Below are positions 1-64,000 of a stretch of DNA of 64,000 nt, piece after piece. The DNA lies in contig JAEUTN010000014.1 in the NCBI GenBank assembly GCA_016787895.1, positions 558,001 through 622,000 on the forward strand, written 5' to 3'. Source of the DNA: Bacteroidia bacterium (GTDB lineage: Bacteria > Bacteroidota > Bacteroidia > B-17B0 > Aurantibacillaceae). The notes beneath the pieces were generated by a model. The model had not been told where the DNA came from and did no database searches. It saw nothing but the letters and a program-made list of their open reading frames with translations. Numbering within the stretch: the first letter of the stretch is position 1; every line of letters starts with the position of its first letter. The translations under genes and the position numbers were made by a program.

Positions 1-667
1 TAGAAGCAAGTGAATGGTGAAACACGTCGTGTCGCGCCGAAGTAAGGCCATTGCTGCCCATGCCCCCATTGTATTCCGATTCATAAGTGGCTTTTCCGCT
101 GCTGGCCAGACCTACTATAAGGTTACCTGCTTTGATGGCGTCGTTAGAAATCACGTTTTTCCTTTCCATTCGGCACATTACCGTGCTGTCCACAATAATG
201 GTTCTTACCAAATCTCCAACATCCGCGGTTTCGCCTCCGGTGGAAAAAATGCCAATTCCATTGTCTCTTAAATTGCTGAGCACTTCTTCGGTTCCATTAA
301 TAATAGCGGTAATCACTTCTCCCGGCACAAGGCGTTTATTTCTACCAATAGTAGATGAAAGTAAAATATTCTGAGTGGCCCCTACACAAATAAGGTCATC
401 CACATTCATTATCACAGCATCCTGGGCAATACCTTTCCAAACGCTCAGATCACCGGTTTCTTTCCAATACATATAGGCCAGTGAGGATTTGGTTCCAGCC
501 CCATCGGCATGCATCACCAAACAATGGTCCTCGCTGCCCGAGAGGTGATCGGGCACAATTTTACAAAAGGCTTTTGGAAATAATCCCTTGCTTAGGCCCG
601 CAATTGCCGCATGAACATCTTCTTTTCCTGCAGATACGCCCCGCAACTGGTATTTGTTATCGCTCAT
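1..667 (-). CDS. purM: Phosphoribosylformylglycinamidine cyclo-ligase (AIR synthase), 3' part missing
   Basis: PurM closes the imidazole ring of FGAM to give AIR in purine synthesis. Translating the minus strand from the ATG at 667 gives an uninterrupted frame to the window edge, about 222 residues. Family motifs are plain: KGLFPKAFCKIVPD near the start, HADGAGTKSSLAYMYWKETG, then NVDDLICVGA, STIGRNKRLVPGE and FSTGGETADVGD. These match the long Bacteroidota form of PurM. The C-terminal part lies outside the window. A perfect TAnnTTTG element sits 8 nt ahead of the ATG, so the mRNA leader should be very short. It is divergent from mqnA. Confidence 0.93.
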   Translation of the reverse strand, partial: MSDNKYQLRGVSAGKEDVHAAIAGLSKGLFPKAFCKIVPDHLSGSEDHCLVMHADGAGTKSSLAYMYWKETGDLSVWKGIAQDAVIMNVDDLICVGATQNILLSSTIGRNKRLVPGEVITAIINGTEEVLSNLRDNGIGIFSTGGETADVGDLVRTIIVDSTVMCRMERKNVISNDAIKAGNLIVGLASSGKATYESEYNGGMGSNGLTSARHDVFHHSLAS

Positions 668-675
668 AAACAGGG

Positions 676-683
676 CAAAGATA
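676..683 (-). promoter_or_regulatory. Bacteroidota -7 promoter element for purM
   Basis: On the minus strand the sequence reads TATCTTTG, a perfect TAnnTTTG, 8 nt before the purM ATG. It argues against starting mqnA at the ATG at 684, which would abut this element. Confidence 0.6.
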
Positions 684-722
684 ATGAAATGGTTTAAGCG
701 GTATTGCTTAATTTTACAGCCT

Positions 723-1481
723 GTGAATCAGGAAAAAATCAAAGTTTCAATTGTTAACTACACCAACACCCTGCCCTTTAAATGGGCCCTGAAACGCAGT
801 ACCCTCTTATCCAGGATGGATTTGCAGGAGGACATTCCGAGCATTTGTGCTCAAAAACTAAAATTTGGGCAGGTGGATTTAGCCCTGGTGCCGGTGGCCC
901 TGCTGCCTGAACTGAATAACTACACTATAGTGAGCGGGTTTTGTATTGGAGCAAAAGGAAAAGTGGATACGGTAAAACTTTATGCAAAGGTGCCCTTTCA
1001 TGAAATGAAAGAAGTGAGCCTCGACTACCAATCCAAAAGTTCAAATGCACTGGCCAGGGTTTTGTTTCAGCATTTTTGGAAAATACCTGTGCAATACAAA
1101 GACGCCTTGCCGGGTTTTGAAAAAAACGTAGAGGGAAATCAAGCCATAGTAGTTATTGGTGACAGAACCTTCGGGCTGAATGGAAAATTCCCTTACGAAT
1201 ACGATTTGGCCGAAGAATGGCAAAAAGCAACCGGACTGCCCTTTGTGTTTGCCTGTTGGGTTAGCACCAAACTACTCGACCCTGCTTTCATTAAACAGTT
1301 TGATGAATGTTTGTTTTATGGGGTTCAGCACGTTGTAACAGCGGTTGAAGACATGGGAAACGAAAGTCCAATCAACAAACAGAATACTCTGGAATACCTC
1401 ACCAAGCGCATTGACTACAAGCTTGACGAAGAAAAACGGAAAGCGCTGAACCTTTTTCTTGATTTAATGCAAACTATTTAA
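723..1481 (+). CDS. mqnA: Chorismate dehydratase, futalosine menaquinone pathway
   Basis: MqnA dehydrates chorismate to 3-enolpyruvylbenzoate, the first step of the futalosine route to menaquinone. The product shows the family opening SIVNYTNTLPF, the stretch VDLALVPVALLPEL, then DYQSKSSNALARVL and VIGDRTFG. I choose the GTG at 723 (252 residues, usual for the family). An in-frame ATG at 684 would add 13 unconserved residues and overlie the purM promoter. A near-consensus -7 element (TAATTTTA, 709-716) lies just before 723. No other futalosine gene is in the window. The function is well supported; the exact start is less so. Confidence 0.87.
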   Translation: MNQEKIKVSIVNYTNTLPFKWALKRSTLLSRMDLQEDIPSICAQKLKFGQVDLALVPVALLPELNNYTIVSGFCIGAKGKVDTVKLYAKVPFHEMKEVSLDYQSKSSNALARVLFQHFWKIPVQYKDALPGFEKNVEGNQAIVVIGDRTFGLNGKFPYEYDLAEEWQKATGLPFVFACWVSTKLLDPAFIKQFDECLFYGVQHVVTAVEDMGNESPINKQNTLEYLTKRIDYKLDEEKRKALNLFLDLMQTI

Positions 1482-1688
1482 TCCACCCCCTGCGGCTTCC
1501 CAGTTTCAAACTTTACTTTCATCTCTTCAGGCTCTGCGTAAAAAAATAGTTAGAATAACCTTTCTTTCACGTTAATTACAAAGGGTTTTGGTTAAACTCT
1601 TCGCGCAGGTAAAATCAATGTTCCTAAATTCTATTCATTCTTAATCTTTTCTTCATGCAAGGCTAACTCCCAGGGAGCACTGCCCGTC
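1482..1688 (+). other. Intergenic stretch, nothing recognised
   Basis: About 200 nt between mqnA and the PhoX-like gene. I see no open frame with coding character, no convincing terminator and no RNA gene. The promoter of the next gene is at its right end. Confidence 0.5.
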
Positions 1689-1696
1689 TAATTTTG
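1689..1696 (+). promoter_or_regulatory. Bacteroidota -7 promoter element for the PhoX-like gene
   Basis: TAATTTTG, a perfect TAnnTTTG, ends 23 nt before the ATG at 1720. Confidence 0.6.
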
Positions 1697-1719
1697 GGGC
1701 TCATTAAACTCTAAACAAC

Positions 1720-4176
1720 ATGACAAAGAATTTTACAACACTAATTTGCGCACTCGGACTGATGGGTCTTGGTCAGGCGCAAACACTTCAAACCGGGCCT
1801 AGCACTACCGTTAGTCCTGGTATGTACCCTACGGTTGCCGGAGGAACTATGGTTTCAATACTTCATGCCGGTGAAAGCATTGGCGGATATACCCTATCCG
1901 GACTTGGTGATGGCATGGGAGCCTATGAGGCAGGCGGATCTACTTTTACTGTTTTGATCAATCACGAAATGGGAAATACTGTTGGAGCAACACGTGCACA
2001 TGGTTCCGTTGGTGCATTTGTTTCCAAATGGGTTATCAATAAATCCAATTTTCAAGTGGTAAGTGGCTCTGACTTAATTCAGGATGTTAAACTTTGGACC
2101 GGCACTACTTATACTACGTACAATGCTACAAACCCTTCTACGCTTGCAGCATTCGCCCGTTTCTGTTCTGCTGATTTACCTGATCTGACTGCATTTTACA
2201 ACCCTAATTCAGGGAAAGGCACCCAGGACCGCATCTTTATGAACGGAGAAGAAACCGGAAATGAAGGGCGTGGATTCGCACATGTGGTTACAGGCGCAGA
2301 AGCCGGAGTAAGCTATCAATTGCCTCATATGGGGCGTTACTCCTATGAAAATGCTGTAGCCAGTCCTTTCCCTCAAGATAAAACAATTGTAGTTGGATTA
2401 GATGATTCTAGTCCCGGACAAGTTTATGTATACGTTGGAAACAAGTCGTATACCGGTTCACCAATTGAAAAAGCAGGTTTATTTGGCGGGAAACTCTATG
2501 GTATTTCGGTACAAGGCATGTTCAACGAACAAACAACAAGCGTTGTTGCTGCCAATACAAAATTCAACATGATTGACATGAGCAGTTCGGCTTTGCAAAC
2601 CGGTGCAACTCTGAACACCAACAGCAACAACAATGGTGTTACCAATTTTAACCGTCCTGAAGATGGAGCCTGGGATCCGAATCGCCCAAGCGATTTTTAT
2701 TTTGTTACCACCGCCTCCTTTTCTACCCCTAGCCGTTTGTGGAGATTGCGTTTTACAGATATCACCAATCCTGAATTGGGAGGCACTATCACTGCGGTAC
2801 TTGAAGGCGCTGAGGGTCCAAAAATGATGGACAACCTGTGTTTAGATAATCACGGACATGTGTTAATTCAGGAAGATCCGGGCAATCAAACCCACACCGC
2901 TAAAGTATGGCAATACAAAATTTCTACTGATGTGGTTAGCTTGATTAACGATCATGATAGCACCCGCTTTAAAGTAGCAGGTCCTTCCTTCTTGACTCAA
3001 GACGAGGAAGCTTCCGGAATAATCGATCTACAAGGCATAAAAGGCGCAGGATGGTTTTTGCAATACGATCAAAACCATTACGGTTTACCAAGCCCAGTAG
3101 TTGAAGGAGGCCAATTGTTAGCCTATTTTAACCCTGCTACTGCAGCTGCAAATCCTGAAATTAACCTTCAGGGCAATAACCAATCGATTGCCAGTGGTAA
3201 CACTGTAGTGGCCAGCAGTAACAATACCGATTTCGGCACAGTGAATGTAGGTGTTTCGGTTTCTAAACAATTTGTGATTCAAAACACCAACAGTGGTACA
3301 CTTATTGTGGGTGGTTTATTCATGAGTGGAAACAATGCTGGAGATTTCCTTATCTCAGGTCCTACTACTCCATTTACCATAGCGCCTAATGGCTCACAAA
3401 CCATTACCGTGTATTTTACAGCTCCATTGAATGGTACCCGTACTGCTATTCTGAATGTAATGAGCAGCGATTGGGATGAAAAATACTACACCACCTCAGT
3501 ACGTGGAATAGGTGCAAGTCCTGAAATTAATGTTCAAGGTAATGCCACTAACATTCCATCCGGCAACACTAATGTAAACACCGGTGACAATACCAATTTT
3601 GGAACCATTCAACTGGGAACCAGCATCAGCAAAACCTTCTTGATCCAAAACACAGGCAATGGCACACTTACCATCAATGGATTGATGATGAGCGGAGCCA
3701 ATTCCAACGAGTTTGTAGTGTTGAATCCTCCTGCCTTCCCACTCACTCTTGCAGGAAACGCATCACAAAACATCACGGTTGAATTTACACCATTGATTGC
3801 CGGTACACGTAATGCTCAAATGCACATTATGAGCGACGATAGCGATGAGAACAACTACAGCTTCGCCATTCAGGGCAAGGCTGATATTGATGTAAGCGTT
3901 GCTACCTATGACAAAGACCTTGCTTCTATTGCTTTGTTCCCAAATCCAAGCAACAACGAAGCCATTGTAAAATTACAATTGGAAACTTCTAGCAAAGTGG
4001 CTGTAAATGTTTATGACATCACCGGTGCTTTGGTAATGCAGGTTTCTGAAAAAGAATTGGGAAAGGGTGAGCACAACATCAGCCTTAACACCACTTCACT
4101 CAGAAACGGAGAGTATTTTGTAACCCTTACCAAAGATTCAAAATTGCAAACCCTTAAACTGGTAGTGTTACACTAA
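1720..4176 (+). CDS. T9SS-sorted PhoX-like (DUF839) secreted protein with two ASH-type domains
   Basis: 818 residues. A Sec signal peptide (about 1-20, ending GLGQAQ) is followed by a PhoX/DUF839-like region, roughly 25-470, with LINHEMGN, FMNGEETGNEGRGFAHV, GLDDSSPGQVYVYVG and FNRPEDGAWDPNRP. PhoX relatives are calcium-dependent phosphatases or propeller proteins of unknown activity. Two homologous repeats of about 115 residues follow, each opening PEIN(L/V)QGN and containing F(V/L)IQNT, as in the choice-of-anchor-D/ASH fold. The last 80 residues form a T9SS type A sorting domain (LFPNPSNNEA, then KLVVLH), so the protein should reach the cell surface. Classical PhoX uses Tat; no twin arginine is present here. 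Phosphatase activity is not established. Confidence 0.8.
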   Translation: MTKNFTTLICALGLMGLGQAQTLQTGPSTTVSPGMYPTVAGGTMVSILHAGESIGGYTLSGLGDGMGAYEAGGSTFTVLINHEMGNTVGATRAHGSVGAFVSKWVINKSNFQVVSGSDLIQDVKLWTGTTYTTYNATNPSTLAAFARFCSADLPDLTAFYNPNSGKGTQDRIFMNGEETGNEGRGFAHVVTGAEAGVSYQLPHMGRYSYENAVASPFPQDKTIVVGLDDSSPGQVYVYVGNKSYTGSPIEKAGLFGGKLYGISVQGMFNEQTTSVVAANTKFNMIDMSSSALQTGATLNTNSNNNGVTNFNRPEDGAWDPNRPSDFYFVTTASFSTPSRLWRLRFTDITNPELGGTITAVLEGAEGPKMMDNLCLDNHGHVLIQEDPGNQTHTAKVWQYKISTDVVSLINDHDSTRFKVAGPSFLTQDEEASGIIDLQGIKGAGWFLQYDQNHYGLPSPVVEGGQLLAYFNPATAAANPEINLQGNNQSIASGNTVVASSNNTDFGTVNVGVSVSKQFVIQNTNSGTLIVGGLFMSGNNAGDFLISGPTTPFTIAPNGSQTITVYFTAPLNGTRTAILNVMSSDWDEKYYTTSVRGIGASPEINVQGNATNIPSGNTNVNTGDNTNFGTIQLGTSISKTFLIQNTGNGTLTINGLMMSGANSNEFVVLNPPAFPLTLAGNASQNITVEFTPLIAGTRNAQMHIMSDDSDENNYSFAIQGKADIDVSVATYDKDLASIALFPNPSNNEAIVKLQLETSSKVAVNVYDITGALVMQVSEKELGKGEHNISLNTTSLRNGEYFVTLTKDSKLQTLKLVVLH

Positions 4177-4193
4177 ACCATTTGTTATCCATT

Positions 4194-4225
4194 AAAACCG
4201 GGTCTTTCACAAGGCCCGGTTTTTG
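4194..4225 (+). terminator. Rho-independent terminator after the PhoX-like gene
   Basis: An 8-bp GC-rich stem (ACCGGGTC with GGCCCGGT, one G-U pair) with loop TTTCACAA is followed by TTTTTG. It starts 17 nt after the stop codon and separates this gene from the peroxidase gene. Confidence 0.8.
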
Positions 4226-4246
4226 TTATTTAGAGAAGTGAGAAGA

Positions 4247-6172
4247 ATGAAAAAATTATCGCGGTTTTTTGCTCCGTTTGTTGTGTTGCTGGCTTTGACA
4301 TTTTCCTTCAAAAAAGCCGACTTGTCCAATGATTATCTTGAAGCCTACCAAAGTCAGATTCAATCGTTCGCAGTAGAACAGGAAAATTTTATTGCCTCTG
4401 TTAAGGCCGTACCGAATTGGAATGAAGATTCAAAATCAATTACCAGAAATGAAATTCTGCGTTTAAGGAAGGTTTTAAAAGGTTTGGATTTTTGGTTCAG
4501 GTATCTGGAACCCACCACGTATAAAAAAATAAACGGCCCCCTCCCTGTAGAATGGGAAACCGAAGTGTTTGAAAAATTTGAAAAGCCCTATCGCCGGGAA
4601 GGGGCAGGTTATACCCTGGCCCTGCTCTACCTTGATGAAGCCGAATCCGGAAAAGACAGTGTGTTGCATTTATTGCAGGCGTCTTTAAATGCGACCGGAG
4701 TTTATTTACAAGATAGTATGGTTACCCGACTCCTGGACCCCGGACATTTTTATTTCTGCAACCGTTTGTTTTTATTGAACCTCGCGGCCATTTACACCAG
4801 CGGTTTTGATTGCCCTGATCCCGATGCTATACTGCCCGAACTTCATGCCATGTTACTCAACACGGGTAATATTTATCTTGCCTACAGCAAAGCATACCCG
4901 GGCCTGATGCTAAACGAAGAGTATCTATCCCTTTACAAACAAACCATTGGTTTTGTAGAGGCTTCTCTAAATTCTTACGACACCTTTGATCATTTTGTCT
5001 TTATACGTGATTATGTGAATCCATTGTATAGCCTGAATCAATCTGCTATTCGCGGGCATCAACTCAGCAGCCGCAGTGTGGTGGATTATTCACTCAACAA
5101 ACAAAACAATAGTCTCTTTGATAAACAACTTTATACCGCACAAAACATAAAGGGCCATTTTCGCAGGGTGCAAGACCCGAAAGCCCTGGCTGAGATTGAA
5201 GCCTTGGGAAAATTGTTGTTTTACGATCCCCTGTTTTCCGCTAACAACAAAAGAGCCTGTGCCTCTTGCCACAAATCGCAATCGTATTTTGCCGACGAAA
5301 ATGTAACTAGCCACCTCCAACTCAGTGCGCAATCCTTTCTTGATCGCAACACACCAAGCCTTGTGAACAGCATGTACAATCATTTAATTATGGCCGATGG
5401 TAAACTTCTCGACTTGCAGGAACAGGTGAAGGCCGTGGTGAGCAACAGTTTGGAAATGGGAGAACAACCTGAAAACGTGTTGAAGAAAATTCTGTCCTGT
5501 AAGGATTATAAAAAACGACTCTCTACTATTAAAGCTTATGTACCCGAAGACAGGGAAATAGGATTTGAACACCTGGCCTCTGCCATCACCTTTTATTATG
5601 GCAAATTCAGTAAACAAAGTTCAGATTTTGATGCTGCTATGAATAAAAAGGCAGAAGTGAACGCGGAGGTGAAAGCAGGGTTCAATTTGTTTATGGGTAA
5701 AGCACAATGTGCCACTTGTCATTTTGTGCCTCATTTTAATGGGGTAAAACCACCTTATGTGGGTTCAGAATTTGAAGTGTTGGGTGTGCCTGCCGATACC
5801 AATTACACTCGACTCAGCTCAGATGTTGGCCGTTATGCAGTTAATCCTGCACCTGAAACCCATCGGGCATTCAGAACAGGGAGTTTACGCAACATCAGCC
5901 GAACCGCGCCTTACATGCACAATGGGGTTTTTAAAACACTGGAACAAGTGATTGATTTTTATAACGATGGTGGAGGCGCCGGGCACGGCCTTGTGGTGCC
6001 CAACCAAACCCTTTCATCCGACTCGCTCCATCTGAATGCCATGGAAAAAAAACAACTCCTGGCCTTTATGAAGGCCTTGGATGAACACATTGTTGTTGAT
6101 GCTCAACCAGCTGAATTGCCCATGTCTAAAAATAAAGCCCTTAACTCACGCAAGGTAGGCGGAGAATTTTAA
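4247..6172 (+). CDS. Di-heme cytochrome c peroxidase (CcpA/MauG family) with long N-terminal extension
   Basis: 641 residues from the ATG at 4247; an upstream in-frame TTG overlaps the terminator and is unlikely. The N terminus has a signal-anchor-like hydrophobic segment. The two heme c sites are CASCH (residues 338-342) and CATCH (488-492), followed by FRTGSLRNISRTAPYMHNG, typical of periplasmic bacterial di-heme peroxidases. The first about 300 residues are an added helical domain I do not recognise. Known relatives reduce H2O2 with electrons from c-type cytochromes; MauG-like members oxidise protein substrates. The cytochrome lipoprotein gene 23 nt downstream is the obvious electron-donor candidate and probably co-transcribed. 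Confidence 0.88.
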   Translation: MKKLSRFFAPFVVLLALTFSFKKADLSNDYLEAYQSQIQSFAVEQENFIASVKAVPNWNEDSKSITRNEILRLRKVLKGLDFWFRYLEPTTYKKINGPLPVEWETEVFEKFEKPYRREGAGYTLALLYLDEAESGKDSVLHLLQASLNATGVYLQDSMVTRLLDPGHFYFCNRLFLLNLAAIYTSGFDCPDPDAILPELHAMLLNTGNIYLAYSKAYPGLMLNEEYLSLYKQTIGFVEASLNSYDTFDHFVFIRDYVNPLYSLNQSAIRGHQLSSRSVVDYSLNKQNNSLFDKQLYTAQNIKGHFRRVQDPKALAEIEALGKLLFYDPLFSANNKRACASCHKSQSYFADENVTSHLQLSAQSFLDRNTPSLVNSMYNHLIMADGKLLDLQEQVKAVVSNSLEMGEQPENVLKKILSCKDYKKRLSTIKAYVPEDREIGFEHLASAITFYYGKFSKQSSDFDAAMNKKAEVNAEVKAGFNLFMGKAQCATCHFVPHFNGVKPPYVGSEFEVLGVPADTNYTRLSSDVGRYAVNPAPETHRAFRTGSLRNISRTAPYMHNGVFKTLEQVIDFYNDGGGAGHGLVVPNQTLSSDSLHLNAMEKKQLLAFMKALDEHIVVDAQPAELPMSKNKALNSRKVGGEF

Positions 6173-6195
6173 ACCATAACGATTCTTATCACTTC

Positions 6196-6597
6196 ATGAA
6201 ACTTTTTTATACTTTTTCCGTTGTTACCCTCCTTTTAATGGCTTGTATCAGCAGCAAAAAAGCCCCTCTGGAATTTCCAGAGGCCATGCGCCCTGAGGTT
6301 CAGGCCGATTACCGAAAAACCTGCGAAAGGGGATATGTATTGTACAAACTCTCCTGCGCCAAATGCCATACGAGTAAAAAATGGGGTCGTGAAATCATCC
6401 CCGATTTCAGTGATGCCCAACTGCAGGGATACGCCCTTCGTATGGCCAACAAACAGCACGAAAACAATTTGCCCGATTCACTGATCAGTGAGGTGGACTT
6501 TGGAGACATTATGCTGTTTTTGAAATATAAAAAGAAAAGTAATGCGCCTTTTATATCCCCGGCTGAGGTTTCGACGGCGCCTGCTGCTTCTAAATGA
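6196..6597 (+). CDS. Small c-type cytochrome lipoprotein
   Basis: 133 residues. A short signal ends in the lipobox LLMAC, so the mature protein should carry a lipid anchor at Cys17. One heme c motif, CAKCH, lies near residue 54 (YKLSCAKCHTSKKWG), and a plausible distal Met occurs in YALRMANKQ. The size fits a mono-heme electron carrier. It starts 23 nt after the di-heme peroxidase gene and would sit in the same compartment, so the two may form a redox pair; that pairing is inferred from position alone. Confidence 0.78.
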   Translation: MKLFYTFSVVTLLLMACISSKKAPLEFPEAMRPEVQADYRKTCERGYVLYKLSCAKCHTSKKWGREIIPDFSDAQLQGYALRMANKQHENNLPDSLISEVDFGDIMLFLKYKKKSNAPFISPAEVSTAPAASK

Positions 6598-6630
6598 AAC
6601 CCTGAAAAACTACGTGTTTTAAATACACAA

Positions 6631-7518
6631 TTACGGCTTAAAACCTGGCCCCACAATGGCCTTTAAGGCCTTTGGTTGTATGGAATATGACAGCTGTTTC
6701 CCGGCCATGTTAGGTTCTCCATCAAAATGAATACTATCCTCCCCCTCCCTTGTTATGGTTAATTTGTTTGTGGTGTAAGTTTCGATGTTAGATGAAATAT
6801 GGGCTTTTCTTCTGAGAATTTTAATAAAAATGGAGAATACACTTAATACATTAAATGGTTTTAAGATCACCACGTGAAACAAACCATCATCCAGTTTGGC
6901 CTGAGGAGCTATGTAAAAATCGTTGCCATACTGACCCGCATTTGCAACGGTAATGAGAAAAGCTTTTCGGTTAATGGTCATTCCATTAAATTCCAGAGTG
7001 TACAGCCTTGCTTTATAACTCAAAAGTTGAGCAATTGTAATTTTAACATAGGTGCTTAATCCCCTTGATTTTGCCTTTGAAAACAGGTAAGCGATGTGAG
7101 CGTCAAAACCCAGCCCGCTGGTGCAATAAAAGGATTGTTGATTCACCTGACCGCCATCTATTTCTGAACTTTTTCCTTCTACAATTTGTTTGATGACTTC
7201 TTCAATGTCCATGGATAAACCCAGGGACCTCGCCAATCCGTTTCCTGAACCAATGGGTACTATGCCCAAACGAATAGAAGTGCCCTGAATAACCGAAGCC
7301 ACTTGATTTACCGTTCCATCTCCACCAACCGCAATGGCATCAGTATACCCTTCTGATTTTAGCAGGGAAGTGATCTCTTCGAAATGGTCTTTGTTCTTCC
7401 AGATAACGATCTGGTAATACATGTTTTGCGGAAATTCTTTTCTGATGATCTTTATAATCGCATTCGAAATTTTTTTTCCGGCATTAGGATTAACAATAAA
7501 CAACAACTTACGTGGCAT
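6631..7518 (-). CDS. Diacylglycerol kinase-family lipid kinase (YegS/LCB5 type)
   Basis: 295 residues from the ATG at 7518 (MPRKLLFIVNPNAG). The family nucleotide-binding motif GGDGT is at 65-69 and PIGSGNGLAR at 88-97; FNGM and FHVVILKP occur later, and an acidic site ends in DGEP. Such enzymes phosphorylate lipid hydroxyls (diacylglycerol, sphingoid bases, glycolipids) using ATP at the membrane. A longer reading would run back over the preceding glycosyltransferase gene and is rejected. It is the last gene of a three-gene operon, one nucleotide after the glycosyltransferase stop codon. The substrate is unknown. Confidence 0.86.
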   Translation of the reverse strand: MPRKLLFIVNPNAGKKISNAIIKIIRKEFPQNMYYQIVIWKNKDHFEEITSLLKSEGYTDAIAVGGDGTVNQVASVIQGTSIRLGIVPIGSGNGLARSLGLSMDIEEVIKQIVEGKSSEIDGGQVNQQSFYCTSGLGFDAHIAYLFSKAKSRGLSTYVKITIAQLLSYKARLYTLEFNGMTINRKAFLITVANAGQYGNDFYIAPQAKLDDGLFHVVILKPFNVLSVFSIFIKILRRKAHISSNIETYTTNKLTITREGEDSIHFDGEPNMAGKQLSYSIQPKALKAIVGPGFKP

Positions 7519-7519
7519 A

Positions 7520-8611
7520 CTATACACTGGCGATTTCGTGAGAGATTCTAAGCTTGGCATTCTGCACCCAGATTTTGTACCAGTTGTTGTTGCTGTTAAA
7601 TGTAGATGAGAAATTAACCAGTTTGCTGATGTCAAAATGGTCGGAAAAGATTCCTGCCCCGGCCTTGTAGGCATCGCGGGAATTGCAGAGTTGTTCAAAA
7701 TGTCCTTCCACCGGTACCATCAACACCGGCTTTCCTAGATACATGGCTTCACAAACACTTTCAAACCCTGCAGTGCTTGCCAGGCCACTGCTTCTGCTCA
7801 TCATGTCCAAGAACAACTTATCGTTAATAGCATGCACCTGAAGTTTTTGATGATCGAAAGAATACATACTGGAAAGCTTATCCGGCTGGTCGGCAAAACA
7901 ATGGATAAGTTTATCGGGATTGGCTTTGTGCCAATTCAACACCTCTTCAAAATAGCCGTTGTTCACCAGGTACACCAAATAAAAATCTTCTCTTTGCGCG
8001 TTCAACTCAAACACTTCCTTACGCAAAAGTGGTGGTACTACTACTACATCTTCGTTGGTGGTGTGAATCTTATAAAAGGACAAGGCCAGGTTTTTCGACG
8101 ACCGTGCTGCCGTTAAGCGGGTATAAATTTTTATGGATAATCGGTCGATCAAATGCCCATCGGGAAACTCAAATTCAGGATGGAAATAAATGTACTGGTG
8201 AGCAATACAGATGAGTTTAGCTTTTGGTTTATAAAACCGGTAATATAAACCAATTAACAAATCGAAAAAATTAATCACCACATCAGGCTGGTGTTCATTA
8301 ATCAATTCATCAATGCGTTTTAAACTCGCTCTGAATTTTTTTAGTTGCGCCAGATTCCTAAACAAGGTTTTAGGAATATTGATGCTTTTGTTCTTTTCAT
8401 CCGTTACAAAATTCGGACTTTGCAGCTTAATGATGGGCGCTTTAATTTTTTCAAAGAAGAACGAAGGCACTTCCCGTCTTTCACTGGCACCTACTATAAC
8501 GGCGCACACTTCGTGGCCCTGTTCTATTAACATTTCGTACATGGTGATGGCCTGGGTCATGTGGCCTCTGCCCTCGCCTTGTACAGCAAGTAAATATTTC
8601 TTTTTTTCCAT
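7520..8611 (-). CDS. MurG-like family glycosyltransferase
   Basis: 363 residues with the two-domain GT-B look. The N-terminal glycine-rich loop GEGRGHMTQA is at 12-21, and the C-terminal donor-site region contains STAGFESVCEAMYLGKPVLMVPVEGHFEQ, as in MurG and related UDP-sugar transferases. It lies 2 nt after the metallophosphoesterase gene and 1 nt before the lipid kinase gene, so the three are almost surely co-transcribed. Context suggests it glycosylates a membrane lipid. Acceptor and donor cannot be told from sequence. It is not MurG itself, which is normally in the cell-wall cluster. Confidence 0.8.
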   Translation of the reverse strand: MEKKKYLLAVQGEGRGHMTQAITMYEMLIEQGHEVCAVIVGASERREVPSFFFEKIKAPIIKLQSPNFVTDEKNKSINIPKTLFRNLAQLKKFRASLKRIDELINEHQPDVVINFFDLLIGLYYRFYKPKAKLICIAHQYIYFHPEFEFPDGHLIDRLSIKIYTRLTAARSSKNLALSFYKIHTTNEDVVVVPPLLRKEVFELNAQREDFYLVYLVNNGYFEEVLNWHKANPDKLIHCFADQPDKLSSMYSFDHQKLQVHAINDKLFLDMMSRSSGLASTAGFESVCEAMYLGKPVLMVPVEGHFEQLCNSRDAYKAGAGIFSDHFDISKLVNFSSTFNSNNNWYKIWVQNAKLRISHEIASV

Positions 8612-8613
8612 TT

Positions 8614-9438
8614 TTATGATTTGGTTACTGTAACACCTGAAGGCAACATGGTGTCGATGGATTCGTTCAGGTTGTTGTTTTTATTTTCCGACCAGGTTTT
8701 TAACCAGTCCTGATAGTGAATGATTTTCCAGGTTCCTTCAATGTCTTCTACAAGTGCCGTTAAACTCTCTACCCAATCCCCTGAGTTCAGGTATTCAACC
8801 CCTTCTATGGTTTTTATGGCGGGCTGGTGTATGTGGCCGCAAATGATACCATGGCATTTACGCGCCCTGGCTACTTTTACAAGTTCGTTTTCATAATCAG
8901 AGATAAAGGAAACGGCCGACTTCACTTTGGCTTTCACTACCTGTGAAAGGGAATAATAAGGCAAACCTCTCTTTTCACGGTAGGTATTATAATGCCTGTT
9001 CAACCAAAGAAGAAATGTATAACCCACATCGCCCAATTTGGCGATCCACTTGAGTTTGGAGGTAACGTTATCAAAAATATCCCCGTGCGTTACAAAATAC
9101 TTTTTATGAACGCCATAATGGATGTAATATTTTTTGATACTGAAGTTTCCGATTTTAAGCGGCATGATTTCTTCCAAAAAATCATCGTGGTTGCCCCTGA
9201 GGTAAATGATTTTTGTTTTGTTTTTGGAAGTAAGCCCGATGATGTGTTTGAAAAAATTACTGTGTTGTTTTCTCCATTTCCCGTTTTTTCGCAATTGCCA
9301 GCCATCAATGATGTCACCATTGAGAATCAGGGTTTCACATTTGTGCTGTTTTAGAAAATGAACAACTTCCTTTGCTTTACTGGCTTTAATGCCCAAATGG
9401 ATGTCGGATAGAACAATGGTTTTGTAAAAGGTTTTCAT
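8614..9438 (-). CDS. Calcineurin-like metallophosphoesterase, UDP-2,3-diacylglucosamine diphosphatase-like
   Basis: 274 residues. All di-metal motifs are present: SDIHLG (11-16), GDIIDGW (41-47), RGNHDDF (81-87), VTHGD (116-120) and GHIHQP (201-206). The pattern and length resemble the LpxH family, which cleaves UDP-2,3-diacylglucosamine to lipid X in lipid A synthesis. Linkage to a glycosyltransferase and a lipid kinase, not to other lpx genes, leaves open a paralogous role on another lipid-diphosphate substrate. It is the first gene of the operon; no clear consensus -7 element was found upstream. Confidence 0.82.
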   Translation of the reverse strand: MKTFYKTIVLSDIHLGIKASKAKEVVHFLKQHKCETLILNGDIIDGWQLRKNGKWRKQHSNFFKHIIGLTSKNKTKIIYLRGNHDDFLEEIMPLKIGNFSIKKYYIHYGVHKKYFVTHGDIFDNVTSKLKWIAKLGDVGYTFLLWLNRHYNTYREKRGLPYYSLSQVVKAKVKSAVSFISDYENELVKVARARKCHGIICGHIHQPAIKTIEGVEYLNSGDWVESLTALVEDIEGTWKIIHYQDWLKTWSENKNNNLNESIDTMLPSGVTVTKS

Positions 9439-9509
9439 TTAAACTTTGACACAAATTTCGTCTTCTGCTTTAATGGCATTGTAACAGGGAGGTTAATTTA
9501 AAATGAAGA

Positions 9510-9537
9510 TAACCCACGCATTGTGAAGCGTGGGTTA
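9510..9537 (-). terminator. Hairpin terminator after the 1215-residue surface protein gene
   Basis: A perfect 10-bp inverted repeat (arms 9510-9519 and 9528-9537, 8-nt loop) lies 47 nt after the minus-strand stop codon. On the minus strand it is followed by a T-rich but interrupted run, so it is a moderate intrinsic terminator. Confidence 0.6.
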
Positions 9538-9584
9538 CCTGCGGCGTAAGAAAAGGTTAAGCGGACCTTATGCCTGCGTTTCTT

Positions 9585-12500
9585 TTAGTTGACAATCAAC
9601 TTTTTAAATTGATGCATCTTGCCTGAATACAACTGTATGAGATAAACGCCTTTGGCAAATGACCTGATGTCGATCGTACTCTTGTGTAAAGCGCCTGTTT
9701 CATTATAAACACTGGACCCCAGAGCGTCATATATCGCTATCGAACAATTGTCTTCAGCATTCCATTCCAGTGTAATAAATTCCTGGGCAGGATTTGGAAA
9801 GACTTTAAATTCCATACTAGTGGCCGCCGTTTCGGTTAAAGCCGTACAATCGCTTATGTTCAACTGAACTGTGTTGATTGAACTGCAGTTGTTAACGTCC
9901 GTTCCTGTTACAGTATAGCTTGTAGTTATGGATGGGGAAACGACAATAAAGGAGGAGGTACTTCCACTGCTCCATACATAATTTTGTGCTCCGGATGCGC
10001 TGAGTGTAGCGGTTTCACCTGAGCAAATAAGCGATGAGCTTGAAGTGACTTGAACCAACGGGTTAGGATTTACACTAACCTGATATACGGCGTTTGCTGT
10101 ACAATTTGCTGTTGAAAATCCGGTTACAGTATAAGCTGCATTTGAAACAGGATTAACCTGAAGGGTGGCACTGCTGTTTCCATTGCTCCAGCTATAGGTT
10201 GCAGCTCCATTTGCCACTACGCTTGCACTTTGTCCGGCACAAAGGGTGGCAGATAATGCGCTTAAGCTCAATTGAGGCAATGAATTTACAGTTATCGTCA
10301 GAACAGACTGTGAACTGCATGAATTAGTAGTGCCGGTAATGGTATATGAGGTTGTGGTTGATGGGCTTAAACTCACTACAGAACTTGTTGATCCGGTACT
10401 CCAGCTATACGAATTGGCGCCGCTTACTGTTTGTGTTGTTGCGGCTCCATTGCAAATTGCTGGCGGACCTGCGATTGTTAAAGTTGGGGTAGGACTTACC
10501 GTTACGCTATTTATCACTGAACGCGCAGAACAATTGCTGCCGGAACTAATTGCTACCGAATAATTGCCTGCAGAAGTAGCCGCCAGACTGGAACTTGTAG
10601 CTCCTGAAATCAGATTGCCGTTCAGGCTCCATTGATAGTTCACCTGGGCCGTGTTTCCTACAACGCTCAATACAGGAGGATTAGCTGAACATGCGGTAAT
10701 AGAATTTCCTGTTACGCTGATGGAACTTGATAATGGCGCTGAACAACCAGGAATGCCCCAGATACTAAGACTACTGCTGATTTCATTGGCAGCAATAACA
10801 AGGTGTTGTCCATTTGGGCTCTCAGATTGAGGGATAAAAACCAAACCTTCAGCGCCGCGATCGGGCCCATTGGTTACTGAACTTCTGTTGTTTACATAAG
10901 TAACATAAACAGGTGCCGCCGGATTGGTGACATCATAAACCATCACTCCGCCGATACGTTCAAGAGCAATAAATGCATATTGGTTAGAACCAACAGTGCC
11001 AATGCAAACCCCTTCCGGTTCAGGGCCTTTATCGTCACTTCTGTCCTTTTTTGTAATACCGGTATTGCTGGCATTAAACATCACCGAAAAAGTATTGTTG
11101 GCAGTAATCATTTCCAGATCATCTTTGCTGTCGTAAACCAGATTTCCTGTGGTGCCATTCCAGATAGAAAAGGAACGTGAACCATAAGAATAAAGTGTAT
11201 CCAAATCACCGTCATTATCAATATCTCCGGATTTGTTGGTGATGTTTAATCGACCCATGACATAATTGTTTTTCAACTCGGTTGCCAAAGGAAAATTAGC
11301 GGCATCCAGGTTTGCGTTGGCAATCCTGGTTTCCTCAGAATATCCGGCATAAGCCCTAGCGTCCCCTTCATTGGCCGAGATAATGTAATTAACTCCTCCC
11401 ACGGTATAACTTGCTATCGCGTCAGGCAAGTAGAATCCCTTTATTGGAAAATTAGAAATATTCACACCCCTGGTCACGTTTGAAATATCCATACCGTTAT
11501 TAAGTAGAGAATGGTCCTTGGTTCCCAGGGCCTTTATAGAAGTAATGCTGTTGTTCAGCAGGTTGATTTCCACAAAAGCGTTGTTTTCCTGCAAAGAAAC
11601 CCAGGCTTTGGTATCGTCTTTGGAAACGGCAACGTACTCCGGCTCAAAATCTTTAGAGGCATTGGCCCCCGGTCCATATATCCGTATGCCCTGTGCTCTT
11701 AAAGTAGTCTCTTGTCCATTATATGCTGTAAAGGTAATGTGCGCCACGTTGGTAATGGTCAGAGAGGAAGCAGTTCCTGTAATGGTAATTACACTTACCG
11801 ACCCATCCGGATCAAGTGTATACGCATTATTGGGTTCACCTTCATTAGCTGTAATTACTTTGTTGCCGGCTTGATTAAACGTAATCATGTCGGGCATCAT
11901 GCCCACGTTTCTTTGAGCTATAAACACTCCGTCCTTATTGAAAAACACCACTTTTCCGGAATCCTGAGGATTCGTTCCGTTTTCAATGGCAGCTGCCACA
12001 ATTCCATTTCTCACAGCAACAGAATTGATGTTCCCATAAGTGGTAATTGGAACTGAAAACAATAATGTCGGACTGGAAGGGTTCACAAAATCAACAATAT
12101 CTAATTTTCCACCAATAGAATTGGCAATATACAGTCGCTGAGTGCTAGGATCATGAGCTACAATTTCAGCAGAATTTGCCCCACTAATGGAATTACTAAA
12201 ACTTGAAAGCAAATTAAGTGTTAACGCATTGGTAGCGGCAGGAATGGTTTTATCATCGTCGGCTATGTAAAATGCAAACTGATTGATACTTCCTGCAACT
12301 GCATTCTGAGGATTGCTAAGACGCAGGATAATGTACTCCGCACTTTCAATAACTGCATCATTCGTTATGTTTATAACAATTGGTGCGGTTGAGTTCACCG
12401 GGGCATTGGCTGCAAATGTTACAGTGCTGACCCCTAAAGAATAATCGGACCCTGTAACATTCGAAAGGGCAGAAACACTTACAGAAATCGAAGTAGAAGC

Positions 12501-13232
12501 GATACTTGTGGCTGTTAATCGTGCATAAATGGTTGCTGAAGAAACACTCTCAGCAACAGTGGTATCGTTGCTCAAAAAGGAAATGGTGGCCGGAGTTATC
12601 ACCGGAAAATTTCCCGTAAGCAGCACATCATCAATCTTAAAATTGGAGGCGGTGCCAGTCCGCACAAACGTCCATTTTATATACAAGCTAGCTTGATTGG
12701 CTGCCGCTAAAGGTAAAGTTAAACCCGCACCTGTAACTAAACCCCAGGATCCTGCTGGCGCCTCAGTGTAGATAATACTGTTGTAGTTGGTGCCGTCGTT
12801 GCTCCAAGAAAGTGAATAGGTTGCATTGGTATTGTAACCGGCAGACGATTTTCTCATTCCAAAAGAAAGCGCAACGTTTGAAAAGCCGCTGGTACTAACC
12901 ATTAGTATAGCTTCGGAAGTGCCAATTGGAGATACCGTTTGCTGAGCACCAGCAGTGTTTGTAAATGTTACTGAATTACCCTCTCCTAAACACGCGCCGC
13001 CGGACGCCCCTATATATCCTGATGAAGCATTGTTGGTGCTGATGTTCATGCCAATGCCTGTAAAGGTCCACCCTGCAGGATTAACATTCGCCACCAAACC
13101 AAAATCGGTAGTGTAAATGGTGGTTTGGGCATTTGTTCTGTTTGATATACTGCACAGCAAGAGAACTACCAATGTGATAAAAAATAAGACCTGTGACTTT
13201 TTTAGTTGGTAAACCTGTTTCTTTTGATTCAT
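9585..13232 (-). CDS. Large T9SS-sorted surface protein: Calx-beta, choice-of-anchor-I propeller, Ig-like repeats
   Basis: 1215 residues. A signal segment (about 1-35, ending TNAQ) leads to a jelly-roll-like N-terminal domain (to about 205), a Calx-beta domain (about 212-328), and a choice-of-anchor-I propeller (about 335-830; key stretches MPDMITFNQAGNKVITANEGEPN, EPEYVAVSKD and PEGVCIGTVG). Three or four Ig-like/SprB-type repeats follow, each with YSW(S) and SYTVTG-type endings. The last 75 residues are a T9SS sorting domain (FKVFPNPAQEF, then KKLIVN). The gene order and modular design suggest a secreted adhesin or extracellular binding protein. The choice-of-anchor-I domain resembles phytase/alkaline phosphatase-like propellers, but no catalytic role can be shown. 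Confidence 0.83.
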   Translation of the reverse strand: MNQKKQVYQLKKSQVLFFITLVVLLLCSISNRTNAQTTIYTTDFGLVANVNPAGWTFTGIGMNISTNNASSGYIGASGGACLGEGNSVTFTNTAGAQQTVSPIGTSEAILMVSTSGFSNVALSFGMRKSSAGYNTNATYSLSWSNDGTNYNSIIYTEAPAGSWGLVTGAGLTLPLAAANQASLYIKWTFVRTGTASNFKIDDVLLTGNFPVITPATISFLSNDTTVAESVSSATIYARLTATSIASTSISVSVSALSNVTGSDYSLGVSTVTFAANAPVNSTAPIVINITNDAVIESAEYIILRLSNPQNAVAGSINQFAFYIADDDKTIPAATNALTLNLLSSFSNSISGANSAEIVAHDPSTQRLYIANSIGGKLDIVDFVNPSSPTLLFSVPITTYGNINSVAVRNGIVAAAIENGTNPQDSGKVVFFNKDGVFIAQRNVGMMPDMITFNQAGNKVITANEGEPNNAYTLDPDGSVSVITITGTASSLTITNVAHITFTAYNGQETTLRAQGIRIYGPGANASKDFEPEYVAVSKDDTKAWVSLQENNAFVEINLLNNSITSIKALGTKDHSLLNNGMDISNVTRGVNISNFPIKGFYLPDAIASYTVGGVNYIISANEGDARAYAGYSEETRIANANLDAANFPLATELKNNYVMGRLNITNKSGDIDNDGDLDTLYSYGSRSFSIWNGTTGNLVYDSKDDLEMITANNTFSVMFNASNTGITKKDRSDDKGPEPEGVCIGTVGSNQYAFIALERIGGVMVYDVTNPAAPVYVTYVNNRSSVTNGPDRGAEGLVFIPQSESPNGQHLVIAANEISSSLSIWGIPGCSAPLSSSISVTGNSITACSANPPVLSVVGNTAQVNYQWSLNGNLISGATSSSLAATSAGNYSVAISSGSNCSARSVINSVTVSPTPTLTIAGPPAICNGAATTQTVSGANSYSWSTGSTSSVVSLSPSTTTSYTITGTTNSCSSQSVLTITVNSLPQLSLSALSATLCAGQSASVVANGAATYSWSNGNSSATLQVNPVSNAAYTVTGFSTANCTANAVYQVSVNPNPLVQVTSSSSLICSGETATLSASGAQNYVWSSGSTSSFIVVSPSITTSYTVTGTDVNNCSSINTVQLNISDCTALTETAATSMEFKVFPNPAQEFITLEWNAEDNCSIAIYDALGSSVYNETGALHKSTIDIRSFAKGVYLIQLYSGKMHQFKKLIVN

Positions 13233-13599
13233 TTTTTTTATTTTAATTGTCGTTGCGAATTAGATATTCCTGAATAAGCAAGGCATGTCATTAATATTAC
13301 CAGTAGGTAATATTTTTACCCAAAGTGTTAAGTATGTGTTAGTAAAACTATCCCTTTCACTAATGATTAATTTACCCCATGGTCATTGGTCAGCATTTAT
13401 TTTCAATTTTGTGAAATGCCTGCCAATTGAGTTTTGGATCTAGTAGCGGTTTGTTTTTTGGATTATACTGTGCTGCCTTGTCACAGATTCGATTTAGCAT
13501 TTGCTCTCCATTTCATACGCGCTTTGAATAGTAGCTTTTTTCGATTTTACGCTTTATTATAAAAATTACGCCGTAAGGTTCCTTTGTACTTCTTGGATT
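13233..13599. other. AT-rich intergenic region between two divergent surface-protein genes
   Basis: About 370 nt with no credible open frame. It holds one perfect hairpin (13293-13314) listed separately and the promoter of the rightward gene at its end. No consensus -7 element was found for the leftward gene. Nothing else is recognised. Confidence 0.5.
13293..13317. promoter_or_regulatory. Perfect AT-rich inverted repeat, possible operator or orphan terminator
   Basis: AATATTACC, loop AGTA, GGTAATATT, then TTT. It lies about 60 nt upstream of the leftward gene's ATG. No rightward gene precedes it, so a terminator role has no evident client; a leader hairpin or operator for the leftward gene is equally possible. 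Confidence 0.4.
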
Positions 13600-13607
13600 T
13601 ACTTTTG
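13600..13607 (+). promoter_or_regulatory. Bacteroidota -7 promoter element
   Basis: TACTTTTG, a perfect TAnnTTTG, ends 21 nt before the ATG at 13629. It excludes the longer reading that would start upstream of it. Confidence 0.6.
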
Positions 13608-13628
13608 TTACGGATAAAAGCAAAGCAC

Positions 13629-15851
13629 ATGAAAGCACTTGCCAAATTCACCAATCTAATTCAAGGTCTGGGTTCCGTTTTTTTTCTTCTATGTTTTCCC
13701 CTATCATACCTTGCCCAATTTACACCCGGTCAGCTTGTTGTTCTGCAAGCTGGCGACGGCAACCTTCCATTAAGCAGCAATGGCAATGTTATTGTGTTTA
13801 AAGAATACTCCACAAACGGCACGCCTGGGTTTAGCATGTCCGTTCCCTCCACCGGAACCAACGCCATAATTATTCGCGGAAGTGCCAATTCCGAGGGCCA
13901 CCTCTCACTTTCTGAAGATGCCAATTGTCTTGTTTTCGGCGCTTACCTTCAGTCTCTGCCCTATGCAAGTCCTTTAAACTCACCGGCTGCTTCTACCCTG
14001 AACCGGGGAATTGGATTAGTATTCGCGAGTGGAGCATACAGCCTCGGAGCCATTGGTAATGGTCCGTTTGCCAATGGAGATATTCGTGGCGCAACGGCCA
14101 CCAATTCGCTTCACCTATGGGCCTCGAGTTCAAGCGCAGGGGCTTCCTATTACGGCACAAACAACCCTCCGGGAAATGTTCAAAATTCTAAAACCAATCT
14201 TCGTTCCATACAGGTATTTAACCAGCAACTATACTTCAGCTCACAATCCACAGCCGGAACCCCATCGGTAATTGGCATATTTGCTGTGGGCTCAGGCACC
14301 CCGGTGAGTGCTTCGCAAACGGTAAGCGTGGTCATTGCAACAGGACTTAATTCCCAGCCATGTCAATTTTATTTTAATGCCGCCAACACCGTTTGTTATG
14401 TAGCCGATTCGAGAAACAGTGCTTCGGGCGGTATTCAAAAATGGATAAAAAGTGCCGGCACCTGGTCATTGGCTTATACTCTGAGTACAGGTAGCACCCC
14501 GGTTGGAGCCCTGGGTGTGGTAGCCGATTTTTCAGGCAATTTTCCAAAAGTGTACGCCACCACAAGCGAAAGTACCGGTAATCGACTCGTTGCCATCCAC
14601 GACCTTGGCCCCGCCTCCACTGCCACCACCCTGGCAAATGCAAGTGCAGCCAATACCATTTTCAGGGGCCTTTGTTTTAGTCCCGGCACCATTCCCTGCA
14701 ACTCTCCAGTGGTGCTTGGCATAAGCAGCAATTCGGCCTCTTGTTCAAACGACACACTTGTTTTATCTGCCAATGTTGTTGGAAATGCGCCACTCACCTA
14801 CTCCTGGAGCGGGCCCGGAAATTTCAGCACAAGTTCAGCTTCCATCACCAACGTCAGCCAATCCTCCAGCGGAACTTATAGTTTAATGGTATCCAACGCC
14901 TGTGGAAGCTCCGGTGCTTCCTTCAACCTAAGCATCACGCCTAGCCCCACACTTCAGGTGAATTCATCCAGCATTTGCAGCGGCGGCATTGCCACGCTGG
15001 TAGCGAGTGGAGCCACAACTTACACCTGGAGTTCCGGAAGCATCGTTTCTTCCTTTACAATTAATCCGGCTACAACTTCTGTTTATACAGTCACGGGCAC
15101 TTCTTCTTCCTGCGTTTCTGCTCCGTTTTTTGCAACAGTAAATGTCATGAGTTCCATCAGCCTGAGCAGCACCTCTTCCACCATTTGTTCCGGTTCCAAC
15201 GCCACCCTCCAGGTAAGTGGCGCCGGGTCATACACCTGGAGCACCAGCCAAACGGGCAGCCTCGTGGTTGTTTCCCCTTTAATCAGTACAACTTATACGG
15301 TGATGGGTTCTGCACCCGGCTGTCCCAACACTGCGAGCACAACAGCCACTGTGCTTGTGAACCCCTTACCTGCAATAAGCTTTATACTTCCCTTTTCCGA
15401 AGTATGCGAAACGGAAACGCTTTTTCAATTCAACACAAGCCCGAACGGAGGAACATTCTCCGGGCCGGGTATGAATGGCAATCAATTTTCGCCCGGGTTA
15501 GCAGGATTGGGCACACACACCATTGTATACACGTATACTGACTCCAGTTCCTGCACCAATTCCATGAGCCATACCATCAATGTTACGGCCTGCACAGGTG
15601 TCTTAAATGAAAGACAAAAAAGTGAATGGTCAGTTTATCCTAACCCAATGAGGGAGAGCGTAACTTTTGAGCCAGCTTTGGAAAACGAAGTATATACAGT
15701 AAGAATCTTAACAAGCTACGGCCAGCTCAGCCAATGCTACAATCTGAAAGGTAAATCATTGCTTTTGTTACAGGAACTTCCACCTGGACTGTATTGGCTT
15801 GAGATGAGTTCCGAAAAACATCACTCCTGTTTTAAGCTCCTTAAGCAATAA
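13629..15851 (+). CDS. T9SS-sorted surface protein with propeller-like N-terminal half and Ig-like repeats
   Basis: 740 residues from the ATG at 13629; this start gives a proper signal peptide (ending PLSYLAQ) behind the -7 element. Residues about 30-355 form repeated beta-rich stretches (FYFNAANTVCYVADSRN; ALGVVADFSGNFPKVYATTSE) suggesting a propeller. From about 360 to 660 there are at least three Ig-like/SprB-type repeats (SCSNDTLVLSA; ICSGGIATLVASG; ICSGSNATLQVSG). The final 75 residues look like a T9SS sorting domain (WSVYPNPMRESV, then CFKLLKQ). It is divergent from another T9SS protein. Role as adhesin or matrix component is inference. Confidence 0.78.
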   Translation: MKALAKFTNLIQGLGSVFFLLCFPLSYLAQFTPGQLVVLQAGDGNLPLSSNGNVIVFKEYSTNGTPGFSMSVPSTGTNAIIIRGSANSEGHLSLSEDANCLVFGAYLQSLPYASPLNSPAASTLNRGIGLVFASGAYSLGAIGNGPFANGDIRGATATNSLHLWASSSSAGASYYGTNNPPGNVQNSKTNLRSIQVFNQQLYFSSQSTAGTPSVIGIFAVGSGTPVSASQTVSVVIATGLNSQPCQFYFNAANTVCYVADSRNSASGGIQKWIKSAGTWSLAYTLSTGSTPVGALGVVADFSGNFPKVYATTSESTGNRLVAIHDLGPASTATTLANASAANTIFRGLCFSPGTIPCNSPVVLGISSNSASCSNDTLVLSANVVGNAPLTYSWSGPGNFSTSSASITNVSQSSSGTYSLMVSNACGSSGASFNLSITPSPTLQVNSSSICSGGIATLVASGATTYTWSSGSIVSSFTINPATTSVYTVTGTSSSCVSAPFFATVNVMSSISLSSTSSTICSGSNATLQVSGAGSYTWSTSQTGSLVVVSPLISTTYTVMGSAPGCPNTASTTATVLVNPLPAISFILPFSEVCETETLFQFNTSPNGGTFSGPGMNGNQFSPGLAGLGTHTIVYTYTDSSSCTNSMSHTINVTACTGVLNERQKSEWSVYPNPMRESVTFEPALENEVYTVRILTSYGQLSQCYNLKGKSLLLLQELPPGLYWLEMSSEKHHSCFKLLKQ

Positions 15852-15887
15852 GTCTGTCTTTCGCGCCTGCATTAAGTAAATATTGGC

Positions 15888-15895
15888 TAATTTTG
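15888..15895 (+). promoter_or_regulatory. Bacteroidota -7 promoter element for the ALDH7-type gene
   Basis: TAATTTTG, a perfect TAnnTTTG, ends 16 nt before the ATG at 15912. Confidence 0.6.
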
Positions 15896-15911
15896 GTCCA
15901 GCATTTACATT

Positions 15912-17438
15912 ATGAAAGACGTCTTAAAGCGCCTCGGCATCGAGGAAATGAACGAAGGTTGTTCAACCGGTAAAAATTGGTTTTCCAAAGGAGAAATTAT
16001 TGAATCCTATAGTCCGGTTGACGGGAAATTGATCGCAAAAGTAAAATCCGGAACTGCCGAAGATTATAAAAAAGTAATTGAAAGCGCTAAGTCGGCGTAT
16101 TTATACTGGCGACAAATTCCGGCACCCAAGCGGGGTGAAATCGTTAGGCAGTTTGGCAATAAACTCAGGGAGAAAAAATCTGATCTCGGACAATTGGTGT
16201 CATACGAGATGGGAAAATCCCTTCAGGAAGGTTTGGGCGAAGTGCAGGAGATGATTGACATCTGTGATTTTGCTTTAGGCTTATCAAGACAATTGTACGG
16301 TTTGCAAATTCAGAGCGAGCGGGTAAAACACCGCATGATGGAACAATGGCATCCGCTTGGCATTGTGGGTATCATCAGCGCCTTTAATTTTCCGGTGGCT
16401 GTGTGGAGCTGGAACACGGCCCTGGCATGGATTTGCGGAGACGTTTGTGTTTGGAAACCCTCCGAAAAAGTACCGCTTTGCTCCATCGCTTGTCAAAACA
16501 TCTGGAACGAAGTGGCCAAAGAAAATAATTTGCCTGAGGGTATCTCCTGCATTGTGAATGGCAATTACAAAATCGGAGAGTACTTAACCGCCGACACCAA
16601 CGTGCCTTTGATCTCCGCAACAGGTTCAACCCGCATGGGTAAACTGGTGGGAGTAAAAGTGGCCGAGCGTTTTGGAAAAAGCATTCTGGAACTTGGAGGT
16701 AACAACGCCATCATCATCAGTGATAAGGCCGACCTTAACATGAGTATCATTGGCGCAGTGTTTGGGGCAGTGGGAACAGCAGGACAACGTTGCACCAGCA
16801 CCCGTCGTCTGATCATTCACGAATCGGTTTACGAACAGGTGAAGAGCAGTTTAGTAAAGGCGTATTCTCAATTAAAAATTGGAAATCCCCTGGATGAAAA
16901 AAATCACGTGGGTCCTTTAATTGATAAGGATGCTGTAAACAATTACCTGAAGGCACTCGAGGCCATAAAACAAGAAGGTGGAAAAATGGTGGTAGAAGGA
17001 GGCTTATTGAACGGTACCGGTTACGAAAGTGGTTGTTATGTAAAACCCGCCATTGCTGAAGCCCGCAATGAGATGGCCATCGTACAACACGAAACGTTTG
17101 CGCCTATTTTGTATTTGCTTAAATACAAAACCATTGAAGAAGCCATTGGCATGCAAAACAATGTACCGCAAGGTTTATCAAGCGCCATCATGACACAAAA
17201 TATACGCGAGGCTGAACTGTTTTTAAGTTTTGCAGGAAGCGATTGCGGCATCGCCAACGTGAATATTGGCACCAGTGGTGCGGAAATTGGAGGCGCTTTT
17301 GGAGGAGAAAAAGAAACCGGTGGCGGACGTGAAAGCGGCTCGGATGCCTGGAAAGCTTACATGCGCCGACAAACCAACACAGTAAACTATGGCGACACCC
17401 TGCCTTTGGCACAAGGGATTAAATTTGATCTTGGTTAA
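15912..17438 (+). CDS. ALDH7-type dehydrogenase (alpha-aminoadipic semialdehyde / piperideine-6-carboxylate dehydrogenase)
   Basis: 508 residues, close in length and pattern to human antiquitin (ALDH7A1) and bacterial AmaB. Catalytic Cys294 lies in AGQRCTSTRR and general-base Glu260 in LELGGNN, the form seen in ALDH7. Other signs are SAFNFPVAVWSWN, WKPSEK and FGGEKETGGGRESGSDAWK near the end. These enzymes oxidise alpha-aminoadipate semialdehyde to alpha-aminoadipate with NAD+ in lysine breakdown. No other lysine catabolic gene is nearby, so the pathway is inferred from the subfamily. It has its own promoter; repeat-rich DNA follows. Confidence 0.88.
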   Translation: MKDVLKRLGIEEMNEGCSTGKNWFSKGEIIESYSPVDGKLIAKVKSGTAEDYKKVIESAKSAYLYWRQIPAPKRGEIVRQFGNKLREKKSDLGQLVSYEMGKSLQEGLGEVQEMIDICDFALGLSRQLYGLQIQSERVKHRMMEQWHPLGIVGIISAFNFPVAVWSWNTALAWICGDVCVWKPSEKVPLCSIACQNIWNEVAKENNLPEGISCIVNGNYKIGEYLTADTNVPLISATGSTRMGKLVGVKVAERFGKSILELGGNNAIIISDKADLNMSIIGAVFGAVGTAGQRCTSTRRLIIHESVYEQVKSSLVKAYSQLKIGNPLDEKNHVGPLIDKDAVNNYLKALEAIKQEGGKMVVEGGLLNGTGYESGCYVKPAIAEARNEMAIVQHETFAPILYLLKYKTIEEAIGMQNNVPQGLSSAIMTQNIREAELFLSFAGSDCGIANVNIGTSGAEIGGAFGGEKETGGGRESGSDAWKAYMRRQTNTVNYGDTLPLAQGIKFDLG

Positions 17439-17454
17439 AAGTTTTGAAGGTTCT

Positions 17455-17697
17455 GTGTGCCTAATTTAACCACAGAGTACGCAGAGTTCTTCACACCCGC
17501 CTGACCATGCGGGCAGGCCCGCCTGCCGAAGCATTGGCCTGCGCCTCGGCGGGCAGGGAGTAACACAGTGTAATTTCACTTAGTGTAACTTAGTGGTCTA
17601 AGTGTCTTAGTGGTCTTATTCCCTTACTTCCGACTGCCACTTCCGACTGCAACCGCCAACTGCTACTGCTTGCTGTCTCCTTCTTAACCAAAGTGCC
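17455..17697. repeat. Repeat-rich intergenic patch
   Basis: Three kinds of repetition occur. A GC-rich palindromic block (about 17493-17558) contains GGCAGGC-CC-GCCTGCC and further GCCTGC/GCGGGCAGG pieces. CTTAGTGGTCT occurs twice (17589-17599, 17606-17616), with TTAGTGG again at the end of the patch. ACTTCCGACTGC occurs as a 13-nt-period tandem (17626, 17639). The last TTAGTGG overlaps the TAA stop and final codons of the minus-strand gene. No gene is seen. It looks like interspersed, genome-wide repeat material. Confidence 0.65.
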
Positions 17698-18954
17698 TTA
17701 GTGGTTTACGACTTCTGTTTCTTTAAACGGGTTCCTTGCAATCCAGGGCTCGGGCTGCAAAAAGGAAATAAAAGGTTTTTGAATTAAACGCGACACCGTG
17801 TTCTGAGGTTTGATATAACAAATGAGGTCGTGGGGTTTTGCCCCTACAGTCGTTTTAATTTCTGAAGCGGTCCTTCCCAAATTAACCCACTTGCTTTTTT
17901 TGAAGATGGCTTCAGCAATCAAACTATACAATAAATTCTGGTACAAATTGTATTTCAAATTTAAACTGTAGTCAAAGCCAATGTAATGCGCTTCCATGTT
18001 GCCATCGGGCATGGTAAAACAAGAACCGAAGGCCAAAAGTTCATCATCCAAAAAAAATCCTTTTACATGAAACACCTCAGGAAAATGATTTTTCACCTGA
18101 ATAAAATAATCCTCCGGCAATTTCAGTAATTTAAACTTGGCGTTTTCAAAAATGCTTTCATATAAGCTGAACATCCGGGTTTTGTATTTCAGTAAATCCT
18201 CCGGTCTCATTTCTCTTTCGGTGAGACCCTGTTTGGCTTCAACGATGCCTCTGAAACGTTTGCGGTATTTTTTTGAGAACAAATCCACATAATCCTCAAG
18301 AGAATGCACTCCTTCAGGAATGTCCACAATCATGTTGGGTTCGATGTTGAACTCCGAAAAACCTTCTTTCTTAAAAACAGTGCCGGGTTTCAGTGGCTCA
18401 TAAAAATCTTTGATGAGGCTGGCCGATATGGTGCCCCTTAGTTTTTCTTCCCTGGCCACTAAATCCATTAAACCCAACAACAACTTGCTTTTGGTGTTTT
18501 GGCTCAGCTCTTCAGAAAACACAAAGCCGTATTCTCCACTTACCAAATTGTTGCCACAGGTAAATAAGCGGAGTAAAATTTCATCTTTGTTGGCGTCGAT
18601 ATAACGCTCAAACAATTTCCAGCGGGTGCTGCGCATTTTATCCAGCTGTCCGGTAATCAAGTCGCCAAACACCCCGGCTTTAAAATCAATCACCTGAAAA
18701 TAAAGTATAGCACACACCTGCTTTTTGTGGTATACAATCATATAGCGACTTTGCAGTTTGCTGTGCCCGCAGGATTCTACAATTTTTAAGTACTCTTTTT
18801 CAAGGAAAATACTTCCCTCGGCACAAAGTTGTTTCCAATCCTCATCAGGCAAATGTTCAGCCTTTTCGTAAAGACTAAAAAAATACTCCTTGTCGAGCTG
18901 ACGGAAGGGGGCGAAACGTTTTTTGGAAGATACCGGTTTACACAACCACAGCAT
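17698..18954 (-). CDS. GNAT/FemAB-like acyltransferase
   Basis: 418 residues, no signal peptide. The C-terminal half has the pattern of peptidogalycan/FemAB-like GNAT proteins: SKKYRKRFRGIV, FFLDDELLAFGSCF, MEAHYIGFDYSLNLKYNLYQNLLYSLIAEAI and NLGRTASEIKTTVGAKPHDL. Such proteins acylate amino groups, sometimes in cell-wall or envelope precursors; the substrate here is unknown. The stop codon and last residues (VVNH) lie in the neighbouring interspersed repeat, so the C terminus may have been reshaped by repeat insertion. It is divergent from deoC. A near-consensus -7 element is readable just upstream on the minus strand. Confidence 0.65.
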   Translation of the reverse strand: MLWLCKPVSSKKRFAPFRQLDKEYFFSLYEKAEHLPDEDWKQLCAEGSIFLEKEYLKIVESCGHSKLQSRYMIVYHKKQVCAILYFQVIDFKAGVFGDLITGQLDKMRSTRWKLFERYIDANKDEILLRLFTCGNNLVSGEYGFVFSEELSQNTKSKLLLGLMDLVAREEKLRGTISASLIKDFYEPLKPGTVFKKEGFSEFNIEPNMIVDIPEGVHSLEDYVDLFSKKYRKRFRGIVEAKQGLTEREMRPEDLLKYKTRMFSLYESIFENAKFKLLKLPEDYFIQVKNHFPEVFHVKGFFLDDELLAFGSCFTMPDGNMEAHYIGFDYSLNLKYNLYQNLLYSLIAEAIFKKSKWVNLGRTASEIKTTVGAKPHDLICYIKPQNTVSRLIQKPFISFLQPEPWIARNPFKETEVVNH

Positions 18955-19031
18955 ATGGTTTAAATGTACTTATTCCTTTACTTCTTTTATAGCAGAATTT
19001 CCTTTAAAATTGCTAATAATTACAAACGTGT

Positions 19032-19928
19032 ATGCTTTGGCACCCCGACGATAGCCCATTAACCGAACAGGTTGCTCTTGAAGAAAGGGTGCAGAAACTG
19101 GCCACGCGCAGTTTAAAAAAGGATAGTAAAGTCAAGGCCCTGCATTTGGCCATTAGCCTCATTGACCTAACCACACTGGAAGGAAAAGACACGCAGGAAA
19201 AAATCCTCCGGCTCTGTGAAAAAGCCAAACAAGCCAATGTGAACGATGGCCAATTACCTTCGGTGGCAGCGGTTTGCGTTTACCCCAACCATGTGCGCAG
19301 CGCCAAATCGGCCCTCGAAAGCACCGGCATTCTGGTGGCTTCCGTGGCAACGGCCTTTCCTTCGGGCAACCTGCCCTTAAAACTAAAACGCGAAGAAGTA
19401 AAATACGCACTTGAAGAAGGAGCCGATGAAATTGACATGGTTATCAGTCGCGGGGAATTTCTGAAAGGAAATTACAATTACGTTTATGATGAAATTGCTC
19501 AGGTAAAACAAGTGTGTAAAAACAAAACGCTAAAGGTGATACTCGAAACCGGGGAATTGTCTACGCTCGACAACGTGAGAAAAGCCTCGGACCTGGCCAT
19601 GGCCGCCGGAGCCGATTTTATTAAAACCTCTACCGGAAAAATTGCGTCTGCCGCGAACCCCGTGGTGAGTTTGGTGATGTTAGAAGCCATCTGGGATTTT
19701 TACCTCAAAACCGGAAAAAAAATTGGCTTCAAACCTGCCGGAGGTATTTCAACATCTAAAACCGCTTTGCAGTACCTGGTGTTGGTGCATGAAGTACTAG
19801 GTGAGGCCTGGCTCCATAAATCCCTGTTTCGTTTTGGCGCCAGCTCTCTGCTGAACGACATTTTACTGCAATTGGGGAAAGAGCAGGCCGGTGTGTATTA
19901 CAGTAAAGATTATATTCCCATTGATTAA
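19032..19928 (+). CDS. deoC: Deoxyribose-phosphate aldolase
   Basis: 298 residues, a long-form class I DeoC. The Schiff-base lysine is Lys198 in GADFIKTSTGK; LIDLTTL, VAAVCVYPNH, VATAFPSG, EIDMVISRG, ILETGEL and KPAGGIS are all in the expected order. It splits 2-deoxyribose-5-phosphate into acetaldehyde and glyceraldehyde-3-phosphate. An aldehyde dehydrogenase gene begins 2 nt after the stop, so the pair is surely one transcript and the second enzyme may clear the acetaldehyde. A purine nucleoside phosphorylase elsewhere in the window could feed it. Confidence 0.95.
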   Translation: MLWHPDDSPLTEQVALEERVQKLATRSLKKDSKVKALHLAISLIDLTTLEGKDTQEKILRLCEKAKQANVNDGQLPSVAAVCVYPNHVRSAKSALESTGILVASVATAFPSGNLPLKLKREEVKYALEEGADEIDMVISRGEFLKGNYNYVYDEIAQVKQVCKNKTLKVILETGELSTLDNVRKASDLAMAAGADFIKTSTGKIASAANPVVSLVMLEAIWDFYLKTGKKIGFKPAGGISTSKTALQYLVLVHEVLGEAWLHKSLFRFGASSLLNDILLQLGKEQAGVYYSKDYIPID

Positions 19929-19930
19929 AG

Positions 19931-21385
19931 ATGCCTAAAGAAACCACACTCTCCTGGACTTATTCTCCCGCGCCGGAATCCAAAGATCAAACCTTCCTGA
20001 AGGAACGGTACGACTTGTTTATCAATGGAAAGTTTACCAAACCCGAGAGCAAAAAATACTTCCACAGTTTTAATCCTGCCGATGAAACGCCTTTGGCCCA
20101 GGTGGCCAGAGCCTCAGAGAAAGATGTAGATGCTGCGGTAAAATCAGCCGCCTCTGCCTACAATAAAGTTTGGAGCAAATTGGAGGGAAAAGAAAGAGGC
20201 AAATACCTGTTTCGCATTGCCCGAATGATTCAGGAAAGGGCCAAAGAACTGGCTGTGCTCGAATCCATGGACAGCGGAAAACCCATTCGCGAGAGTCGTG
20301 ATTTTGATGTGCCTGCAGCTGCCAACCATTTTTTTTATTACGCCGGTTGGGCCGATAAACTGGAGTATGCTTTTCCCAACCGAAAAGTAGAATCGCTTGG
20401 AGTTGTCGGGCAAATCATCCCCTGGAATTTTCCTCTTCTCATGGCTGCCTGGAAAATAGCTCCGGCTTTGGCTACCGGCAATACGGTGGTGTTAAAACCC
20501 GCCGAAAGCACTTCCCTGAGCGCACTTAAACTTGCTGAGATCATCAAAGATTGTGACCTGCCGCCGGGGGTAGTGAATATTATTACCGGCTTTGGAGATA
20601 CGGGGGAATATCTTGTAAAACACCCTCTGGTAAAAAAAATAGCCTTCACCGGAAGCACCGAAATTGGAAAACACATACAAAAACTCTGTGCCGGCACCGA
20701 TAAAAAACTCAGTTTGGAATTGGGCGGAAAAGCCGCGCACATTATTTTGGAAGATGCGTCCATCAACGAAGCCATAGAAGGCATTATCAATGGCATCTTT
20801 TTTAACCAGGGAGAAGTGTGTTGCGCAGGCTCGCGTTTATTGGTTCAGGAAAACAAAGCAGAGGAAGTCATTACAAAACTAAAGGCCAGAATTGAAAAAC
20901 TGATTGTTGGCGACCCGCTTGACAAAAACACCGACATAGGCGCCATCAACAGCAAAATGCAATTCGATAAAATCCAGAACTACATTGGCATTGCCAAACA
21001 GGAAGGACTTGAAGTACATCAAAGCTCCTGCACGCTGCCGGCAAAGGGATTTTATGTTCGCCCCACTTTGCTCTTAAACGCGGCTCAAACCAATCGCGTG
21101 GTGCAGGAAGAAATTTTTGGTCCGGTTTTAACGCTACAAACCTTTCGCAGCATTGAAGAAGCCATTGAGTTAGCTAATAACATTCCTTATGGATTAAGTG
21201 CAGGCATTTGGAGCAGCAAAGGCTCCAGAATTTTTAACCTCAGCTCCAAATTAAAGGCCGGTGTCATCTGGGCCAACTCTTATAATAAATTTGATCCCAG
21301 TTCTCCTTTTGGGGGTTATAAAGAAAGCGGCTTTGGAAGAGAGGGAGGATTGCATGGACTTCGTTCTTATGTGAATTTGAAATAG
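19931..21385 (+). CDS. NAD(P)-dependent aldehyde dehydrogenase, coupled to deoC
   Basis: 484 residues, classical ALDH fold. Motifs are PWNFPLL (164-170), FTGSTEIGK (239-247), LELGGK with Glu263, catalytic Cys at 297/298 in QGEVCCAG, and EEIFGPVL. A 2-nt gap from deoC makes oxidation of DeoC-derived acetaldehyde to acetate the best guess. The last 172 nt (21214-21385) are repeated, with about 24 mismatches and no gaps, at 22254-22425 on the far side of a toxin gene pair. The terminal 57 codons may therefore have been supplied by an incoming element or duplicated during its insertion. Confidence 0.9.
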   Translation: MPKETTLSWTYSPAPESKDQTFLKERYDLFINGKFTKPESKKYFHSFNPADETPLAQVARASEKDVDAAVKSAASAYNKVWSKLEGKERGKYLFRIARMIQERAKELAVLESMDSGKPIRESRDFDVPAAANHFFYYAGWADKLEYAFPNRKVESLGVVGQIIPWNFPLLMAAWKIAPALATGNTVVLKPAESTSLSALKLAEIIKDCDLPPGVVNIITGFGDTGEYLVKHPLVKKIAFTGSTEIGKHIQKLCAGTDKKLSLELGGKAAHIILEDASINEAIEGIINGIFFNQGEVCCAGSRLLVQENKAEEVITKLKARIEKLIVGDPLDKNTDIGAINSKMQFDKIQNYIGIAKQEGLEVHQSSCTLPAKGFYVRPTLLLNAAQTNRVVQEEIFGPVLTLQTFRSIEEAIELANNIPYGLSAGIWSSKGSRIFNLSSKLKAGVIWANSYNKFDPSSPFGGYKESGFGREGGLHGLRSYVNLK

Positions 21386-21488
21386 GAATACGAACTTCAA
21401 TTGAAAGTGCCAACATGAGTCTAGAAAAGAACAGGTTGTCTATTTGAGTAATTCAACAAATTCTCACCTTAAGCCCGTAGAATTATTC

Positions 21489-21496
21489 TATTTTTA
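21489..21496 (+). promoter_or_regulatory. Near-consensus -7 element ahead of the zeta toxin gene
   Basis: TATTTTTA (consensus TAnnTTTG, one mismatch), 6 nt before the ATG at 21503, predicting an almost leaderless mRNA. Confidence 0.4.
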
Positions 21497-21502
21497 TAGT
21501 GG

Positions 21503-22069
21503 ATGCCCGATTTGTATATCATAGCAGGATGCAATGGCGCCGGAAAAACAACGGCTTCTTATACCCTTCTGCCCGAAATTTTAAACTGTAAGGAATTCGT
21601 GAATGCTGATGAGATTGCAAAAGGCCTATCACCTTTTCAACCGCACACTGTAGCATTTGAATCCGGAAGAATAATGCTGTATAGAATGAAAGAATTGCTG
21701 AGGCACAAACAAAGTTTTGCCTTCGAAACTACCCTTTCTACACGATCGTATGTTTCTTTTATTAAGGAAGCGAAACAATTGGGATACAAAGTTACCTTAA
21801 TTTTCTTTTGGCTTGATTCTCCTGAAACTGCTATAGAAAGGGTAAAACACAGGGTCTTAAATGGAGGGCATGCTATACCTGAAAACATTATTGTTAGACG
21901 TTATAAAAAGGGCCTTCTGAATCTAAAAACCCTTTTTCTACCCCTTGTAGATTATTGGGTGATTTTTGACAACACGAAAGAAGCGACACTGGTTGCAGAG
22001 GGCAGCCCGGCTATTGGTACTAATATAATTATTCCCGATATTTGGGATTCAATACAAAATGGGCAATAA
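21503..22069 (+). CDS. Zeta-toxin family P-loop kinase
   Basis: 188 residues, a compact zeta/PezT-like protein. Walker A is GCNGAGKT (9-16), NADEIAKGL lies at 34-42, FAFETTLST with a likely substrate-site Glu at 75, then ERVKHRVLNGGHAIPENIIVRRY, the arginine-rich lid region. Classical zeta toxins phosphorylate UDP-N-acetylglucosamine and poison cell-wall synthesis. Its 3' end overlaps by 11 nt a 60-codon gene, which looks like a partner. The pair sits between two copies of the aldehyde dehydrogenase 3' end, so it is probably a mobile or recently acquired module. No epsilon/PezA-type antitoxin is seen upstream. Toxicity is not shown. Confidence 0.87.
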   Translation: MPDLYIIAGCNGAGKTTASYTLLPEILNCKEFVNADEIAKGLSPFQPHTVAFESGRIMLYRMKELLRHKQSFAFETTLSTRSYVSFIKEAKQLGYKVTLIFFWLDSPETAIERVKHRVLNGGHAIPENIIVRRYKKGLLNLKTLFLPLVDYWVIFDNTKEATLVAEGSPAIGTNIIIPDIWDSIQNGQ

Positions 22070-22241
22070 ACATCCATATTCAGAATTACGAGATAAATTA
22101 GTTGCTGCAAGTAAACTTGTGTTCCAGCGTTTAGTAGAATCTGCTAAACTAAATGACGACTATTTGGTTTTTTCAGAAAATGGCAAAGTACTCAAAGTAA
22201 AAGCCCGTAGCATCGAACTTCAAAAACAGAATAAGGGCTAA
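22059..22241 (+). CDS. Small protein overlapping the zeta toxin gene, putative antitoxin
   Basis: 60 residues, highly charged and mainly helical in appearance, ending in a short strand-rich segment (DYLVFSENGKVLKVKA). The ATG lies inside the toxin gene, giving an 11-nt overlap and probable translational coupling. It resembles neither epsilon nor PezA, which normally precede zeta, so if it is the antitoxin the gene order and family are both unusual. Its role is inferred from the overlap alone; it could also be an accessory factor. Confidence 0.65.
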   Translation: MGNKHPYSELRDKLVAASKLVFQRLVESAKLNDDYLVFSENGKVLKVKARSIELQKQNKG

Positions 22242-22253
22242 AAGCAATTGTAA

Positions 22254-22425
22254 CAGCAAAGGCTCCAGAATTTTTAACCTCAGCTCAAAATTAAAGGCCG
22301 GTGTGATTTGGGCCAACTCATACAACAAATTTTATCCCACTTCACCTTTTTGTGGATATAAAGAGAGCGGCTTTGGAAGAGAAGGAGGATTGCATGGACT
22401 CTTGCCATATCTCAATTTGCGATAG
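22254..22425 (+). pseudogene. Detached, diverged copy of an aldehyde dehydrogenase C-terminal end
   Basis: These 172 nt align without gaps to 21214-21385, the end of the deoC-linked dehydrogenase, with about 24 differences. The frame is kept and encodes SKGSRIFNLSSKLKAG onward, including (G)GYKESGFGREGGLHGL with the first Gly changed to Cys, and a stop codon in the same place. The first 50 nt are almost identical and the remainder is more diverged. There is no start codon or N-terminal part. It is a gene fragment left beside the zeta-toxin pair by insertion, duplication or recombination with a related gene. Confidence 0.9.
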
Positions 22426-22530
22426 CGTTTCTAAATTTCTTCTCATTTTCGGGCTTGCTTCAAGGTTTTTTTCAAAAGCAAATTAGTTTAGTTTTACAAC
22501 ATAAACCTAAACCTTCTTATCAATAGTCTT

Positions 22531-23226
22531 ATGTCGTCTCAAGTGAAATGTTTTACTTCCTCAACAGCGTTTATTCTTTTATTTATTAATGTATTTTTTC
22601 ATTGCACCATTCTCGCTCAAGAAGTACCAAATTATCCGAGTTTTGTAAAGTTAAAATCAGGTGAAATCTTTCTTGGAAGGAATATTGTGTTCAGAAAATC
22701 TGATGAAAAAAACATCTATCTCGACAGCTCCGCCTTTGCCATCAAAGAGGTGATTTTTTATAAAGGTCAAAAAGGAGGCGTGCAGGCTAGAATCGGTAAA
22801 CTCTCCGATCGATTTTACCCATCAGTTCACGAAGCTGACAGTGTTTATTTTTTCATGACCGTTCAGGCCTCCAGTCAAATGGAACAAAAAGGCACGCTTT
22901 TTATGTCCGATCATTTACAACCCGTTAAGAAAGTGAGCGCAAAAAACCTTCAATACATGATGTCGGCCTATCCAAAAGCCGAAAACTATATTAAAAAAGC
23001 AAATGTATACCGTGAGGTGGCTACCATTTCTTTTGTTGCTTCAGGAGCTCTTCTCGCTTATACCATCATTGGTGCCACAGTTGGCTCTGGCTTTAGCGGA
23101 AACACAGAAAAAATAACCGGCATAATTGGCAGTACGGGCTTAATTGTAGGTTTTATAAGCAACTCCGTGAAAAAGAAATACACCCGTATGGCACTTAAAG
23201 AGGCTTATGGGCTGGTAATTGAATAA
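22531..23226 (+). CDS. Exported or membrane protein of unknown function
   Basis: 231 residues. An N-terminal hydrophobic signal (about 10-29, ending ILAQE) is followed by a soluble beta-rich part (KLKSGEIFLGRNIVF; KGQKGGVQARIGKL) and, near the C terminus, two hydrophobic stretches (about 168-187 and 198-216) that may form a membrane hairpin. I recognise no domain. A TAGTTTTA near-consensus -7 element is readable about 40 nt upstream. It converges on recA; two hairpins lie between them. Confidence 0.62.
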   Translation: MSSQVKCFTSSTAFILLFINVFFHCTILAQEVPNYPSFVKLKSGEIFLGRNIVFRKSDEKNIYLDSSAFAIKEVIFYKGQKGGVQARIGKLSDRFYPSVHEADSVYFFMTVQASSQMEQKGTLFMSDHLQPVKKVSAKNLQYMMSAYPKAENYIKKANVYREVATISFVASGALLAYTIIGATVGSGFSGNTEKITGIIGSTGLIVGFISNSVKKKYTRMALKEAYGLVIE

Positions 23227-23278
23227 GTAAATAACGCTTTGAAACAAATTGAAAACACCGTCGGCTGCAAACAAAAAA

Positions 23279-23300
23279 ACCGGCTCCCTCCGGAACCGGT
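23279..23300 (-). terminator. Rho-independent terminator of recA
   Basis: An inverted repeat ACCGG(C)TCC-CTCC-GGA(A)CCGGT is followed on the minus strand by TTTTTTTG. It lies downstream of the recA stop codon. Confidence 0.72.
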
Positions 23301-23305
23301 CATTA

Positions 23306-23350
23306 ATACCGAAGGAAAAATAATCTTGGCAAATTATTTTCCTTCGGTAT
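23306..23350. terminator. Long hairpin between convergent genes, possible bidirectional terminator
   Basis: The arms ATACCGAAGGAAAAATAAT and ATTATTTTCCTTCGGTAT pair over about 18 bp with one bulged base. It lies 26 nt beyond the recA stop and 80 nt beyond the stop of the opposing gene. Confidence 0.55.
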
Positions 23351-23375
23351 AAACAAATCTCTTAACAAAACCCTA

Positions 23376-24449
23376 TCAGGCGTTTGCAGCTTCTTCGGCC
23401 AGCACCTCTTTGATTTTGGTTTCAATCTCTTCAGAGAGATCAGGATTTTCCATCAACAAAGCTTTCACCTGATCGCGCCCCTGACCTAATTTGGTGTCCT
23501 CGTAACTGAACCAGGAACCGGCCTTTTTAATAATGCCTTTCTCCACGCCCATGTCAATAATCTCCCCCATCTTGCTGATGCCTTCTCCAAATACAATATC
23601 AAATTCAGCCTGGCGGAAAGGTGGAGCCACTTTGTTTTTGATTACTTTCACCCTCACGCGGTTGCCGGTAACATTGTCCCCATCCTTAATTTGCGAAATG
23701 CGGCGAATGTCTAAACGCACTGTAGCATAAAATTTCAATGCATTACCGCCGGTCGTAGTTTCGGGATTACCGAACATAATGCCAATCTTCTCGCGCAACT
23801 GATTAATAAAAATACAGCAGCATCCGGTTTTGTTAATGGTGCCGGTGAGTTTACGCAAAGCCTGGCTCATCAGTCGGGCTTGCAAACCCATGCGGCTATC
23901 GCCCATCTCCCCTTCAATTTCAGCTTTTGGGGTTAAGGCCGCTACGGAGTCGATCACCACAATATCCACAGCCCCGCTGCGAATCAGGTTATCGGCAATT
24001 TCCAAAGCCTGTTCCCCGTTATCGGGTTGTGAAATCAAAAGGTTCTCGGTATTCACGCCCAATTTCTCGGCATAAAAACGGTCAAAGGCATGCTCCGCGT
24101 CAATAATGGCAGCTATGCCTCCATTGCGCTGTACATTGGCAATGGCGTGTATGGCCAAGGTTGTTTTACCGGAGGATTCAGGTCCGTAAATTTCCACCAC
24201 GCGGCCTTTTGGTAAACCACCAATGCCCAGGGCAATGTCTAAACCCAGGGAGCCTGTAGAAATGGCTTCCACCGGATCCACCTGGCTGTCGCCCAGTTTC
24301 ATGATGCTGCCCTTGCCGTAAGTTTTCTCGAGTTTATCGAGGGTCAATTGCAGGGCCTTTAATTTTTCGGCATTCACCGATTTTTTTGGAGTCGCGTTCA
24401 TAGATGCTTCAATTTCGTTGATTACATCGTCTGCGTTTTTCTTTGCCAT
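23376..24449 (-). CDS. recA: Recombinase RecA
   Basis: 357 residues. Walker A GPESSGKT (89-96), [64 protein letters not shown] and the acidic C-terminal tail are all present. RecA forms filaments on single-stranded DNA, drives homologous recombination and, where LexA is present, triggers its cleavage. It is a lone gene with a strong terminator. I saw no clear consensus -7 element or recognisable LexA-type palindrome just upstream. Confidence 0.98.
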
Positions 24450-24690
24450 GATATATACTTTTTAATTGTTACGCATTAATTTAAAGTTAAGCCCTTTTGT
24501 CTTCTCATCCCCTCTTTGTTTTCCACTTCCCCGCTTAACTTCTTCACAAATGTAGAGGGGGGGAATAGCAAAGTCTTGCTACGAATTATAGTATTCGGTA
24601 AAAATGCCGTGTTAATGGCGTCTGAAAAGGGAAAAAGGAAGCGTTTCTGGCATTGTACTTAGAGTTTTTCAATTGGCTTTAATTAATTGG
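24450..24690. other. recA upstream region, nothing recognised
   Basis: About 240 nt to the left of the structured element. It should hold the recA promoter, but I found no perfect TAnnTTTG in the right place. No open frame with coding character is present. Confidence 0.4.
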
Positions 24691-24952
24691 GCGCCCCCTC
24701 CGACGAATCAAAAAACCAAATTAATGTCCTTATGTTTTTTGATTGTCGGGGTCGGGCCCTCCGCTATAGTCCCGCAGCACTTTGCTGTGTTTTACAGGCT
24801 GCGGTGTCTTTTTGTTATCACAAAAAGCCTCCTCGCTCTTAAACACTACGCAAAGTGCCCGCGGGAGCTGTCGCTGCGGTCCCTGGCGCAAACCCCGGTA
24901 AGGCTGGTAACATCCTGCACATCTTTTATTCGGAGGGCCGTCTTAAATTTTT
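24691..24952. repeat. Structured intergenic element with nested inverted repeats
   Basis: GC-rich DNA unlike its AT-rich surroundings. It begins with a hairpin (24701-24716 with 24734-24748, 15 bp plus one bulge), followed by GGGGTCGGGCC. Three nested pairs follow: GGCCCTCCG 24755-24763 with CGGAGGGCC 24931-24939; GCACTTTGC 24777-24785 with GCAAAGTGC 24850-24858; and CTTTTTGT 24808-24815 with ACAAAAAG 24820-24827 around loop TATC. An alternative CCGCAGC/GCTGCGG pair (24772-24778, 24798-24804) competes. It may be an interspersed repeat, a structured RNA or a small non-coding mobile element. A short open frame crosses it but breaks the expected coding pattern. Confidence 0.65.
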
Positions 24953-25030
24953 TCATCTGAGAAAAATCATGTCCCCCTCCGGCAAATCAATTCTCTGCTC
25001 AGTACTTTTATTTCTAATTTCGTTAACACC

Positions 25031-26182
25031 ATGTGCAGCGTTAAATCCATATTTCAACTCTTGATACCTTTGTTGATCCTGTGCCTCATGGCCCCAAGCC
25101 TTAAGGCTCAAAAACCCGAACGGGTGTTGCGCGACTCACTTGACAACCGACTTGACGTAAGTTATTACCTCAGCAACCTGCACGGTTTTATACCGGTACC
25201 GGCCATCATCAGTGAACCTGCACTGGGAAATTTTGGAATCGTACTGGCCCCGGTGTTTATTGCCCCTCAAAAAAACAAAAACAATAAGGACCGCTTTCAT
25301 TTTCCCAGCATTACCGCCCTCATGGGTATGTACACCCTTAACAAGAGCTGGGCGCTGGGCGCTTTTCACATGGGATCTATGCCCAAATGGGGCCTGCGTT
25401 ACCGCCTGGGCGGAGCTTACGGGAGCATCAACATGGACTTCTACCGTGAAGTGCCCGCAATTGGAGAACAAGAATTTGAATTCAATTTTGATTTAAGAGC
25501 CTTGTTTTTGGAGGCCAGCAAAGACGTTTTTCGCAACCGAATTTTTCTGGGTGCCTCTTACCTTTATGCCAACAACAGCATTGCCTACAACAACCTTGTG
25601 CTGCCCAATGGCGTGTTTGAAGAAGAGGATTTTGAAAGTGCCATCGGCAACCTGGGCTTTTTTGCAGATGCCGATTTTCGCAACTCGATTTTTACTGCTG
25701 ATAAGGGCCTTCGCATTAAAGGCACCTACCTCATCAACCGCGACTTTACCGGCAGCGATTACACGTTTGACCGGGCCGAATTGTTTGTACACTATTTTCT
25801 ACAACCCGTGAAGCGCTTGATCAGTGCATTCAGAGCCGAGGGCATGGCCATTAGCGACGGGGCGCCCTTTTATTCTTACCCTTTTGTTTCCATAAGAGGC
25901 ATTCCTATTTTAAGGTATCAGGGAAAACAAACCCTGGTGTTTGAAACCGAACAACGTTTTGATATCACACCGCGTTGGAGTGCATTGGGTTTTATTGGAA
26001 GCGGCATGGCTTTTAATCAAAGCTCCTTTAACGATGAGCCTGAAGCCTGGCACTGGTCAGGAGGCCTTGGCTTTCGTTACCTCCTCTCGCGCTTGTTTAA
26101 TCTTCGGGTAGGCGTGGATGTGGCCAAAGGACCCGAAAATTACGCTTATTATATTGTGTTCGGACACAGCTGGAACCGTTAA
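25031..26182 (+). CDS. Outer-membrane beta-barrel protein, bacterial surface antigen (BamA/TamA-barrel) family
   Basis: 383 residues. A signal peptide (about 1-26, SLKAQ) is followed directly by a barrel with alternating strands. Recognisable stretches are ISEPALGNFGIVLAPVFI near the start, the central DVFRNRIFLGASYLY, and the terminal half FVSIRGIPILRYQGKQTLVFETEQRF, SALGFIGSGMAF and GGLGFRYLLSRLFNLRVGVDVAKGPE. This last set matches the C-terminal barrel of the surface-antigen family. POTRA domains are absent. It may act in outer-membrane protein or lipid handling. The downstream Crp/Fnr gene starts 10 nt later and is probably co-transcribed. Confidence 0.78.
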   Translation: MCSVKSIFQLLIPLLILCLMAPSLKAQKPERVLRDSLDNRLDVSYYLSNLHGFIPVPAIISEPALGNFGIVLAPVFIAPQKNKNNKDRFHFPSITALMGMYTLNKSWALGAFHMGSMPKWGLRYRLGGAYGSINMDFYREVPAIGEQEFEFNFDLRALFLEASKDVFRNRIFLGASYLYANNSIAYNNLVLPNGVFEEEDFESAIGNLGFFADADFRNSIFTADKGLRIKGTYLINRDFTGSDYTFDRAELFVHYFLQPVKRLISAFRAEGMAISDGAPFYSYPFVSIRGIPILRYQGKQTLVFETEQRFDITPRWSALGFIGSGMAFNQSSFNDEPEAWHWSGGLGFRYLLSRLFNLRVGVDVAKGPENYAYYIVFGHSWNR

Positions 26183-26192
26183 AAACCGTTGC

Positions 26193-26756
26193 ATGAGTTT
26201 AGTTTCTAAAATACAAACCTTAACCGGGCTGTCGCCAGAAGCAGCAGCCCGGTTGAACCAGAGTCTTGAAGACTTTTCATTCAAAAAAAACGAAACGGTG
26301 CTTCAGGTAGGCAAAGTGTGCAACTACCTCTACTATATAAATAAAGGTATGTTAAGCGGGCATTACCATTTACAAGACCACGAAGTGTGCAATTGGCTGG
26401 GGATTGAAAATGATTTTGCCACCTCTTACTACAGTTTTATTACCCGGCGACCTTCCCCTGAAATTATCACCAGCATTGAAAACACCAGCGTTCAGGCCAT
26501 TTCATTTGCCAAATTGCATGAGATTTACCATTTGTTTCCCGAAACCGAACGGGCCGGACGATTAATTTTAGAAGAGTATTATGCCCGCCTGGAAGAACGA
26601 TTAATTTCCATACAATTTAAATCGGCCAAGGAGCGCTACCTCACGCTTCTGAAAAACCGTCCCGAAATTATCCAACGCGCTCCGCTGGGCCGCATTGCCT
26701 CTTACCTGGGCATGAAACAGGAAACCCTCAGCCGCATTCGCGCCGAAATAGAATAA
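26193..26756 (+). CDS. Crp/Fnr family transcriptional regulator
   Basis: 187 residues from the ATG at 26193. An upstream start would overlap the preceding gene by 65 nt and is rejected. The N-terminal cyclic-nucleotide-binding fold is visible (FKKNETVLQVGKVCNYLYYINKGMLSGHY). The C-terminal helix-turn-helix ends in GRIASYLGMKQETLSRIRAEIE, the usual recognition-helix pattern (ETLSRIR) of the family. The effector is unknown; no Fnr-type cysteine cluster is evident. A candidate Fnr-like box lies about 140 nt past its stop, ahead of the next gene, so it may regulate that lipoprotein. Confidence 0.86.
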   Translation: MSLVSKIQTLTGLSPEAAARLNQSLEDFSFKKNETVLQVGKVCNYLYYINKGMLSGHYHLQDHEVCNWLGIENDFATSYYSFITRRPSPEIITSIENTSVQAISFAKLHEIYHLFPETERAGRLILEEYYARLEERLISIQFKSAKERYLTLLKNRPEIIQRAPLGRIASYLGMKQETLSRIRAEIE

Positions 26757-26821
26757 AGCCCCCGGTGAACCCTCTCAGGCTTGGTTTCTAATCGAATCAG
26801 AAAAAGAAATAAGCCCCCGGT
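26756..26821 (+). repeat. Short direct repeat AAGCCCCCGGT, two copies 55 nt apart
   Basis: AAGCCCCCGGT at 26756-26766 (overlapping the last base of the crp/fnr stop codon) and at 26811-26821, each followed by a CCC-rich segment. The second copy abuts the hairpin at 26824-26868. Confidence 0.6.
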
Positions 26822-26823
26822 AT

Positions 26824-26868
26824 ACCCCGAAAGGGTTTTCGAATTCATCCGGTAAACCCTTTCGGGGT
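26824..26868 (+). terminator. Long perfect inverted repeat after the Crp/Fnr gene
   Basis: CCCCGAAAGGGTTT (26825-26838) pairs exactly with AAACCCTTTCGGGG (26854-26867), plus one outer A-T pair, around a 15-nt loop. The T-run behind it is short, so termination or a processing/repeat role are both possible. Confidence 0.5.
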
Positions 26869-26896
26869 TTACTCAAAAGCCCATTCAATGCATTTT

Positions 26897-26910
26897 TTGA
26901 TTTAGGTCAA
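26897..26910 (+). promoter_or_regulatory. Candidate Fnr/Crp-family operator
   Basis: TTGAT-TTAG-GTCAA, matching the Fnr consensus TTGATnnnnATCAA at nine of ten positions. Its centre is about 40 nt upstream of the start site predicted from the -7 element at 26933-26940, the classical class II activation position. A Crp/Fnr gene lies immediately upstream. Confidence 0.5.
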
Positions 26911-26932
26911 ATGCCTCCTCCGACAGATCCAA

Positions 26933-26940
26933 TAGTTTTG
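26933..26940 (+). promoter_or_regulatory. Bacteroidota -7 promoter element for the lipoprotein gene
   Basis: TAGTTTTG, a perfect TAnnTTTG, ends 27 nt before the ATG at 26968. Confidence 0.65.
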
Positions 26941-26967
26941 CGGTATAATCGTAAACTTTTTTATACC

Positions 26968-27531
26968 ATGAAAAACAAACTCTTGCTTTTTGCCTCTTCC
27001 CTCCTGCTTTTGGTTTCCTGCATGAAAGAAATGAGTGAATCCATCAGCGACGAAAGCGCCGGACTGAACGGAGGCTTTGAAAAAACAAAAAACAATTTAC
27101 CACTCAACTGGCTGGTGTACACCCAAAAAACAACAGGCTATGGCGACTTTAGCATTTTAATTGATAGCATCAAGGCCGCAGAGGGAAAACGCTGTTTGCA
27201 TTTTGCAGTAAAGGATTGCTCCAACACTGGCGGACGATTTTCTCCCGGCATCAGCACAGAAATAAAAGCTCAAGCAGGTAACACCTTTAAAATTACCTGC
27301 AAAATAAAAAACACGGGTTCTGCATTTTGTATTCGGTTGAGCGGGGTCAATGCCTTTGAAGCCTCTGCAGGACCCGAACTCCGCTCTTCTGAATCCATCC
27401 CCGAATGGCGTGAAATTGAGTTGAAATATACCCTTGCAAAAGAAATGGAAAAATTACGTTTGGAAGTGAATGTGCTGAGCGCCGGAGATTTTTGGATAGA
27501 CGACCTTAAGGTAGAAAAAGTGAAGGGCTGA
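26968..27531 (+). CDS. Lipoprotein with carbohydrate-binding-like (CBM4/9-type) fold
   Basis: 187 residues from the ATG at 26968; a longer reading would cover the promoter. The signal peptide ends with lipobox LLVSC, so the mature protein should start at a lipidated Cys. The rest looks like a single galactose-binding/CBM4-9 jelly roll: LNGGFEKTKNNLPLNWLVY near the start, AEGKRCLHFAVKD, FKITCKIKNTGSAF, and FWIDDLKVEKVKG at the end. The ligand is unknown. Its promoter carries a candidate Fnr-like box and the upstream gene encodes a Crp/Fnr regulator. Confidence 0.7.
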   Translation: MKNKLLLFASSLLLLVSCMKEMSESISDESAGLNGGFEKTKNNLPLNWLVYTQKTTGYGDFSILIDSIKAAEGKRCLHFAVKDCSNTGGRFSPGISTEIKAQAGNTFKITCKIKNTGSAFCIRLSGVNAFEASAGPELRSSESIPEWREIELKYTLAKEMEKLRLEVNVLSAGDFWIDDLKVEKVKG

Positions 27532-27637
27532 TGATTTGAAAAGCGTTGAACTCAACATAAACGAACCAAGAGAAGCATGAGTTTCGATAAGCGCTATTTG
27601 TTTTACCGGAGTTTCTTTATACAATCACCGGCTTAGG

Positions 27638-29122
27638 CTATTCCAGTTCTTTCAACAGTTGTTCAAGTATCGCTTTGTCCAACACTGGAGTTATTCCATC
27701 TCCAAACGAAAATTTCGCCCCTTCTTTTAACTCATCTCTGTGCTCTTTAGGATAAGCCATATAGAGTGTTTTGAACTCCTGCAAACGTTTCTCAAACACC
27801 GCCTTATTGTTTGCTTCCACATTTTCGAAAAGCGCCGAACTCATGCCCCAGCCTATCCCTTGATATAAAAGAGAGTGGTCGAGGGAAGAACCTTGAATCA
27901 CCGCCTGAACTTTTTGGGGATCGTGACCTGTTTTTTTGCAAATCACCCAACCGGCCGCCTTTTCTCCATTGCCCTGGGGTGGTTTTTGAGTGAATAACAA
28001 AAGACAACCATAAACTGCAAACATCAGGTATAAACTCCACAATACAAATCCTGCTCTAAGGTGGTTTAGTCCCGCTATAACCAAAAGTGAAAGCAAAGGA
28101 AGTATATAACACAAATGGCGATAAGCCACATGGTTGCTGATTTCCTTACCCTCGTAATAAAATGGACTGATGGCATACACCAGCAAAAACACAAACACCA
28201 TAAGGTATAAGGCAAATTTTGATCCTGATGTTAGCCCGGGTAATTTTGTTCTTGCAAATGCCATTAAACCCAAAGCCACTAAGGTTATCCACAGGTATTT
28301 GAGCGGTGCCAGAAAATATGGTGAATGCCTGGCTGCTACGGATGAATCTGCCAGGGCATTTGTCCAGAGTTTATACAAATGCTTCCAGGTTTCTGAATCG
28401 TGTAAAGAAAAACTTGTGTCCCGAATTGAATCGAGCGGTATCTGCTCTAAATGAAACCCGGCATCGGCAAAAACCCTCACCAAAATGTGCACAAACAAAA
28501 TTGCACCAAAACACAGTAAGGCGTAAAGTTTGTACCTGAGCTTATCGTTTGTGGCAAAACACAAGACAAGGTAGGCCGGCAACAAAACCATGTTGTTGTA
28601 TGAAAACCAAACGGCCAAACCCATAAACACAGCACTTAACAAATAAAATCGCAGGGTGCCTGTGTTTTTTTGAAACACATAAAACAACAAAAAGGGGAAA
28701 CTGCCCGACACCGCATGCATACCAAAATTTAAACTGCCCCAGGGGATGCTGCTGGGTGAAGCAAAAATGCTCCAAAGACCAAAGACAAGTGTAACTTTTA
28801 CCGGAAAGGTTTTGCTCACGATGTACAATTGAATGTAGCGCGAGATAAAATCCAGCAGAAGGGCCGAAAGTGTAAGGGAGTCAAAGGCAGTAAACAATCC
28901 TATAAACTTGCCGAGAAGTGAAACCAAAATGGTACCCCCCTCGTGGGGATAATGAATAAGCTCCGCATAGCTGAACCCCCCGGCGCGTATCATGCTTTCC
29001 CATGCCAGGTGATCGGGGGCAAATCGCCAGGGGGTGTAATAGTACGCGTAAATAACACGCAGCAAAGTGCCAAGAAGACAAATGAACAGTAAATTGAATC
29101 TTGTCAGGTAGTTCAAATTCAT
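27638..29122 (-). CDS. Polytopic membrane protein, glycosyltransferase (GT39/PMT-like) superfamily candidate
   Basis: 494 residues with about ten hydrophobic membrane segments covering most of the first 390 residues, then a soluble C-terminal tail. Near the start, after TM1, it has PDHLAWESMIRAG and FSYAELIHYPHEGG, an acidic-rich periplasmic loop of the kind seen in polyprenyl-phosphate-sugar transferases. I see no firm catalytic signature. The nearby hldD is an envelope sugar gene, but it is separated by an unrelated lipoprotein gene. The function is uncertain; transport is an alternative. Confidence 0.55.
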   Translation of the reverse strand: MNLNYLTRFNLLFICLLGTLLRVIYAYYYTPWRFAPDHLAWESMIRAGGFSYAELIHYPHEGGTILVSLLGKFIGLFTAFDSLTLSALLLDFISRYIQLYIVSKTFPVKVTLVFGLWSIFASPSSIPWGSLNFGMHAVSGSFPFLLFYVFQKNTGTLRFYLLSAVFMGLAVWFSYNNMVLLPAYLVLCFATNDKLRYKLYALLCFGAILFVHILVRVFADAGFHLEQIPLDSIRDTSFSLHDSETWKHLYKLWTNALADSSVAARHSPYFLAPLKYLWITLVALGLMAFARTKLPGLTSGSKFALYLMVFVFLLVYAISPFYYEGKEISNHVAYRHLCYILPLLSLLVIAGLNHLRAGFVLWSLYLMFAVYGCLLLFTQKPPQGNGEKAAGWVICKKTGHDPQKVQAVIQGSSLDHSLLYQGIGWGMSSALFENVEANNKAVFEKRLQEFKTLYMAYPKEHRDELKEGAKFSFGDGITPVLDKAILEQLLKELE

Positions 29123-29252
29123 GCTTTAGCGTTTTAGGGTAAATGACTTACTGGCACGACCAAGTTAAGCTAATTTTTGTTTGTCCTCCTGGCGGGTATA
29201 CAGTTTCCTCTTCACCAATCGCGCCGTTTGATTTAAACAAAAAACCCATTTG

Positions 29253-29696
29253 TTATTGCATTCGTTTATAGGTGCTGCTGGAATAATACTGCCCCGGTGT
29301 TTGGCCCTGCCAGTTGGAGGAAGGGTGGACAGTTTTTTGCGAATCGAAACGTTTTACCTCTTGTGTTGTAAGCAAGTAGATGCTTTTAAATCCAGGGGAA
29401 TAATAGCTGTCATTTCCTATAATCAGCAAACTATCGGTTAACACTTCACCATTGCTGAAGTACGCGTAGCGTATGGCCTTTTTTATAGTTTGGCCGCAAG
29501 CCACGATAACAGAAACTCCGTATTCATCTTTAAATATGGCATAAACCTTTTTGGCTTTTATGGAATCGGGAATATTCAATGATGCTTTGCTACCCTCTGC
29601 TACAGGTTCCTTACAGGCACAAATAAAAACTGTAACAACAAGCCCGGTCAGGACTATACAAGTTTGAAGGCGGCTTATAGAATTGAGTTGACCCAA
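29253..29696 (-). CDS. Small lipoprotein of unknown function
   Basis: 147 residues from a TTG start at 29696; no ATG is available in frame upstream of the signal peptide. The hydrophobic segment TCIVLTGLVVTVFIC precedes lipobox-like ICAC. The mature part is beta-rich (KVYAIFKDEYGVSVIVACGQ; YYSPGFKSIYLLTTQEVKRF). No family recognised. It stands between the polytopic protein gene and hldD on the same strand. Confidence 0.5.
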   Translation of the reverse strand: MGQLNSISRLQTCIVLTGLVVTVFICACKEPVAEGSKASLNIPDSIKAKKVYAIFKDEYGVSVIVACGQTIKKAIRYAYFSNGEVLTDSLLIIGNDSYYSPGFKSIYLLTTQEVKRFDSQKTVHPSSNWQGQTPGQYYSSSTYKRMQ

Positions 29697-29747
29697 TTGA
29701 TTCGAGTAAACACAGTGTATAAACTTTACGTCAGGGGCCTGATGGTT

Positions 29748-30713
29748 TTACATGTACCCTGATTTTGAAAGGTAATTGCTCACGTAATCCCTCACCCCTT
29801 CTTCTAATCCGGTAAAAGGTGTTTTGTACCCTTGCGCAATCAACTTTTCCATTTTGGCTTCGGTAAAGTACTGGTACTTGTCGCGAATATCAATGGGCGT
29901 ATCAATAAATTCGATTACCGGTTCCTTTCCCAAGGCCGCAAAGGTGGCTTTGGCCAAATCCAAAAACGTACGGGCTTTGCCGCTGCCTAAATTGTAGATG
30001 CCGTTTTTAGGTTTGTTTTTGTACAAAAACCAAATGACGTTCACCACGTCTTTCACGTATACAAAATCGCGAAGCTGTCCCCCATCCGTATAATCGGGAT
30101 GGTGCGAGCGAAACAGTTTTACCTTGCCGTTTTGTTTGATTTGATTAAATGCGTGAAAAATAACCGATGCCATGCGGCCCTTGTGGTATTCGTTGGGGCC
30201 GTACACATTAAAAAACTTTAACCCATACCAATGAGTCGGTGTTTTTTTCTGTAACATGGCCCACTTATCAAAATCGTTTTTACTGTCACCGTATGGGTTC
30301 AAAGGTTTTAAGAGTGGGATTTTGGTTTCATCGTCCTCATAGCCTTGCTCACCCAAACCATAGGTGGCGGCAGAAGAGGCGTAAATAAGAGGAATGTTGT
30401 GGGCTGAACAGATTTGCCAGAGGGCTTTGGTGTAATTAAGATTGAGTTCGTTGAACAGGTCCACATTAAACTCCGTGGTATCGGTTCGTGCGCCAATGTG
30501 GATGATGTGCTCAACAATCTCTGTATTTTTTTGCAACCACTCGATAAAATCTTTTCGTTCAATTTTTTGGTAAAAGGTTTTGAGGGTGTAATTATTGTCC
30601 TTTTCGTGTTTGGAAAAATCGTCCACCAGCACTAGGTTGGTGATACCTTCGGCATTGAACTTGGCTATTACACAGCTGCCGATAAATCCGGCTGCCCCTG
30701 TGATGACTATCAT
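29748..30713 (-). CDS. hldD: ADP-L-glycero-D-manno-heptose 6-epimerase
   Basis: 321 residues, extended short-chain dehydrogenase fold. The nucleotide loop GAAGFIGS is at 6-13, the catalytic Tyr141 and Lys145 lie in NPYGDSK, and FFNVYGPNEYHKGRMASV and GGQLRDFVYVKDVV match HldD. It converts ADP-D-glycero- to ADP-L-glycero-beta-D-manno-heptose, the precursor of LPS core heptose. This implies a heptose-bearing LPS. A near-consensus element TATCTTTA is readable upstream on the minus strand. Confidence 0.9.
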   Translation of the reverse strand: MIVITGAAGFIGSCVIAKFNAEGITNLVLVDDFSKHEKDNNYTLKTFYQKIERKDFIEWLQKNTEIVEHIIHIGARTDTTEFNVDLFNELNLNYTKALWQICSAHNIPLIYASSAATYGLGEQGYEDDETKIPLLKPLNPYGDSKNDFDKWAMLQKKTPTHWYGLKFFNVYGPNEYHKGRMASVIFHAFNQIKQNGKVKLFRSHHPDYTDGGQLRDFVYVKDVVNVIWFLYKNKPKNGIYNLGSGKARTFLDLAKATFAALGKEPVIEFIDTPIDIRDKYQYFTEAKMEKLIAQGYKTPFTGLEEGVRDYVSNYLSKSGYM

Positions 30714-30770
30714 ACTTTAATTTTGAGTTAAAGATAAGGGTATTTGTTCATTAAAATTTACACCTTGTTT

Positions 30771-30933
30771 GCGTGAGGGCCCCGAAAGCTTTCGGGGGAG
30801 TGGAAAGCCCGCAGCGTTCGCCGTAGCTTTAGCGAAGGCGAAGGCGAAGCGAGGACTTGTAACGTTAAGCGCGACCCCCATGAAGCGAAAAACTTTTGCA
30901 AATGAGATGGTTTTTCTGCTTCATGGGGGTCGC
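30771..30933. repeat. Intergenic repeat element with terminal 16-bp hairpin
   Basis: The right end is a hairpin of 16 perfect pairs, GCGACCCCCATGAAGC (30871-30886) with its complement (30918-30933), extended by AAAAAC/GTTTTT after a small asymmetric internal loop. To the left lie an 18-bp perfect palindrome of CCCCGAAAG and CTTTCGGGG (30780-30797) and a TTCGCC/GGCGAA pair with GGCGAA runs (30817-30850). The base composition is much more GC-rich than the flanks. The terminal hairpin with a GGGGTCG flank recalls the element at 24691-24952, in the opposite orientation. It could be a small non-autonomous repeat or structured RNA. Confidence 0.65.
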
Positions 30934-31009
30934 ACCCAAAAATTGCTCAACAATCAAATATGCCTAATAAAATTTTGTATTCTAAGTTATAACTCCCAAC
31001 TTCGGTACT

Positions 31010-32782
31010 ATGGAAATTACTAGGGTATTTGATATTTTGGACTATCTGAAGCAGCACCCCAAATCAGATATCCTGGCCGCGAAAGTGAACAAACGCTGGC
31101 AAACCTATACCACCGATGATTTTGCCAACAATGCCAATAAAGTAGGTGCCGCACTTTTGCACCTTGGCCTGCAACCAGGAGATAAAGTAGCCTTGCTGGC
31201 TGGCAATTCTCCCCAATGGAATTTTGTGGATTATGGCGCCCAGCAGGTGAACATGCCTACGGCTCCCATTTTTCCCACGATCAATAACGATGACCTTTTA
31301 TATATATTAAACCACAGCGAAGCCAAAATTGTGTTTGTTTCAGACAGAGGGGGAATGCAAAAAATCACTACCCTGAAGGAAAAACTGCCTCATTTGAAAC
31401 ACCAGGTTAGTTTTTCAAAGCAGGAAGGCTGTATGCATTTTGAGGAGTTTTTGGCCTTGGGAGAAAAACACCTGGATATAGCCAAAATCGAAAGCATTAA
31501 AAAAAGCGTAAAACCCAACGATCTGTTCACCTTGTTGTACACCTCGGGCACAACGGGTCAGCCCAAAGGTGTGATGCTCTCGCACCACAACATGCTGAGC
31601 AATGTAAAAATCTGTAAAAACATAGCCCCTTTTACTCCCAAATGGAGGGCTCTGAGTTTTTTGCCCCTGAACCACGTTTATGAACGTTTTCTGAACTCGC
31701 TTTATTTATACAATGAGGTAAGTATTTATTATGCCGAAAATTTTGAAACCATAGGCGAAAACTGCCGGGAGATTCACCCACAATTGTTTGTTGCGGTGCC
31801 GAGGATTTTAGAAAAGGTACTGGAAAAAATTTGCGCGGCCGGAGAAAAACTCAGCGGACCCAAACGAAAAATATTCGATTGGAGTTTGGATTTAGCCGAA
31901 CGTTTTGAATACAAGGGTGCCAATGGCTGGTGGTACGAACTGCAGCGAAAAATAGCCGATAAGTTGGTATACAAAAAATGGCGTGAGGCTGTTGGTGGGG
32001 AAATTGTAATTATTGTGAGTGGAGGGGCGGCGCTTAACCCAAGATTGGAACGCATTTTTTATTGCGCGGGATTAAACTTGCTCCAAGGATACGGACTTAC
32101 TGAAACTTGCGTGGTGGTGGCGGTGAACCGCATTGATGAGGACCGCCGTAAATTTGGCACCGTGGGTTTGGTGGTAGAAAATTCAGAAGTAAAAATTGCG
32201 GAAGAGGATGGGGAGATTTTGGTGAAAGGGCCAAGCGTGATGCTGGGGTATTACAAAAACCCTGAAGCCACTGCGGAGGTGATTGACAAGGAAGGCTGGT
32301 TCCACACCGGAGATGTGGGCACATTTGAGGATGGAAAATTTTTGAAAATTACCGACCGTAAAAAAGAGATCTTCAAAAATTCGGCCGGTAAGTATATTTC
32401 TCCGGTTTTGATTGAAAACAAACTAAAAGAGTGCAAATACATTGAACAATGTATGGTGATTGGGGAAAACCAGAAATTTGTCTCCGCTTTTATCGTGCCT
32501 TCCATTCCGGCGTTTAAAGAATATCTGGCGGCCCGAAAAATAAGCCCCGGCTCAGCAGAGGAAATCGCCAACCACGAGATGTTAAAGCAACTCATTCAGG
32601 AACACGTGAAAAAAATCAACGCCACCCTTGCGCCATACGAACAAGTAAAACGTCAGCAACTGGTGTTTGAGCACTGGACCATTGAGAATGGAGAAATTAC
32701 CCCAAAATTAAGTTTGCGCCGCAAAGTGATTTTGAAAAAACACCAGGAGGTGTACCATAAAATTTTCCTGAACGAGGATTAA
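31010..32782 (+). CDS. Long-chain fatty-acid-CoA ligase (AMP-forming)
   Basis: 590 residues. The adenylate-forming signature YTSGTTGQPKG is at 177-187, followed by SFLPLNHVYER, GGAALNPRLERIF and LLQGYGLTETCVV, then WFHTGDVG, DRKKEIFKNSAGKYI and the C-terminal catalytic lysine region. It activates long-chain fatty acids to acyl-CoA with ATP for beta-oxidation or lipid synthesis. Its length and SLRRKVILKKH ending match FadD/FAA-type proteins common in Bacteroidota. No operon partners are visible. Confidence 0.93.
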   Translation: MEITRVFDILDYLKQHPKSDILAAKVNKRWQTYTTDDFANNANKVGAALLHLGLQPGDKVALLAGNSPQWNFVDYGAQQVNMPTAPIFPTINNDDLLYILNHSEAKIVFVSDRGGMQKITTLKEKLPHLKHQVSFSKQEGCMHFEEFLALGEKHLDIAKIESIKKSVKPNDLFTLLYTSGTTGQPKGVMLSHHNMLSNVKICKNIAPFTPKWRALSFLPLNHVYERFLNSLYLYNEVSIYYAENFETIGENCREIHPQLFVAVPRILEKVLEKICAAGEKLSGPKRKIFDWSLDLAERFEYKGANGWWYELQRKIADKLVYKKWREAVGGEIVIIVSGGAALNPRLERIFYCAGLNLLQGYGLTETCVVVAVNRIDEDRRKFGTVGLVVENSEVKIAEEDGEILVKGPSVMLGYYKNPEATAEVIDKEGWFHTGDVGTFEDGKFLKITDRKKEIFKNSAGKYISPVLIENKLKECKYIEQCMVIGENQKFVSAFIVPSIPAFKEYLAARKISPGSAEEIANHEMLKQLIQEHVKKINATLAPYEQVKRQQLVFEHWTIENGEITPKLSLRRKVILKKHQEVYHKIFLNED

Positions 32783-32857
32783 TTTCAAACCTGTCTATTA
32801 TTAATTATTCCGGGTTCGTTATGCCTGGTTTGCAGTTTATGGTTGGACGATTGGCAT

Positions 32858-32935
32858 CCCCCTCCGACTTTGTAACTTTCTAAACCCTTGTGCTGAGCCT
32901 CGCCCTGAGCGGAGCTTTAGCGGAGTCGAAGGGTT
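32858..32935. repeat. Intergenic repeat with CCCCCTCCGAC tag and inverted ends
   Basis: CCCCCTCCGAC (32858-32868) recurs exactly at 24694-24704, in an intergenic setting. It is followed by a segment bounded by AACCCTT (32883-32889) and AAGGGTT (32929-32935). Inside are two copies of CTGAGC and repeated GCGGAG. The segment resembles short interspersed repeats seen in many bacteria; no gene is present. Confidence 0.55.
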
Positions 32936-32969
32936 GTCGAAGCATTAACCTTCTAAACCATGCCAAGCT

Positions 32970-33983
32970 TTAAGCCCACACTTTAGTGCCTTCGGTGCAA
33001 TTGGTGCAAATGTCAATCTGGTTTCTTCCTTTCAAAATGGACTGACGGAATCGGTTGTATTCCTCAGAATGCCATACCGAGGCAAAACTTTGGTGCTTTA
33101 ATTCCCCAAGTTGATATTTTGCATCCTTATCGAAACAACAGGGCACCACTTTTCCATCCCAGGTGATCACGCAACCCTGCCACATTCTCCAGCATTGGTT
33201 CAGTAACTTATTTTTGATTTTGAAAGTGCCGGCTTTGGTTTTTTCGTAGCGTGAGTACTTTGGGTTTTCGGGAATCCACTCCTCTCCATGTTCGTAATCG
33301 TAAATTTGCGCGGTTTTAATTCTGACCTCGTTTACCCCCAGCTCTTTCCCCAAACGTTTAATGTCGTCTATTTCCGATTCGTTGTGTTTAAACACAATGA
33401 ACTGCCAAACCACATGAGGGAAACGGCTTTTTACTGCCTTTTTCTGCTGAAGAATGTGTTTGGTACCTTCTATTACCTTTTCAAACTGTCCGCCCACCCG
33501 GTACTTCGAGTAGGATTCCTGTTGGCTGCCGTCCACCGAAATGATGAGTTCGTTGAGACAACTGTTGACAGTTGCTTTGGCGCTCTCTTCATTCAAATAG
33601 TGGGCATTGGTGCTGGTGATGGTATAAATACCCTGCGCGTTGGCAAATGCCACCATTTTTAAAAAGTCGGGATTCAAATAAGGTTCTCCCTGAAAATAAA
33701 AAGTGAGGCTGAAAAGGTGTTTATTCAGTTGCAGAATGAGGGATTGAAAAAAAGCGTCGTTCAGCATTCCGGTCGGCCGGGTAAATTCGCGCAAACCACT
33801 GGGACATTGGGGACAGCGCAAATTGCAGGAAGTGGTGGGTTCAATACTTACAAACAAGGGCTTGCCGCTTTGCACCACTTTACCCCTCCAGCGCGAAAAG
33901 TGAAAACTCAGAAAGAGCAGGCTAAAATTGTAAATTTTGTAAACGCTGAGTTTGCCGAATATGTTGAGGTAATACTGTATCAA
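32970..33983 (-). CDS. Radical SAM protein with SPASM-type C-terminal domain
   Basis: 337 residues from a TTG at 33983. Cys53, Cys57 and Cys60 form the CxxxCxxC [4Fe-4S]-SAM motif (TSCNLRCPQC). Downstream, FYFQGEPYLNPDF and SVDGSQQESY are typical radical SAM blocks, and a cluster of cysteines (NQCWRMWQGC, VVPCCFD, ICTNCTEG) makes an auxiliary-cluster SPASM/twitch domain. These enzymes modify peptides, proteins or small molecules. No small peptide substrate gene is recognised beside it; the neighbour on the other strand is an Ig-like lipoprotein. The substrate is unknown. Confidence 0.85.
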   Translation of the reverse strand: MIQYYLNIFGKLSVYKIYNFSLLFLSFHFSRWRGKVVQSGKPLFVSIEPTTSCNLRCPQCPSGLREFTRPTGMLNDAFFQSLILQLNKHLFSLTFYFQGEPYLNPDFLKMVAFANAQGIYTITSTNAHYLNEESAKATVNSCLNELIISVDGSQQESYSKYRVGGQFEKVIEGTKHILQQKKAVKSRFPHVVWQFIVFKHNESEIDDIKRLGKELGVNEVRIKTAQIYDYEHGEEWIPENPKYSRYEKTKAGTFKIKNKLLNQCWRMWQGCVITWDGKVVPCCFDKDAKYQLGELKHQSFASVWHSEEYNRFRQSILKGRNQIDICTNCTEGTKVWA

Positions 33984-34039
33984 ATCAAGTTGAAAAAGAA
34001 AGTGTATGGATTATTGTAATAATTTTACAAATTTATAGA

Positions 34040-35692
34040 ATGTTAAGGTACCTCTTTTGTATAATTACCGTCCTCTTATTTTCCCTCTTGTTTCACAATT
34101 GTGCTCAAATGTCGCCTTTAACCGGAGGGGAGAGGGACCGGCAGGCTCCGCGATTGGTATCGGCTTTACCCCCGCTCTATACAACGGGATTTGTCAACAA
34201 AAGCATCCTCCTGAAATTTGATGAGTACATTCAGCTAAAAGACCTGAATTCCAACCTTGTGGTTTTACCCAAACTAAAAACACTGCCTGAGGCGGAGGTG
34301 AATGGCAAAACACTGAAAATTACACTCGACACATCTGAGCTTCAAAAAAACACCACCTACCGTTTTTACTTTGGTCAGGCCATTACCGATATGAACGAAG
34401 GTAATCCCCTGAACAATTTTGAATATGTGTTTTCCACCGGTTCGTTTATTGATTCGTCCAGCGTGAAAGGGCGTGTATTGAATGCGTTAAACAATCAGGC
34501 GCTCGATAATATTCTTATTGGATTGTATGAGGATGGCCTCAGTACCGACAGCACGGTATTTAAAGAAGGGCCCAATTACCTCAGCAAAACGGATGGTTCA
34601 GGGCGATTCAACATCAAACACCTGCCGGCCAAAGCATTTAAAGCATACGCCATTGACGATGTGAACAAAAACCTGAGTTACGATCCCGATGCCGAAAGAA
34701 TCGGGTTTCAGAATACGGCCATACAATTGCCCGCTGATTCGGTGTTGGAGTTTAAACTTTTTAAAGAAGTGCCTGCCCGTACCTATGTGAAAAAAACTGT
34801 AGCGCCCTATTATGGACTCTCGATGATTGTTTTCAATAAAAAACCCAAACTCCTGCTGCAAACCTATTCTCCCGAACAGGAGAATCATCTGTACGTTCAG
34901 AACAGCGCTGGCTTGGGTGATACCTTATTATTATACTATAGGAACATGGAGGATAGCCTTAAACTCTTGCTCAACTATGTTGAGGAAGGAAAAAAAGACA
35001 CCTTATTGCTGAGTCTGGCCAAAAAAAGTTTGAGAAAGAAAAAATTCGGATACCTGCGCCTGAATACCCCCGGCAACACCTTAACACTCAACTCCGCCTT
35101 AAAACTGACTTTTATCACCTGGATGGATACTGCAAAACCAATCACCGGTGGTTTGCATTTAAAGTACAAATCGGATACCACTATGGCGGAGGTACCGCTG
35201 CAGTTGCGATGGCTGAACGTGCACGAACTGCAACTGGCACAAGGACTCCCAGAAGGAAAACAGTTTCAACTGAAACTCGACACGTCCGTATTCACCGATG
35301 CTTTTTATAACACGAACGACAGCGTTAGCTTTCGATTTACTACTCAAAGCAAAAATGAACTCGGAAAAGCTGTACTTAAACTTCAGTTTTATAAAAAGGA
35401 GCACTACCTGGTGCAATTGCTCAACGAACAACAAGCGGTAGTAAAAGAGCAATCTCTTTTTCTCTCTTTATCTTCCAGCAACAGCAAAACCATTGAATTT
35501 ACTGATGTTCCGGCGGGCATCTATACCGTCAGAGTAGTGTATGATTTGAATAAAAACGAAGTTTGGGACAGTGGTTCTCTCTTAAAAAAGAAACAAGCCG
35601 AACCTGTTTTTATTCATCCAAAGACGATAAAAGTACTTTCAGATTGGGAAATTGAAGAAGAAATTCAGGTAAAAGAGCAAAACGGACAATAA
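34040..35692 (+). CDS. Ig-like (Big_5/SbsA type) lipoprotein
   Basis: 550 residues. A signal peptide ends with a lipobox-like HNC (LLFHNCAQM), then TGGERDRQAPRL leads into a Big_5/SbsA Ig-like domain (about 35-130; FDEYIQLKDLNSNLVV, TYRFYFGQAITD). A carboxypeptidase-regulatory-like segment follows (VKGRVLNALNNQALDNI, SDGSGRF-type). The remaining half is beta-rich. Such lipoproteins are widespread in Bacteroidota and of unknown role, presumably on the outer membrane. A near-consensus -7 element (TAATTTTA) precedes the ATG. It is divergent from the radical SAM gene. Confidence 0.72.
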   Translation: MLRYLFCIITVLLFSLLFHNCAQMSPLTGGERDRQAPRLVSALPPLYTTGFVNKSILLKFDEYIQLKDLNSNLVVLPKLKTLPEAEVNGKTLKITLDTSELQKNTTYRFYFGQAITDMNEGNPLNNFEYVFSTGSFIDSSSVKGRVLNALNNQALDNILIGLYEDGLSTDSTVFKEGPNYLSKTDGSGRFNIKHLPAKAFKAYAIDDVNKNLSYDPDAERIGFQNTAIQLPADSVLEFKLFKEVPARTYVKKTVAPYYGLSMIVFNKKPKLLLQTYSPEQENHLYVQNSAGLGDTLLLYYRNMEDSLKLLLNYVEEGKKDTLLLSLAKKSLRKKKFGYLRLNTPGNTLTLNSALKLTFITWMDTAKPITGGLHLKYKSDTTMAEVPLQLRWLNVHELQLAQGLPEGKQFQLKLDTSVFTDAFYNTNDSVSFRFTTQSKNELGKAVLKLQFYKKEHYLVQLLNEQQAVVKEQSLFLSLSSSNSKTIEFTDVPAGIYTVRVVYDLNKNEVWDSGSLLKKKQAEPVFIHPKTIKVLSDWEIEEEIQVKEQNGQ

Positions 35693-35955
35693 GGGCTTTT
35701 GAGAAAAAATGTGGTTTCTTTTTTGTTTTTGATGCAGTAAAAAAATTTAATGCCTTTGAAACACTTGTAAAATCAATACACACAGAGCATCGTAAAAAAA
35801 TAAAACACACGATTTGACTTCTAAAACAGGTGGATATACGGAAAACACTATTAACAATTTCAACAAATTGATGTTGAAAAAATAACACATTAAGAATTAG
35901 ATAAGAATAATTTATTTATTTACTTCGTATCAACAAATCTCAAAAACAAGAAACC

Positions 35956-36081
35956 ATGGCAAAAAAAGCAACAAAAAAAGCCGCTCCTAAAAAAGCTGCT
36001 AAGAAAGCTACAAAGAAAGCTGCTCCTAAAAAAGCCGCTAAGAAAGCTGCTAAGAAAAAAGCTGCTAAAAAGAAGAAGTAA
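35956..36081 (+). CDS. Histone H1-like lysine/alanine-rich nucleoid protein
   Basis: 41 residues built almost only of Lys, Ala, Pro and Thr in KKAAPKKAAKKA-like repeats, ending AAKKKK, with tandem stop codons. It matches the C-terminal-tail-like H1/Hc1 histone homologues known from Bacteroidota and Chlamydia, which bind DNA non-specifically and compact it. A long AT-rich leader precedes it and two strong terminators follow, so it is a self-standing gene. The family could also be called an alanine-lysine-rich protein; its DNA binding is inferred from composition. Confidence 0.82.
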   Translation: MAKKATKKAAPKKAAKKATKKAAPKKAAKKAAKKKAAKKKK

Positions 36082-36084
36082 TAA

Positions 36085-36109
36085 AGGCCCCGCTCTGCGG
36101 GGCTTTTTG
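36085..36109 (+). terminator. Rho-independent terminator after the H1-like gene
   Basis: AGGCCCCGC, a TCT loop, GCGGGGCTTTTTG: a short, very stable GC stem followed directly by a T run, 4 nt after the stop codons. Confidence 0.9.
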
Positions 36110-36129
36110 TTTACAAGCTTTAAGCTTAC

Positions 36130-36164
36130 AACCCCGCTCCCTGCAACATGGGAACGGGGTTTTT
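36130..36164 (+). terminator. Second, tandem terminator
   Basis: AACCCCG(ct)CCC, loop, GGG(aa)CGGGGTT then TTTT. It lies 20 nt after the first terminator, perhaps insulating the highly expressed H1-like gene. Confidence 0.7.
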
Positions 36165-36244
36165 CATTTTCCGTCACCCAACCTGTACGCAAATACGTCG
36201 AACAAATTTTGTTCTATATTTATACCATCAAAATTTTATCCGCC

Positions 36245-36793
36245 ATGAGAACACTTACCAGCAGAACACAACTCTTCTCTTTCTCCGTGCACAAAAAAAT
36301 CCTCCTTTTATTTGGAACCGTCCTTTTCATCACTTCCTGCGGAACCAAAACAAAAGACCAGGTTCCACCACCGGAAGGTATGTGCAGGATTGAACTGAGC
36401 AAATACGGGAAACCCTTTTCCATTTTTGTGCCCGACACCTCCAATCATCCATTTTATATAAACGAAGAGGGATCAGGTGCTCTGATTATAAAATCCGGCA
36501 ATGGATTTGCCATCAGCATTACCGAAGAAACGGCAGACCTTCAACTTAAACGCACGGATGTTGAGTCTGACGAAATCAATAAGTTCAAAGCATATATCGT
36601 AAATGAACCCAATGCCATCTTCTGGGAGAGTGCCATTACTGAACCTGAATACCATTTTCTTATCAATTCCAAAATAGCCGGAAGAGACTTTTGTTTTCAG
36701 GATGTAAGTTCTACAGAAACCAAGCCCCCCGGAAAATCAAGTGTGCAAATGATGTTCAACAACTGCCAGGCCATTCAGGAACTCAGCAAATAA
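36245..36793 (+). CDS. Lipoprotein of unknown function
   Basis: 182 residues from the ATG at 36245; earlier in-frame codons overlap the tandem terminator and are discounted. After an unusually charged N terminus, the hydrophobic run LLLFGTVLFITSC gives a lipobox (ITSC). The mature region contains CRIELSKYGKPFSIFVPD, EEGSGALIIKSGNGFAI and YHFLINSKIAGRDFCFQD. I recognise no family. It follows the H1-like gene but is separated by terminators. Confidence 0.6.
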   Translation: MRTLTSRTQLFSFSVHKKILLLFGTVLFITSCGTKTKDQVPPPEGMCRIELSKYGKPFSIFVPDTSNHPFYINEEGSGALIIKSGNGFAISITEETADLQLKRTDVESDEINKFKAYIVNEPNAIFWESAITEPEYHFLINSKIAGRDFCFQDVSSTETKPPGKSSVQMMFNNCQAIQELSK

Positions 36794-36938
36794 GACTAAG
36801 CCCGACATTCTGAACGTGATGGTGTATTTAAACCCAATGCAGGACTTACCGGTACAGATGAAATACTGTTAAATTTTTAGCAGGGTATTGAAACAATCAA
36901 ATTTTTACTAATATTTGCTTAATACAATAAACCATACT

Positions 36939-37268
36939 ATGTCAGAAGAACTTGAAAAGAACGACAGAGGCGATTTGTTTTCTAAACCGGTAAGAGCCGG
37001 CAAGCGAACTTATTTTTTCGATGTTAAAAGCACCCGAGGTAACGATTATTACCTCACCATCACCGAGAGCAAAAAACGTTTTGGAAACGACGGCAAATTC
37101 ACCTACGAGAAACACAAAATCTTTCTTTACAAAGAGGACTTTGAGAAGTTTATTGAGGGGCTGAACGAAGCCATACAGCACATTAAGGAAAACGCGCCGG
37201 TAATCGACTCTGTGGATAGCGGAGAGACCAGTTCATCCGACGTCAGCTTTGAAGATCTGGGTAATTAA
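36939..37268 (+). CDS. DUF3276 PUR-alpha-like nucleic-acid-binding protein
   Basis: 109 residues from the ATG at 36939. It has the single PUR-repeat pattern of Bacteroidota/Borrelia PUR proteins: RAGKRTYFFDVKSTRGNDYYLTITESKK, then HKIFLYKEDFEKFIEGLNEAI. Known members bind single-stranded DNA or RNA with modest sequence preference. A serine/acid-rich tail follows (about 90-109). A stable terminator follows the stop. It is a stand-alone gene. Confidence 0.85.
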   Translation: MSEELEKNDRGDLFSKPVRAGKRTYFFDVKSTRGNDYYLTITESKKRFGNDGKFTYEKHKIFLYKEDFEKFIEGLNEAIQHIKENAPVIDSVDSGETSSSDVSFEDLGN

Positions 37269-37289
37269 ATCCAACATCACTTATACCAA

Positions 37290-37317
37290 GGGGCGGCCAA
37301 CACCGCCCTTTTTTATT
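37290..37317 (+). terminator. Rho-independent terminator after the DUF3276 gene
   Basis: GGGCGG, loop CCAACA, CCGCCC, then TTTTTTATTTT, 22 nt after the stop codon. Confidence 0.88.
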
Positions 37318-37360
37318 TTCCTACACTTGCTTTTAAAGGTTTACCTTCGTTGGTCAGGGC

Positions 37361-37930
37361 ATGAAAACCATCTTACTTCTTGATAATTACGATAGCTTTA
37401 CCCACAACCTCAGGCACCTTATTGAGAAAGCCGAAGATGTGGAGGTACATGTTTTTAAGAACGATGAGCTAAGCCTGGACAAGGTAAACGCCTATTCCAA
37501 AATTGTGCTTTCCCCCGGTCCGGGTATTCCTTCTCAGGCCGGTGTAATGCCCGAACTTCTGAAGACATTCTTTGCTCATAAACCTATATTGGGCGTATGT
37601 TTGGGCATGCAGGCCATAGCCGAGCAGTTTGGGGCTCAGCTCAAAAACCTTCAACAGGTGTTCCATGGTTTGGCCACACCCATTCATGTGCTTGAAGGCT
37701 CGGGTTTGTTTTACAACTGCCCTTCCACTTTTAAGGCGGCACGTTACCACTCCTGGGTGATGGATGAAAAACAGGTGCCTCCTGAACTGGTTGTAACAGC
37801 AGTGGACGAGAAGGGGTACATCATGGGCATACGCCACAAAACTCTCCCTGTATGCGGAGTACAATTTCATCCTGAATCCATATTATCAGAGTGCGGCGAA
37901 ACCATTATACGCAACTGGTTAAATTCCTGA
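37361..37930 (+). CDS. pabA: Anthranilate/aminodeoxychorismate synthase glutaminase subunit
   Basis: 189 residues, class I glutamine amidotransferase. The catalytic triad is Cys80 (GVCLGMQAIAE), His170 and Glu172 (QFHPES). LLLDNYDSFTHNL opens the protein. It supplies ammonia to chorismate-using synthases for folate (PabB) or tryptophan (TrpE); many bacteria use one protein for both. No trpE/pabB follows, and aroB and aroA come next on the same strand, so placement in aromatic metabolism is clear but pabA versus trpG is not decidable from this window. Confidence 0.88.
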   Translation: MKTILLLDNYDSFTHNLRHLIEKAEDVEVHVFKNDELSLDKVNAYSKIVLSPGPGIPSQAGVMPELLKTFFAHKPILGVCLGMQAIAEQFGAQLKNLQQVFHGLATPIHVLEGSGLFYNCPSTFKAARYHSWVMDEKQVPPELVVTAVDEKGYIMGIRHKTLPVCGVQFHPESILSECGETIIRNWLNS

Positions 37931-37969
37931 ACTCAGTATAAATTCCTACTTTCGGTAAAAGCTTTTACC

Positions 37970-39028
37970 ATGGCGAATCTAAAATCCAACGGGTATACGG
38001 TTTATTTCGGAAACAGCGCTTTACTTTCCTTAAACACCTTTCTCCTGAAAATGAACTACTCCCGCTGTTTTATCCTTTGCGATGAAAACAGTCTCCAGCA
38101 TTGTTTACCCCATGTGGTGATTGCCTGCCCCCAATTGGGCAATGCCGACATAATTGAGGTGGAAAGCGGAGAAATCAACAAATCCATGGAAACCTGCACC
38201 AACATCTGGGAAATTTTTCTGGAGCAAAAGGCTGATAAACATACCCTGCTCATCAATCTGGGCGGAGGAGTCATCAGCGATCTGGGTGGATTTATGGCCT
38301 CTGTGTTTAAACGCGGCATACCTTATATACACATTCCCACTTCATTGCTTGCCATGGCCGATGCCTGTTTGGGTGGAAAAAACGGCATTGATTTTATGGG
38401 CATTAAAAACAGCCTGGGCACCATCTCCAAACCCGAAGCTGTTTTTGTGTGTCCTCCTTTTTTAAATACCCTCGAAGAACATCAGGTGCTGAATGGCTGG
38501 GTTGAAGTATTTAAAATGGCCCTCATCGCCGATAAAAAAATGTGGAACGCCCTAAGTGATATCAGCCAGGTGGGTGATCCTTCCGCTTTTATCTTTCGTT
38601 CACTTGAATTAAAAAACGCTATTGTATTAAAGGACCCTTTGGATAAGGCCCAACGCAAAGTGTTAAACTTCGGACACAGTTTAGGACACGCGATTGAAGC
38701 TTTGGTGATAGACGCCGGAGAAGAAATTCTGCACGGTTCAGCAGTATGCTCAGGCATGATTCTGGAAAGTCATATCGCCATGCAGAAAAAACTCATTACT
38801 GTAAAAGAATACACCGAAATCAAAACCCGCCTCAGGAACACCTTTGGTCCTATGAAAACCATTCCTTTCAGTAAATCGCAACTGCTTGAAAAATTAGGTC
38901 AGGACAAAAAGAATAAAGCCGGCAGCTTCCGTTTTTCCCTCCTGAAAAAAATCGGTGCCTGTGCTTACGATGTTGAAGTGAACGAAAAACAGATCAGCAA
39001 AGCCCTTGAGGCTTACCACAAAGCATGA
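37970..39028 (+). CDS. aroB: 3-dehydroquinate synthase
   Basis: 352 residues. The glycine-rich NAD site is LLINLGGGVISDLGGFMASVFKRG-like, followed by PTSLLAMADACLGGKNGID, GWVEVFKMALIAD and the metal-site LNFGHSLGHAIE. It converts DAHP to 3-dehydroquinate, the second step of the shikimate pathway. The ATG lies 39 nt after pabA/trpG and its stop overlaps the aroA ATG by 4 nt (ATGA), so translational coupling with aroA is likely. A TACTTTCG motif upstream may be a variant -7 element. Confidence 0.95.
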   Translation: MANLKSNGYTVYFGNSALLSLNTFLLKMNYSRCFILCDENSLQHCLPHVVIACPQLGNADIIEVESGEINKSMETCTNIWEIFLEQKADKHTLLINLGGGVISDLGGFMASVFKRGIPYIHIPTSLLAMADACLGGKNGIDFMGIKNSLGTISKPEAVFVCPPFLNTLEEHQVLNGWVEVFKMALIADKKMWNALSDISQVGDPSAFIFRSLELKNAIVLKDPLDKAQRKVLNFGHSLGHAIEALVIDAGEEILHGSAVCSGMILESHIAMQKKLITVKEYTEIKTRLRNTFGPMKTIPFSKSQLLEKLGQDKKNKAGSFRFSLLKKIGACAYDVEVNEKQISKALEAYHKA

Positions 39029-40278
39029 GTAAAATACTGCTTTTCCCTTCTGAAAAAGACATTCGCGCTTCCCTTCAGCTGGGTGGTTCAAAAAGCATCA
39101 GCAACCGTCTGTTGATTTTGAGGCAGGCGCTTCATTTGGACCTGGGCATCCAAAACCTATCCGATTCAGAAGACACACAGCTTTTGGTTCAGATTCTGGA
39201 TGAAGTACAAAGTGGCAGAACCTTTGACTTTAATGTTAAACACGCCGGAACCGACCTTCGTTTTCTTACCGCCTTTTTAGCGGTTCAGCCCAGCAACACC
39301 TACACCTTAAGTGGCTCTGACCGGCTCAAAGAACGCCCCATTGCCGAATTGCTGGAGGCCTTAAAACAATTAGGGGCAGAAATCGATTGTCTTGAAAAAA
39401 AGGATGCCCCTCCCCTGCGCATAAAAGGCAAAGCTATTGAAGGCGGGACAATTCAACTCAAGGCCAACATCAGCAGCCAGTTCATTTCAGCACTATTACT
39501 TATATCTCCGATATTCCCCAAAGGGCTTGAACTCCATTTACAAGGTGAGCGGGTTTCAAAACCCTATATCAGCATGAGTCTTGAACTTCTCAAAACCTTT
39601 GGTGTACAGTGTGAAGACCTTGGCAACAGCATTCGGGTTCTGCCATATCAAATTCCAAAACCTGTTCCTAAGACCTTTTACGTTGAATCCGATTGGTCTT
39701 CGGCCTCCTATTGGTTTAGTGTGTGTGCCTTATCAAAAAGGTCAAACATACAACTTCAATCCTTTCAAGCCCAAAGCCTGCAGGCCGACGCGCAATTAAT
39801 TAAAATATACACTGCTTTGGGTGTAAATTCCACTTTCGAGGGAAATCAACTTACACTTACACATTTTCCAATAGAACTTCAGGAGTTCAGCTGGGATTTT
39901 ACAACCTGTCCCGATATTGCACCAACTGTGGCCTGCACTTGTTTGGGTTTGGGAATAAAGGCACAATTGACAGGTTTACAAACCTTACAGCTGAAGGAAA
40001 GCAGGAGGATAGATGCATTGAAAACCGAATTGGAAAAATTTGGAGCCCATGTTATCACAAGCAACCATCATTTAGAGATAAGCCCTCCCCAACAGCCACC
40101 GAAAGGTAGTATCCATGTTTCTACACATCACGACCACCGCATGGCCATGAGTTTTGCGCCTCTGGCGCTTGTGTACCCGGGATTGGAAATTGAAGCCCCG
40201 GAAGTGGTGAATAAATCGTATCCCCGCTTCTGGAACGATTTGCAAAGCCTGGGTTTTAGGCTAAATTTGCAGTCCTGA
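39025..40278 (+). CDS. aroA: 3-phosphoshikimate 1-carboxyvinyltransferase (EPSP synthase)
   Basis: 417 residues. GGSKSISNRLLIL, AGTDLRFLTAFLA, KERPIAELLEAL, ISSQFISALLLISP, and near the end KESRRIDALKTELEKFG and HHDHRMAMSFAPLAL match EPSP synthases. It joins shikimate-3-phosphate and phosphoenolpyruvate. It is coupled to aroB by a 4-nt overlap; tatC follows after 3 nt and may be in the same transcript. Confidence 0.95.
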   Translation: MSKILLFPSEKDIRASLQLGGSKSISNRLLILRQALHLDLGIQNLSDSEDTQLLVQILDEVQSGRTFDFNVKHAGTDLRFLTAFLAVQPSNTYTLSGSDRLKERPIAELLEALKQLGAEIDCLEKKDAPPLRIKGKAIEGGTIQLKANISSQFISALLLISPIFPKGLELHLQGERVSKPYISMSLELLKTFGVQCEDLGNSIRVLPYQIPKPVPKTFYVESDWSSASYWFSVCALSKRSNIQLQSFQAQSLQADAQLIKIYTALGVNSTFEGNQLTLTHFPIELQEFSWDFTTCPDIAPTVACTCLGLGIKAQLTGLQTLQLKESRRIDALKTELEKFGAHVITSNHHLEISPPQQPPKGSIHVSTHHDHRMAMSFAPLALVYPGLEIEAPEVVNKSYPRFWNDLQSLGFRLNLQS

Positions 40279-40281
40279 ACC

Positions 40282-41124
40282 ATGGCCCTTTTTAGCAGCA
40301 AAACCGATACCTCGAGCGGCGCGGAAATGTCCTTTCTTCAACATCTTGAAGAATTGCGCTGGCACCTGGTGCGCAGTGCGCTTGTGATTGTTGGTATTGC
40401 CATCGCCGCCTTCACCTTTAATGATTTTGTTTTCGACACGGTGATTTTCGGCCCGCTTCAGCAGGATTTTTTTTCCTACCGTGCATTGTGTTCGCTTGGG
40501 CATAAAATCGGGGTTGGGGATGTAATGTGTATTGTGGTAAAAACCCCGCACCTTCAAACCCTGAGTGCCTCCGAACAGTTTTTTAACCACATGTGGATTG
40601 CTTTCCTATGCGGTATCATACTCGGTTTTCCGTTTGTGCTTTGGGAACTCTGGAAATTTATTCGCCCGGCATTAAAGGATAAGGAATTGGGTCCTGTAAA
40701 AGTGTTTGTTGTCATTGCTTCCATCTTGTTTTTGATTGGCGTGTGCTTTGGGTATTTTTTACTCTTTCCCATGAGTTACAATTTTTTGGTGTCCTATCAG
40801 GTGTCCTCAAGCGGCATTGTTGAAACCAACAACACGTTTGACGATTACGTCTCTTTGATCAGTACCATGACCCTTGTGAGCGGAATTATTTTTGAAATGC
40901 CGGTATTGGTATATTTCCTCACTCGCATGACCCTGCTAACCCCTGCTTTCATGCGCAAATACCGTAAACACGCCATGATTGTGATTCTTATCGCAGCGGC
41001 AATTATAACGCCAAGCCCCGATGTGACCTCACAAATGGTGGTGGCTTTGCCTATGTATTTCCTTTACGAGATCAGTATTTTTGTTTCGGCCTGGACTCTT
41101 AAAAAACACAATATAGAACCTTAA
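40282..41124 (+). CDS. tatC: Twin-arginine translocase subunit TatC
   Basis: 280 residues with six membrane segments. MSFLQHLEELRWHLVRS at the N terminus is the conserved TatC cytosolic entry that reads twin-arginine signals, and later blocks (GFPFVLWELWKFIRPALK, FEMPVLVYFL, AIITPSPDVTSQMVVALPMYFLYE) are standard. A roughly 45-residue insert between TM1 and TM2 is typical of Bacteroidota. TatA is encoded elsewhere in this window. A superoxide dismutase with an RRDFLKK signal is a likely client. Confidence 0.95.
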   Translation: MALFSSKTDTSSGAEMSFLQHLEELRWHLVRSALVIVGIAIAAFTFNDFVFDTVIFGPLQQDFFSYRALCSLGHKIGVGDVMCIVVKTPHLQTLSASEQFFNHMWIAFLCGIILGFPFVLWELWKFIRPALKDKELGPVKVFVVIASILFLIGVCFGYFLLFPMSYNFLVSYQVSSSGIVETNNTFDDYVSLISTMTLVSGIIFEMPVLVYFLTRMTLLTPAFMRKYRKHAMIVILIAAAIITPSPDVTSQMVVALPMYFLYEISIFVSAWTLKKHNIEP

Positions 41125-41134
41125 ACTCCACAGC

Positions 41135-41479
41135 ATGAACAATTCGGTTAAGGAATTCAACGCGTATCGCACACGCACCAATGAGCTGATTTTGTCAAAA
41201 GACAATTTAGTAATGAAACGTTTGTACAACCTCGACACCCAAACCTATGCCGAAGGTGCCGTGAATGTTAAAACCAAGGAAATGCTTGGCTTAGTAGCCA
41301 GCATGGTGCTGCGTTGCGACGATTGTATCAAATACCACCTGCAGAAGTGTCACGAACAAAAATGCAGCACCGAAGAAATTTACGAAGTGTTCGCCGTAGC
41401 CAATATTGTTGGTGGAACTATTGTGATCCCCCACACCAGGCGAGCTGCTGAGTTTTGGGAAGAATTGGTGACTTCCTGA
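41135..41479 (+). CDS. Carboxymuconolactone decarboxylase/AhpD-like protein
   Basis: 114 residues, all-helical. The CxxC pair (CDDC, 61-64) followed by a His (KYH) is the AhpD-like redox site; MLGLVASMVLRCDDC is the family core. Members act as thiol-dependent peroxidase partners or decarboxylases. It begins 10 nt after tatC. Activity is not assigned; the family has diverse roles. Confidence 0.82.
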   Translation: MNNSVKEFNAYRTRTNELILSKDNLVMKRLYNLDTQTYAEGAVNVKTKEMLGLVASMVLRCDDCIKYHLQKCHEQKCSTEEIYEVFAVANIVGGTIVIPHTRRAAEFWEELVTS

Positions 41480-41489
41480 ATTTACACTC

Positions 41490-41726
41490 TCATTCAATGT
41501 CCCAAACACTCGGACGTTTTCGGGAATAAAAAGGTTTAAAATACCGTTTGTTCTCCAGAAAAAAAGCAAGGATAAAATAAATGATGATAGGGCTACCAAA
41601 GGTAAAAAACGAGAGGTAGATAAAGTACATTCTCACGGTGGTGGTACGTATGCCCAACTTATCTCCCAGCCATTGGCAAACACCAAACGCCTGTTGTTCG
41701 AACCATTGGGTGATCTTACGAATCAT
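41490..41726 (-). CDS. PspC-domain small membrane protein
   Basis: 78 residues. FGVCQWLGDKLGIRTTTVRMYFIYLSFFTFGSPIIIYFIL is laid out as a PspC domain: a short amphipathic helix with GIRTTTVRM-like boundary, then one membrane helix. PspC proteins in other phyla respond to membrane stress. It is the last gene of a minus-strand run of three, 15 nt after the DUF2851 gene, and converges on the AhpD-like gene. Confidence 0.75.
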   Translation of the reverse strand: MIRKITQWFEQQAFGVCQWLGDKLGIRTTTVRMYFIYLSFFTFGSPIIIYFILAFFLENKRYFKPFYSRKRPSVWDIE

Positions 41727-41741
41727 GTTTCAAAATTACCA

Positions 41742-43019
41742 TTATCTCCCGGCTTTTAAAAGCGTGGCGGCAATACCACAATTCAAACACCGTTTTTTGC
41801 TGCAATAGGCATCAAACAATTGAATGCAGGCCTGACTTTGGGCGGCTGTTTTCAGCACCGCCTGTTTCGACTGAAACAAACGGGTTTTACGATTGTTCTC
41901 AAATTCGCAAGTCTCCAGCAAATATAAAGCCTGAGTTCTGCATTCGGGTTTATCTTGTTTTGTGGCGTAAAAAAACAAAAAGGGCACCAGGGTATTGATG
42001 AGCAGAATGTCGCCCGATGCTTTGCTCAAGTGGCCGCTGCCGCGTTCCGCTTTCATATCCAGGCGGTAGTGGTTTTTCCAGTAATCCGAAACTTCCGATT
42101 CAAACACCTTGTTCAGCTCAGCTCCGGTTCTTAATACCTGGGGGGCCTGTAAAAAATCGGGATGCCAATGAACCATTGCGGCAAACTGAGCCAATCGCAA
42201 ATCAGGGAAATTGCCGGGGCGCATGCGGGAGTATTTTAATTGGATTTTGTTCAATGGGATGAGTTGGTATTTCCTTTTCAGAAATTCAAATTCGTTCTGG
42301 AGTTCGCGCGGGTAGCTGTCCGTAAATGTCTCCTCCAGCAATCCTGCCATTCCCAGCAGCAAGGCTTCGGTTTGTTTCAGGTCGTTGGCATGCCGCAAAA
42401 GCAAATGAACCGGCATTTGTCGGCCCAAAAACTCGAAAGGTTGCGCATTCACTTTAAATCCAAACGCTTTTAACAATAGGGTAAAAAATGTTTGGGTGTA
42501 ATCTCCATCCAGACTTTTGTACAGATCCCGGATAAAACCTACTTTTTGCTGCAAACGTTCTACCAAAACCCTGTCGAGCCAATGTAAAAAATGAAGTTCA
42601 GAACAATCCGGCAATTGTTTGTGGCAGGGCAGTTCTTGCTTCGATTGAATCAGCTGTTTGTATTTGTTAAGGGTTTCTTCTGCGACCAGTGTTTTTAGTT
42701 CAAGCACCTCCACATTAAATCTGCTGTTTTGCTCAAGGCGTTTGTCGTGTTTATACACCACATGCAAAATGATGTTGTCGTAGGCCCTGTCTTCCTGATG
42801 ATTGTGTTTTAACCAATCGGAACTGTTCACATGAACTTCAATGTTTCCGGCCAGTATCAACCCATCCAATTCTATTCTGGCATTAAAAAAATCGGGGCCT
42901 GAATCCTGATTCAATTCCCCGGGTCTCAGCACTTTTATCTCCTTTCCCGAAACGGTCATCAGCGGAAGGGGCTTCAGCAATTTGTGCTGCCAGATGAATT
43001 GTAGCAGATCTTCCTTCAT
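41742..43019 (-). CDS. DUF2851 family protein
   Basis: 425 residues, soluble. The N-terminal block (LRPGELNQDSGPDFFNARIEL and GNIEVHVNSSDWLKHNH) is the hallmark of the DUF2851 family, found almost only in Bacteroidota, function unknown. A cysteine-rich C-terminal tail (CSKKRCLNCGIA) could bind metal. Neighbours are a YdcF-like gene (2 nt away) and a PspC-domain gene, which hint at membrane or envelope upkeep but do not prove it. Confidence 0.85.
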   Translation of the reverse strand: MKEDLLQFIWQHKLLKPLPLMTVSGKEIKVLRPGELNQDSGPDFFNARIELDGLILAGNIEVHVNSSDWLKHNHQEDRAYDNIILHVVYKHDKRLEQNSRFNVEVLELKTLVAEETLNKYKQLIQSKQELPCHKQLPDCSELHFLHWLDRVLVERLQQKVGFIRDLYKSLDGDYTQTFFTLLLKAFGFKVNAQPFEFLGRQMPVHLLLRHANDLKQTEALLLGMAGLLEETFTDSYPRELQNEFEFLKRKYQLIPLNKIQLKYSRMRPGNFPDLRLAQFAAMVHWHPDFLQAPQVLRTGAELNKVFESEVSDYWKNHYRLDMKAERGSGHLSKASGDILLINTLVPFLFFYATKQDKPECRTQALYLLETCEFENNRKTRLFQSKQAVLKTAAQSQACIQLFDAYCSKKRCLNCGIAATLLKAGR

Positions 43020-43021
43020 GT

Positions 43022-43792
43022 TTACGCATAGCCTCTGAGTTTATAAATCAGGAATCCCACCCATTCATGGATGATGGCTTGCAGCGAGAGCATGGCCCCT
43101 GGATTGGGAATCAGCAGGTGATCGGGTGTGAACCGTCGGTTGCCGCTGTGCCGGTTGGTTACAAATGGAACCAGATTTTCAAATCCCGCTTTTTTAAATA
43201 TGGCCATCGACCTTGGCATGTGGGTGCCTGAAGTCACCAAAAGAAATTTGCCTTTAAGGCCCACACTGTCCAAAAGCTGCTTTGTAAAAACGGCGTTTTG
43301 ATAGGTGTTTCTGCTTTCAGATTCAATAAGCAGCACACTGTCGGGTATAGCAATCGACAGAAGGTATTTTTTTACATAAAGTCCTTCCTTTTTTTCAGGA
43401 AACTCTATGCTGCCAGATCCTCCGGTAAACACTATGCGTTGAACGTACCCTTGGTGGTAAAGAGGTAATACCTGAAACAAACGGTCGGCACTGTAACCAA
43501 AATTAATTTGTTTTCGTCGGAGGTCGATATCTCCGATGCCTCCCAAAATTATGGCAGCCGTGTATTCATTCTTTTGCATCACGTAATCTTTGGTTACCGG
43601 CTCCCAGGCCCTGTAACACTCATCCACCAAAAAGGAATTGGAACAAAGATACAAGACCACCAGCGCGCTGATCAATAGCTTTTTTGCCCTCTTTGTATTT
43701 TTGGTAAACAGGGCATATACCAGCAAAACAAAGGCCCAAAACATGGGGGATAGCAAAAAAGCCAAAAGTTTGGAGAGGTAGAAAAAAAACAT
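43022..43792 (-). CDS. YdcF/ElyC-like (DUF218) membrane protein
   Basis: 256 residues from the ATG at 43792; an earlier start would extend over the accC promoter and gene start and is rejected. Two N-terminal membrane helices are followed by the DUF218 domain: AAIILGGIGD, FTGGSGSI, ESESRNTYQNAVFTKQLL, and LLVTSGTHMPRSMAIFKKAGF. ElyC-type proteins influence envelope polysaccharide or lipid-carrier metabolism in enterobacteria. The exact role here is unknown. Confidence 0.82.
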   Translation of the reverse strand: MFFFYLSKLLAFLLSPMFWAFVLLVYALFTKNTKRAKKLLISALVVLYLCSNSFLVDECYRAWEPVTKDYVMQKNEYTAAIILGGIGDIDLRRKQINFGYSADRLFQVLPLYHQGYVQRIVFTGGSGSIEFPEKKEGLYVKKYLLSIAIPDSVLLIESESRNTYQNAVFTKQLLDSVGLKGKFLLVTSGTHMPRSMAIFKKAGFENLVPFVTNRHSGNRRFTPDHLLIPNPGAMLSLQAIIHEWVGFLIYKLRGYA

Positions 43793-43880
43793 GGTATGCC
43801 GAAAGTAAGAAAAAGAAATAATCGCCGAAGCCTGCCGCGCATTTTCAATATTCCTTACCTTTAAGCAAACCAAATTTTGT

Positions 43881-45365
43881 ATGAAAAAAATACTGATTGC
43901 GAACCGTGGGGAAATTGCCTTGAGGATCATGCGCAGTGCAAAGGAAATGGGCATTAAAACTGTTGCCATTTATTCTGAAGCCGACCGTAATGCTTTATTT
44001 GTAAGGTATGCCGATGAAGCCGTTTGCGTTGGGCCTCCGCCCAGTGCTCAATCGTATTTACAAGCCGATAAAATCCTTGCCGTTTGTAAGGAATTGGGGG
44101 TTGACGGCATTCATCCCGGATACGGTTTTTTAAGTGAGAACGCCGATTTTGCCCGTAAAGTAAAAAAAGCCGGTATCACCTTTATTGGCCCCAGCCCTGA
44201 AAGCATGGAAATGATGGGCGATAAACTCAGCGCCAAAGCCACAGCCAAAAAATACAAGGTTCCTATGATTCCCGGATCGGAAGGTGCCATCAGCGATATT
44301 CAGGAAGCGGTGAAAGTCGCCAAAGAAGTGGGTTTTCCTTTGCTCATTAAAGCCAGCGCGGGAGGAGGCGGAAAAGGCATGCGCCTGGTTGAAAAGGAAA
44401 GTGAAATTGAAGAACAAATGAAGCTGGCGGTAAGTGAAGCCGTTTCGGCCTTTGGCAACGGAGCCGTATTTATTGAACGGTACGCTTCAGGTCCACGCCA
44501 CATTGAAATTCAGATATTGGCCGACAACCATGGTAATTGTGTGTATTTGTTCGAGCGCGAATGCAGCATACAACGCCGTCATCAAAAACTCGTTGAAGAG
44601 GCCCCAAGCTCAGTGCTGAGCCCCGAGCTTCGCGAAAAAATGGGTCGATGCGCGGTGGATGTGGCCAAAGCCTGCAATTACAGCGGAGCAGGTACTGTTG
44701 AGTTTTTACTCGACGACCAGCTGAACTTTTACTTTTTAGAAATGAACACCCGCTTGCAGGTTGAGCACCCCGTTACTGAAATGATTACCGGCCTCGACCT
44801 GGTGAAAGAACAGATTCGGGTAGCACGTAACGAAAAACTCAGCTTCACACAGGAAGACCTCCGCATCAACGGGCACGCGATTGAAGTAAGGGTGTGTGCC
44901 GAAGATCCGGCCAATAACTTTTTGCCCGACATTGGACGCTTGCTGGTTTACAAAACCCCTTCAGGCCCCGGGGTGCGGGTAGACGATGGGTTCGAACAAG
45001 GCATGGACATTCCCATTTTTTACGACCCCATGATTGCCAAACTGGTGGTTCACGGTAAAAACCGCGAAGAAGCCATTGAAAAAATGATCCGGGCCATAGA
45101 TGATTACTGCATTGTAGGTGTTGAAACCACACTGGACTTTTGCAAGTTTGTTTTGAAACACAAGGCATTTGTAAGCGGGAAATTCGATACCGGATTTGTG
45201 AAACAACACTTTGCTCCCGGCACGGTTTTTCACGACAAGGTTGATCAACTTGAAGCCGCTGCCCTGGGGGCCAGTCTGATTTTTTCTGACACCTTGCCTT
45301 CTCCAGCTGGTCAAACCCCTTCAGAGGCTAAAAAAAGCCAATGGAAACAAAATCGCCTGAACTAA
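43881..45365 (+). CDS. accC: Biotin carboxylase subunit of acetyl-/propionyl-CoA carboxylase
   Basis: 494 residues, ATP-grasp enzyme. [23 protein letters not shown] opens it, the glycine-rich loop GGGGKGM is at 161-167, and [26 protein letters not shown] and [14 protein letters not shown] follow, with VRVCAEDP near the end. It carboxylates biotin with ATP and bicarbonate. The biotin carrier gene lies some 8 kb away, in an operon with superoxide dismutase, and no carboxyltransferase is seen here. A hairpin with a T-run (45369-45389) follows. Confidence 0.94.
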
Positions 45366-45368
45366 GCT

Positions 45369-45389
45369 GTAACCTAAGGGTTACTTTTT
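45369..45389 (+). terminator. Short intrinsic terminator after accC
   Basis: GTAACC, loop TAAG, GGTTAC, TTTTT. The stem is only 6 bp, so strength is moderate. Confidence 0.55.
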
Positions 45390-45419
45390 GCGTTGAGGTC
45401 TATTAACAGATAAGTCACC

Positions 45420-46055
45420 ATGCGTTTTCTGTTTACATACGCTCCCTCGATTCCATTCCTTCTGTGTTTTTTTATTGGGATCAATCCGAACTATGCCCAG
45501 GTTCAATCCGGAGTTTTTGATTTCACCCAGGCTCCGGAAAGAGGGATTCGGCATTTGGCTGAGGTATTCAACGGAGATACCATTCCTCTTGTGCATCTCG
45601 AAACGGTAGACATTGTCACTACAGGGATTTTTAAAAACAGAAAACAATACGAACAATGGACACGTTTGAAATATAACGTAAGAAAGGTGTATCCATACGC
45701 CATACTGGCCTCCAGCAAATTAAAAGAATACGACAGGGCTCTGGCAGGCATACAGGATAAACATCTTAAAAAAGCCTTTATTAAACAATGCGAGCGCGAC
45801 CTGAAACAGGAGTTTGAAGAAGAATTGAAGGGTTTAACTTACAGTCAGGGCAAACTTTTAATGAAACTCATTGACCGGGAAACCGGGAAAACCACTTACG
45901 AGATTGTTAAACAAATGCGAGGAGGCTTTCAGGCCGGTATGTGGCAGGCCGTAGCCGTAGTGTTTGGGCATAACATGAAAACAGAATACGAGGCCGAAAC
46001 AGAAGACGTTCTGGTGGAACGCGCCATCAAAGTAGTGGAAGCCGGACTTTTCTGA
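45420..46055 (+). CDS. DUF4294 exported protein
   Basis: 211 residues. A signal peptide (about 1-26, NYAQ) is followed by the DUF4294 domain, with TVDIVTTGIFKNRKQYEQWTRLKYNVRKVYPYA, SQGKLLMKLIDRETGKTTYEIVKQMRGGF and QAVAVVFGHNMKTEYE. It is typical of Bacteroidota, function unknown. The next gene starts 28 nt downstream. Confidence 0.83.
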   Translation: MRFLFTYAPSIPFLLCFFIGINPNYAQVQSGVFDFTQAPERGIRHLAEVFNGDTIPLVHLETVDIVTTGIFKNRKQYEQWTRLKYNVRKVYPYAILASSKLKEYDRALAGIQDKHLKKAFIKQCERDLKQEFEEELKGLTYSQGKLLMKLIDRETGKTTYEIVKQMRGGFQAGMWQAVAVVFGHNMKTEYEAETEDVLVERAIKVVEAGLF

Positions 46056-46083
46056 TGTGGATATTATTTTTACCTTTAATCCC

Positions 46084-46767
46084 ATGCAAAAGCTTTTTAT
46101 ATTCCTTTTCGTATTCTGCGCACTAAGCATTGCGGGACAAAATAAAAAAGCCCCGGCCAAAAAAAACGCGGAACCACGTACCAGCACCGATAACCTGCTT
46201 CAACCCTGGGAAAGCAATGGCGACAGTTCAGCCGTGGATAGCAGTCAAATGGAGCCTAAAGAGGTTGAACCGGCTATTCCAAGAGCGTTTATGGTTTACA
46301 CCAAAAAAGCCAAAGCAAAAACCGACAGAACAAAATTGTGTTTTAACCTGGTGAGCAAGGATACTGTTTTAAATTATTGTATCAATGATTCAATATGCAG
46401 AGACCCCGAAACGTTTAAAATACTTTATGAATCCAAATTGGGCGACACCACGTTTGTATTGGTATTTGTAGATGCCTTCACCAAAGCAACGGGTGATAAC
46501 CCCCGCTGCGATGCCGGCAAGGAAACCAAACTCGTGTTTTTCCGCTGGAATACCAAAACCAACAAAGCCAAAGTCAAACAAAAAGTAGTGTCGTCTTGCA
46601 TTCGCAATATCGTAAATATGACCAAAGACCCCATTGTAAACTGGGATGGCAATAGTATTTTAGAAGTCAGTTATTACAAAGGAGGTTCCGATTTTCCTGT
46701 GGTTAAATTTGACCCGGCCCAGGTCCAGCTTGGCTTACAAGACTTAAGTGAGGCCGAACCCAGGTAA
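46084..46767 (+). CDS. Exported protein of unknown function
   Basis: 227 residues from the ATG at 46084. Signal peptide (1-19, SIAGQ) is followed by a low-complexity Lys/Ala/Ser/Glu linker (20-75) and a C-terminal domain with VSKDTVLNYCINDSICRDPE, FFRWNTKTNKAKVKQ and VNWDGNSILEVSYYKGG. Four cysteines may pair in the periplasm. No family is recognised. TACCTTTA, close to the -7 consensus, lies 8 nt upstream of the ATG. Confidence 0.62.
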   Translation: MQKLFIFLFVFCALSIAGQNKKAPAKKNAEPRTSTDNLLQPWESNGDSSAVDSSQMEPKEVEPAIPRAFMVYTKKAKAKTDRTKLCFNLVSKDTVLNYCINDSICRDPETFKILYESKLGDTTFVLVFVDAFTKATGDNPRCDAGKETKLVFFRWNTKTNKAKVKQKVVSSCIRNIVNMTKDPIVNWDGNSILEVSYYKGGSDFPVVKFDPAQVQLGLQDLSEAEPR

Positions 46768-46818
46768 ATTCTTATCCGGGTTTTCTCTTTCAAAAAATTA
46801 TGAGCATATTTAGCCTGT

Positions 46819-47904
46819 TTGAATCCCTGGCTTAAAATACTGCTCCTTCCTCTTTCTTTCCTTTATGGAATTGTAACTTTGATTCGCAACCGCCTCTTCG
46901 ATTGGCACCTCTTAAAACAGCACCGTTTCGATATTCATACCATTTCGGTTGGCAATTTGGCGGTTGGAGGAGCCGGCAAAACACCACTCATTGAATACCT
47001 CATCCGGCTTCTGATAAAAGAAAAAATTGGAGTGGCTACGCTTAGCCGGGGTTATAAAAGAAAAACCTCAGGTTATGTTTTGGCCACTGAAAACAGCAGC
47101 GCTGACGACATTGGCGATGAGCCGCTGATATTTAAAAGCAAGTATCCTATTGAGGTGGCGGTTGATGCCAGCCGGGTAAATGGCGTAAAACAACTCATGA
47201 AACTTGAGCCCGTGCCCAGGGTGATTTTGCTTGACGATGCCTTTCAACACCGTTCTCTGAAATGCGGCTTGAACATCATGGTGAGCGATTATTACAATTT
47301 GTATTTTAACGATGTGATGATGCCCTCCGGTACCCTGCGCGAGTTTAAAGGCGGTGTAAACAGGGCCGATATCATCATTGTCACTAAAACCCCCGACAAA
47401 ACAAGTCCTGTGGAGATGCGCACCATCATGAAAGACATCAACCCGCAGGCCCATCAACGTGTATTTTTCTCCTACTTAAAATACGGGGAACTTTACTCCA
47501 TTCATCAACCGGAATCCAAACTGGACACCCTCAATGATCTTTTCCGTTTCCGTGTCATCTCTTTCGCGGGTATAGCCAACGCAGGCCCCATGATAAATTA
47601 CCTGAAAGAATACTCCAGCGATGTAAAACACCTGCCTTTCGCCGATCATTACGAATATTCTCTGAAAGATTTGGAAGATATTGAACGCTACTATCAGAGT
47701 TTTGAAGGCGGAAATAAAATACTGGTGACCACCGAAAAAGATTTGATGCGTTTAAAAAATCCGGCTATCTGGCACATTGCGCAACGCATGAACATTTACA
47801 TCCTTCCGGTAGAAGTGAGTTTTAAAGACAAAGAAGAGGAATTTAACGAATTGGTGATGAAGTATGTTAGAGCAAATCGAATTCAGTACGAAAAAAATTC
47901 TTGA
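46819..47904 (+). CDS. lpxK: Tetraacyldisaccharide 4'-kinase
   Basis: 361 residues from a TTG start ([16 protein letters not shown], one N-terminal membrane helix). The P-loop [12 protein letters not shown] is at 45-56; [35 protein letters not shown] and the C-terminal FAGIANAGP and [12 protein letters not shown] are LpxK motifs. It phosphorylates the lipid A disaccharide 4'-position at the inner membrane. The purine nucleoside phosphorylase gene begins 41 nt before its end. Confidence 0.93.
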
Positions 47905-48679
47905 GAAGACCCGCAATTTCAAACCCGAAACAGGCATAATTCTTGGCACAGGCCTTGGCGGTCTTGTTAAAGAAATTCTGGTGGAATTTGTACTGCCTTA
48001 TGCTGAGATTCCCCACTTCCCTACCAGTACAGTTGAAGGCCATAGCGGCAAACTCATTTTTGGGGAATTGAGCGGAAAAAAAGTAGTGGTGATGCAGGGG
48101 CGTTTCCATTATTACGAGGGTTACACCATGAAACAGATTGCTTTCCCGGTGCGCGTGATGAAAGCCCTTGGCATAAAATATCTATGTGTGAGCAATGCCT
48201 GCGGAGGTATGAATCCTGATTTCAGCGTGGGTGAATTAATGATCATTAACGACCACATCAATTTATTTCCCGACAATCCCCTGATTGGCCAAAACTTTGA
48301 ACAATTAGGGCCAAGGTTCCCCGACATGGGAGAAGTGTACGACAAAGTACTGATTAAAACAGCTAAACAAATTGCGCAAGAACATGGGATTAAAGTGAGC
48401 GAAGGCGTTTATGCCGGACTTACAGGCCCTTGTTTTGAAACTCCAGCCGAATACCGTTACCTGAGAAGAATTGGCGCCGATGTGGTAGGCATGAGCACCG
48501 TGCCCGAAGTTATTGTAGCAAAACACGCCGGCCTGCGGGTGTTTGGAATCAGCATTGTAACCGACCTGGGGGTTGAGGGGCATGTGCAAAAAGTAACGCA
48601 CGAAGAAGTTCAAATGGTGGCTGCGCAACAGGAACCTAAAATGACCCTGCTCCTGAAAGAACTTGTAAAGCGCATTTAA
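47864..48679 (+). CDS. Purine-nucleoside phosphorylase
   Basis: 271 residues, trimeric (PNP/inosine-guanosine type). [54 protein letters not shown] and [17 protein letters not shown] are all present. It cleaves purine (deoxy)nucleosides with phosphate, giving the free base and (deoxy)ribose-1-phosphate. The start overlaps the end of lpxK by 41 nt; a later in-frame start would cut away the first strand, so the overlap appears real. The 3' end overlaps the stop of the opposing gene by 4 nt. Confidence 0.94.
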
Positions 48680-49149
48680 TCCATGTAGTAATAAACGTTT
48701 TCAAGAATCAATTCATTTTCCTTTTTCAGGTAAATTTGAATTCTGATCCTGGTTTTATCCACCTGTGTTGTACCATTCAAAAAAGAAGTGAAGACCATTT
48801 TTCCTTTTTTAAGTGTTCCTTCAGCGCTCAAACTGTCATCCGATTGAACAAACCAGGCTTCGTACTTTAAACCCGGGAGGTATTCGGCAAAAACAGTGCT
48901 GTCGTTTCCCAATGGCATAAGACGGGCATTATCTATTTGTATAAGGAGGTTCTTTTTTTGATGCTCCTTACATACCAAACGAAATTCATTGTTGTGTTTG
49001 GTTATAACGCTGTCGCCCTTCTGGCCTGTTTTATAAAAATAAATCCAGTCATTCCCTGCCTTTATATAAAACACATTGGGTTGTGCTTTGAGTGCCGATG
49101 CAATAAAATTTGCCAGTAGAACAATTTGTATAATTTTGTAATAGACCAT
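48676..49149 (-). CDS. Small exported protein of unknown function
   Basis: 157 residues. Signal peptide 1-22 (SALKAQ) then a single all-beta domain with [20 protein letters not shown] and [15 protein letters not shown]. It resembles no domain I know. Its ATG is 6 nt from the ATG of a divergent barrel gene, so each gene's promoter must lie within the other's coding start or be shared. Confidence 0.58.
49131..49138 (+). promoter_or_regulatory. Bacteroidota -7 promoter element inside an opposing gene
   Basis: TAATTTTG, a perfect TAnnTTTG, 17 nt before the ATG at 49156. It lies within the signal-peptide codons of the divergent gene. Confidence 0.6.
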
Positions 49150-49155
49150 GTATTT

Positions 49156-49992
49156 ATGAAAACGTTTACGCCCCCTGCCCTTCTATTGTTGTTCATTCCC
49201 CTCTTTTCCAAAGCACAACGTGTTATTCCGCCGGAGGAACTTGTACTGTTTGCCGGCCCCATTCATGCGGATATACGATGTGACAATATTCAAAATGATA
49301 AATATGCCGACAGCAGGGGAAACAATGCTTTCAACCTTGGCTTATCTTATTGCTTTTACCTGACCCGAAATTTAGGCATAAACTTTGGCGCAGAATACAA
49401 CCAATACAAAAATACTACCATTTACAGAGGTGCTTACAGAAGTGAAACCACTACAGTAGATCGTTTCAATTACATTTATTATCCAACGGTAAATTCTGAT
49501 TACACCGAAACAAGAAAACTCGACGCGATTGACATTCCCATTAATCTAAGGTTTTCAAGTGCCTTTAGTGAGAAGTTCGAGTGGTTTATGGATTTAGGCT
49601 TACGCCTGAATGCAGTGATAACAAATAAACTCACGCAGGAGGGTGTTCACAAAAAAATGGGTTCTTACCCCAACGCTACCTATGACAATGTTTTTATTGT
49701 GATTGAAAATGATCCGTATTACGGGTTTAACACCACCACGTATTCCGGTTCCCCAAAAGCAATTGACTCTAAAGAATTAGGCTACAGTTTAATGGCATGT
49801 ACGGGGTTTAAGGCAAAATTCGGTGAAAACCTCGGATTAATGGTCAGCGCCTATTATGTAAAAGGACAAAGCGATGTGGGGCCTAAAAGCCAGGAAGACT
49901 ATAAAAACATTTTCGGTGAAAAATCGCCCTACACTAAATTTACTGTTCAGCAAATAGGGTTCAGAACAGGTATTGTGTTTTACTTCGATTGA
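49156..49992 (+). CDS. Outer-membrane beta-barrel protein
   Basis: 278 residues from the ATG at 49156. Signal peptide (about 1-20, SKAQR), then alternating strands of an eight- to twelve-stranded barrel: FNLGLSYCFYLTRNLGINFGAEYN, AIDIPINLRFSSAFS, WFMDLGLRLNAVIT, LGYSLMACTGFKAKFG and, at the end, QIGFRTGIVFYFD with a terminal aromatic typical of outer-membrane barrels. Function unknown (porin-like or PorT/OmpA-type). Its stop is 3 nt before the tatA stop on the other strand. Confidence 0.74.
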   Translation: MKTFTPPALLLLFIPLFSKAQRVIPPEELVLFAGPIHADIRCDNIQNDKYADSRGNNAFNLGLSYCFYLTRNLGINFGAEYNQYKNTTIYRGAYRSETTTVDRFNYIYYPTVNSDYTETRKLDAIDIPINLRFSSAFSEKFEWFMDLGLRLNAVITNKLTQEGVHKKMGSYPNATYDNVFIVIENDPYYGFNTTTYSGSPKAIDSKELGYSLMACTGFKAKFGENLGLMVSAYYVKGQSDVGPKSQEDYKNIFGEKSPYTKFTVQQIGFRTGIVFYFD

Positions 49993-49995
49993 GGC

Positions 49996-50247
49996 TTATT
50001 CCTTTTCAATTTCTTTTTTTACATCCTGAATCTGCTCCTGTATGTGTTCGGTAATGCCCCCCGTACTTTCACGGATGTCCTTTTGAATCCCTCCGGCAGC
50101 GTCTTTAAATTCCCGTATGCCTTTGCCCAGGGCTTTGGCTATGCTTGGAATGCCCTTGCCGCCGAACAATAAGAGGATTACAAAAAGGATCAACACCACT
50201 TCCCCACCACCCAGGTTCAAAAATAATATCAGTTGTTTGAGAATCAT
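49996..50247 (-). CDS. tatA: Sec-independent translocase subunit TatA
   Basis: 83 residues. One N-terminal hydrophobic segment (LNLGGGEVVLILFVILLLFG) then GGKGIPSIAKALGKGIREFKDA, the hallmark amphipathic hinge and helix of TatA, and a charged tail. TatA oligomers make the passage through which folded proteins cross. It follows, by 3 nt, a gene for a 35-residue membrane protein. TatC is encoded about 9 kb away. Confidence 0.92.
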   Translation of the reverse strand: MILKQLILFLNLGGGEVVLILFVILLLFGGKGIPSIAKALGKGIREFKDAAGGIQKDIRESTGGITEHIQEQIQDVKKEIEKE

Positions 50248-50250
50248 GCT

Positions 50251-50358
50251 TTAAAATTTTCGTTTCATAAAACGGTACACCACCACCGCGCCGGTAACAA
50301 AAATGATTGCTACAAAAGCAATAATCACCATGTCGGAAAGATCGAGTTCGTTCTTCAT
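50251..50358 (-). CDS. 35-residue single-span membrane protein preceding tatA
   Basis: Minus-strand frame starting MKNELDLSDM, then a hydrophobic span (about 11-28, ending TGAVVVYRF) and a cationic end MKRKF. It is 3 nt from the tatA ATG. A perfect TAnnTTTG sits 4 nt ahead of its ATG, so it is the first gene of the tatA transcript. The length, one span and positive C terminus look like a genuine microprotein, perhaps an assembly or regulatory partner of TatA, but this is inferred from position. Confidence 0.72.
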   Translation of the reverse strand: MKNELDLSDMVIIAFVAIIFVTGAVVVYRFMKRKF

Positions 50359-50362
50359 TCGG

Positions 50363-50370
50363 CAAATTTA
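50363..50370 (-). promoter_or_regulatory. Bacteroidota -7 promoter element for the microprotein-tatA operon
   Basis: Reads TAAATTTG on the minus strand, a perfect TAnnTTTG, 4 nt before the ATG at 50358, predicting a leaderless or nearly leaderless transcript. Confidence 0.62.
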
Positions 50371-50772
50371 GGACATTATTGCTAATACTAAGTACCTTAA
50401 ACCCAGGTGCGATTATGAAAACGAATTCAGGTGCTTTGAGTCTTTGAACCTGTTACACAGTGTGTAGATGTAGGAAGCCAGTCCTTAGTCATTCGTCCGC
50501 CGTCATAAAAACAGACGCTATCACTTTCGCTACAAAAGAAGTTTGTCCCCCTTCGATTTTGTTTCTATCAGAGTACCCCGATAGCTATCGGGTCATGAAA
50601 CCTGTCTCCGTCCGAACCGGCACGGGCGGGCGCTGCAGCGCAGGACCTTGCTTCGGCAGGCGGGCCTGTCCGCTCATCCAGATTGCCTGGTACTATAGGA
50701 TGTTTGCGGGATGCGGGTTGGTGGCTGTTTGAAGTAAAAGTCAGATACCATTCGGACTTAAACGTCAATTTA
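50371..50772. repeat. Intergenic region with palindromic and GC-rich repeat DNA
   Basis: About 400 nt, no credible gene. It contains the perfect 16-bp palindrome CCCGATAGCTATCGGG (50577-50592) and a GC-rich block with GGGCGGGCGCTGCAGCGC and CGGCAGGCGGGCCTG (about 50617-50668), similar in style to the patch at 17493-17558. Short frames crossing it are interrupted and show no homology I can name. It looks like two or more interspersed repeats side by side. Confidence 0.55.
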
Positions 50773-51369
50773 TCAATGATCATAGGCCTCTTTCACAAAC
50801 TTCTCCATACCGGGTTCGAGTTCGTTTATAAAACCTAAACCGATGGAGATAAATATGGTTTCCGTGAGGTGATGGGGCATGGTGTCGAGTTTAAAGGTTT
50901 TGGGGTCCAGAGAAAAACCAAAACTCACTTTGTATCTGTTATAATTGCTTACAGTTTGGCCGTAGTTCAATTGACTGTTTTCTGTAGTAAAAATTGAAAT
51001 TTCAACAGGCTGATCTTCCCACACTTCATTCATGTATACCTGAGCGTTTACCGGATAGGATTTGGCATTGCTGTTGCTAAGCATGGGAAATTCCTCTTTA
51101 CGCAAGATAGCCTTTAAGTAAAGGTATTTCCCTTTCAGGTCATCGAGCCAGGTATCCATGCTGTCCACTCCGGTTCTTAAGGCAGTGAAATCTAATTTCA
51201 AATAGAACGCGTTTTTGGCTTCGTCGTAAAACAGGTAGGAGGCGCTTCGGGAAGAGGAACACTCGGTGTTGTTTAAACAGGTTCTAACGCCGGCAATTGA
51301 GGAAATGATACTCTGGGTTTGAGAGAAAACTCCAAAGGGCAAAAGGGCGAGTATGTAAAGCCACCTCAC
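50773..51369 (-). CDS. Exported protein, weakly YceI-like
   Basis: 198 residues, signal peptide 1-16 (GVFSQ). The mature part is beta-rich with AFYLKLDFTALRTGVDSMDTWLDDLKGKYL and VSFGFSLDPKTFKLDTMP, recalling the lipocalin-like YceI fold in layout, but key motifs are not clear. Its start overlaps the KdnB-like stop by 4 nt, so it is the last gene of a four-gene operon. Function unknown. Confidence 0.6.
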   Translation of the reverse strand: MRWLYILALLPFGVFSQTQSIISSIAGVRTCLNNTECSSSRSASYLFYDEAKNAFYLKLDFTALRTGVDSMDTWLDDLKGKYLYLKAILRKEEFPMLSNSNAKSYPVNAQVYMNEVWEDQPVEISIFTTENSQLNYGQTVSNYNRYKVSFGFSLDPKTFKLDTMPHHLTETIFISIGLGFINELEPGMEKFVKEAYDH

Positions 51370-52451
51370 AGGCGCCTGAATAAATCTTTAATATAATCCA
51401 GTGTCGCGATTTCTTTGTAATTGTCGCCAAAGGCATGGTGCCACATAAAGGGCAAATTGTAACTCACGGTGGCCATTTTGGTCAGGGTCTCCTCGTCCCA
51501 CGCTTTACTTAAATGCTGAGGCAATTCCAGTTTGTGTTTTTTCAGCATGTGTTTGAACTCTCCCACCCCTTCAGGATAAATATCTTCGAGGTGCTGAAAA
51601 ATCACACAATTGGCGTAACAATGGCGAGTGCCGTGTATTTTGGAAAGCCCATAACTTAAGGCGTGACAAACCCCCACTTCACTATAGGTTAAACTTAAGC
51701 CGCCCATCAAAGAAGCCACCATTAATTTGTCGTTGTTTTCTTCGGTTTGGCCGGCCCCCTCGTTTAAATACACTTCTCTGCAGAGGTGCAGGGCCTGATC
51801 GCCATAGGCCAAACTAAAGGCGTTGTTACGTATGCCGTTGTGCGATTCAATACAATGTATGTAAGTGTCCATGCCGGTGTAAAACCACCAATCGGTGGGT
51901 ACGCTGGCAATCAATTCCGGATCCAAAATCACCTGATTAAAAACGGTCCAGTCGCATTTTAATCCCAGTTTTTTTTCAGGGCCGGTTAATACCGCTGTCA
52001 TGGATACTTCGGCCCCGGTTCCGCTGATGGTGGGCACACCTAAATGGTACACACCGGGTTTTTTTACCAGGTTTAAACCTTGATACAGGGTAGAAGAGCC
52101 GTCGTTGGTTAACATTAATGACAAAGCCTTGGCAATATCCATGATGCTTCCGCCGCCAATGCCAATCACGCCACTTGGCAATCCTTTTTTCTTCAGGATT
52201 TCGTCCCTCAGTGTGTCAATTTGTTCTGTTGTTGGCTCATGGGGATCTACATCAATAAAATATACCAGGTCTTCCGCTTTGTTTTGCAGTTGATTGCTAA
52301 GAGGCTTGCCCTTGAAATACTGATCTACCACGTACACAAAATAACGGTTGTTTAACTGACGGATGGGTTCAACCGTTTCGGAAAGTTGGGCAAACGCCCC
52401 GCGGCCATACGTGACCTTATCAATGTTTTTAAAATTTTTGTGCTGCATCAT
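51366..52451 (-). CDS. Iron-dependent alcohol dehydrogenase family, KdnB-like (Kdo 8-oxidase)
   Basis: 361 residues, group III metal-dependent dehydrogenase: GVIGIGGGSIMDIAKALSL (NAD-binding), GVPTISGTGAEVSMTAVL, GMDTYIHCIESHNG, VCHALSYGLSKIHGTRHCYANC. The final two blocks carry the metal-binding histidines. The pattern recalls KdnB, which oxidises Kdo at C8 as the first step to 8-amino-Kdo in LPS. KdnA, the aminotransferase partner, is not visible here. Another substrate is possible. It is third in the biotin carrier, SOD, KdnB-like, unknown-protein operon, 9 nt after SOD. Confidence 0.75.
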   Translation of the reverse strand: MMQHKNFKNIDKVTYGRGAFAQLSETVEPIRQLNNRYFVYVVDQYFKGKPLSNQLQNKAEDLVYFIDVDPHEPTTEQIDTLRDEILKKKGLPSGVIGIGGGSIMDIAKALSLMLTNDGSSTLYQGLNLVKKPGVYHLGVPTISGTGAEVSMTAVLTGPEKKLGLKCDWTVFNQVILDPELIASVPTDWWFYTGMDTYIHCIESHNGIRNNAFSLAYGDQALHLCREVYLNEGAGQTEENNDKLMVASLMGGLSLTYSEVGVCHALSYGLSKIHGTRHCYANCVIFQHLEDIYPEGVGEFKHMLKKHKLELPQHLSKAWDEETLTKMATVSYNLPFMWHHAFGDNYKEIATLDYIKDLFRRL

Positions 52452-52460
52452 TCGTTTATC

Positions 52461-53210
52461 TTAGCCGGCCATGGCATCCATGTACAATTGTTCTGCCATG
52501 GGCCAGTTCACCAGTTTCCACCAATTCTGAATATAATCTGCTCTTTTGTTCTGGTATTTTAAATAATACGCGTGTTCCCACACATCGAGTGCCAGTATGG
52601 GTGTTCCTTTAACCACCGAAACATCCATGAGCGGATTGTCCTGATTGGAGGTCACACCTATTTTCAGTTGTTTGTCGGCCGTAACCACCAGCCAGCACCA
52701 GCCGGAGCCAAAAATTTTCAGGGCCTGCTCATTGAACTCTTTACGGAAGGTTTCGGTGTTTCCATACATGGTTTTTAAAGCGGCGTACAGTGCTCCACTT
52801 GCTTCATTCGCCGCACCTTCCTTTGGCGCGCGCATGAGCATCCAAAACAAAGAGTGGTTAAAATGGCCGCCTCCATTATTACGCAGGGCCGGACTGAGGG
52901 CAGAAGCCGTAGCAAACAGTTCTTTAAAGTCGTGTGAACCCGAATAGGTTTTCAGGGCCTTGTTAAAATTGTCAACATAGGCTTTATGGTGTTTGTCGTG
53001 GTGCAACACCATGGTTTCCTTATCAATATAAGGCTCCAGGGCATCATAAGCATATGGCAATTCGGGCAGAAGAAAGGGTTCTTTTTCCTGAAACTCAGAA
53101 CCCCAGGCGTTTAACGCCTTCTCATCCACTTTTCCAAACACCTGGCTGCCCAAAGCGGTTAATCCGAAAAGCGCTGTTTTTTTAAGGAAATCGCGGCGTT
53201 GTTCTTTCAT
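52461..53210 (-). CDS. Fe/Mn superoxide dismutase with Tat-type signal
   Basis: 249 residues. The N terminus RRDFLKKTALFGLTALG is a twin-arginine (S/T-R-R-x-F-L-K) signal ending near residue 27, so export by TatABC is likely. The dismutase domain begins about residue 45: LPYAYDALEPYID; ligands are H70, H119, D209 and H213, in LHHDKHH, HFNHSLFW and LDVWEHAYYL. Iron versus manganese cannot be decided. It overlaps the upstream biotin carrier gene by one base. Extracytoplasmic SODs are uncommon but known in some bacteria. Confidence 0.92.
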   Translation of the reverse strand: MKEQRRDFLKKTALFGLTALGSQVFGKVDEKALNAWGSEFQEKEPFLLPELPYAYDALEPYIDKETMVLHHDKHHKAYVDNFNKALKTYSGSHDFKELFATASALSPALRNNGGGHFNHSLFWMLMRAPKEGAANEASGALYAALKTMYGNTETFRKEFNEQALKIFGSGWCWLVVTADKQLKIGVTSNQDNPLMDVSVVKGTPILALDVWEHAYYLKYQNKRADYIQNWWKLVNWPMAEQLYMDAMAG

Positions 53211-53719
53211 CAGAATTGCACTAACAATTGGTTTTTTTCTACAGCTGTGCCTTTTGAAACAGCTATCTTTTTTATGGTCCCGTCAGATGGTGATTTCAGA
53301 ATGTTTTCCATTTTCATGGCTTCCAACACTAAAATGGCATCCCCTTTTTTTACCGCATCCCCGTCCTTTACCAATACACTCAGCACCATGCCCGGCATGG
53401 GAGCTTTGATGTCGTTCACTTTTTTCTGGTTGATTTCGTCGAGACCCAGGTTGTGCAACAGTTCATCAAACTTATCTTTTAATTTTACCTGAACCCGTTT
53501 TGAGTTAATGCGAAGGAGTAAGGATTTTTCCTCACGGTTCAGTTTCAGCACATCAATGGTGTAAGAACCTTGTTCAAGCAGAAGATGGTATTGGTAAGTG
53601 TTGATCCTGAGTAAATCGCCTTTTAATGCCTTGCCATTGATTTCAGCCTCAAACAGACCTTTATCTATTTTAAACCCGCATTTAACTTTGTTTGTTCCGT
53701 TGAGTTCAACACTGTACAT
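53210..53719 (-). CDS. Biotin carboxyl carrier protein
   Basis: 169 residues. The C-terminal biotinyl domain (about 103-169) has APMPGMVLSVLVKDGDAVKKGD and the biotinyl lysine Lys136 in EAMKMEN. The N-terminal about 90 residues form a poorly conserved beta-rich segment, as in carrier subunits of acyl-CoA carboxylases. It has its own promoter 4 nt upstream and is translated into superoxide dismutase by a one-base overlap. accC is elsewhere in the window, so this is a split arrangement, and pairing the two is an inference. Confidence 0.88.
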   Translation of the reverse strand: MYSVELNGTNKVKCGFKIDKGLFEAEINGKALKGDLLRINTYQYHLLLEQGSYTIDVLKLNREEKSLLLRINSKRVQVKLKDKFDELLHNLGLDEINQKKVNDIKAPMPGMVLSVLVKDGDAVKKGDAILVLEAMKMENILKSPSDGTIKKIAVSKGTAVEKNQLLVQF

Positions 53720-53723
53720 ACTA

Positions 53724-53731
53724 CAAAATTA
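53724..53731 (-). promoter_or_regulatory. Bacteroidota -7 promoter element for the biotin carrier operon
   Basis: Reads TAATTTTG on the minus strand, a perfect TAnnTTTG, 4 nt before the ATG at 53719. Confidence 0.62.
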
Positions 53732-53743
53732 AGGTTTAATTAA

Positions 53744-53771
53744 ACAAAAAACCCTCTTCAATTGAAGAGGG
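53744..53771 (-). terminator. Rho-independent terminator after the exported-protein gene
   Basis: CCCTCTTCAATTGAAGAGGG is a perfect 20-nt palindrome (53752-53771), followed on the minus strand by TTTTTTG. It ends the upstream (right-hand) gene just before the biotin carrier promoter. Confidence 0.82.
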
Positions 53772-53790
53772 CTGAAGGTTTTGAAATGCA

Positions 53791-54615
53791 TTATTTTTTG
53801 GTGAATTCGCCCATGCTGTTATCAAAGTTGATGAAGTAAGCGCCTTTCGGCAAATTACTTACGTCCACCTTGTTTCCGAAGCCTTTTTTTACAATGTTGC
53901 CGTATTGGTCGTAAATCTCATACATGGTTTCAACGGCTTTGTCGGGCGCGCCTTTTTTGAAAAAACTGAGGTCTTTGCTGGTTTTGAGGGGTCCAAAATC
54001 AATTTCAGACACTTCACTCACAAACTCCACGGATTTACTCACACGGGGTTTGCCACTATAATCCGTTTGGCGTACACGAAGCATGTTTTTACCGCTGTGG
54101 GGTGCTACTTTAAAAGAGTATTCGTTGCTGGTGGGCGTTCCAGTTCCTTCTACTTCACCTACCTTCACCCATTTGTTCCATCGAAACTGCTCTACAACAA
54201 AACTCAGCTTCCCGGTTTCAGATTTGGTGGTCCAGGTTAAAGTCCCATCTTTATCCGCGTTCATGCTGATAACTTCATAGGTGCTTTTGGGTTTTAAAAC
54301 TTCAGGGTTAAGCACCTTGGGTTTGCAGCCTTCCTTATGAAAAATCTGTACAGTGACCTTATCGCCAATGTTAAGTTTGTGGGGCTTAAAATCCACCTCA
54401 AAAGCGCTGGAGGTAATCTCGTCGGTGGTGATGTTTCCGTTGACCTTTACTTCGGTTACACAAAAACCAACGCCGCTGCTTGAAGCAAAGGGGTTTTGAA
54501 CATACAGCACCTTGCCCTGGTAAGTGCCTTCCAGGATGATAACATTATTGCCTTGAGCCAAAACAAATTGTGTTCCTGACAAAAGGGCAAACACTATCAA
54601 TAAATGGTTTCTCAT
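53791..54615 (-). CDS. Exported protein with FNIII-like region and T9SS-like end
   Basis: 274 residues from the ATG at 54615; the codons upstream precede the signal peptide and are discounted. Signal 1-20 (QFVLAQ). ILEGTYQGKVLYVQNPFASSSGVGFCVTEVKVNGN begins a conserved-looking domain; a fibronectin-III-like region (about 125-205; LTWTTKSETGKLSFVVEQ) follows; the last 50 residues (MYEIYDQYGNIVKKG...LPKGAYFINFDN) resemble a T9SS sorting domain, though shorter than usual. Function unknown. It is divergent from the DUF5686 gene. Confidence 0.7.
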   Translation of the reverse strand: MRNHLLIVFALLSGTQFVLAQGNNVIILEGTYQGKVLYVQNPFASSSGVGFCVTEVKVNGNITTDEITSSAFEVDFKPHKLNIGDKVTVQIFHKEGCKPKVLNPEVLKPKSTYEVISMNADKDGTLTWTTKSETGKLSFVVEQFRWNKWVKVGEVEGTGTPTSNEYSFKVAPHSGKNMLRVRQTDYSGKPRVSKSVEFVSEVSEIDFGPLKTSKDLSFFKKGAPDKAVETMYEIYDQYGNIVKKGFGNKVDVSNLPKGAYFINFDNSMGEFTKK

Positions 54616-54789
54616 TCCCACAGTAAATGTGCTGATATGCAATATTATAATGTAATTTCTGAATTACAAAATAATATCGCAAAGTACGATTTATTTTACT
54701 TATACAAAAGCAGGCCAAATCACATAAAATTGCCCTCAATTTTGCTGTTCCCCAGGTGGTTGGATTTGCCTCATGCCTGTTTTTCCACG

Positions 54790-54797
54790 TATTTTTG
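54790..54797 (+). promoter_or_regulatory. Bacteroidota -7 promoter element for the DUF5686 gene
   Basis: TATTTTTG, a perfect TAnnTTTG, ends 16 nt before the ATG at 54814. It excludes an in-frame start 70 codons earlier. Confidence 0.62.
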
Positions 54798-54813
54798 TAC
54801 TTTTAGTCACTTC

Positions 54814-57282
54814 ATGAGGTTGTTCGCCATTGCCTTTCTGCTCCTGCTATTGGTTCCCGGAGGCGCTATAAAGGCGCAATACACCATCAGCGGCAAGGTA
54901 TTTTCCTACGACGGAAAAGAGGCCATGCCTTTTGTGCCTGTATTTATCAAGGGCACGGGTTATTATGCCCAAACCGATTTTGATGGTAATTTTATCATTA
55001 AAGCGCCAAAACTGGGGGATTCCTTGGTGGCTTTTTATTCCGGCTACGAACGTTTGGCCAGGCCCATCAACAAAAATCTTGAACAACAGGTGATCAATTT
55101 TCCGATGCGCTTATTGGGAGGCACCGCCCTCGAAGAAGTGGTGGTTTTGGCCGGGGAAAATCCGGCACACCGCATCATACGCAATTGCGTTAAAAACAAA
55201 GACAAGAATAACCGTTCCAATCTGGAGGCATATGAGTACGAGGTGTATAACAAACTCGAATTTGATTTGAATCGTATTCCCAAAGAAATGAAGGAAAAAA
55301 AGGCGCTCAAATCACTGGAATTTATTTTTGACAATGTCGACAGTACCTTCAGCAGCGAACGTCCCTCTCTTCCCTTTTTTATGGTGGAAAACCTTTCCAA
55401 TTTTTATTACAAAAAAAACCCGCAGCGCAAGAAAGAAGTGGTGTTTGCAAGCAAAATTACAGGGGTAGAAAACTCAAGTATCTCTCAGGTGTTGGGTGAT
55501 ATGTACCAGAACATTAACATTTACGATAACAACCTGCTTATTTTTAATAAACAACTGCCAAGCCCCATCAGCGAAAGCGGTTTTTTTTATTATAAATACT
55601 ATTTGCAGGACAGTGCCTTTGAAGGCAACAAATACATTTACCACATCACCTTTAAACCCAAACGAAGTCAGGAACTGAGTTTTTCAGGCAACATGTGGAT
55701 TGCCGACACCACCTGGGGCATCAAACGTTTGGAAATGAGTTTGCCCAAAGACGCTAATGTTAACTTTATCAATACAGCCAGTGTTATTCAGGAGTTTGAA
55801 TATTTCGACAGCACCTGGACCATGGTGAGAGACCGTTTGGTGGTGGATTTTGCTCCAACGAAAAAGGCCATTGGCTTTTACGGACGAAAAACCAGTTCAT
55901 ATAAAAACATTGTGCTTAACCAACCCAAAGACGATGCGTTTTATGAGTTTGCTGATAAAATAGAAGTAGAACAACAGGCTACGAAACAAACCGAAGAATA
56001 TTGGAATGAACACAGGCACGACAGCCTGACCTTAAGAGAAAAAAAGATCATTAAGCTGGTGGACACCATTCAAACCCTGCCCATTTACCGCACCTGGGTG
56101 GATATATTTTACCTGCTGATGACCGGTTACCAAAAAGTAAACAATTTTGAGATTGGCCCCTATTCCAATATGGTGTCGTATAACCAGATTGAGGGATTGC
56201 GTTTGCGTTTTGGGGGACGTACCAGTGAAAAATTCAGCAAGTGGTATGAGTTGAATGGTTATGTGGCTTATGGTTTAAAGGATGAAAAATGGAAGTATTC
56301 CCTGGGATTTAAAAGCTTTCTGAGTAAAAATCCGAGCCGGCAAATTGTTGGCATCACGTATAAAGGCGATAATGAAATTTTAGGGCAGAGTGAAAATGGG
56401 TACTCTCAGGATAACCTTTTGGTAGCTTTATTCAGAACCAACCCGCTCACCAATCTTACCCGCGTAAATCAGGCTTCTGCTTATTATGAAAGAGAATGGT
56501 TTCCGGGTTTAATCAGCAAATTCACGCTCATTGGAAGAGAGTTTACGGCCCTGGGTTCGAACAAATACCTGTACTACGATCCCGAAGGTAACATTCAGGA
56601 ATACGCCACCATCAACAACACCGAATTCAGAATCAATGTGCGGTTTGCCTGGAAAGAAAAATACGTAGGAGAGGGATTCACGCGTTTGTCCCTTGGTACC
56701 CGAAACCCCATTATACAGGTGCTTTACGCCAAAGCCCTACAAAACGCCTTCAAGGGTGCCTACAATTACCACAAGCTGGGCTTTCGTTTAGAGGATCGCT
56801 TACGCGTAACCCCCATCCTCGGCTATACAGATTATTCGGTTGAAATTGGAAAGATCTGGGGCGTGTTGCCTTATCCACTTATGGAACTGCATGGAGGGAA
56901 TGAAACGTTTATTTACGACATCATGGCCTACAACATGATGAATTATTACGAGTTTGCCAGTGATCAGTTTGTTTCTCTGGGGGTTTTTCACCACTTCGAA
57001 GGATTGTTTTTAAATAAAATTCCTTTGCTCAAACGTTTAAAATGGCGTGAGGTAGCCACCTTCAAGGGCGTGTGGGGCTCTGTAAACCAGCAGAACAGGG
57101 ATGTGCTGATTTTTCCTTCCACGCTTTCCGACCTGAACAAATCCCCCTACATGGAAGCCAGTTTGGGCATAGAGAACATTCTGAAGATTTTCAGAGTAGA
57201 CGTGTTTTGGAGATTAAATTATTTATTCCCGAATCCAAAGGATAACTTTGGCCTCAGGTTCGGATTCCAGCTGATGTTATAA
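54814..57282 (+). CDS. DUF5686/carboxypeptidase-regulatory-like outer-membrane protein
   Basis: 822 residues from the ATG at 54814. A signal peptide (about 1-22, AIKAQ) is followed by a CarboxypepD_reg-like domain (about 24-105; [38 protein letters not shown]) and a large barrel-like region of DUF5686 character ([75 protein letters not shown]). The end reads [11 protein letters not shown], an outer-membrane-type terminus. It resembles SusC/TonB-like assembly but lacks a plug. LptB begins 2 nt downstream. Confidence 0.82.
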
Positions 57283-57284
57283 GC

Positions 57285-58010
57285 ATGATACTAAGAAGCG
57301 AAAATTTAGTCAAAAAATACAGGAGTCGCGTGGTGGCGAACAAGGTGTCCATTGAGGTGAGTCAGGGCGAAATTGTTGGCTTACTCGGGCCTAACGGGGC
57401 CGGTAAAACCACTTCATTTTACATGATTGTGGGCATGGTTCGCCCTAACAGTGGCAAGATTTTTCTGGATGAGCTTGACATCACCAAAGAACCCATGTAC
57501 CGTCGTGCTCAACTGGGCATTGGCTATTTGCCCCAGGAAGCTTCCGTTTTCAGGAAACTCAGCATTGAGGACAATTTATACGCCATACTGGAGATGACCA
57601 AACTTACCCGAAAGGAACAGGAAATGAAAGTGGAAACACTTTTGGATGAGTTTGCCTTACAGCATGTACGCAAAAATCTGGGCGATCAGCTAAGCGGTGG
57701 AGAGAGGCGCCGAACAGAAATCGCAAGGGCGTTGGCAACGGATCCAAAATTTATTTTGCTCGACGAACCATTCGCGGGTGTAGATCCTATCGCTGTAGAA
57801 GACATTCAACAGGTGGTAAGGAAACTCAAAGAAAAGAACATAGGTATTCTTATTACCGATCACAACGTACACGAAACGCTGAGCATAACCGATCGCTCTT
57901 ACCTCTTGTACGCCGGCAGCGTGATAAAAAGCGGAACGGCTGAAGAGCTGGCCAGTGACGAAATGGTAAGACGCGTGTACCTGGGCCAGAATTTTGAACT
58001 CAGAAAATAA
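57285..58010 (+). CDS. lptB: LPS export ABC transporter ATP-binding protein
   Basis: 241 residues. Walker A GPNGAGKT (35-42), signature [15 protein letters not shown] (136-150), Walker B FILLDEP (156-162), then [13 protein letters not shown] and [19 protein letters not shown], all standard for LptB. It powers extraction of LPS from the inner membrane with LptFG. It is separated from the DUF5686 gene by 2 nt and is probably co-transcribed. Confidence 0.94.
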
Positions 58011-58019
58011 CCACTCACC

Positions 58020-59075
58020 TCAAGGGCAATTTTCTTTTTGCAGAAGTTCAACGGCGTTATCGTAAGCTTCTGTATAACCCATATCAATGGCTTTAGAAAA
58101 ACTTTTACAGGCCGCTTTGGTTTTTTTGTCGCGAAGCTGAATTAATCCAAGATTTTTATACGCGTAAGTGTTCTCAGGATCCAGACTCAGGGATTTGTGA
58201 ATGTCGGCATAAGCGCCCTTGATGTCTCCGAGCTGAAGTTTGGCAAAGGCACGGTTGCTGTAAGCATAAGCAAAACCGGGAGCCAGGGCGATGGATTTGT
58301 TAAATGACTCAAGCGCCTTCTCATAGTCCTTTTTTTCAAGATCCAGAAAAAACCCCAGATTGTTGTAGCCAATGAATTTAGATGCCGTATCAATTTGCAT
58401 GGCCTTTTCTATATCCACCTGCGCGCCGCTAAAATCCTTCAGGTGAGATTTACTGATGCCCCTGTCGAACAGGGAGACATAATCCAGTGGATCAATCTCA
58501 AGCACTTTATTGAAGTACACCAGTGAACTGTCCCATTGTTTCCTTTTTTGATAAACACAAGCCAACAATCGAATGGCATCGGTATTGTTAGGATTAATCT
58601 CTATGGCTTGCACAAGGGTGCCATGACAAACAGAATACTCTTTTTTATTAAAACTGGCTTTGGCTTTGGTGAAGAGAAGTTCCTCATTCGATGATTGGTA
58701 GGACAAGCCTTTTGCGCACACCGCAATACAGGAATCGTAATTTTTCATGTCCAGTAAAAAAGTGGCTTTAAATTGATAGCCTTTTGTGTATTCCGGTTTT
58801 ATGGCTATGGCCTCATTCACATCCTTGATCGCGGCTTTGTAATTTTTCAGCTGATAACGGCAATACGCCCGGTAAATATAGGCATCGGCAATCTTGTATT
58901 TGTTTTTTGCCTCTTCCTTGAAAGCAATGGCTTTATTGAAGTTTTCAATGCCCAATTGGTAATTTCCCTTATCGGTGTTTTCGGCTGCTTCAGAATAATA
59001 CTTACTGAAATTATTCTGAGCGCTTAACCCGCAACTTAGTACTGAAACAAATAACAAAAGAAAAAATCGATACAT
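58020..59075 (-). CDS. TPR-repeat exported protein
   Basis: 351 residues. Signal peptide (about 1-18, GLSAQN), then about eight tetratricopeptide repeats: GNYQLGIENFNKAIAFKEEAKNKYKIADAYIYRAYC, KNYKAAIKDVNEAIAIKPE, and so on to the end. TPR proteins bind partners; this one lies in the periplasm or outer membrane. It is the last gene of the MORN-DUF3857-DUF3857-TPR operon, 6 nt after the previous gene. Confidence 0.84.
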   Translation of the reverse strand: MYRFFLLLFVSVLSCGLSAQNNFSKYYSEAAENTDKGNYQLGIENFNKAIAFKEEAKNKYKIADAYIYRAYCRYQLKNYKAAIKDVNEAIAIKPEYTKGYQFKATFLLDMKNYDSCIAVCAKGLSYQSSNEELLFTKAKASFNKKEYSVCHGTLVQAIEINPNNTDAIRLLACVYQKRKQWDSSLVYFNKVLEIDPLDYVSLFDRGISKSHLKDFSGAQVDIEKAMQIDTASKFIGYNNLGFFLDLEKKDYEKALESFNKSIALAPGFAYAYSNRAFAKLQLGDIKGAYADIHKSLSLDPENTYAYKNLGLIQLRDKKTKAACKSFSKAIDMGYTEAYDNAVELLQKENCP

Positions 59076-59081
59076 ACGGGT

Positions 59082-61037
59082 TTAGAGTTTTTCGAACACT
59101 ATGGTTTTTTTATTAAAATCGGCGGCGGCGTTGATTACCATCTTAAAATCTTCAAAGATGTTCAGCGGGTAATCTATGACCTGATAATCTTCATATACAT
59201 GAATGAGTATGGTATTCCCTTTCAGTTCATAGGTAGATTTAAATGTAGCTACATCCTTTCCATCTTGTTTGCAGGTTTTTTCAATCATCAGATCGTTCAG
59301 GTTGGTGGCTTTGTATCCGGCAGGCACTTCAATTTCCAGCCAGCGTTCGAGGTAATGCGGATAATCCATTTCCGCCGGAGTAACCCGTTTTTCCTCCTGG
59401 TACAATTCAGCCTGAGGCCCAATGAGCAAACCGGCTTTAAACAGATATTTTGTACCCGCGTTTTCGAGAAAGTCATTTTGTTCGGCTGTGTATTTCACTA
59501 CCATGGGTTTAATAAACACATCATCGGCTTCGGTGTTCAACACAACCAAATCCTTCACCCCATCGCTGTTTTGAGAAAGGTGGTAATTTTTATGCAATTC
59601 GGTTTTCCGCTCCTCATTCAGGTAACGGTATATGGGCTGAACGTAATAGGCCGAATACCCAAGCAAACTCTGTTCAACATTCAACTGAACGCTTTGGCTG
59701 GAAAAATCGAGCTTTGCCTTCACCCTGGTATTGTGATAAGAGCTTTTGTAATCCGTAGCGTTAATGAATTTTGTTTTGGAGCTGGCGCTTGAAATGTCGC
59801 CAATATTCACTTCCTTGATAAACAAGCCCTGGTTGTTCACCAGATACATGTCGGGATAACCCGGACGACTGTATATGCTCAGCGGAGAACAATACTGATT
59901 CAGGCGTGTGAAATGCACCAGGTATTCTTTCGTGTAAATGTAAGAGGCAAATTTGGGGTCAAAACGCATCTTATACCGTTCTGTGGTGATACCAAGCTCA
60001 AAGGGAACCTCCAGGTATTTTAATCCGGCAAGGTAAAAACGCATGCCGTTTGAATACGACATTTTTTTGGCGTCAATGGCTTTTTCAAAGGTGAAGGAAT
60101 CATAGCTGTCATCTATTTCAAAATTGTTTTTAAAATATGAATCAAAACGCCATACCTTTTCCTTTTCATCCTGAATATCTTTTAGTTTGGCTTTGTTCAG
60201 GTTTTTTTCAAGTGCTTTTATTTCATTTTTATTAAGCACATATACCGCTTCATAAAAATCCTTCGAGATGATGTCCCAGCTGTAAAAACGACCTTTTTGT
60301 TTGTCGGTATTGTAAGTGAATTGTGAAATATAAGCCATGTAATTGGCCTTTTCTCCCGAATACTTTTCAGTTTCGGCCTTCGGAAGATTTTTCTGAATAA
60401 GATAAAGGTGATTTTTAGTGCTGTCAGAAAGATCGGATTTAAACTGCTCCAGACCATTGTAACATTTGGTTTCGAAAATCAGGTTTTTTGGCGTGATGAT
60501 GCGGGTTTCGAAATTCACAATGGGGGAGCGCATCTGAGCATAATAATACCCGTAGGAATTAAATTGTTTTTTGTTGGTGTACATTATCTCAACGTCGCAA
60601 CCGGCCTCAACCCCGTCGATGGCAAATATTTTATACGGACCGGCACCTTCCAGATTGTCCACTTGTTTGAGAGTGGATTTGTTATAAAAAATCACCTTGT
60701 TTTGAGGCGTAATGCAGCGTGCTTTTAAATCTACCTCATCCAGCACGCCACCTAAGGACATATACCCCTTATTCACACCATCCACCGCATTCGCTGAATT
60801 CACATGGTAAATGTTATGTATGGTTTCATACAAAACAGCGGTACCATCCGCATCGTAAGCCGTTTCTTCCACCACTTTACGCAACACAAGCACCAGTTCA
60901 CTCTTTTTTTCGGCTTCAGTCGGTACATAAACGCTAGGGGTTTTTTCCCAGGTGTAGGTTTGGTGATAGTAGTTTTGAGCATGATGATTCAGGCTAAAAA
61001 AGAGCAGAAGGGCAACAAATGGTTTAAAAGAAGTCAT
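59082..61037 (-). CDS. DUF3857-type protein with transglutaminase core lacking the catalytic triad
   Basis: 651 residues. Signal peptide about 1-20 (NHHAQ); the N-terminal beta-rich DUF3857 domain (LVLRKVVEETAYDADGTAVLYETIHNIYHVNSANAVDG; IFAIDGVEAGCDVEIMYTNKK) parallels the neighbour. In the transglutaminase-like region, where the neighbour has FGDCKDMANLL, this protein reads MSYSNGMRFYLAGLKYL, without the Cys and with no evident His-Asp pair. It is therefore probably a non-catalytic paralogue. It begins 5 nt after the active-looking copy. Confidence 0.76.
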   Translation of the reverse strand: MTSFKPFVALLLFFSLNHHAQNYYHQTYTWEKTPSVYVPTEAEKKSELVLVLRKVVEETAYDADGTAVLYETIHNIYHVNSANAVDGVNKGYMSLGGVLDEVDLKARCITPQNKVIFYNKSTLKQVDNLEGAGPYKIFAIDGVEAGCDVEIMYTNKKQFNSYGYYYAQMRSPIVNFETRIITPKNLIFETKCYNGLEQFKSDLSDSTKNHLYLIQKNLPKAETEKYSGEKANYMAYISQFTYNTDKQKGRFYSWDIISKDFYEAVYVLNKNEIKALEKNLNKAKLKDIQDEKEKVWRFDSYFKNNFEIDDSYDSFTFEKAIDAKKMSYSNGMRFYLAGLKYLEVPFELGITTERYKMRFDPKFASYIYTKEYLVHFTRLNQYCSPLSIYSRPGYPDMYLVNNQGLFIKEVNIGDISSASSKTKFINATDYKSSYHNTRVKAKLDFSSQSVQLNVEQSLLGYSAYYVQPIYRYLNEERKTELHKNYHLSQNSDGVKDLVVLNTEADDVFIKPMVVKYTAEQNDFLENAGTKYLFKAGLLIGPQAELYQEEKRVTPAEMDYPHYLERWLEIEVPAGYKATNLNDLMIEKTCKQDGKDVATFKSTYELKGNTILIHVYEDYQVIDYPLNIFEDFKMVINAAADFNKKTIVFEKL

Positions 61038-61042
61038 GTTAA

Positions 61043-63007
61043 TTAATGGTTTTGAATGGACACAAGGTTGGATTTATTTTTTTTGTAATTGCTGATAATG
61101 TAGTCCAGGTCTTTGAAGTGATCGGGATAAATCATCGTTTTATCAAACGTAATGGTGTTTCTGAAAGTTAAAAAACCATTTTGAGTTTCGTACTGGTGCG
61201 AAAACCCCATGTACTCGTTTTGAAATTGTATGTTCTCAGGCACATGACTCACCACATGGGATTTGTCCAGCTGAATGGATACAGTGATTTTGGAGATGGT
61301 ATTGTATGAAAATTCAATGGGGTATTTTCGTTTGTTGAGGTTGACTTTATCAAAGTAACCGGCCAGAAAATTCAGATTGATGTAACTCTGCCCGGCGTTT
61401 TGTGTGAAGTAATTGCTTAAACTGAAGTTATAGCGGATAAGAGTAGGCAATTCGGTTTCGTTTTGAACGATTACAAAGGTGTCAAGTTTAAATTTGTTGT
61501 TGCCTTTTTCAAGTATGGATTTCAAATAATCCATCCGTGTGGTGTAAGATTTATCCTGAAGATAATCCTGCAGCCGTGTTTTTTCATATCCGCTAACCAT
61601 ATAATAACCCGTTCCTTCCAATTGGGTTTCGGATTTGAACCTGAGCACAATGCTATCGTGTTCAACACTTACTTCTTTTTTCATAAAAGGCACCTTAGCT
61701 ATAACATACACCGAATCGTTTATGCCGATAAAACCCTCCTTGCCTTGTATCATGGAAGTTGGCAGTCCAAAAGGATAATGTTTACCTGTGGCGTCCAGAA
61801 ACAGCGTATCCTTGCCCTGAATGTAGGTTGCAATCATGTGATTGGCACAAAAACTCGCGGGAAATTCAGAAAACTGGAATGGAATGGAGTTTGTGCCAAT
61901 CCAGGTGTGATAAACAGGAATTCCTGACATTTGCCCCAGACGCACCAACAAATTGGCCATGTCTTTACAATCGCCAAATTTGCGTTTGCACACCACGGAG
62001 GCTTCTCGTGGCACAAATCCGCCCAACCCATCCTCGTATGCAAGATAAGCTACTTTGGTTTGCACCCAGTAAAAAATGTTTTTCATTTTCTGAAGTTCCG
62101 TGCCCGCATTTTTGGTAAGGGAGTCGCTGAGTTTTTTTAATTCCGGATCATCACTCAGGTCAACATTTTTAATGAGGTGGCGGTACCAGGCGTATAGATT
62201 TTTAAGACTACCTCCAACCTGAACCGTTGAATCTTTTGTTTTGTAGTTCTCAACATTCATTAAAATAAAAGAGGCTTTGCTTTTGTAGTTCACATCCAGA
62301 AATTCATCGGTAAGCTCTTCAAGATCTTGGGCCGACCAGGCAATGGTTTTGGTTTTTTTTGTGCTGTCGATGGTTTGCGTAATGGACAGGTTTTGGTGAT
62401 TGTATTCTTTGAGCTTTAGGTTCACGCCGCTGATAGGGTATACCAGCGAAAAATCGACCTTAAGTACCGGAACGTATTCACTGAAATAATAAGCACCAAA
62501 AAAGCGGAGCTCGTTATAAATCACATCGTAATCCAGCTCAACAATGTCGCCTTCCTTGGCGTTCAAAAACCCCACTTTGTAAAATTTATCTCCGCTGTAA
62601 AAGGAGGATGAGTTATCGTCTTCCGATTTGGTCTCTATGTCTTTGATCCTCACACGTACATGGGATTTGCCATTGTACACTTTCAGATAAGCGCTGAGGT
62701 TTTCAACCGACACAAAATCTGTTGTCCTTATTTTTCTGCTTCGCAGAGGATTCAGCGTGTTCCTGAGAATAAGATACTCTTCGTGCACATGGGTTTTAAT
62801 AACCAGTTTCTCCTTCTCAATTTTTAGTTCACTGCGTTCGCTTTTGTTCAGGTAAAGAAACGCATCCTTGGGGTATTTGTCCAGCAAAGATGAAACATCC
62901 GGCGCCTGAGCCCGGAGGCTTGTAATACCGAAGCAGAACAAACAGAGCAGCGCCCGTTTCAGGCCAGAGGCGAGTGTGCGTTCAAAGAATGGTAATAGGG
63001 TCGCCAT
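61043..63007 (-). CDS. DUF3857/transglutaminase-like exported protein
   Basis: 654 residues. Signal peptide (about 1-34, LRAQA). An N-terminal DUF3857 domain (about 60-260) is followed by a transglutaminase core with catalytic Cys347 in FGDCKDMANLL, His390 in CANHMIATY and Asp405 in LFLDATG. A C-terminal DUF2569-like segment is not recognised. These proteins are common in Bacteroidota and may crosslink or cleave peptides at the surface. It overlaps the MORN gene by 26 nt and its paralogue follows after 5 nt. Confidence 0.85.
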   Translation of the reverse strand: MATLLPFFERTLASGLKRALLCLFCFGITSLRAQAPDVSSLLDKYPKDAFLYLNKSERSELKIEKEKLVIKTHVHEEYLILRNTLNPLRSRKIRTTDFVSVENLSAYLKVYNGKSHVRVRIKDIETKSEDDNSSSFYSGDKFYKVGFLNAKEGDIVELDYDVIYNELRFFGAYYFSEYVPVLKVDFSLVYPISGVNLKLKEYNHQNLSITQTIDSTKKTKTIAWSAQDLEELTDEFLDVNYKSKASFILMNVENYKTKDSTVQVGGSLKNLYAWYRHLIKNVDLSDDPELKKLSDSLTKNAGTELQKMKNIFYWVQTKVAYLAYEDGLGGFVPREASVVCKRKFGDCKDMANLLVRLGQMSGIPVYHTWIGTNSIPFQFSEFPASFCANHMIATYIQGKDTLFLDATGKHYPFGLPTSMIQGKEGFIGINDSVYVIAKVPFMKKEVSVEHDSIVLRFKSETQLEGTGYYMVSGYEKTRLQDYLQDKSYTTRMDYLKSILEKGNNKFKLDTFVIVQNETELPTLIRYNFSLSNYFTQNAGQSYINLNFLAGYFDKVNLNKRKYPIEFSYNTISKITVSIQLDKSHVVSHVPENIQFQNEYMGFSHQYETQNGFLTFRNTITFDKTMIYPDHFKDLDYIISNYKKNKSNLVSIQNH

Positions 63008-64000
63008 TGTAATAAATCACGGTCTTAATAAGTTTGCCTGCAGCATCAAAATATTTGAAAATGCCATGCTCCTGGCCCTTCTTATACTGGCCCGAAGTTC
63101 TGAGTTTTCCGTTTTCATAAAAAGTTTCGGATTTGCCTTCCAATCGTCCGTAATCATAATGCTCAAGTTCCTTAAGGTTACCATTGCTGTAATACGTTTT
63201 GGCCTCACCATTCTGATAACCATAATAAAAATAATCGTCTTCCAGCACTTTTCCGTTGGAGTTATAAATCGTACGCCGCCCGTGCAGATCGCCATTGCTG
63301 TAGCCTGCTTCAAAGGATTTTTTACCATTCTGAAAATAACACACTACTGTACTCTCCCCTTTTTTAGGTTCAATAGGGGCCAATAGTTTGCCATCGGGGC
63401 CTTTGTAGGTGTAACTCACTAATAAGTCGTGGTGGAAGTTTCTTTTGTATATCAGTTCTCCAAACTCGTCATACAAATTCGATTCCCCTTCTGTTTGGCC
63501 GTAATCATAACGAATGTCCTTGTGCACTTTACCATTGGTGAAATAGTTGAAGCAGGTGCCATTGATGTCATCGTTTTCATAGTTATAATCCGAAAGCAGC
63601 TTGTTGTCCAAATCGTAATACAGTTCCTTACCCGATTTGTTGTCGTTATAATAATTAATATCGCTTTCAAGAGTGCCAAGTGGAGAATATATCAGGAGTT
63701 TGCCTTCTTTTCTTCCATCTTTATACGTCACTTGTGATCGTATTTTACCATCGGGATAATATTCAATGGACGGACCCTGACTGAGGTCCTTCACAAATTC
63801 TTTTTTAAAGGTGGTTTTCCCTGCAGGGTCTTTTTTTACCAGCCAGCCTGTTCCGCCCGGTAAATCAATGTTCTGGAGAACGGCGCCGCTGGTATCGTGG
63901 TAAATCACTTTTACCAGACAGCCTTCACGGTAAAGGTCTTCCCCGCTCATTTTTCCATTCACATCGTAATATTCGTACCAGCCATCTATTGCGTCGTTGT
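62982..64000 (-). CDS. MORN-repeat (YwqK-like) protein, cut by window end
   Basis: At least 339 codons; the frame is open to the window edge, so the true start is outside. An internal GTG and an ATG near 63962-63950 are not the start, because MORN-like coding continues upstream (GWYEYYDVNGKMSGEDLYREG). It carries about twelve MORN-type repeats: YYPDGKIRSQVTYKDGRKEGKLLIYSPLGTLESDINYYND, and so on to YENGKLRTSGQYKKGQEHGIFKYFD. Such proteins bind phospholipid or make extended beta sheets. It overlaps the DUF3857 gene by 26 nt. Confidence 0.82.
   Translation of the reverse strand, partial: NDAIDGWYEYYDVNGKMSGEDLYREGCLVKVIYHDTSGAVLQNIDLPGGTGWLVKKDPAGKTTFKKEFVKDLSQGPSIEYYPDGKIRSQVTYKDGRKEGKLLIYSPLGTLESDINYYNDNKSGKELYYDLDNKLLSDYNYENDDINGTCFNYFTNGKVHKDIRYDYGQTEGESNLYDEFGELIYKRNFHHDLLVSYTYKGPDGKLLAPIEPKKGESTVVCYFQNGKKSFEAGYSNGDLHGRRTIYNSNGKVLEDDYFYYGYQNGEAKTYYSNGNLKELEHYDYGRLEGKSETFYENGKLRTSGQYKKGQEHGIFKYFDAAGKLIKTVIYYNGDPITIL

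Follow-up and report, generated by a model that had tools for sequence, protein, structure and literature searches.

The feature upstream of recA described here is one copy of a dispersed intergenic repeat of about 200 letters carried by Bacteroidota, a family that apparently has not been described so far. It lies in a 64,000-nucleotide stretch of a Bacteroidia contig (the window), and a pairing pattern almost devoid of wobble pairs gives good support to the view that its folding matters as DNA rather than as structured RNA. A sequence-only reading had drawn attention to positions 24691-24952, between recA and the gene across from it, on account of three nested stems (24755-24763/24931-24939, 24777-24785/24850-24858 and 24808-24815/24820-24827) with another hairpin to their left. 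The stems are present at these coordinates, and perfect nested stems of 9, 9 and 8 bp, judged in that reading to be unlikely by chance, occurred in none of 3000 dinucleotide shuffles. Folding of 24691-24952, which had been proposed as a check, gave energies far below those of shuffled sequences for both strands (z = -5.5 and -5.1 as RNA on the two strands, -6.1 as DNA). The left hairpin, also where it had been placed, belongs to this element as an optional module, and the two inner stems are part of the element as well, but the outermost stem is not: its right arm, 24931-24939, lies beyond the element boundary, and in a related genome (G013) the orthologous recA locus lacks it. The strong departure in base composition claimed for the region is seen against the nearest intergenic DNA (GC 0.51-0.58 versus about 0.37-0.43) but not against recA itself (about 0.42-0.57).

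Aligned copies define an element that, on the minus strand, begins with box 1 (TGCGYNAGSGATTGNAGCGGMAGCCC). Stems P1 and P2 come next, then the two core strands on either side of a variable hairpin (P3), then P2' and P1'. Box 2 (TTGNAGCGGAAAGC), which repeats box 1 directly, follows, and after it an optional hairpin module and a terminal box that is either GGCGCCCAAAT or CACGCCCAAAT. The long, imperfect hairpin P1-P2-P3 is flanked by two copies of TTGNAGCGGAAAGC. The parts of the copy in the window are:

24689-24889, minus strand (reference strand): whole element, about 201 bp, with ends that pair with each other; boundaries from aligned copies
24885-24889, minus strand: 5' closing arm of P0, GCGCC, pairing with 24691-24695
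24870-24889, minus strand: box 1, consensus TGCGYNAGSGATTGNAGCGGMAGC, from position weights of 103 copies; also found in genomes without the core
24859-24869, minus strand: 5' arm of P1, from per-sequence pair alignment and DNA folding
24838-24858, minus strand: 5' arm of P2, beginning GCACTTTGC, containing the stem arm 24850-24858; from covariation
24827-24836, minus strand: first core strand, GCGAGGAGGC, invariant in alignment A1, whose selection pattern itself demands GCGAGGAGGC
24808-24827, minus strand: P3, variable terminal hairpin with stem 24808-24815/24820-24827; loop and stem vary among copies
24799-24808, minus strand: second core strand, GACACCGCAG here, consensus AGACMCCGNAG, from aligned copies
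24777-24796, minus strand: 3' arm of P2, containing the stem arm 24777-24785; from covariation
24750-24776, minus strand: 3' arm of P1 together with box 2, which repeats box 1 directly (consensus GGCTNNAGCGGAAAGCNCGAC); from position weights
24697-24751, minus strand: optional hairpin module, arms 24697-24716 and 24734-24751; DNA fold z = -5.0
24691-24695, minus strand: 3' closing arm of P0, GGCGC, pairing with 24885-24889

Copies read side by side give the core on the minus strand as GCGAGGAGGC...AGACMCCGNAG with a variable loop between its strands, and both G-C pairs of the core helix are retained in 99-101 of the 101 rows found by the covariance model. Element length ranges from about 140 to 220 bp across copies. 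When folded as DNA, the unit 24689-24889 with three flanking bases on each side forms one closed two-armed structure (z = -8.0). Closure is a property of the family: the P0 ends are complementary in 51 of 53 copies, against 48% after permutation, through four pair combinations (a GCGCC start with a GGCGC end, a GCGTG start with a CACGC end, and two more). To the right of the element, positions 24930-24981 hold arms CGGAGGG/CCCTCCG around an A/T-rich inner stem that resembles a second, degenerate hairpin module, with a DNA fold z of only -1.4; the outer stem as first proposed made use of its left arm.

Searches of the window's own genome (G000) with a BLAST-type program found a copy at 87% identity adjoining an integrase gene on contig C20, together with several weaker copies, and a covariance model built from 22 copies found 11 clear ones there. 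The same model found at least 31 copies in G009, over 50 in G027 and likewise in G028, and copies in at least 15 of 60 related genomes, the counts for relatives being lower bounds in which the best candidates were scored. The core pattern matched in 8 of the 60 genomes and its reversed control in none; the outer frame, taken without the large core, reaches further, box 1 being matched in 34 of 60 genomes (its reversed control in one) and in 13 of the 24 sampled genera, all of one class. Most copies are intergenic (73 of 88, with 13 of 88 overlapping an ORF predicted to encode 100 aa or more) and they occur in every orientation relative to genes. Frame-bearing matches in a named genome collection are Bacteroidota, labelled Flavobacteriales, Sphingobacteriaceae, Bacteroidales and others. 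Exact-pattern matches outside the phylum have no outer frame and were judged to be chance occurrences in coding DNA; a single match among viral contigs, in DNA that on visual inspection is GC-rich and resembles coding sequence, was also put down to chance; plasmid and phage collections gave no match to the element. For all its spread, the family is described in none of the RNA or repeat collections searched, and no description of the element was found in the papers searched, a search limited to open-licence text. The alternatives first put forward, a structured RNA or a short repeat element, can be separated: the copies here and in relatives bear out the repeat, and the near absence of wobble pairs speaks against the RNA.

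That absence emerges from the copies themselves. Among 101 distinct rows, 96.2% of cells are paired and two-sided changes occur in 20 of 22 pairs, with 356 such changes observed against 107 in shuffles; sliding controls fall to 39-47% paired. The compensatory changes in the stems, whose absence (like that of further genomic copies) the sequence-only reading had regarded as fatal to its proposal, are real. Pairs were counted from per-sequence alignment with an equal penalty for every type of mismatch. The P1 and P2 stems contain 1256 Watson-Crick, 3 G.T and 1 A.C pairs, their common mismatches being G.G (17), T.T (15) and G.A or A.G (19), and P3 contains 193 Watson-Crick pairs and 1 G.T. G.U pairs are common in RNA helices. 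Together the three stems have 4 G.T against 1449 Watson-Crick pairs (0.3%), while 17 tRNAs of the same loci have 25 G.T in 365 (6.8%; Fisher p = 2e-14, calculated on cells that are not independent, the copies being related), and within the element G.T is not in excess over A.C, both counts being similarly low. Because G.T is almost absent despite strong covariation, the pairing appears to be kept at the DNA level. Covariation taken by itself would here have pointed, wrongly, to an RNA; the family is a clean example of this, and the wobble-pair test is applicable to other candidate structured RNAs. We read the upkeep of pairing as recognition of a DNA hairpin or as correction of quasi-palindromes by template switching while the DNA is replicated. 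The copies still have their conserved bulges and their mismatches in the core, and since template-switch correction alone would erase them, some recognition of the folded element seems to be needed beyond it.

These data have led us to favor, as the probable explanation, a dispersed, non-coding, extragenic palindromic DNA-hairpin element of Bacteroidota that is non-autonomous and REP- or MITE-like. In the model we propose, the folded form would be a DNA hairpin or cruciform that arises when the strand is single, for example on the lagging strand, and a DNA-processing enzyme acting in trans would recognize the core and boxes and copy or move the element. New hairpin modules would be inserted into existing ones, and we propose that the stems are nested because modules were inserted into one another in this way. 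One lineage would additionally carry the frame inside a conventional MITE, and the recA copy would be an old insertion, retained since its palindrome is now used or since palindromes maintain themselves. If an enzyme does act on the folded form, bacterial genomes would have one more way of copying hairpins. A 49-bp hairpin module related to the optional one of the window copy occupies an orthologous site (C20/C223) in G000, and G013 cleanly lacks it there, which supports either hairpin-into-hairpin insertion or palindrome deletion, in either direction; the modules at the recA locus also differ between these two genomes. It is unlikely, in our estimate, that the copies form a distinct class of folded DNA, mobile or functional, namely a multi-arm hairpin closed by P0, with a conserved mismatch core recognized by a Bacteroidota enzyme, modules inserted cleanly and without target duplication, and some copies selected at repair genes such as recA and dinB.

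The closest known kinds are REP/BIME repeats and MITEs. Like the REP, BIME and REPIN elements (PMC3733652, PMC6006769), the element is extragenic, imperfectly palindromic, composite and multi-copy (11 copies here and up to more than 50 in relatives), and its frame ends without target duplication. It differs in size (140-220 bp, against 20-40 bp for a REP unit), in having ends that pair mutually, in its conserved GCGAGGAGGC/AGACMCCGNAG core, and in that no cognate RAYT gene was found. Mobilization of a REP/BIME-type element by a Y1 (RAYT/TnpA-REP) transposase is a doubtful account of the family, although the conserved mismatches and nested composite layout of its palindromes, with frame ends lacking duplications, count in its favor, RAYT genes exist in the genus, and the Bacteroidetes RAYT subclass 2.6 is reported to go with "atypical secondary structures" (PMC6006769). 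Against it, the 53 aligned element ends have no GTAG or CGTC foot, being GCGYN/NRCGC, and the Y1 genes inspected are flanked by palindromes of their own rather than by the element. Repeats of the CGTC type are known without a dedicated transposase (PMC3733652, PMC6006769). Y1 (IS200/RAYT) genes are common in these genomes but were rejected as an evident partner, as 20 loci have no flanking copies and their palindromes are unrelated; the few elements at Y1 loci either lie at a distance of 2-3 kb or are small frames close to the end of a contig.

Several RAYT loci (L377, L378, L382, L389 and L391) mostly carry the subclass 2.6 motifs NH[LIV]H and YIH[QN]NP, and each such gene has palindromes of its own on its flanks, for instance CCGCAGGATTNNAATCCTGCGG; these may be the "atypical secondary structures" of PMC6006769. 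A lone IS200-like gene (G000:C2:73142-73486; L193:2538-2999) has short palindromes on its flanks, GCTCCGTAGGAGC/CGTCCCTACGGGAC, that bear no relation to the element.

Mobility of the frame was observed in G018, which contains about 47 near-identical frames. Comparison of 20 of them showed that similarity runs past the frame to terminal inverted repeats GGATCAATCGGAA/GGGTCAAGCGGAA, and 17 complete copies are bordered by an 8-bp target duplication (a mean of 6.9 of 8 matches, against 2.7 when permuted; 0 of 2000), demonstrating that the frame there rides inside a MITE; for the window-type element we infer mobility. Even with the G018 copies in its favor, it is quite unlikely that the family as a whole consists of conventional MITEs which a DDE transposase moves, leaving 8-bp target duplications, and that the window holds an old copy with decayed terminal repeats. 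Elsewhere similarity in aligned copies stops at the P0 ends with no terminal repeats beyond, and 62 copies from other genomes, those of the window's type included, show no target duplication at the frame ends (best z 2.5 among 392 settings, not significant), so that G018 is better explained as a MITE that captured the frame. The element shares with bacterial MITEs such as MITECca01 of Cardinium, also of the Bacteroidota (PMC9769881), a short (about 140-450 bp), non-coding, intergenic and mobile-like character; in contrast to the G018 variant, the unit common to all genomes has neither terminal repeats nor duplication, and its conserved part is the internal secondary structure. As the element departs from REP/BIME repeats, and outside G018 also from MITEs, in at least one tested feature, we place the element in the general kind of non-autonomous palindromic repeats.

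The copy in the window has the following neighbors, all outside the element:

23376-24449, minus strand: recA, ORF; orthologues 85-89% identical in same-genus genomes with a full-length match
24547-24554, minus strand: candidate -7 box of a recA promoter, TACATTTG, matching TAnnTTTG, which we take to be the Bacteroidota -7 promoter box
24578-24592: SOS-box-like palindrome GCTACGAATTATAGT; the palindrome recurs upstream of dinB, ruvB and the integrase gene
25031-26182, plus strand: gene across from recA, with sub-threshold similarity to the Omp85 family

The palindrome GCTACNNNNTGTAGC occurs upstream of dinB, the integrase gene and ruvB in this genome (G000:C2:74832, C20:1496 and C11:32493, in that order) and upstream of recA in many relatives, the recA version in the window being degenerate; it is probably the SOS box of this group. 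It differs from both published Bacteroidetes LexA-type motifs, CTAA-N5-TTAG and GGA-N5-TCC, and diverged palindromes have been reported as well (PMC8565304). Two of the three perfect genomic copies of GCTACNNNNTGTAGC lie within 150 bp of an element core, a nearness through which the motif was spotted and which makes the association a provisional one.

The recA copy is orthologous in G013 with one difference in about 130 positions (99%), while its flanks align in patches only, and two further orthologous copies are 93% and 95% identical. Fourfold-degenerate sites between the same genomes are 69-79% identical, so by sequence comparison the conservation of orthologous copies (93-99%) exceeds that expected of a dead mobile relic, a point against the reading we favor, although identity is also fairly high (83-93%) in the intergenic DNA next to the C20 copies. 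Of about 24 recA loci examined, those of G000, G013 and G034 have the core form upstream of the gene and that of G030 has a small form; this placement may reflect a function or simply a roomy intergenic region, and the recA copy itself is presumably an old insertion. A host function can be tested, given that copies lie close to SOS-type promoters and that the recA copy is almost the same in different species.

The near-identical recA copy with its diverged flanks and the placement of copies upstream of recA in three genomes, with the strong covariation and a GA-rich non-Watson-Crick core that looks like a recognition motif, could also be expected of a structured non-coding or cis-regulatory RNA, such as a recA leader, spread as a repeat. 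An RNA role is nonetheless disfavored and, we judge, distinctly improbable. The scarcity of G.T relative to tRNAs and the orientation of copies in all directions relative to genes argue against it, and the core form is at only three of the recA loci. Since the promoter-like TACATTTG and the SOS-like box intervene between element and gene, the element is probably upstream of recA transcription and outside the leader. No Rfam family was found in the region at gathering score, and the sole match at a lax threshold was sub-threshold, to an animal microRNA, and of no relevance. Like the Bacteroidetes structured RNAs Flavo-1, Bacteroidales-1 and 6S-flavo (PMC2864571), the element covaries and is lineage-restricted; it differs in having no Rfam match, almost no G.U and no excess of G.T over A.C. 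An SD-like GAGGAGG was considered as a ribosome-binding site and dropped, SD sequences being generally absent from Bacteroidetes (PMC3155529). A second recA-like gene (G000:C4:235813-236805; L452) is 71% identical to that of the window.

Most improbable is an attC-like recombination site of the integron-type tyrosine recombinase beside the C20 copy, for although a copy lies just upstream of this SOS-box-controlled integrase in G000 and G013 and the element, like attC, would be a folded single-strand site in which certain unpaired bases are conserved and the terminal part varies, no R/L boxes (RYYYAAC ... GTTRRRY) were seen in its aligned copies, and it is dispersed rather than arrayed and generally unlinked to an integrase. 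The enzyme, IntI/XerA-like (G000:C20:259-1461; L194/L247), was likewise rejected as an evident partner: it is present in genomes without the core element, and G009, a genome rich in the element, lacks a close homologue. Homologues of the integrase have in common a conserved palindrome of another type, located about 70-190 bp downstream (GTAGCGGGTATANNNNAGTTA). This integrase and those at L248-L267 have an SOS-like box upstream in several genomes and often a contig end on their 3' side, an arrangement that suggests chromosomal integron-like arrays in these Bacteroidota.
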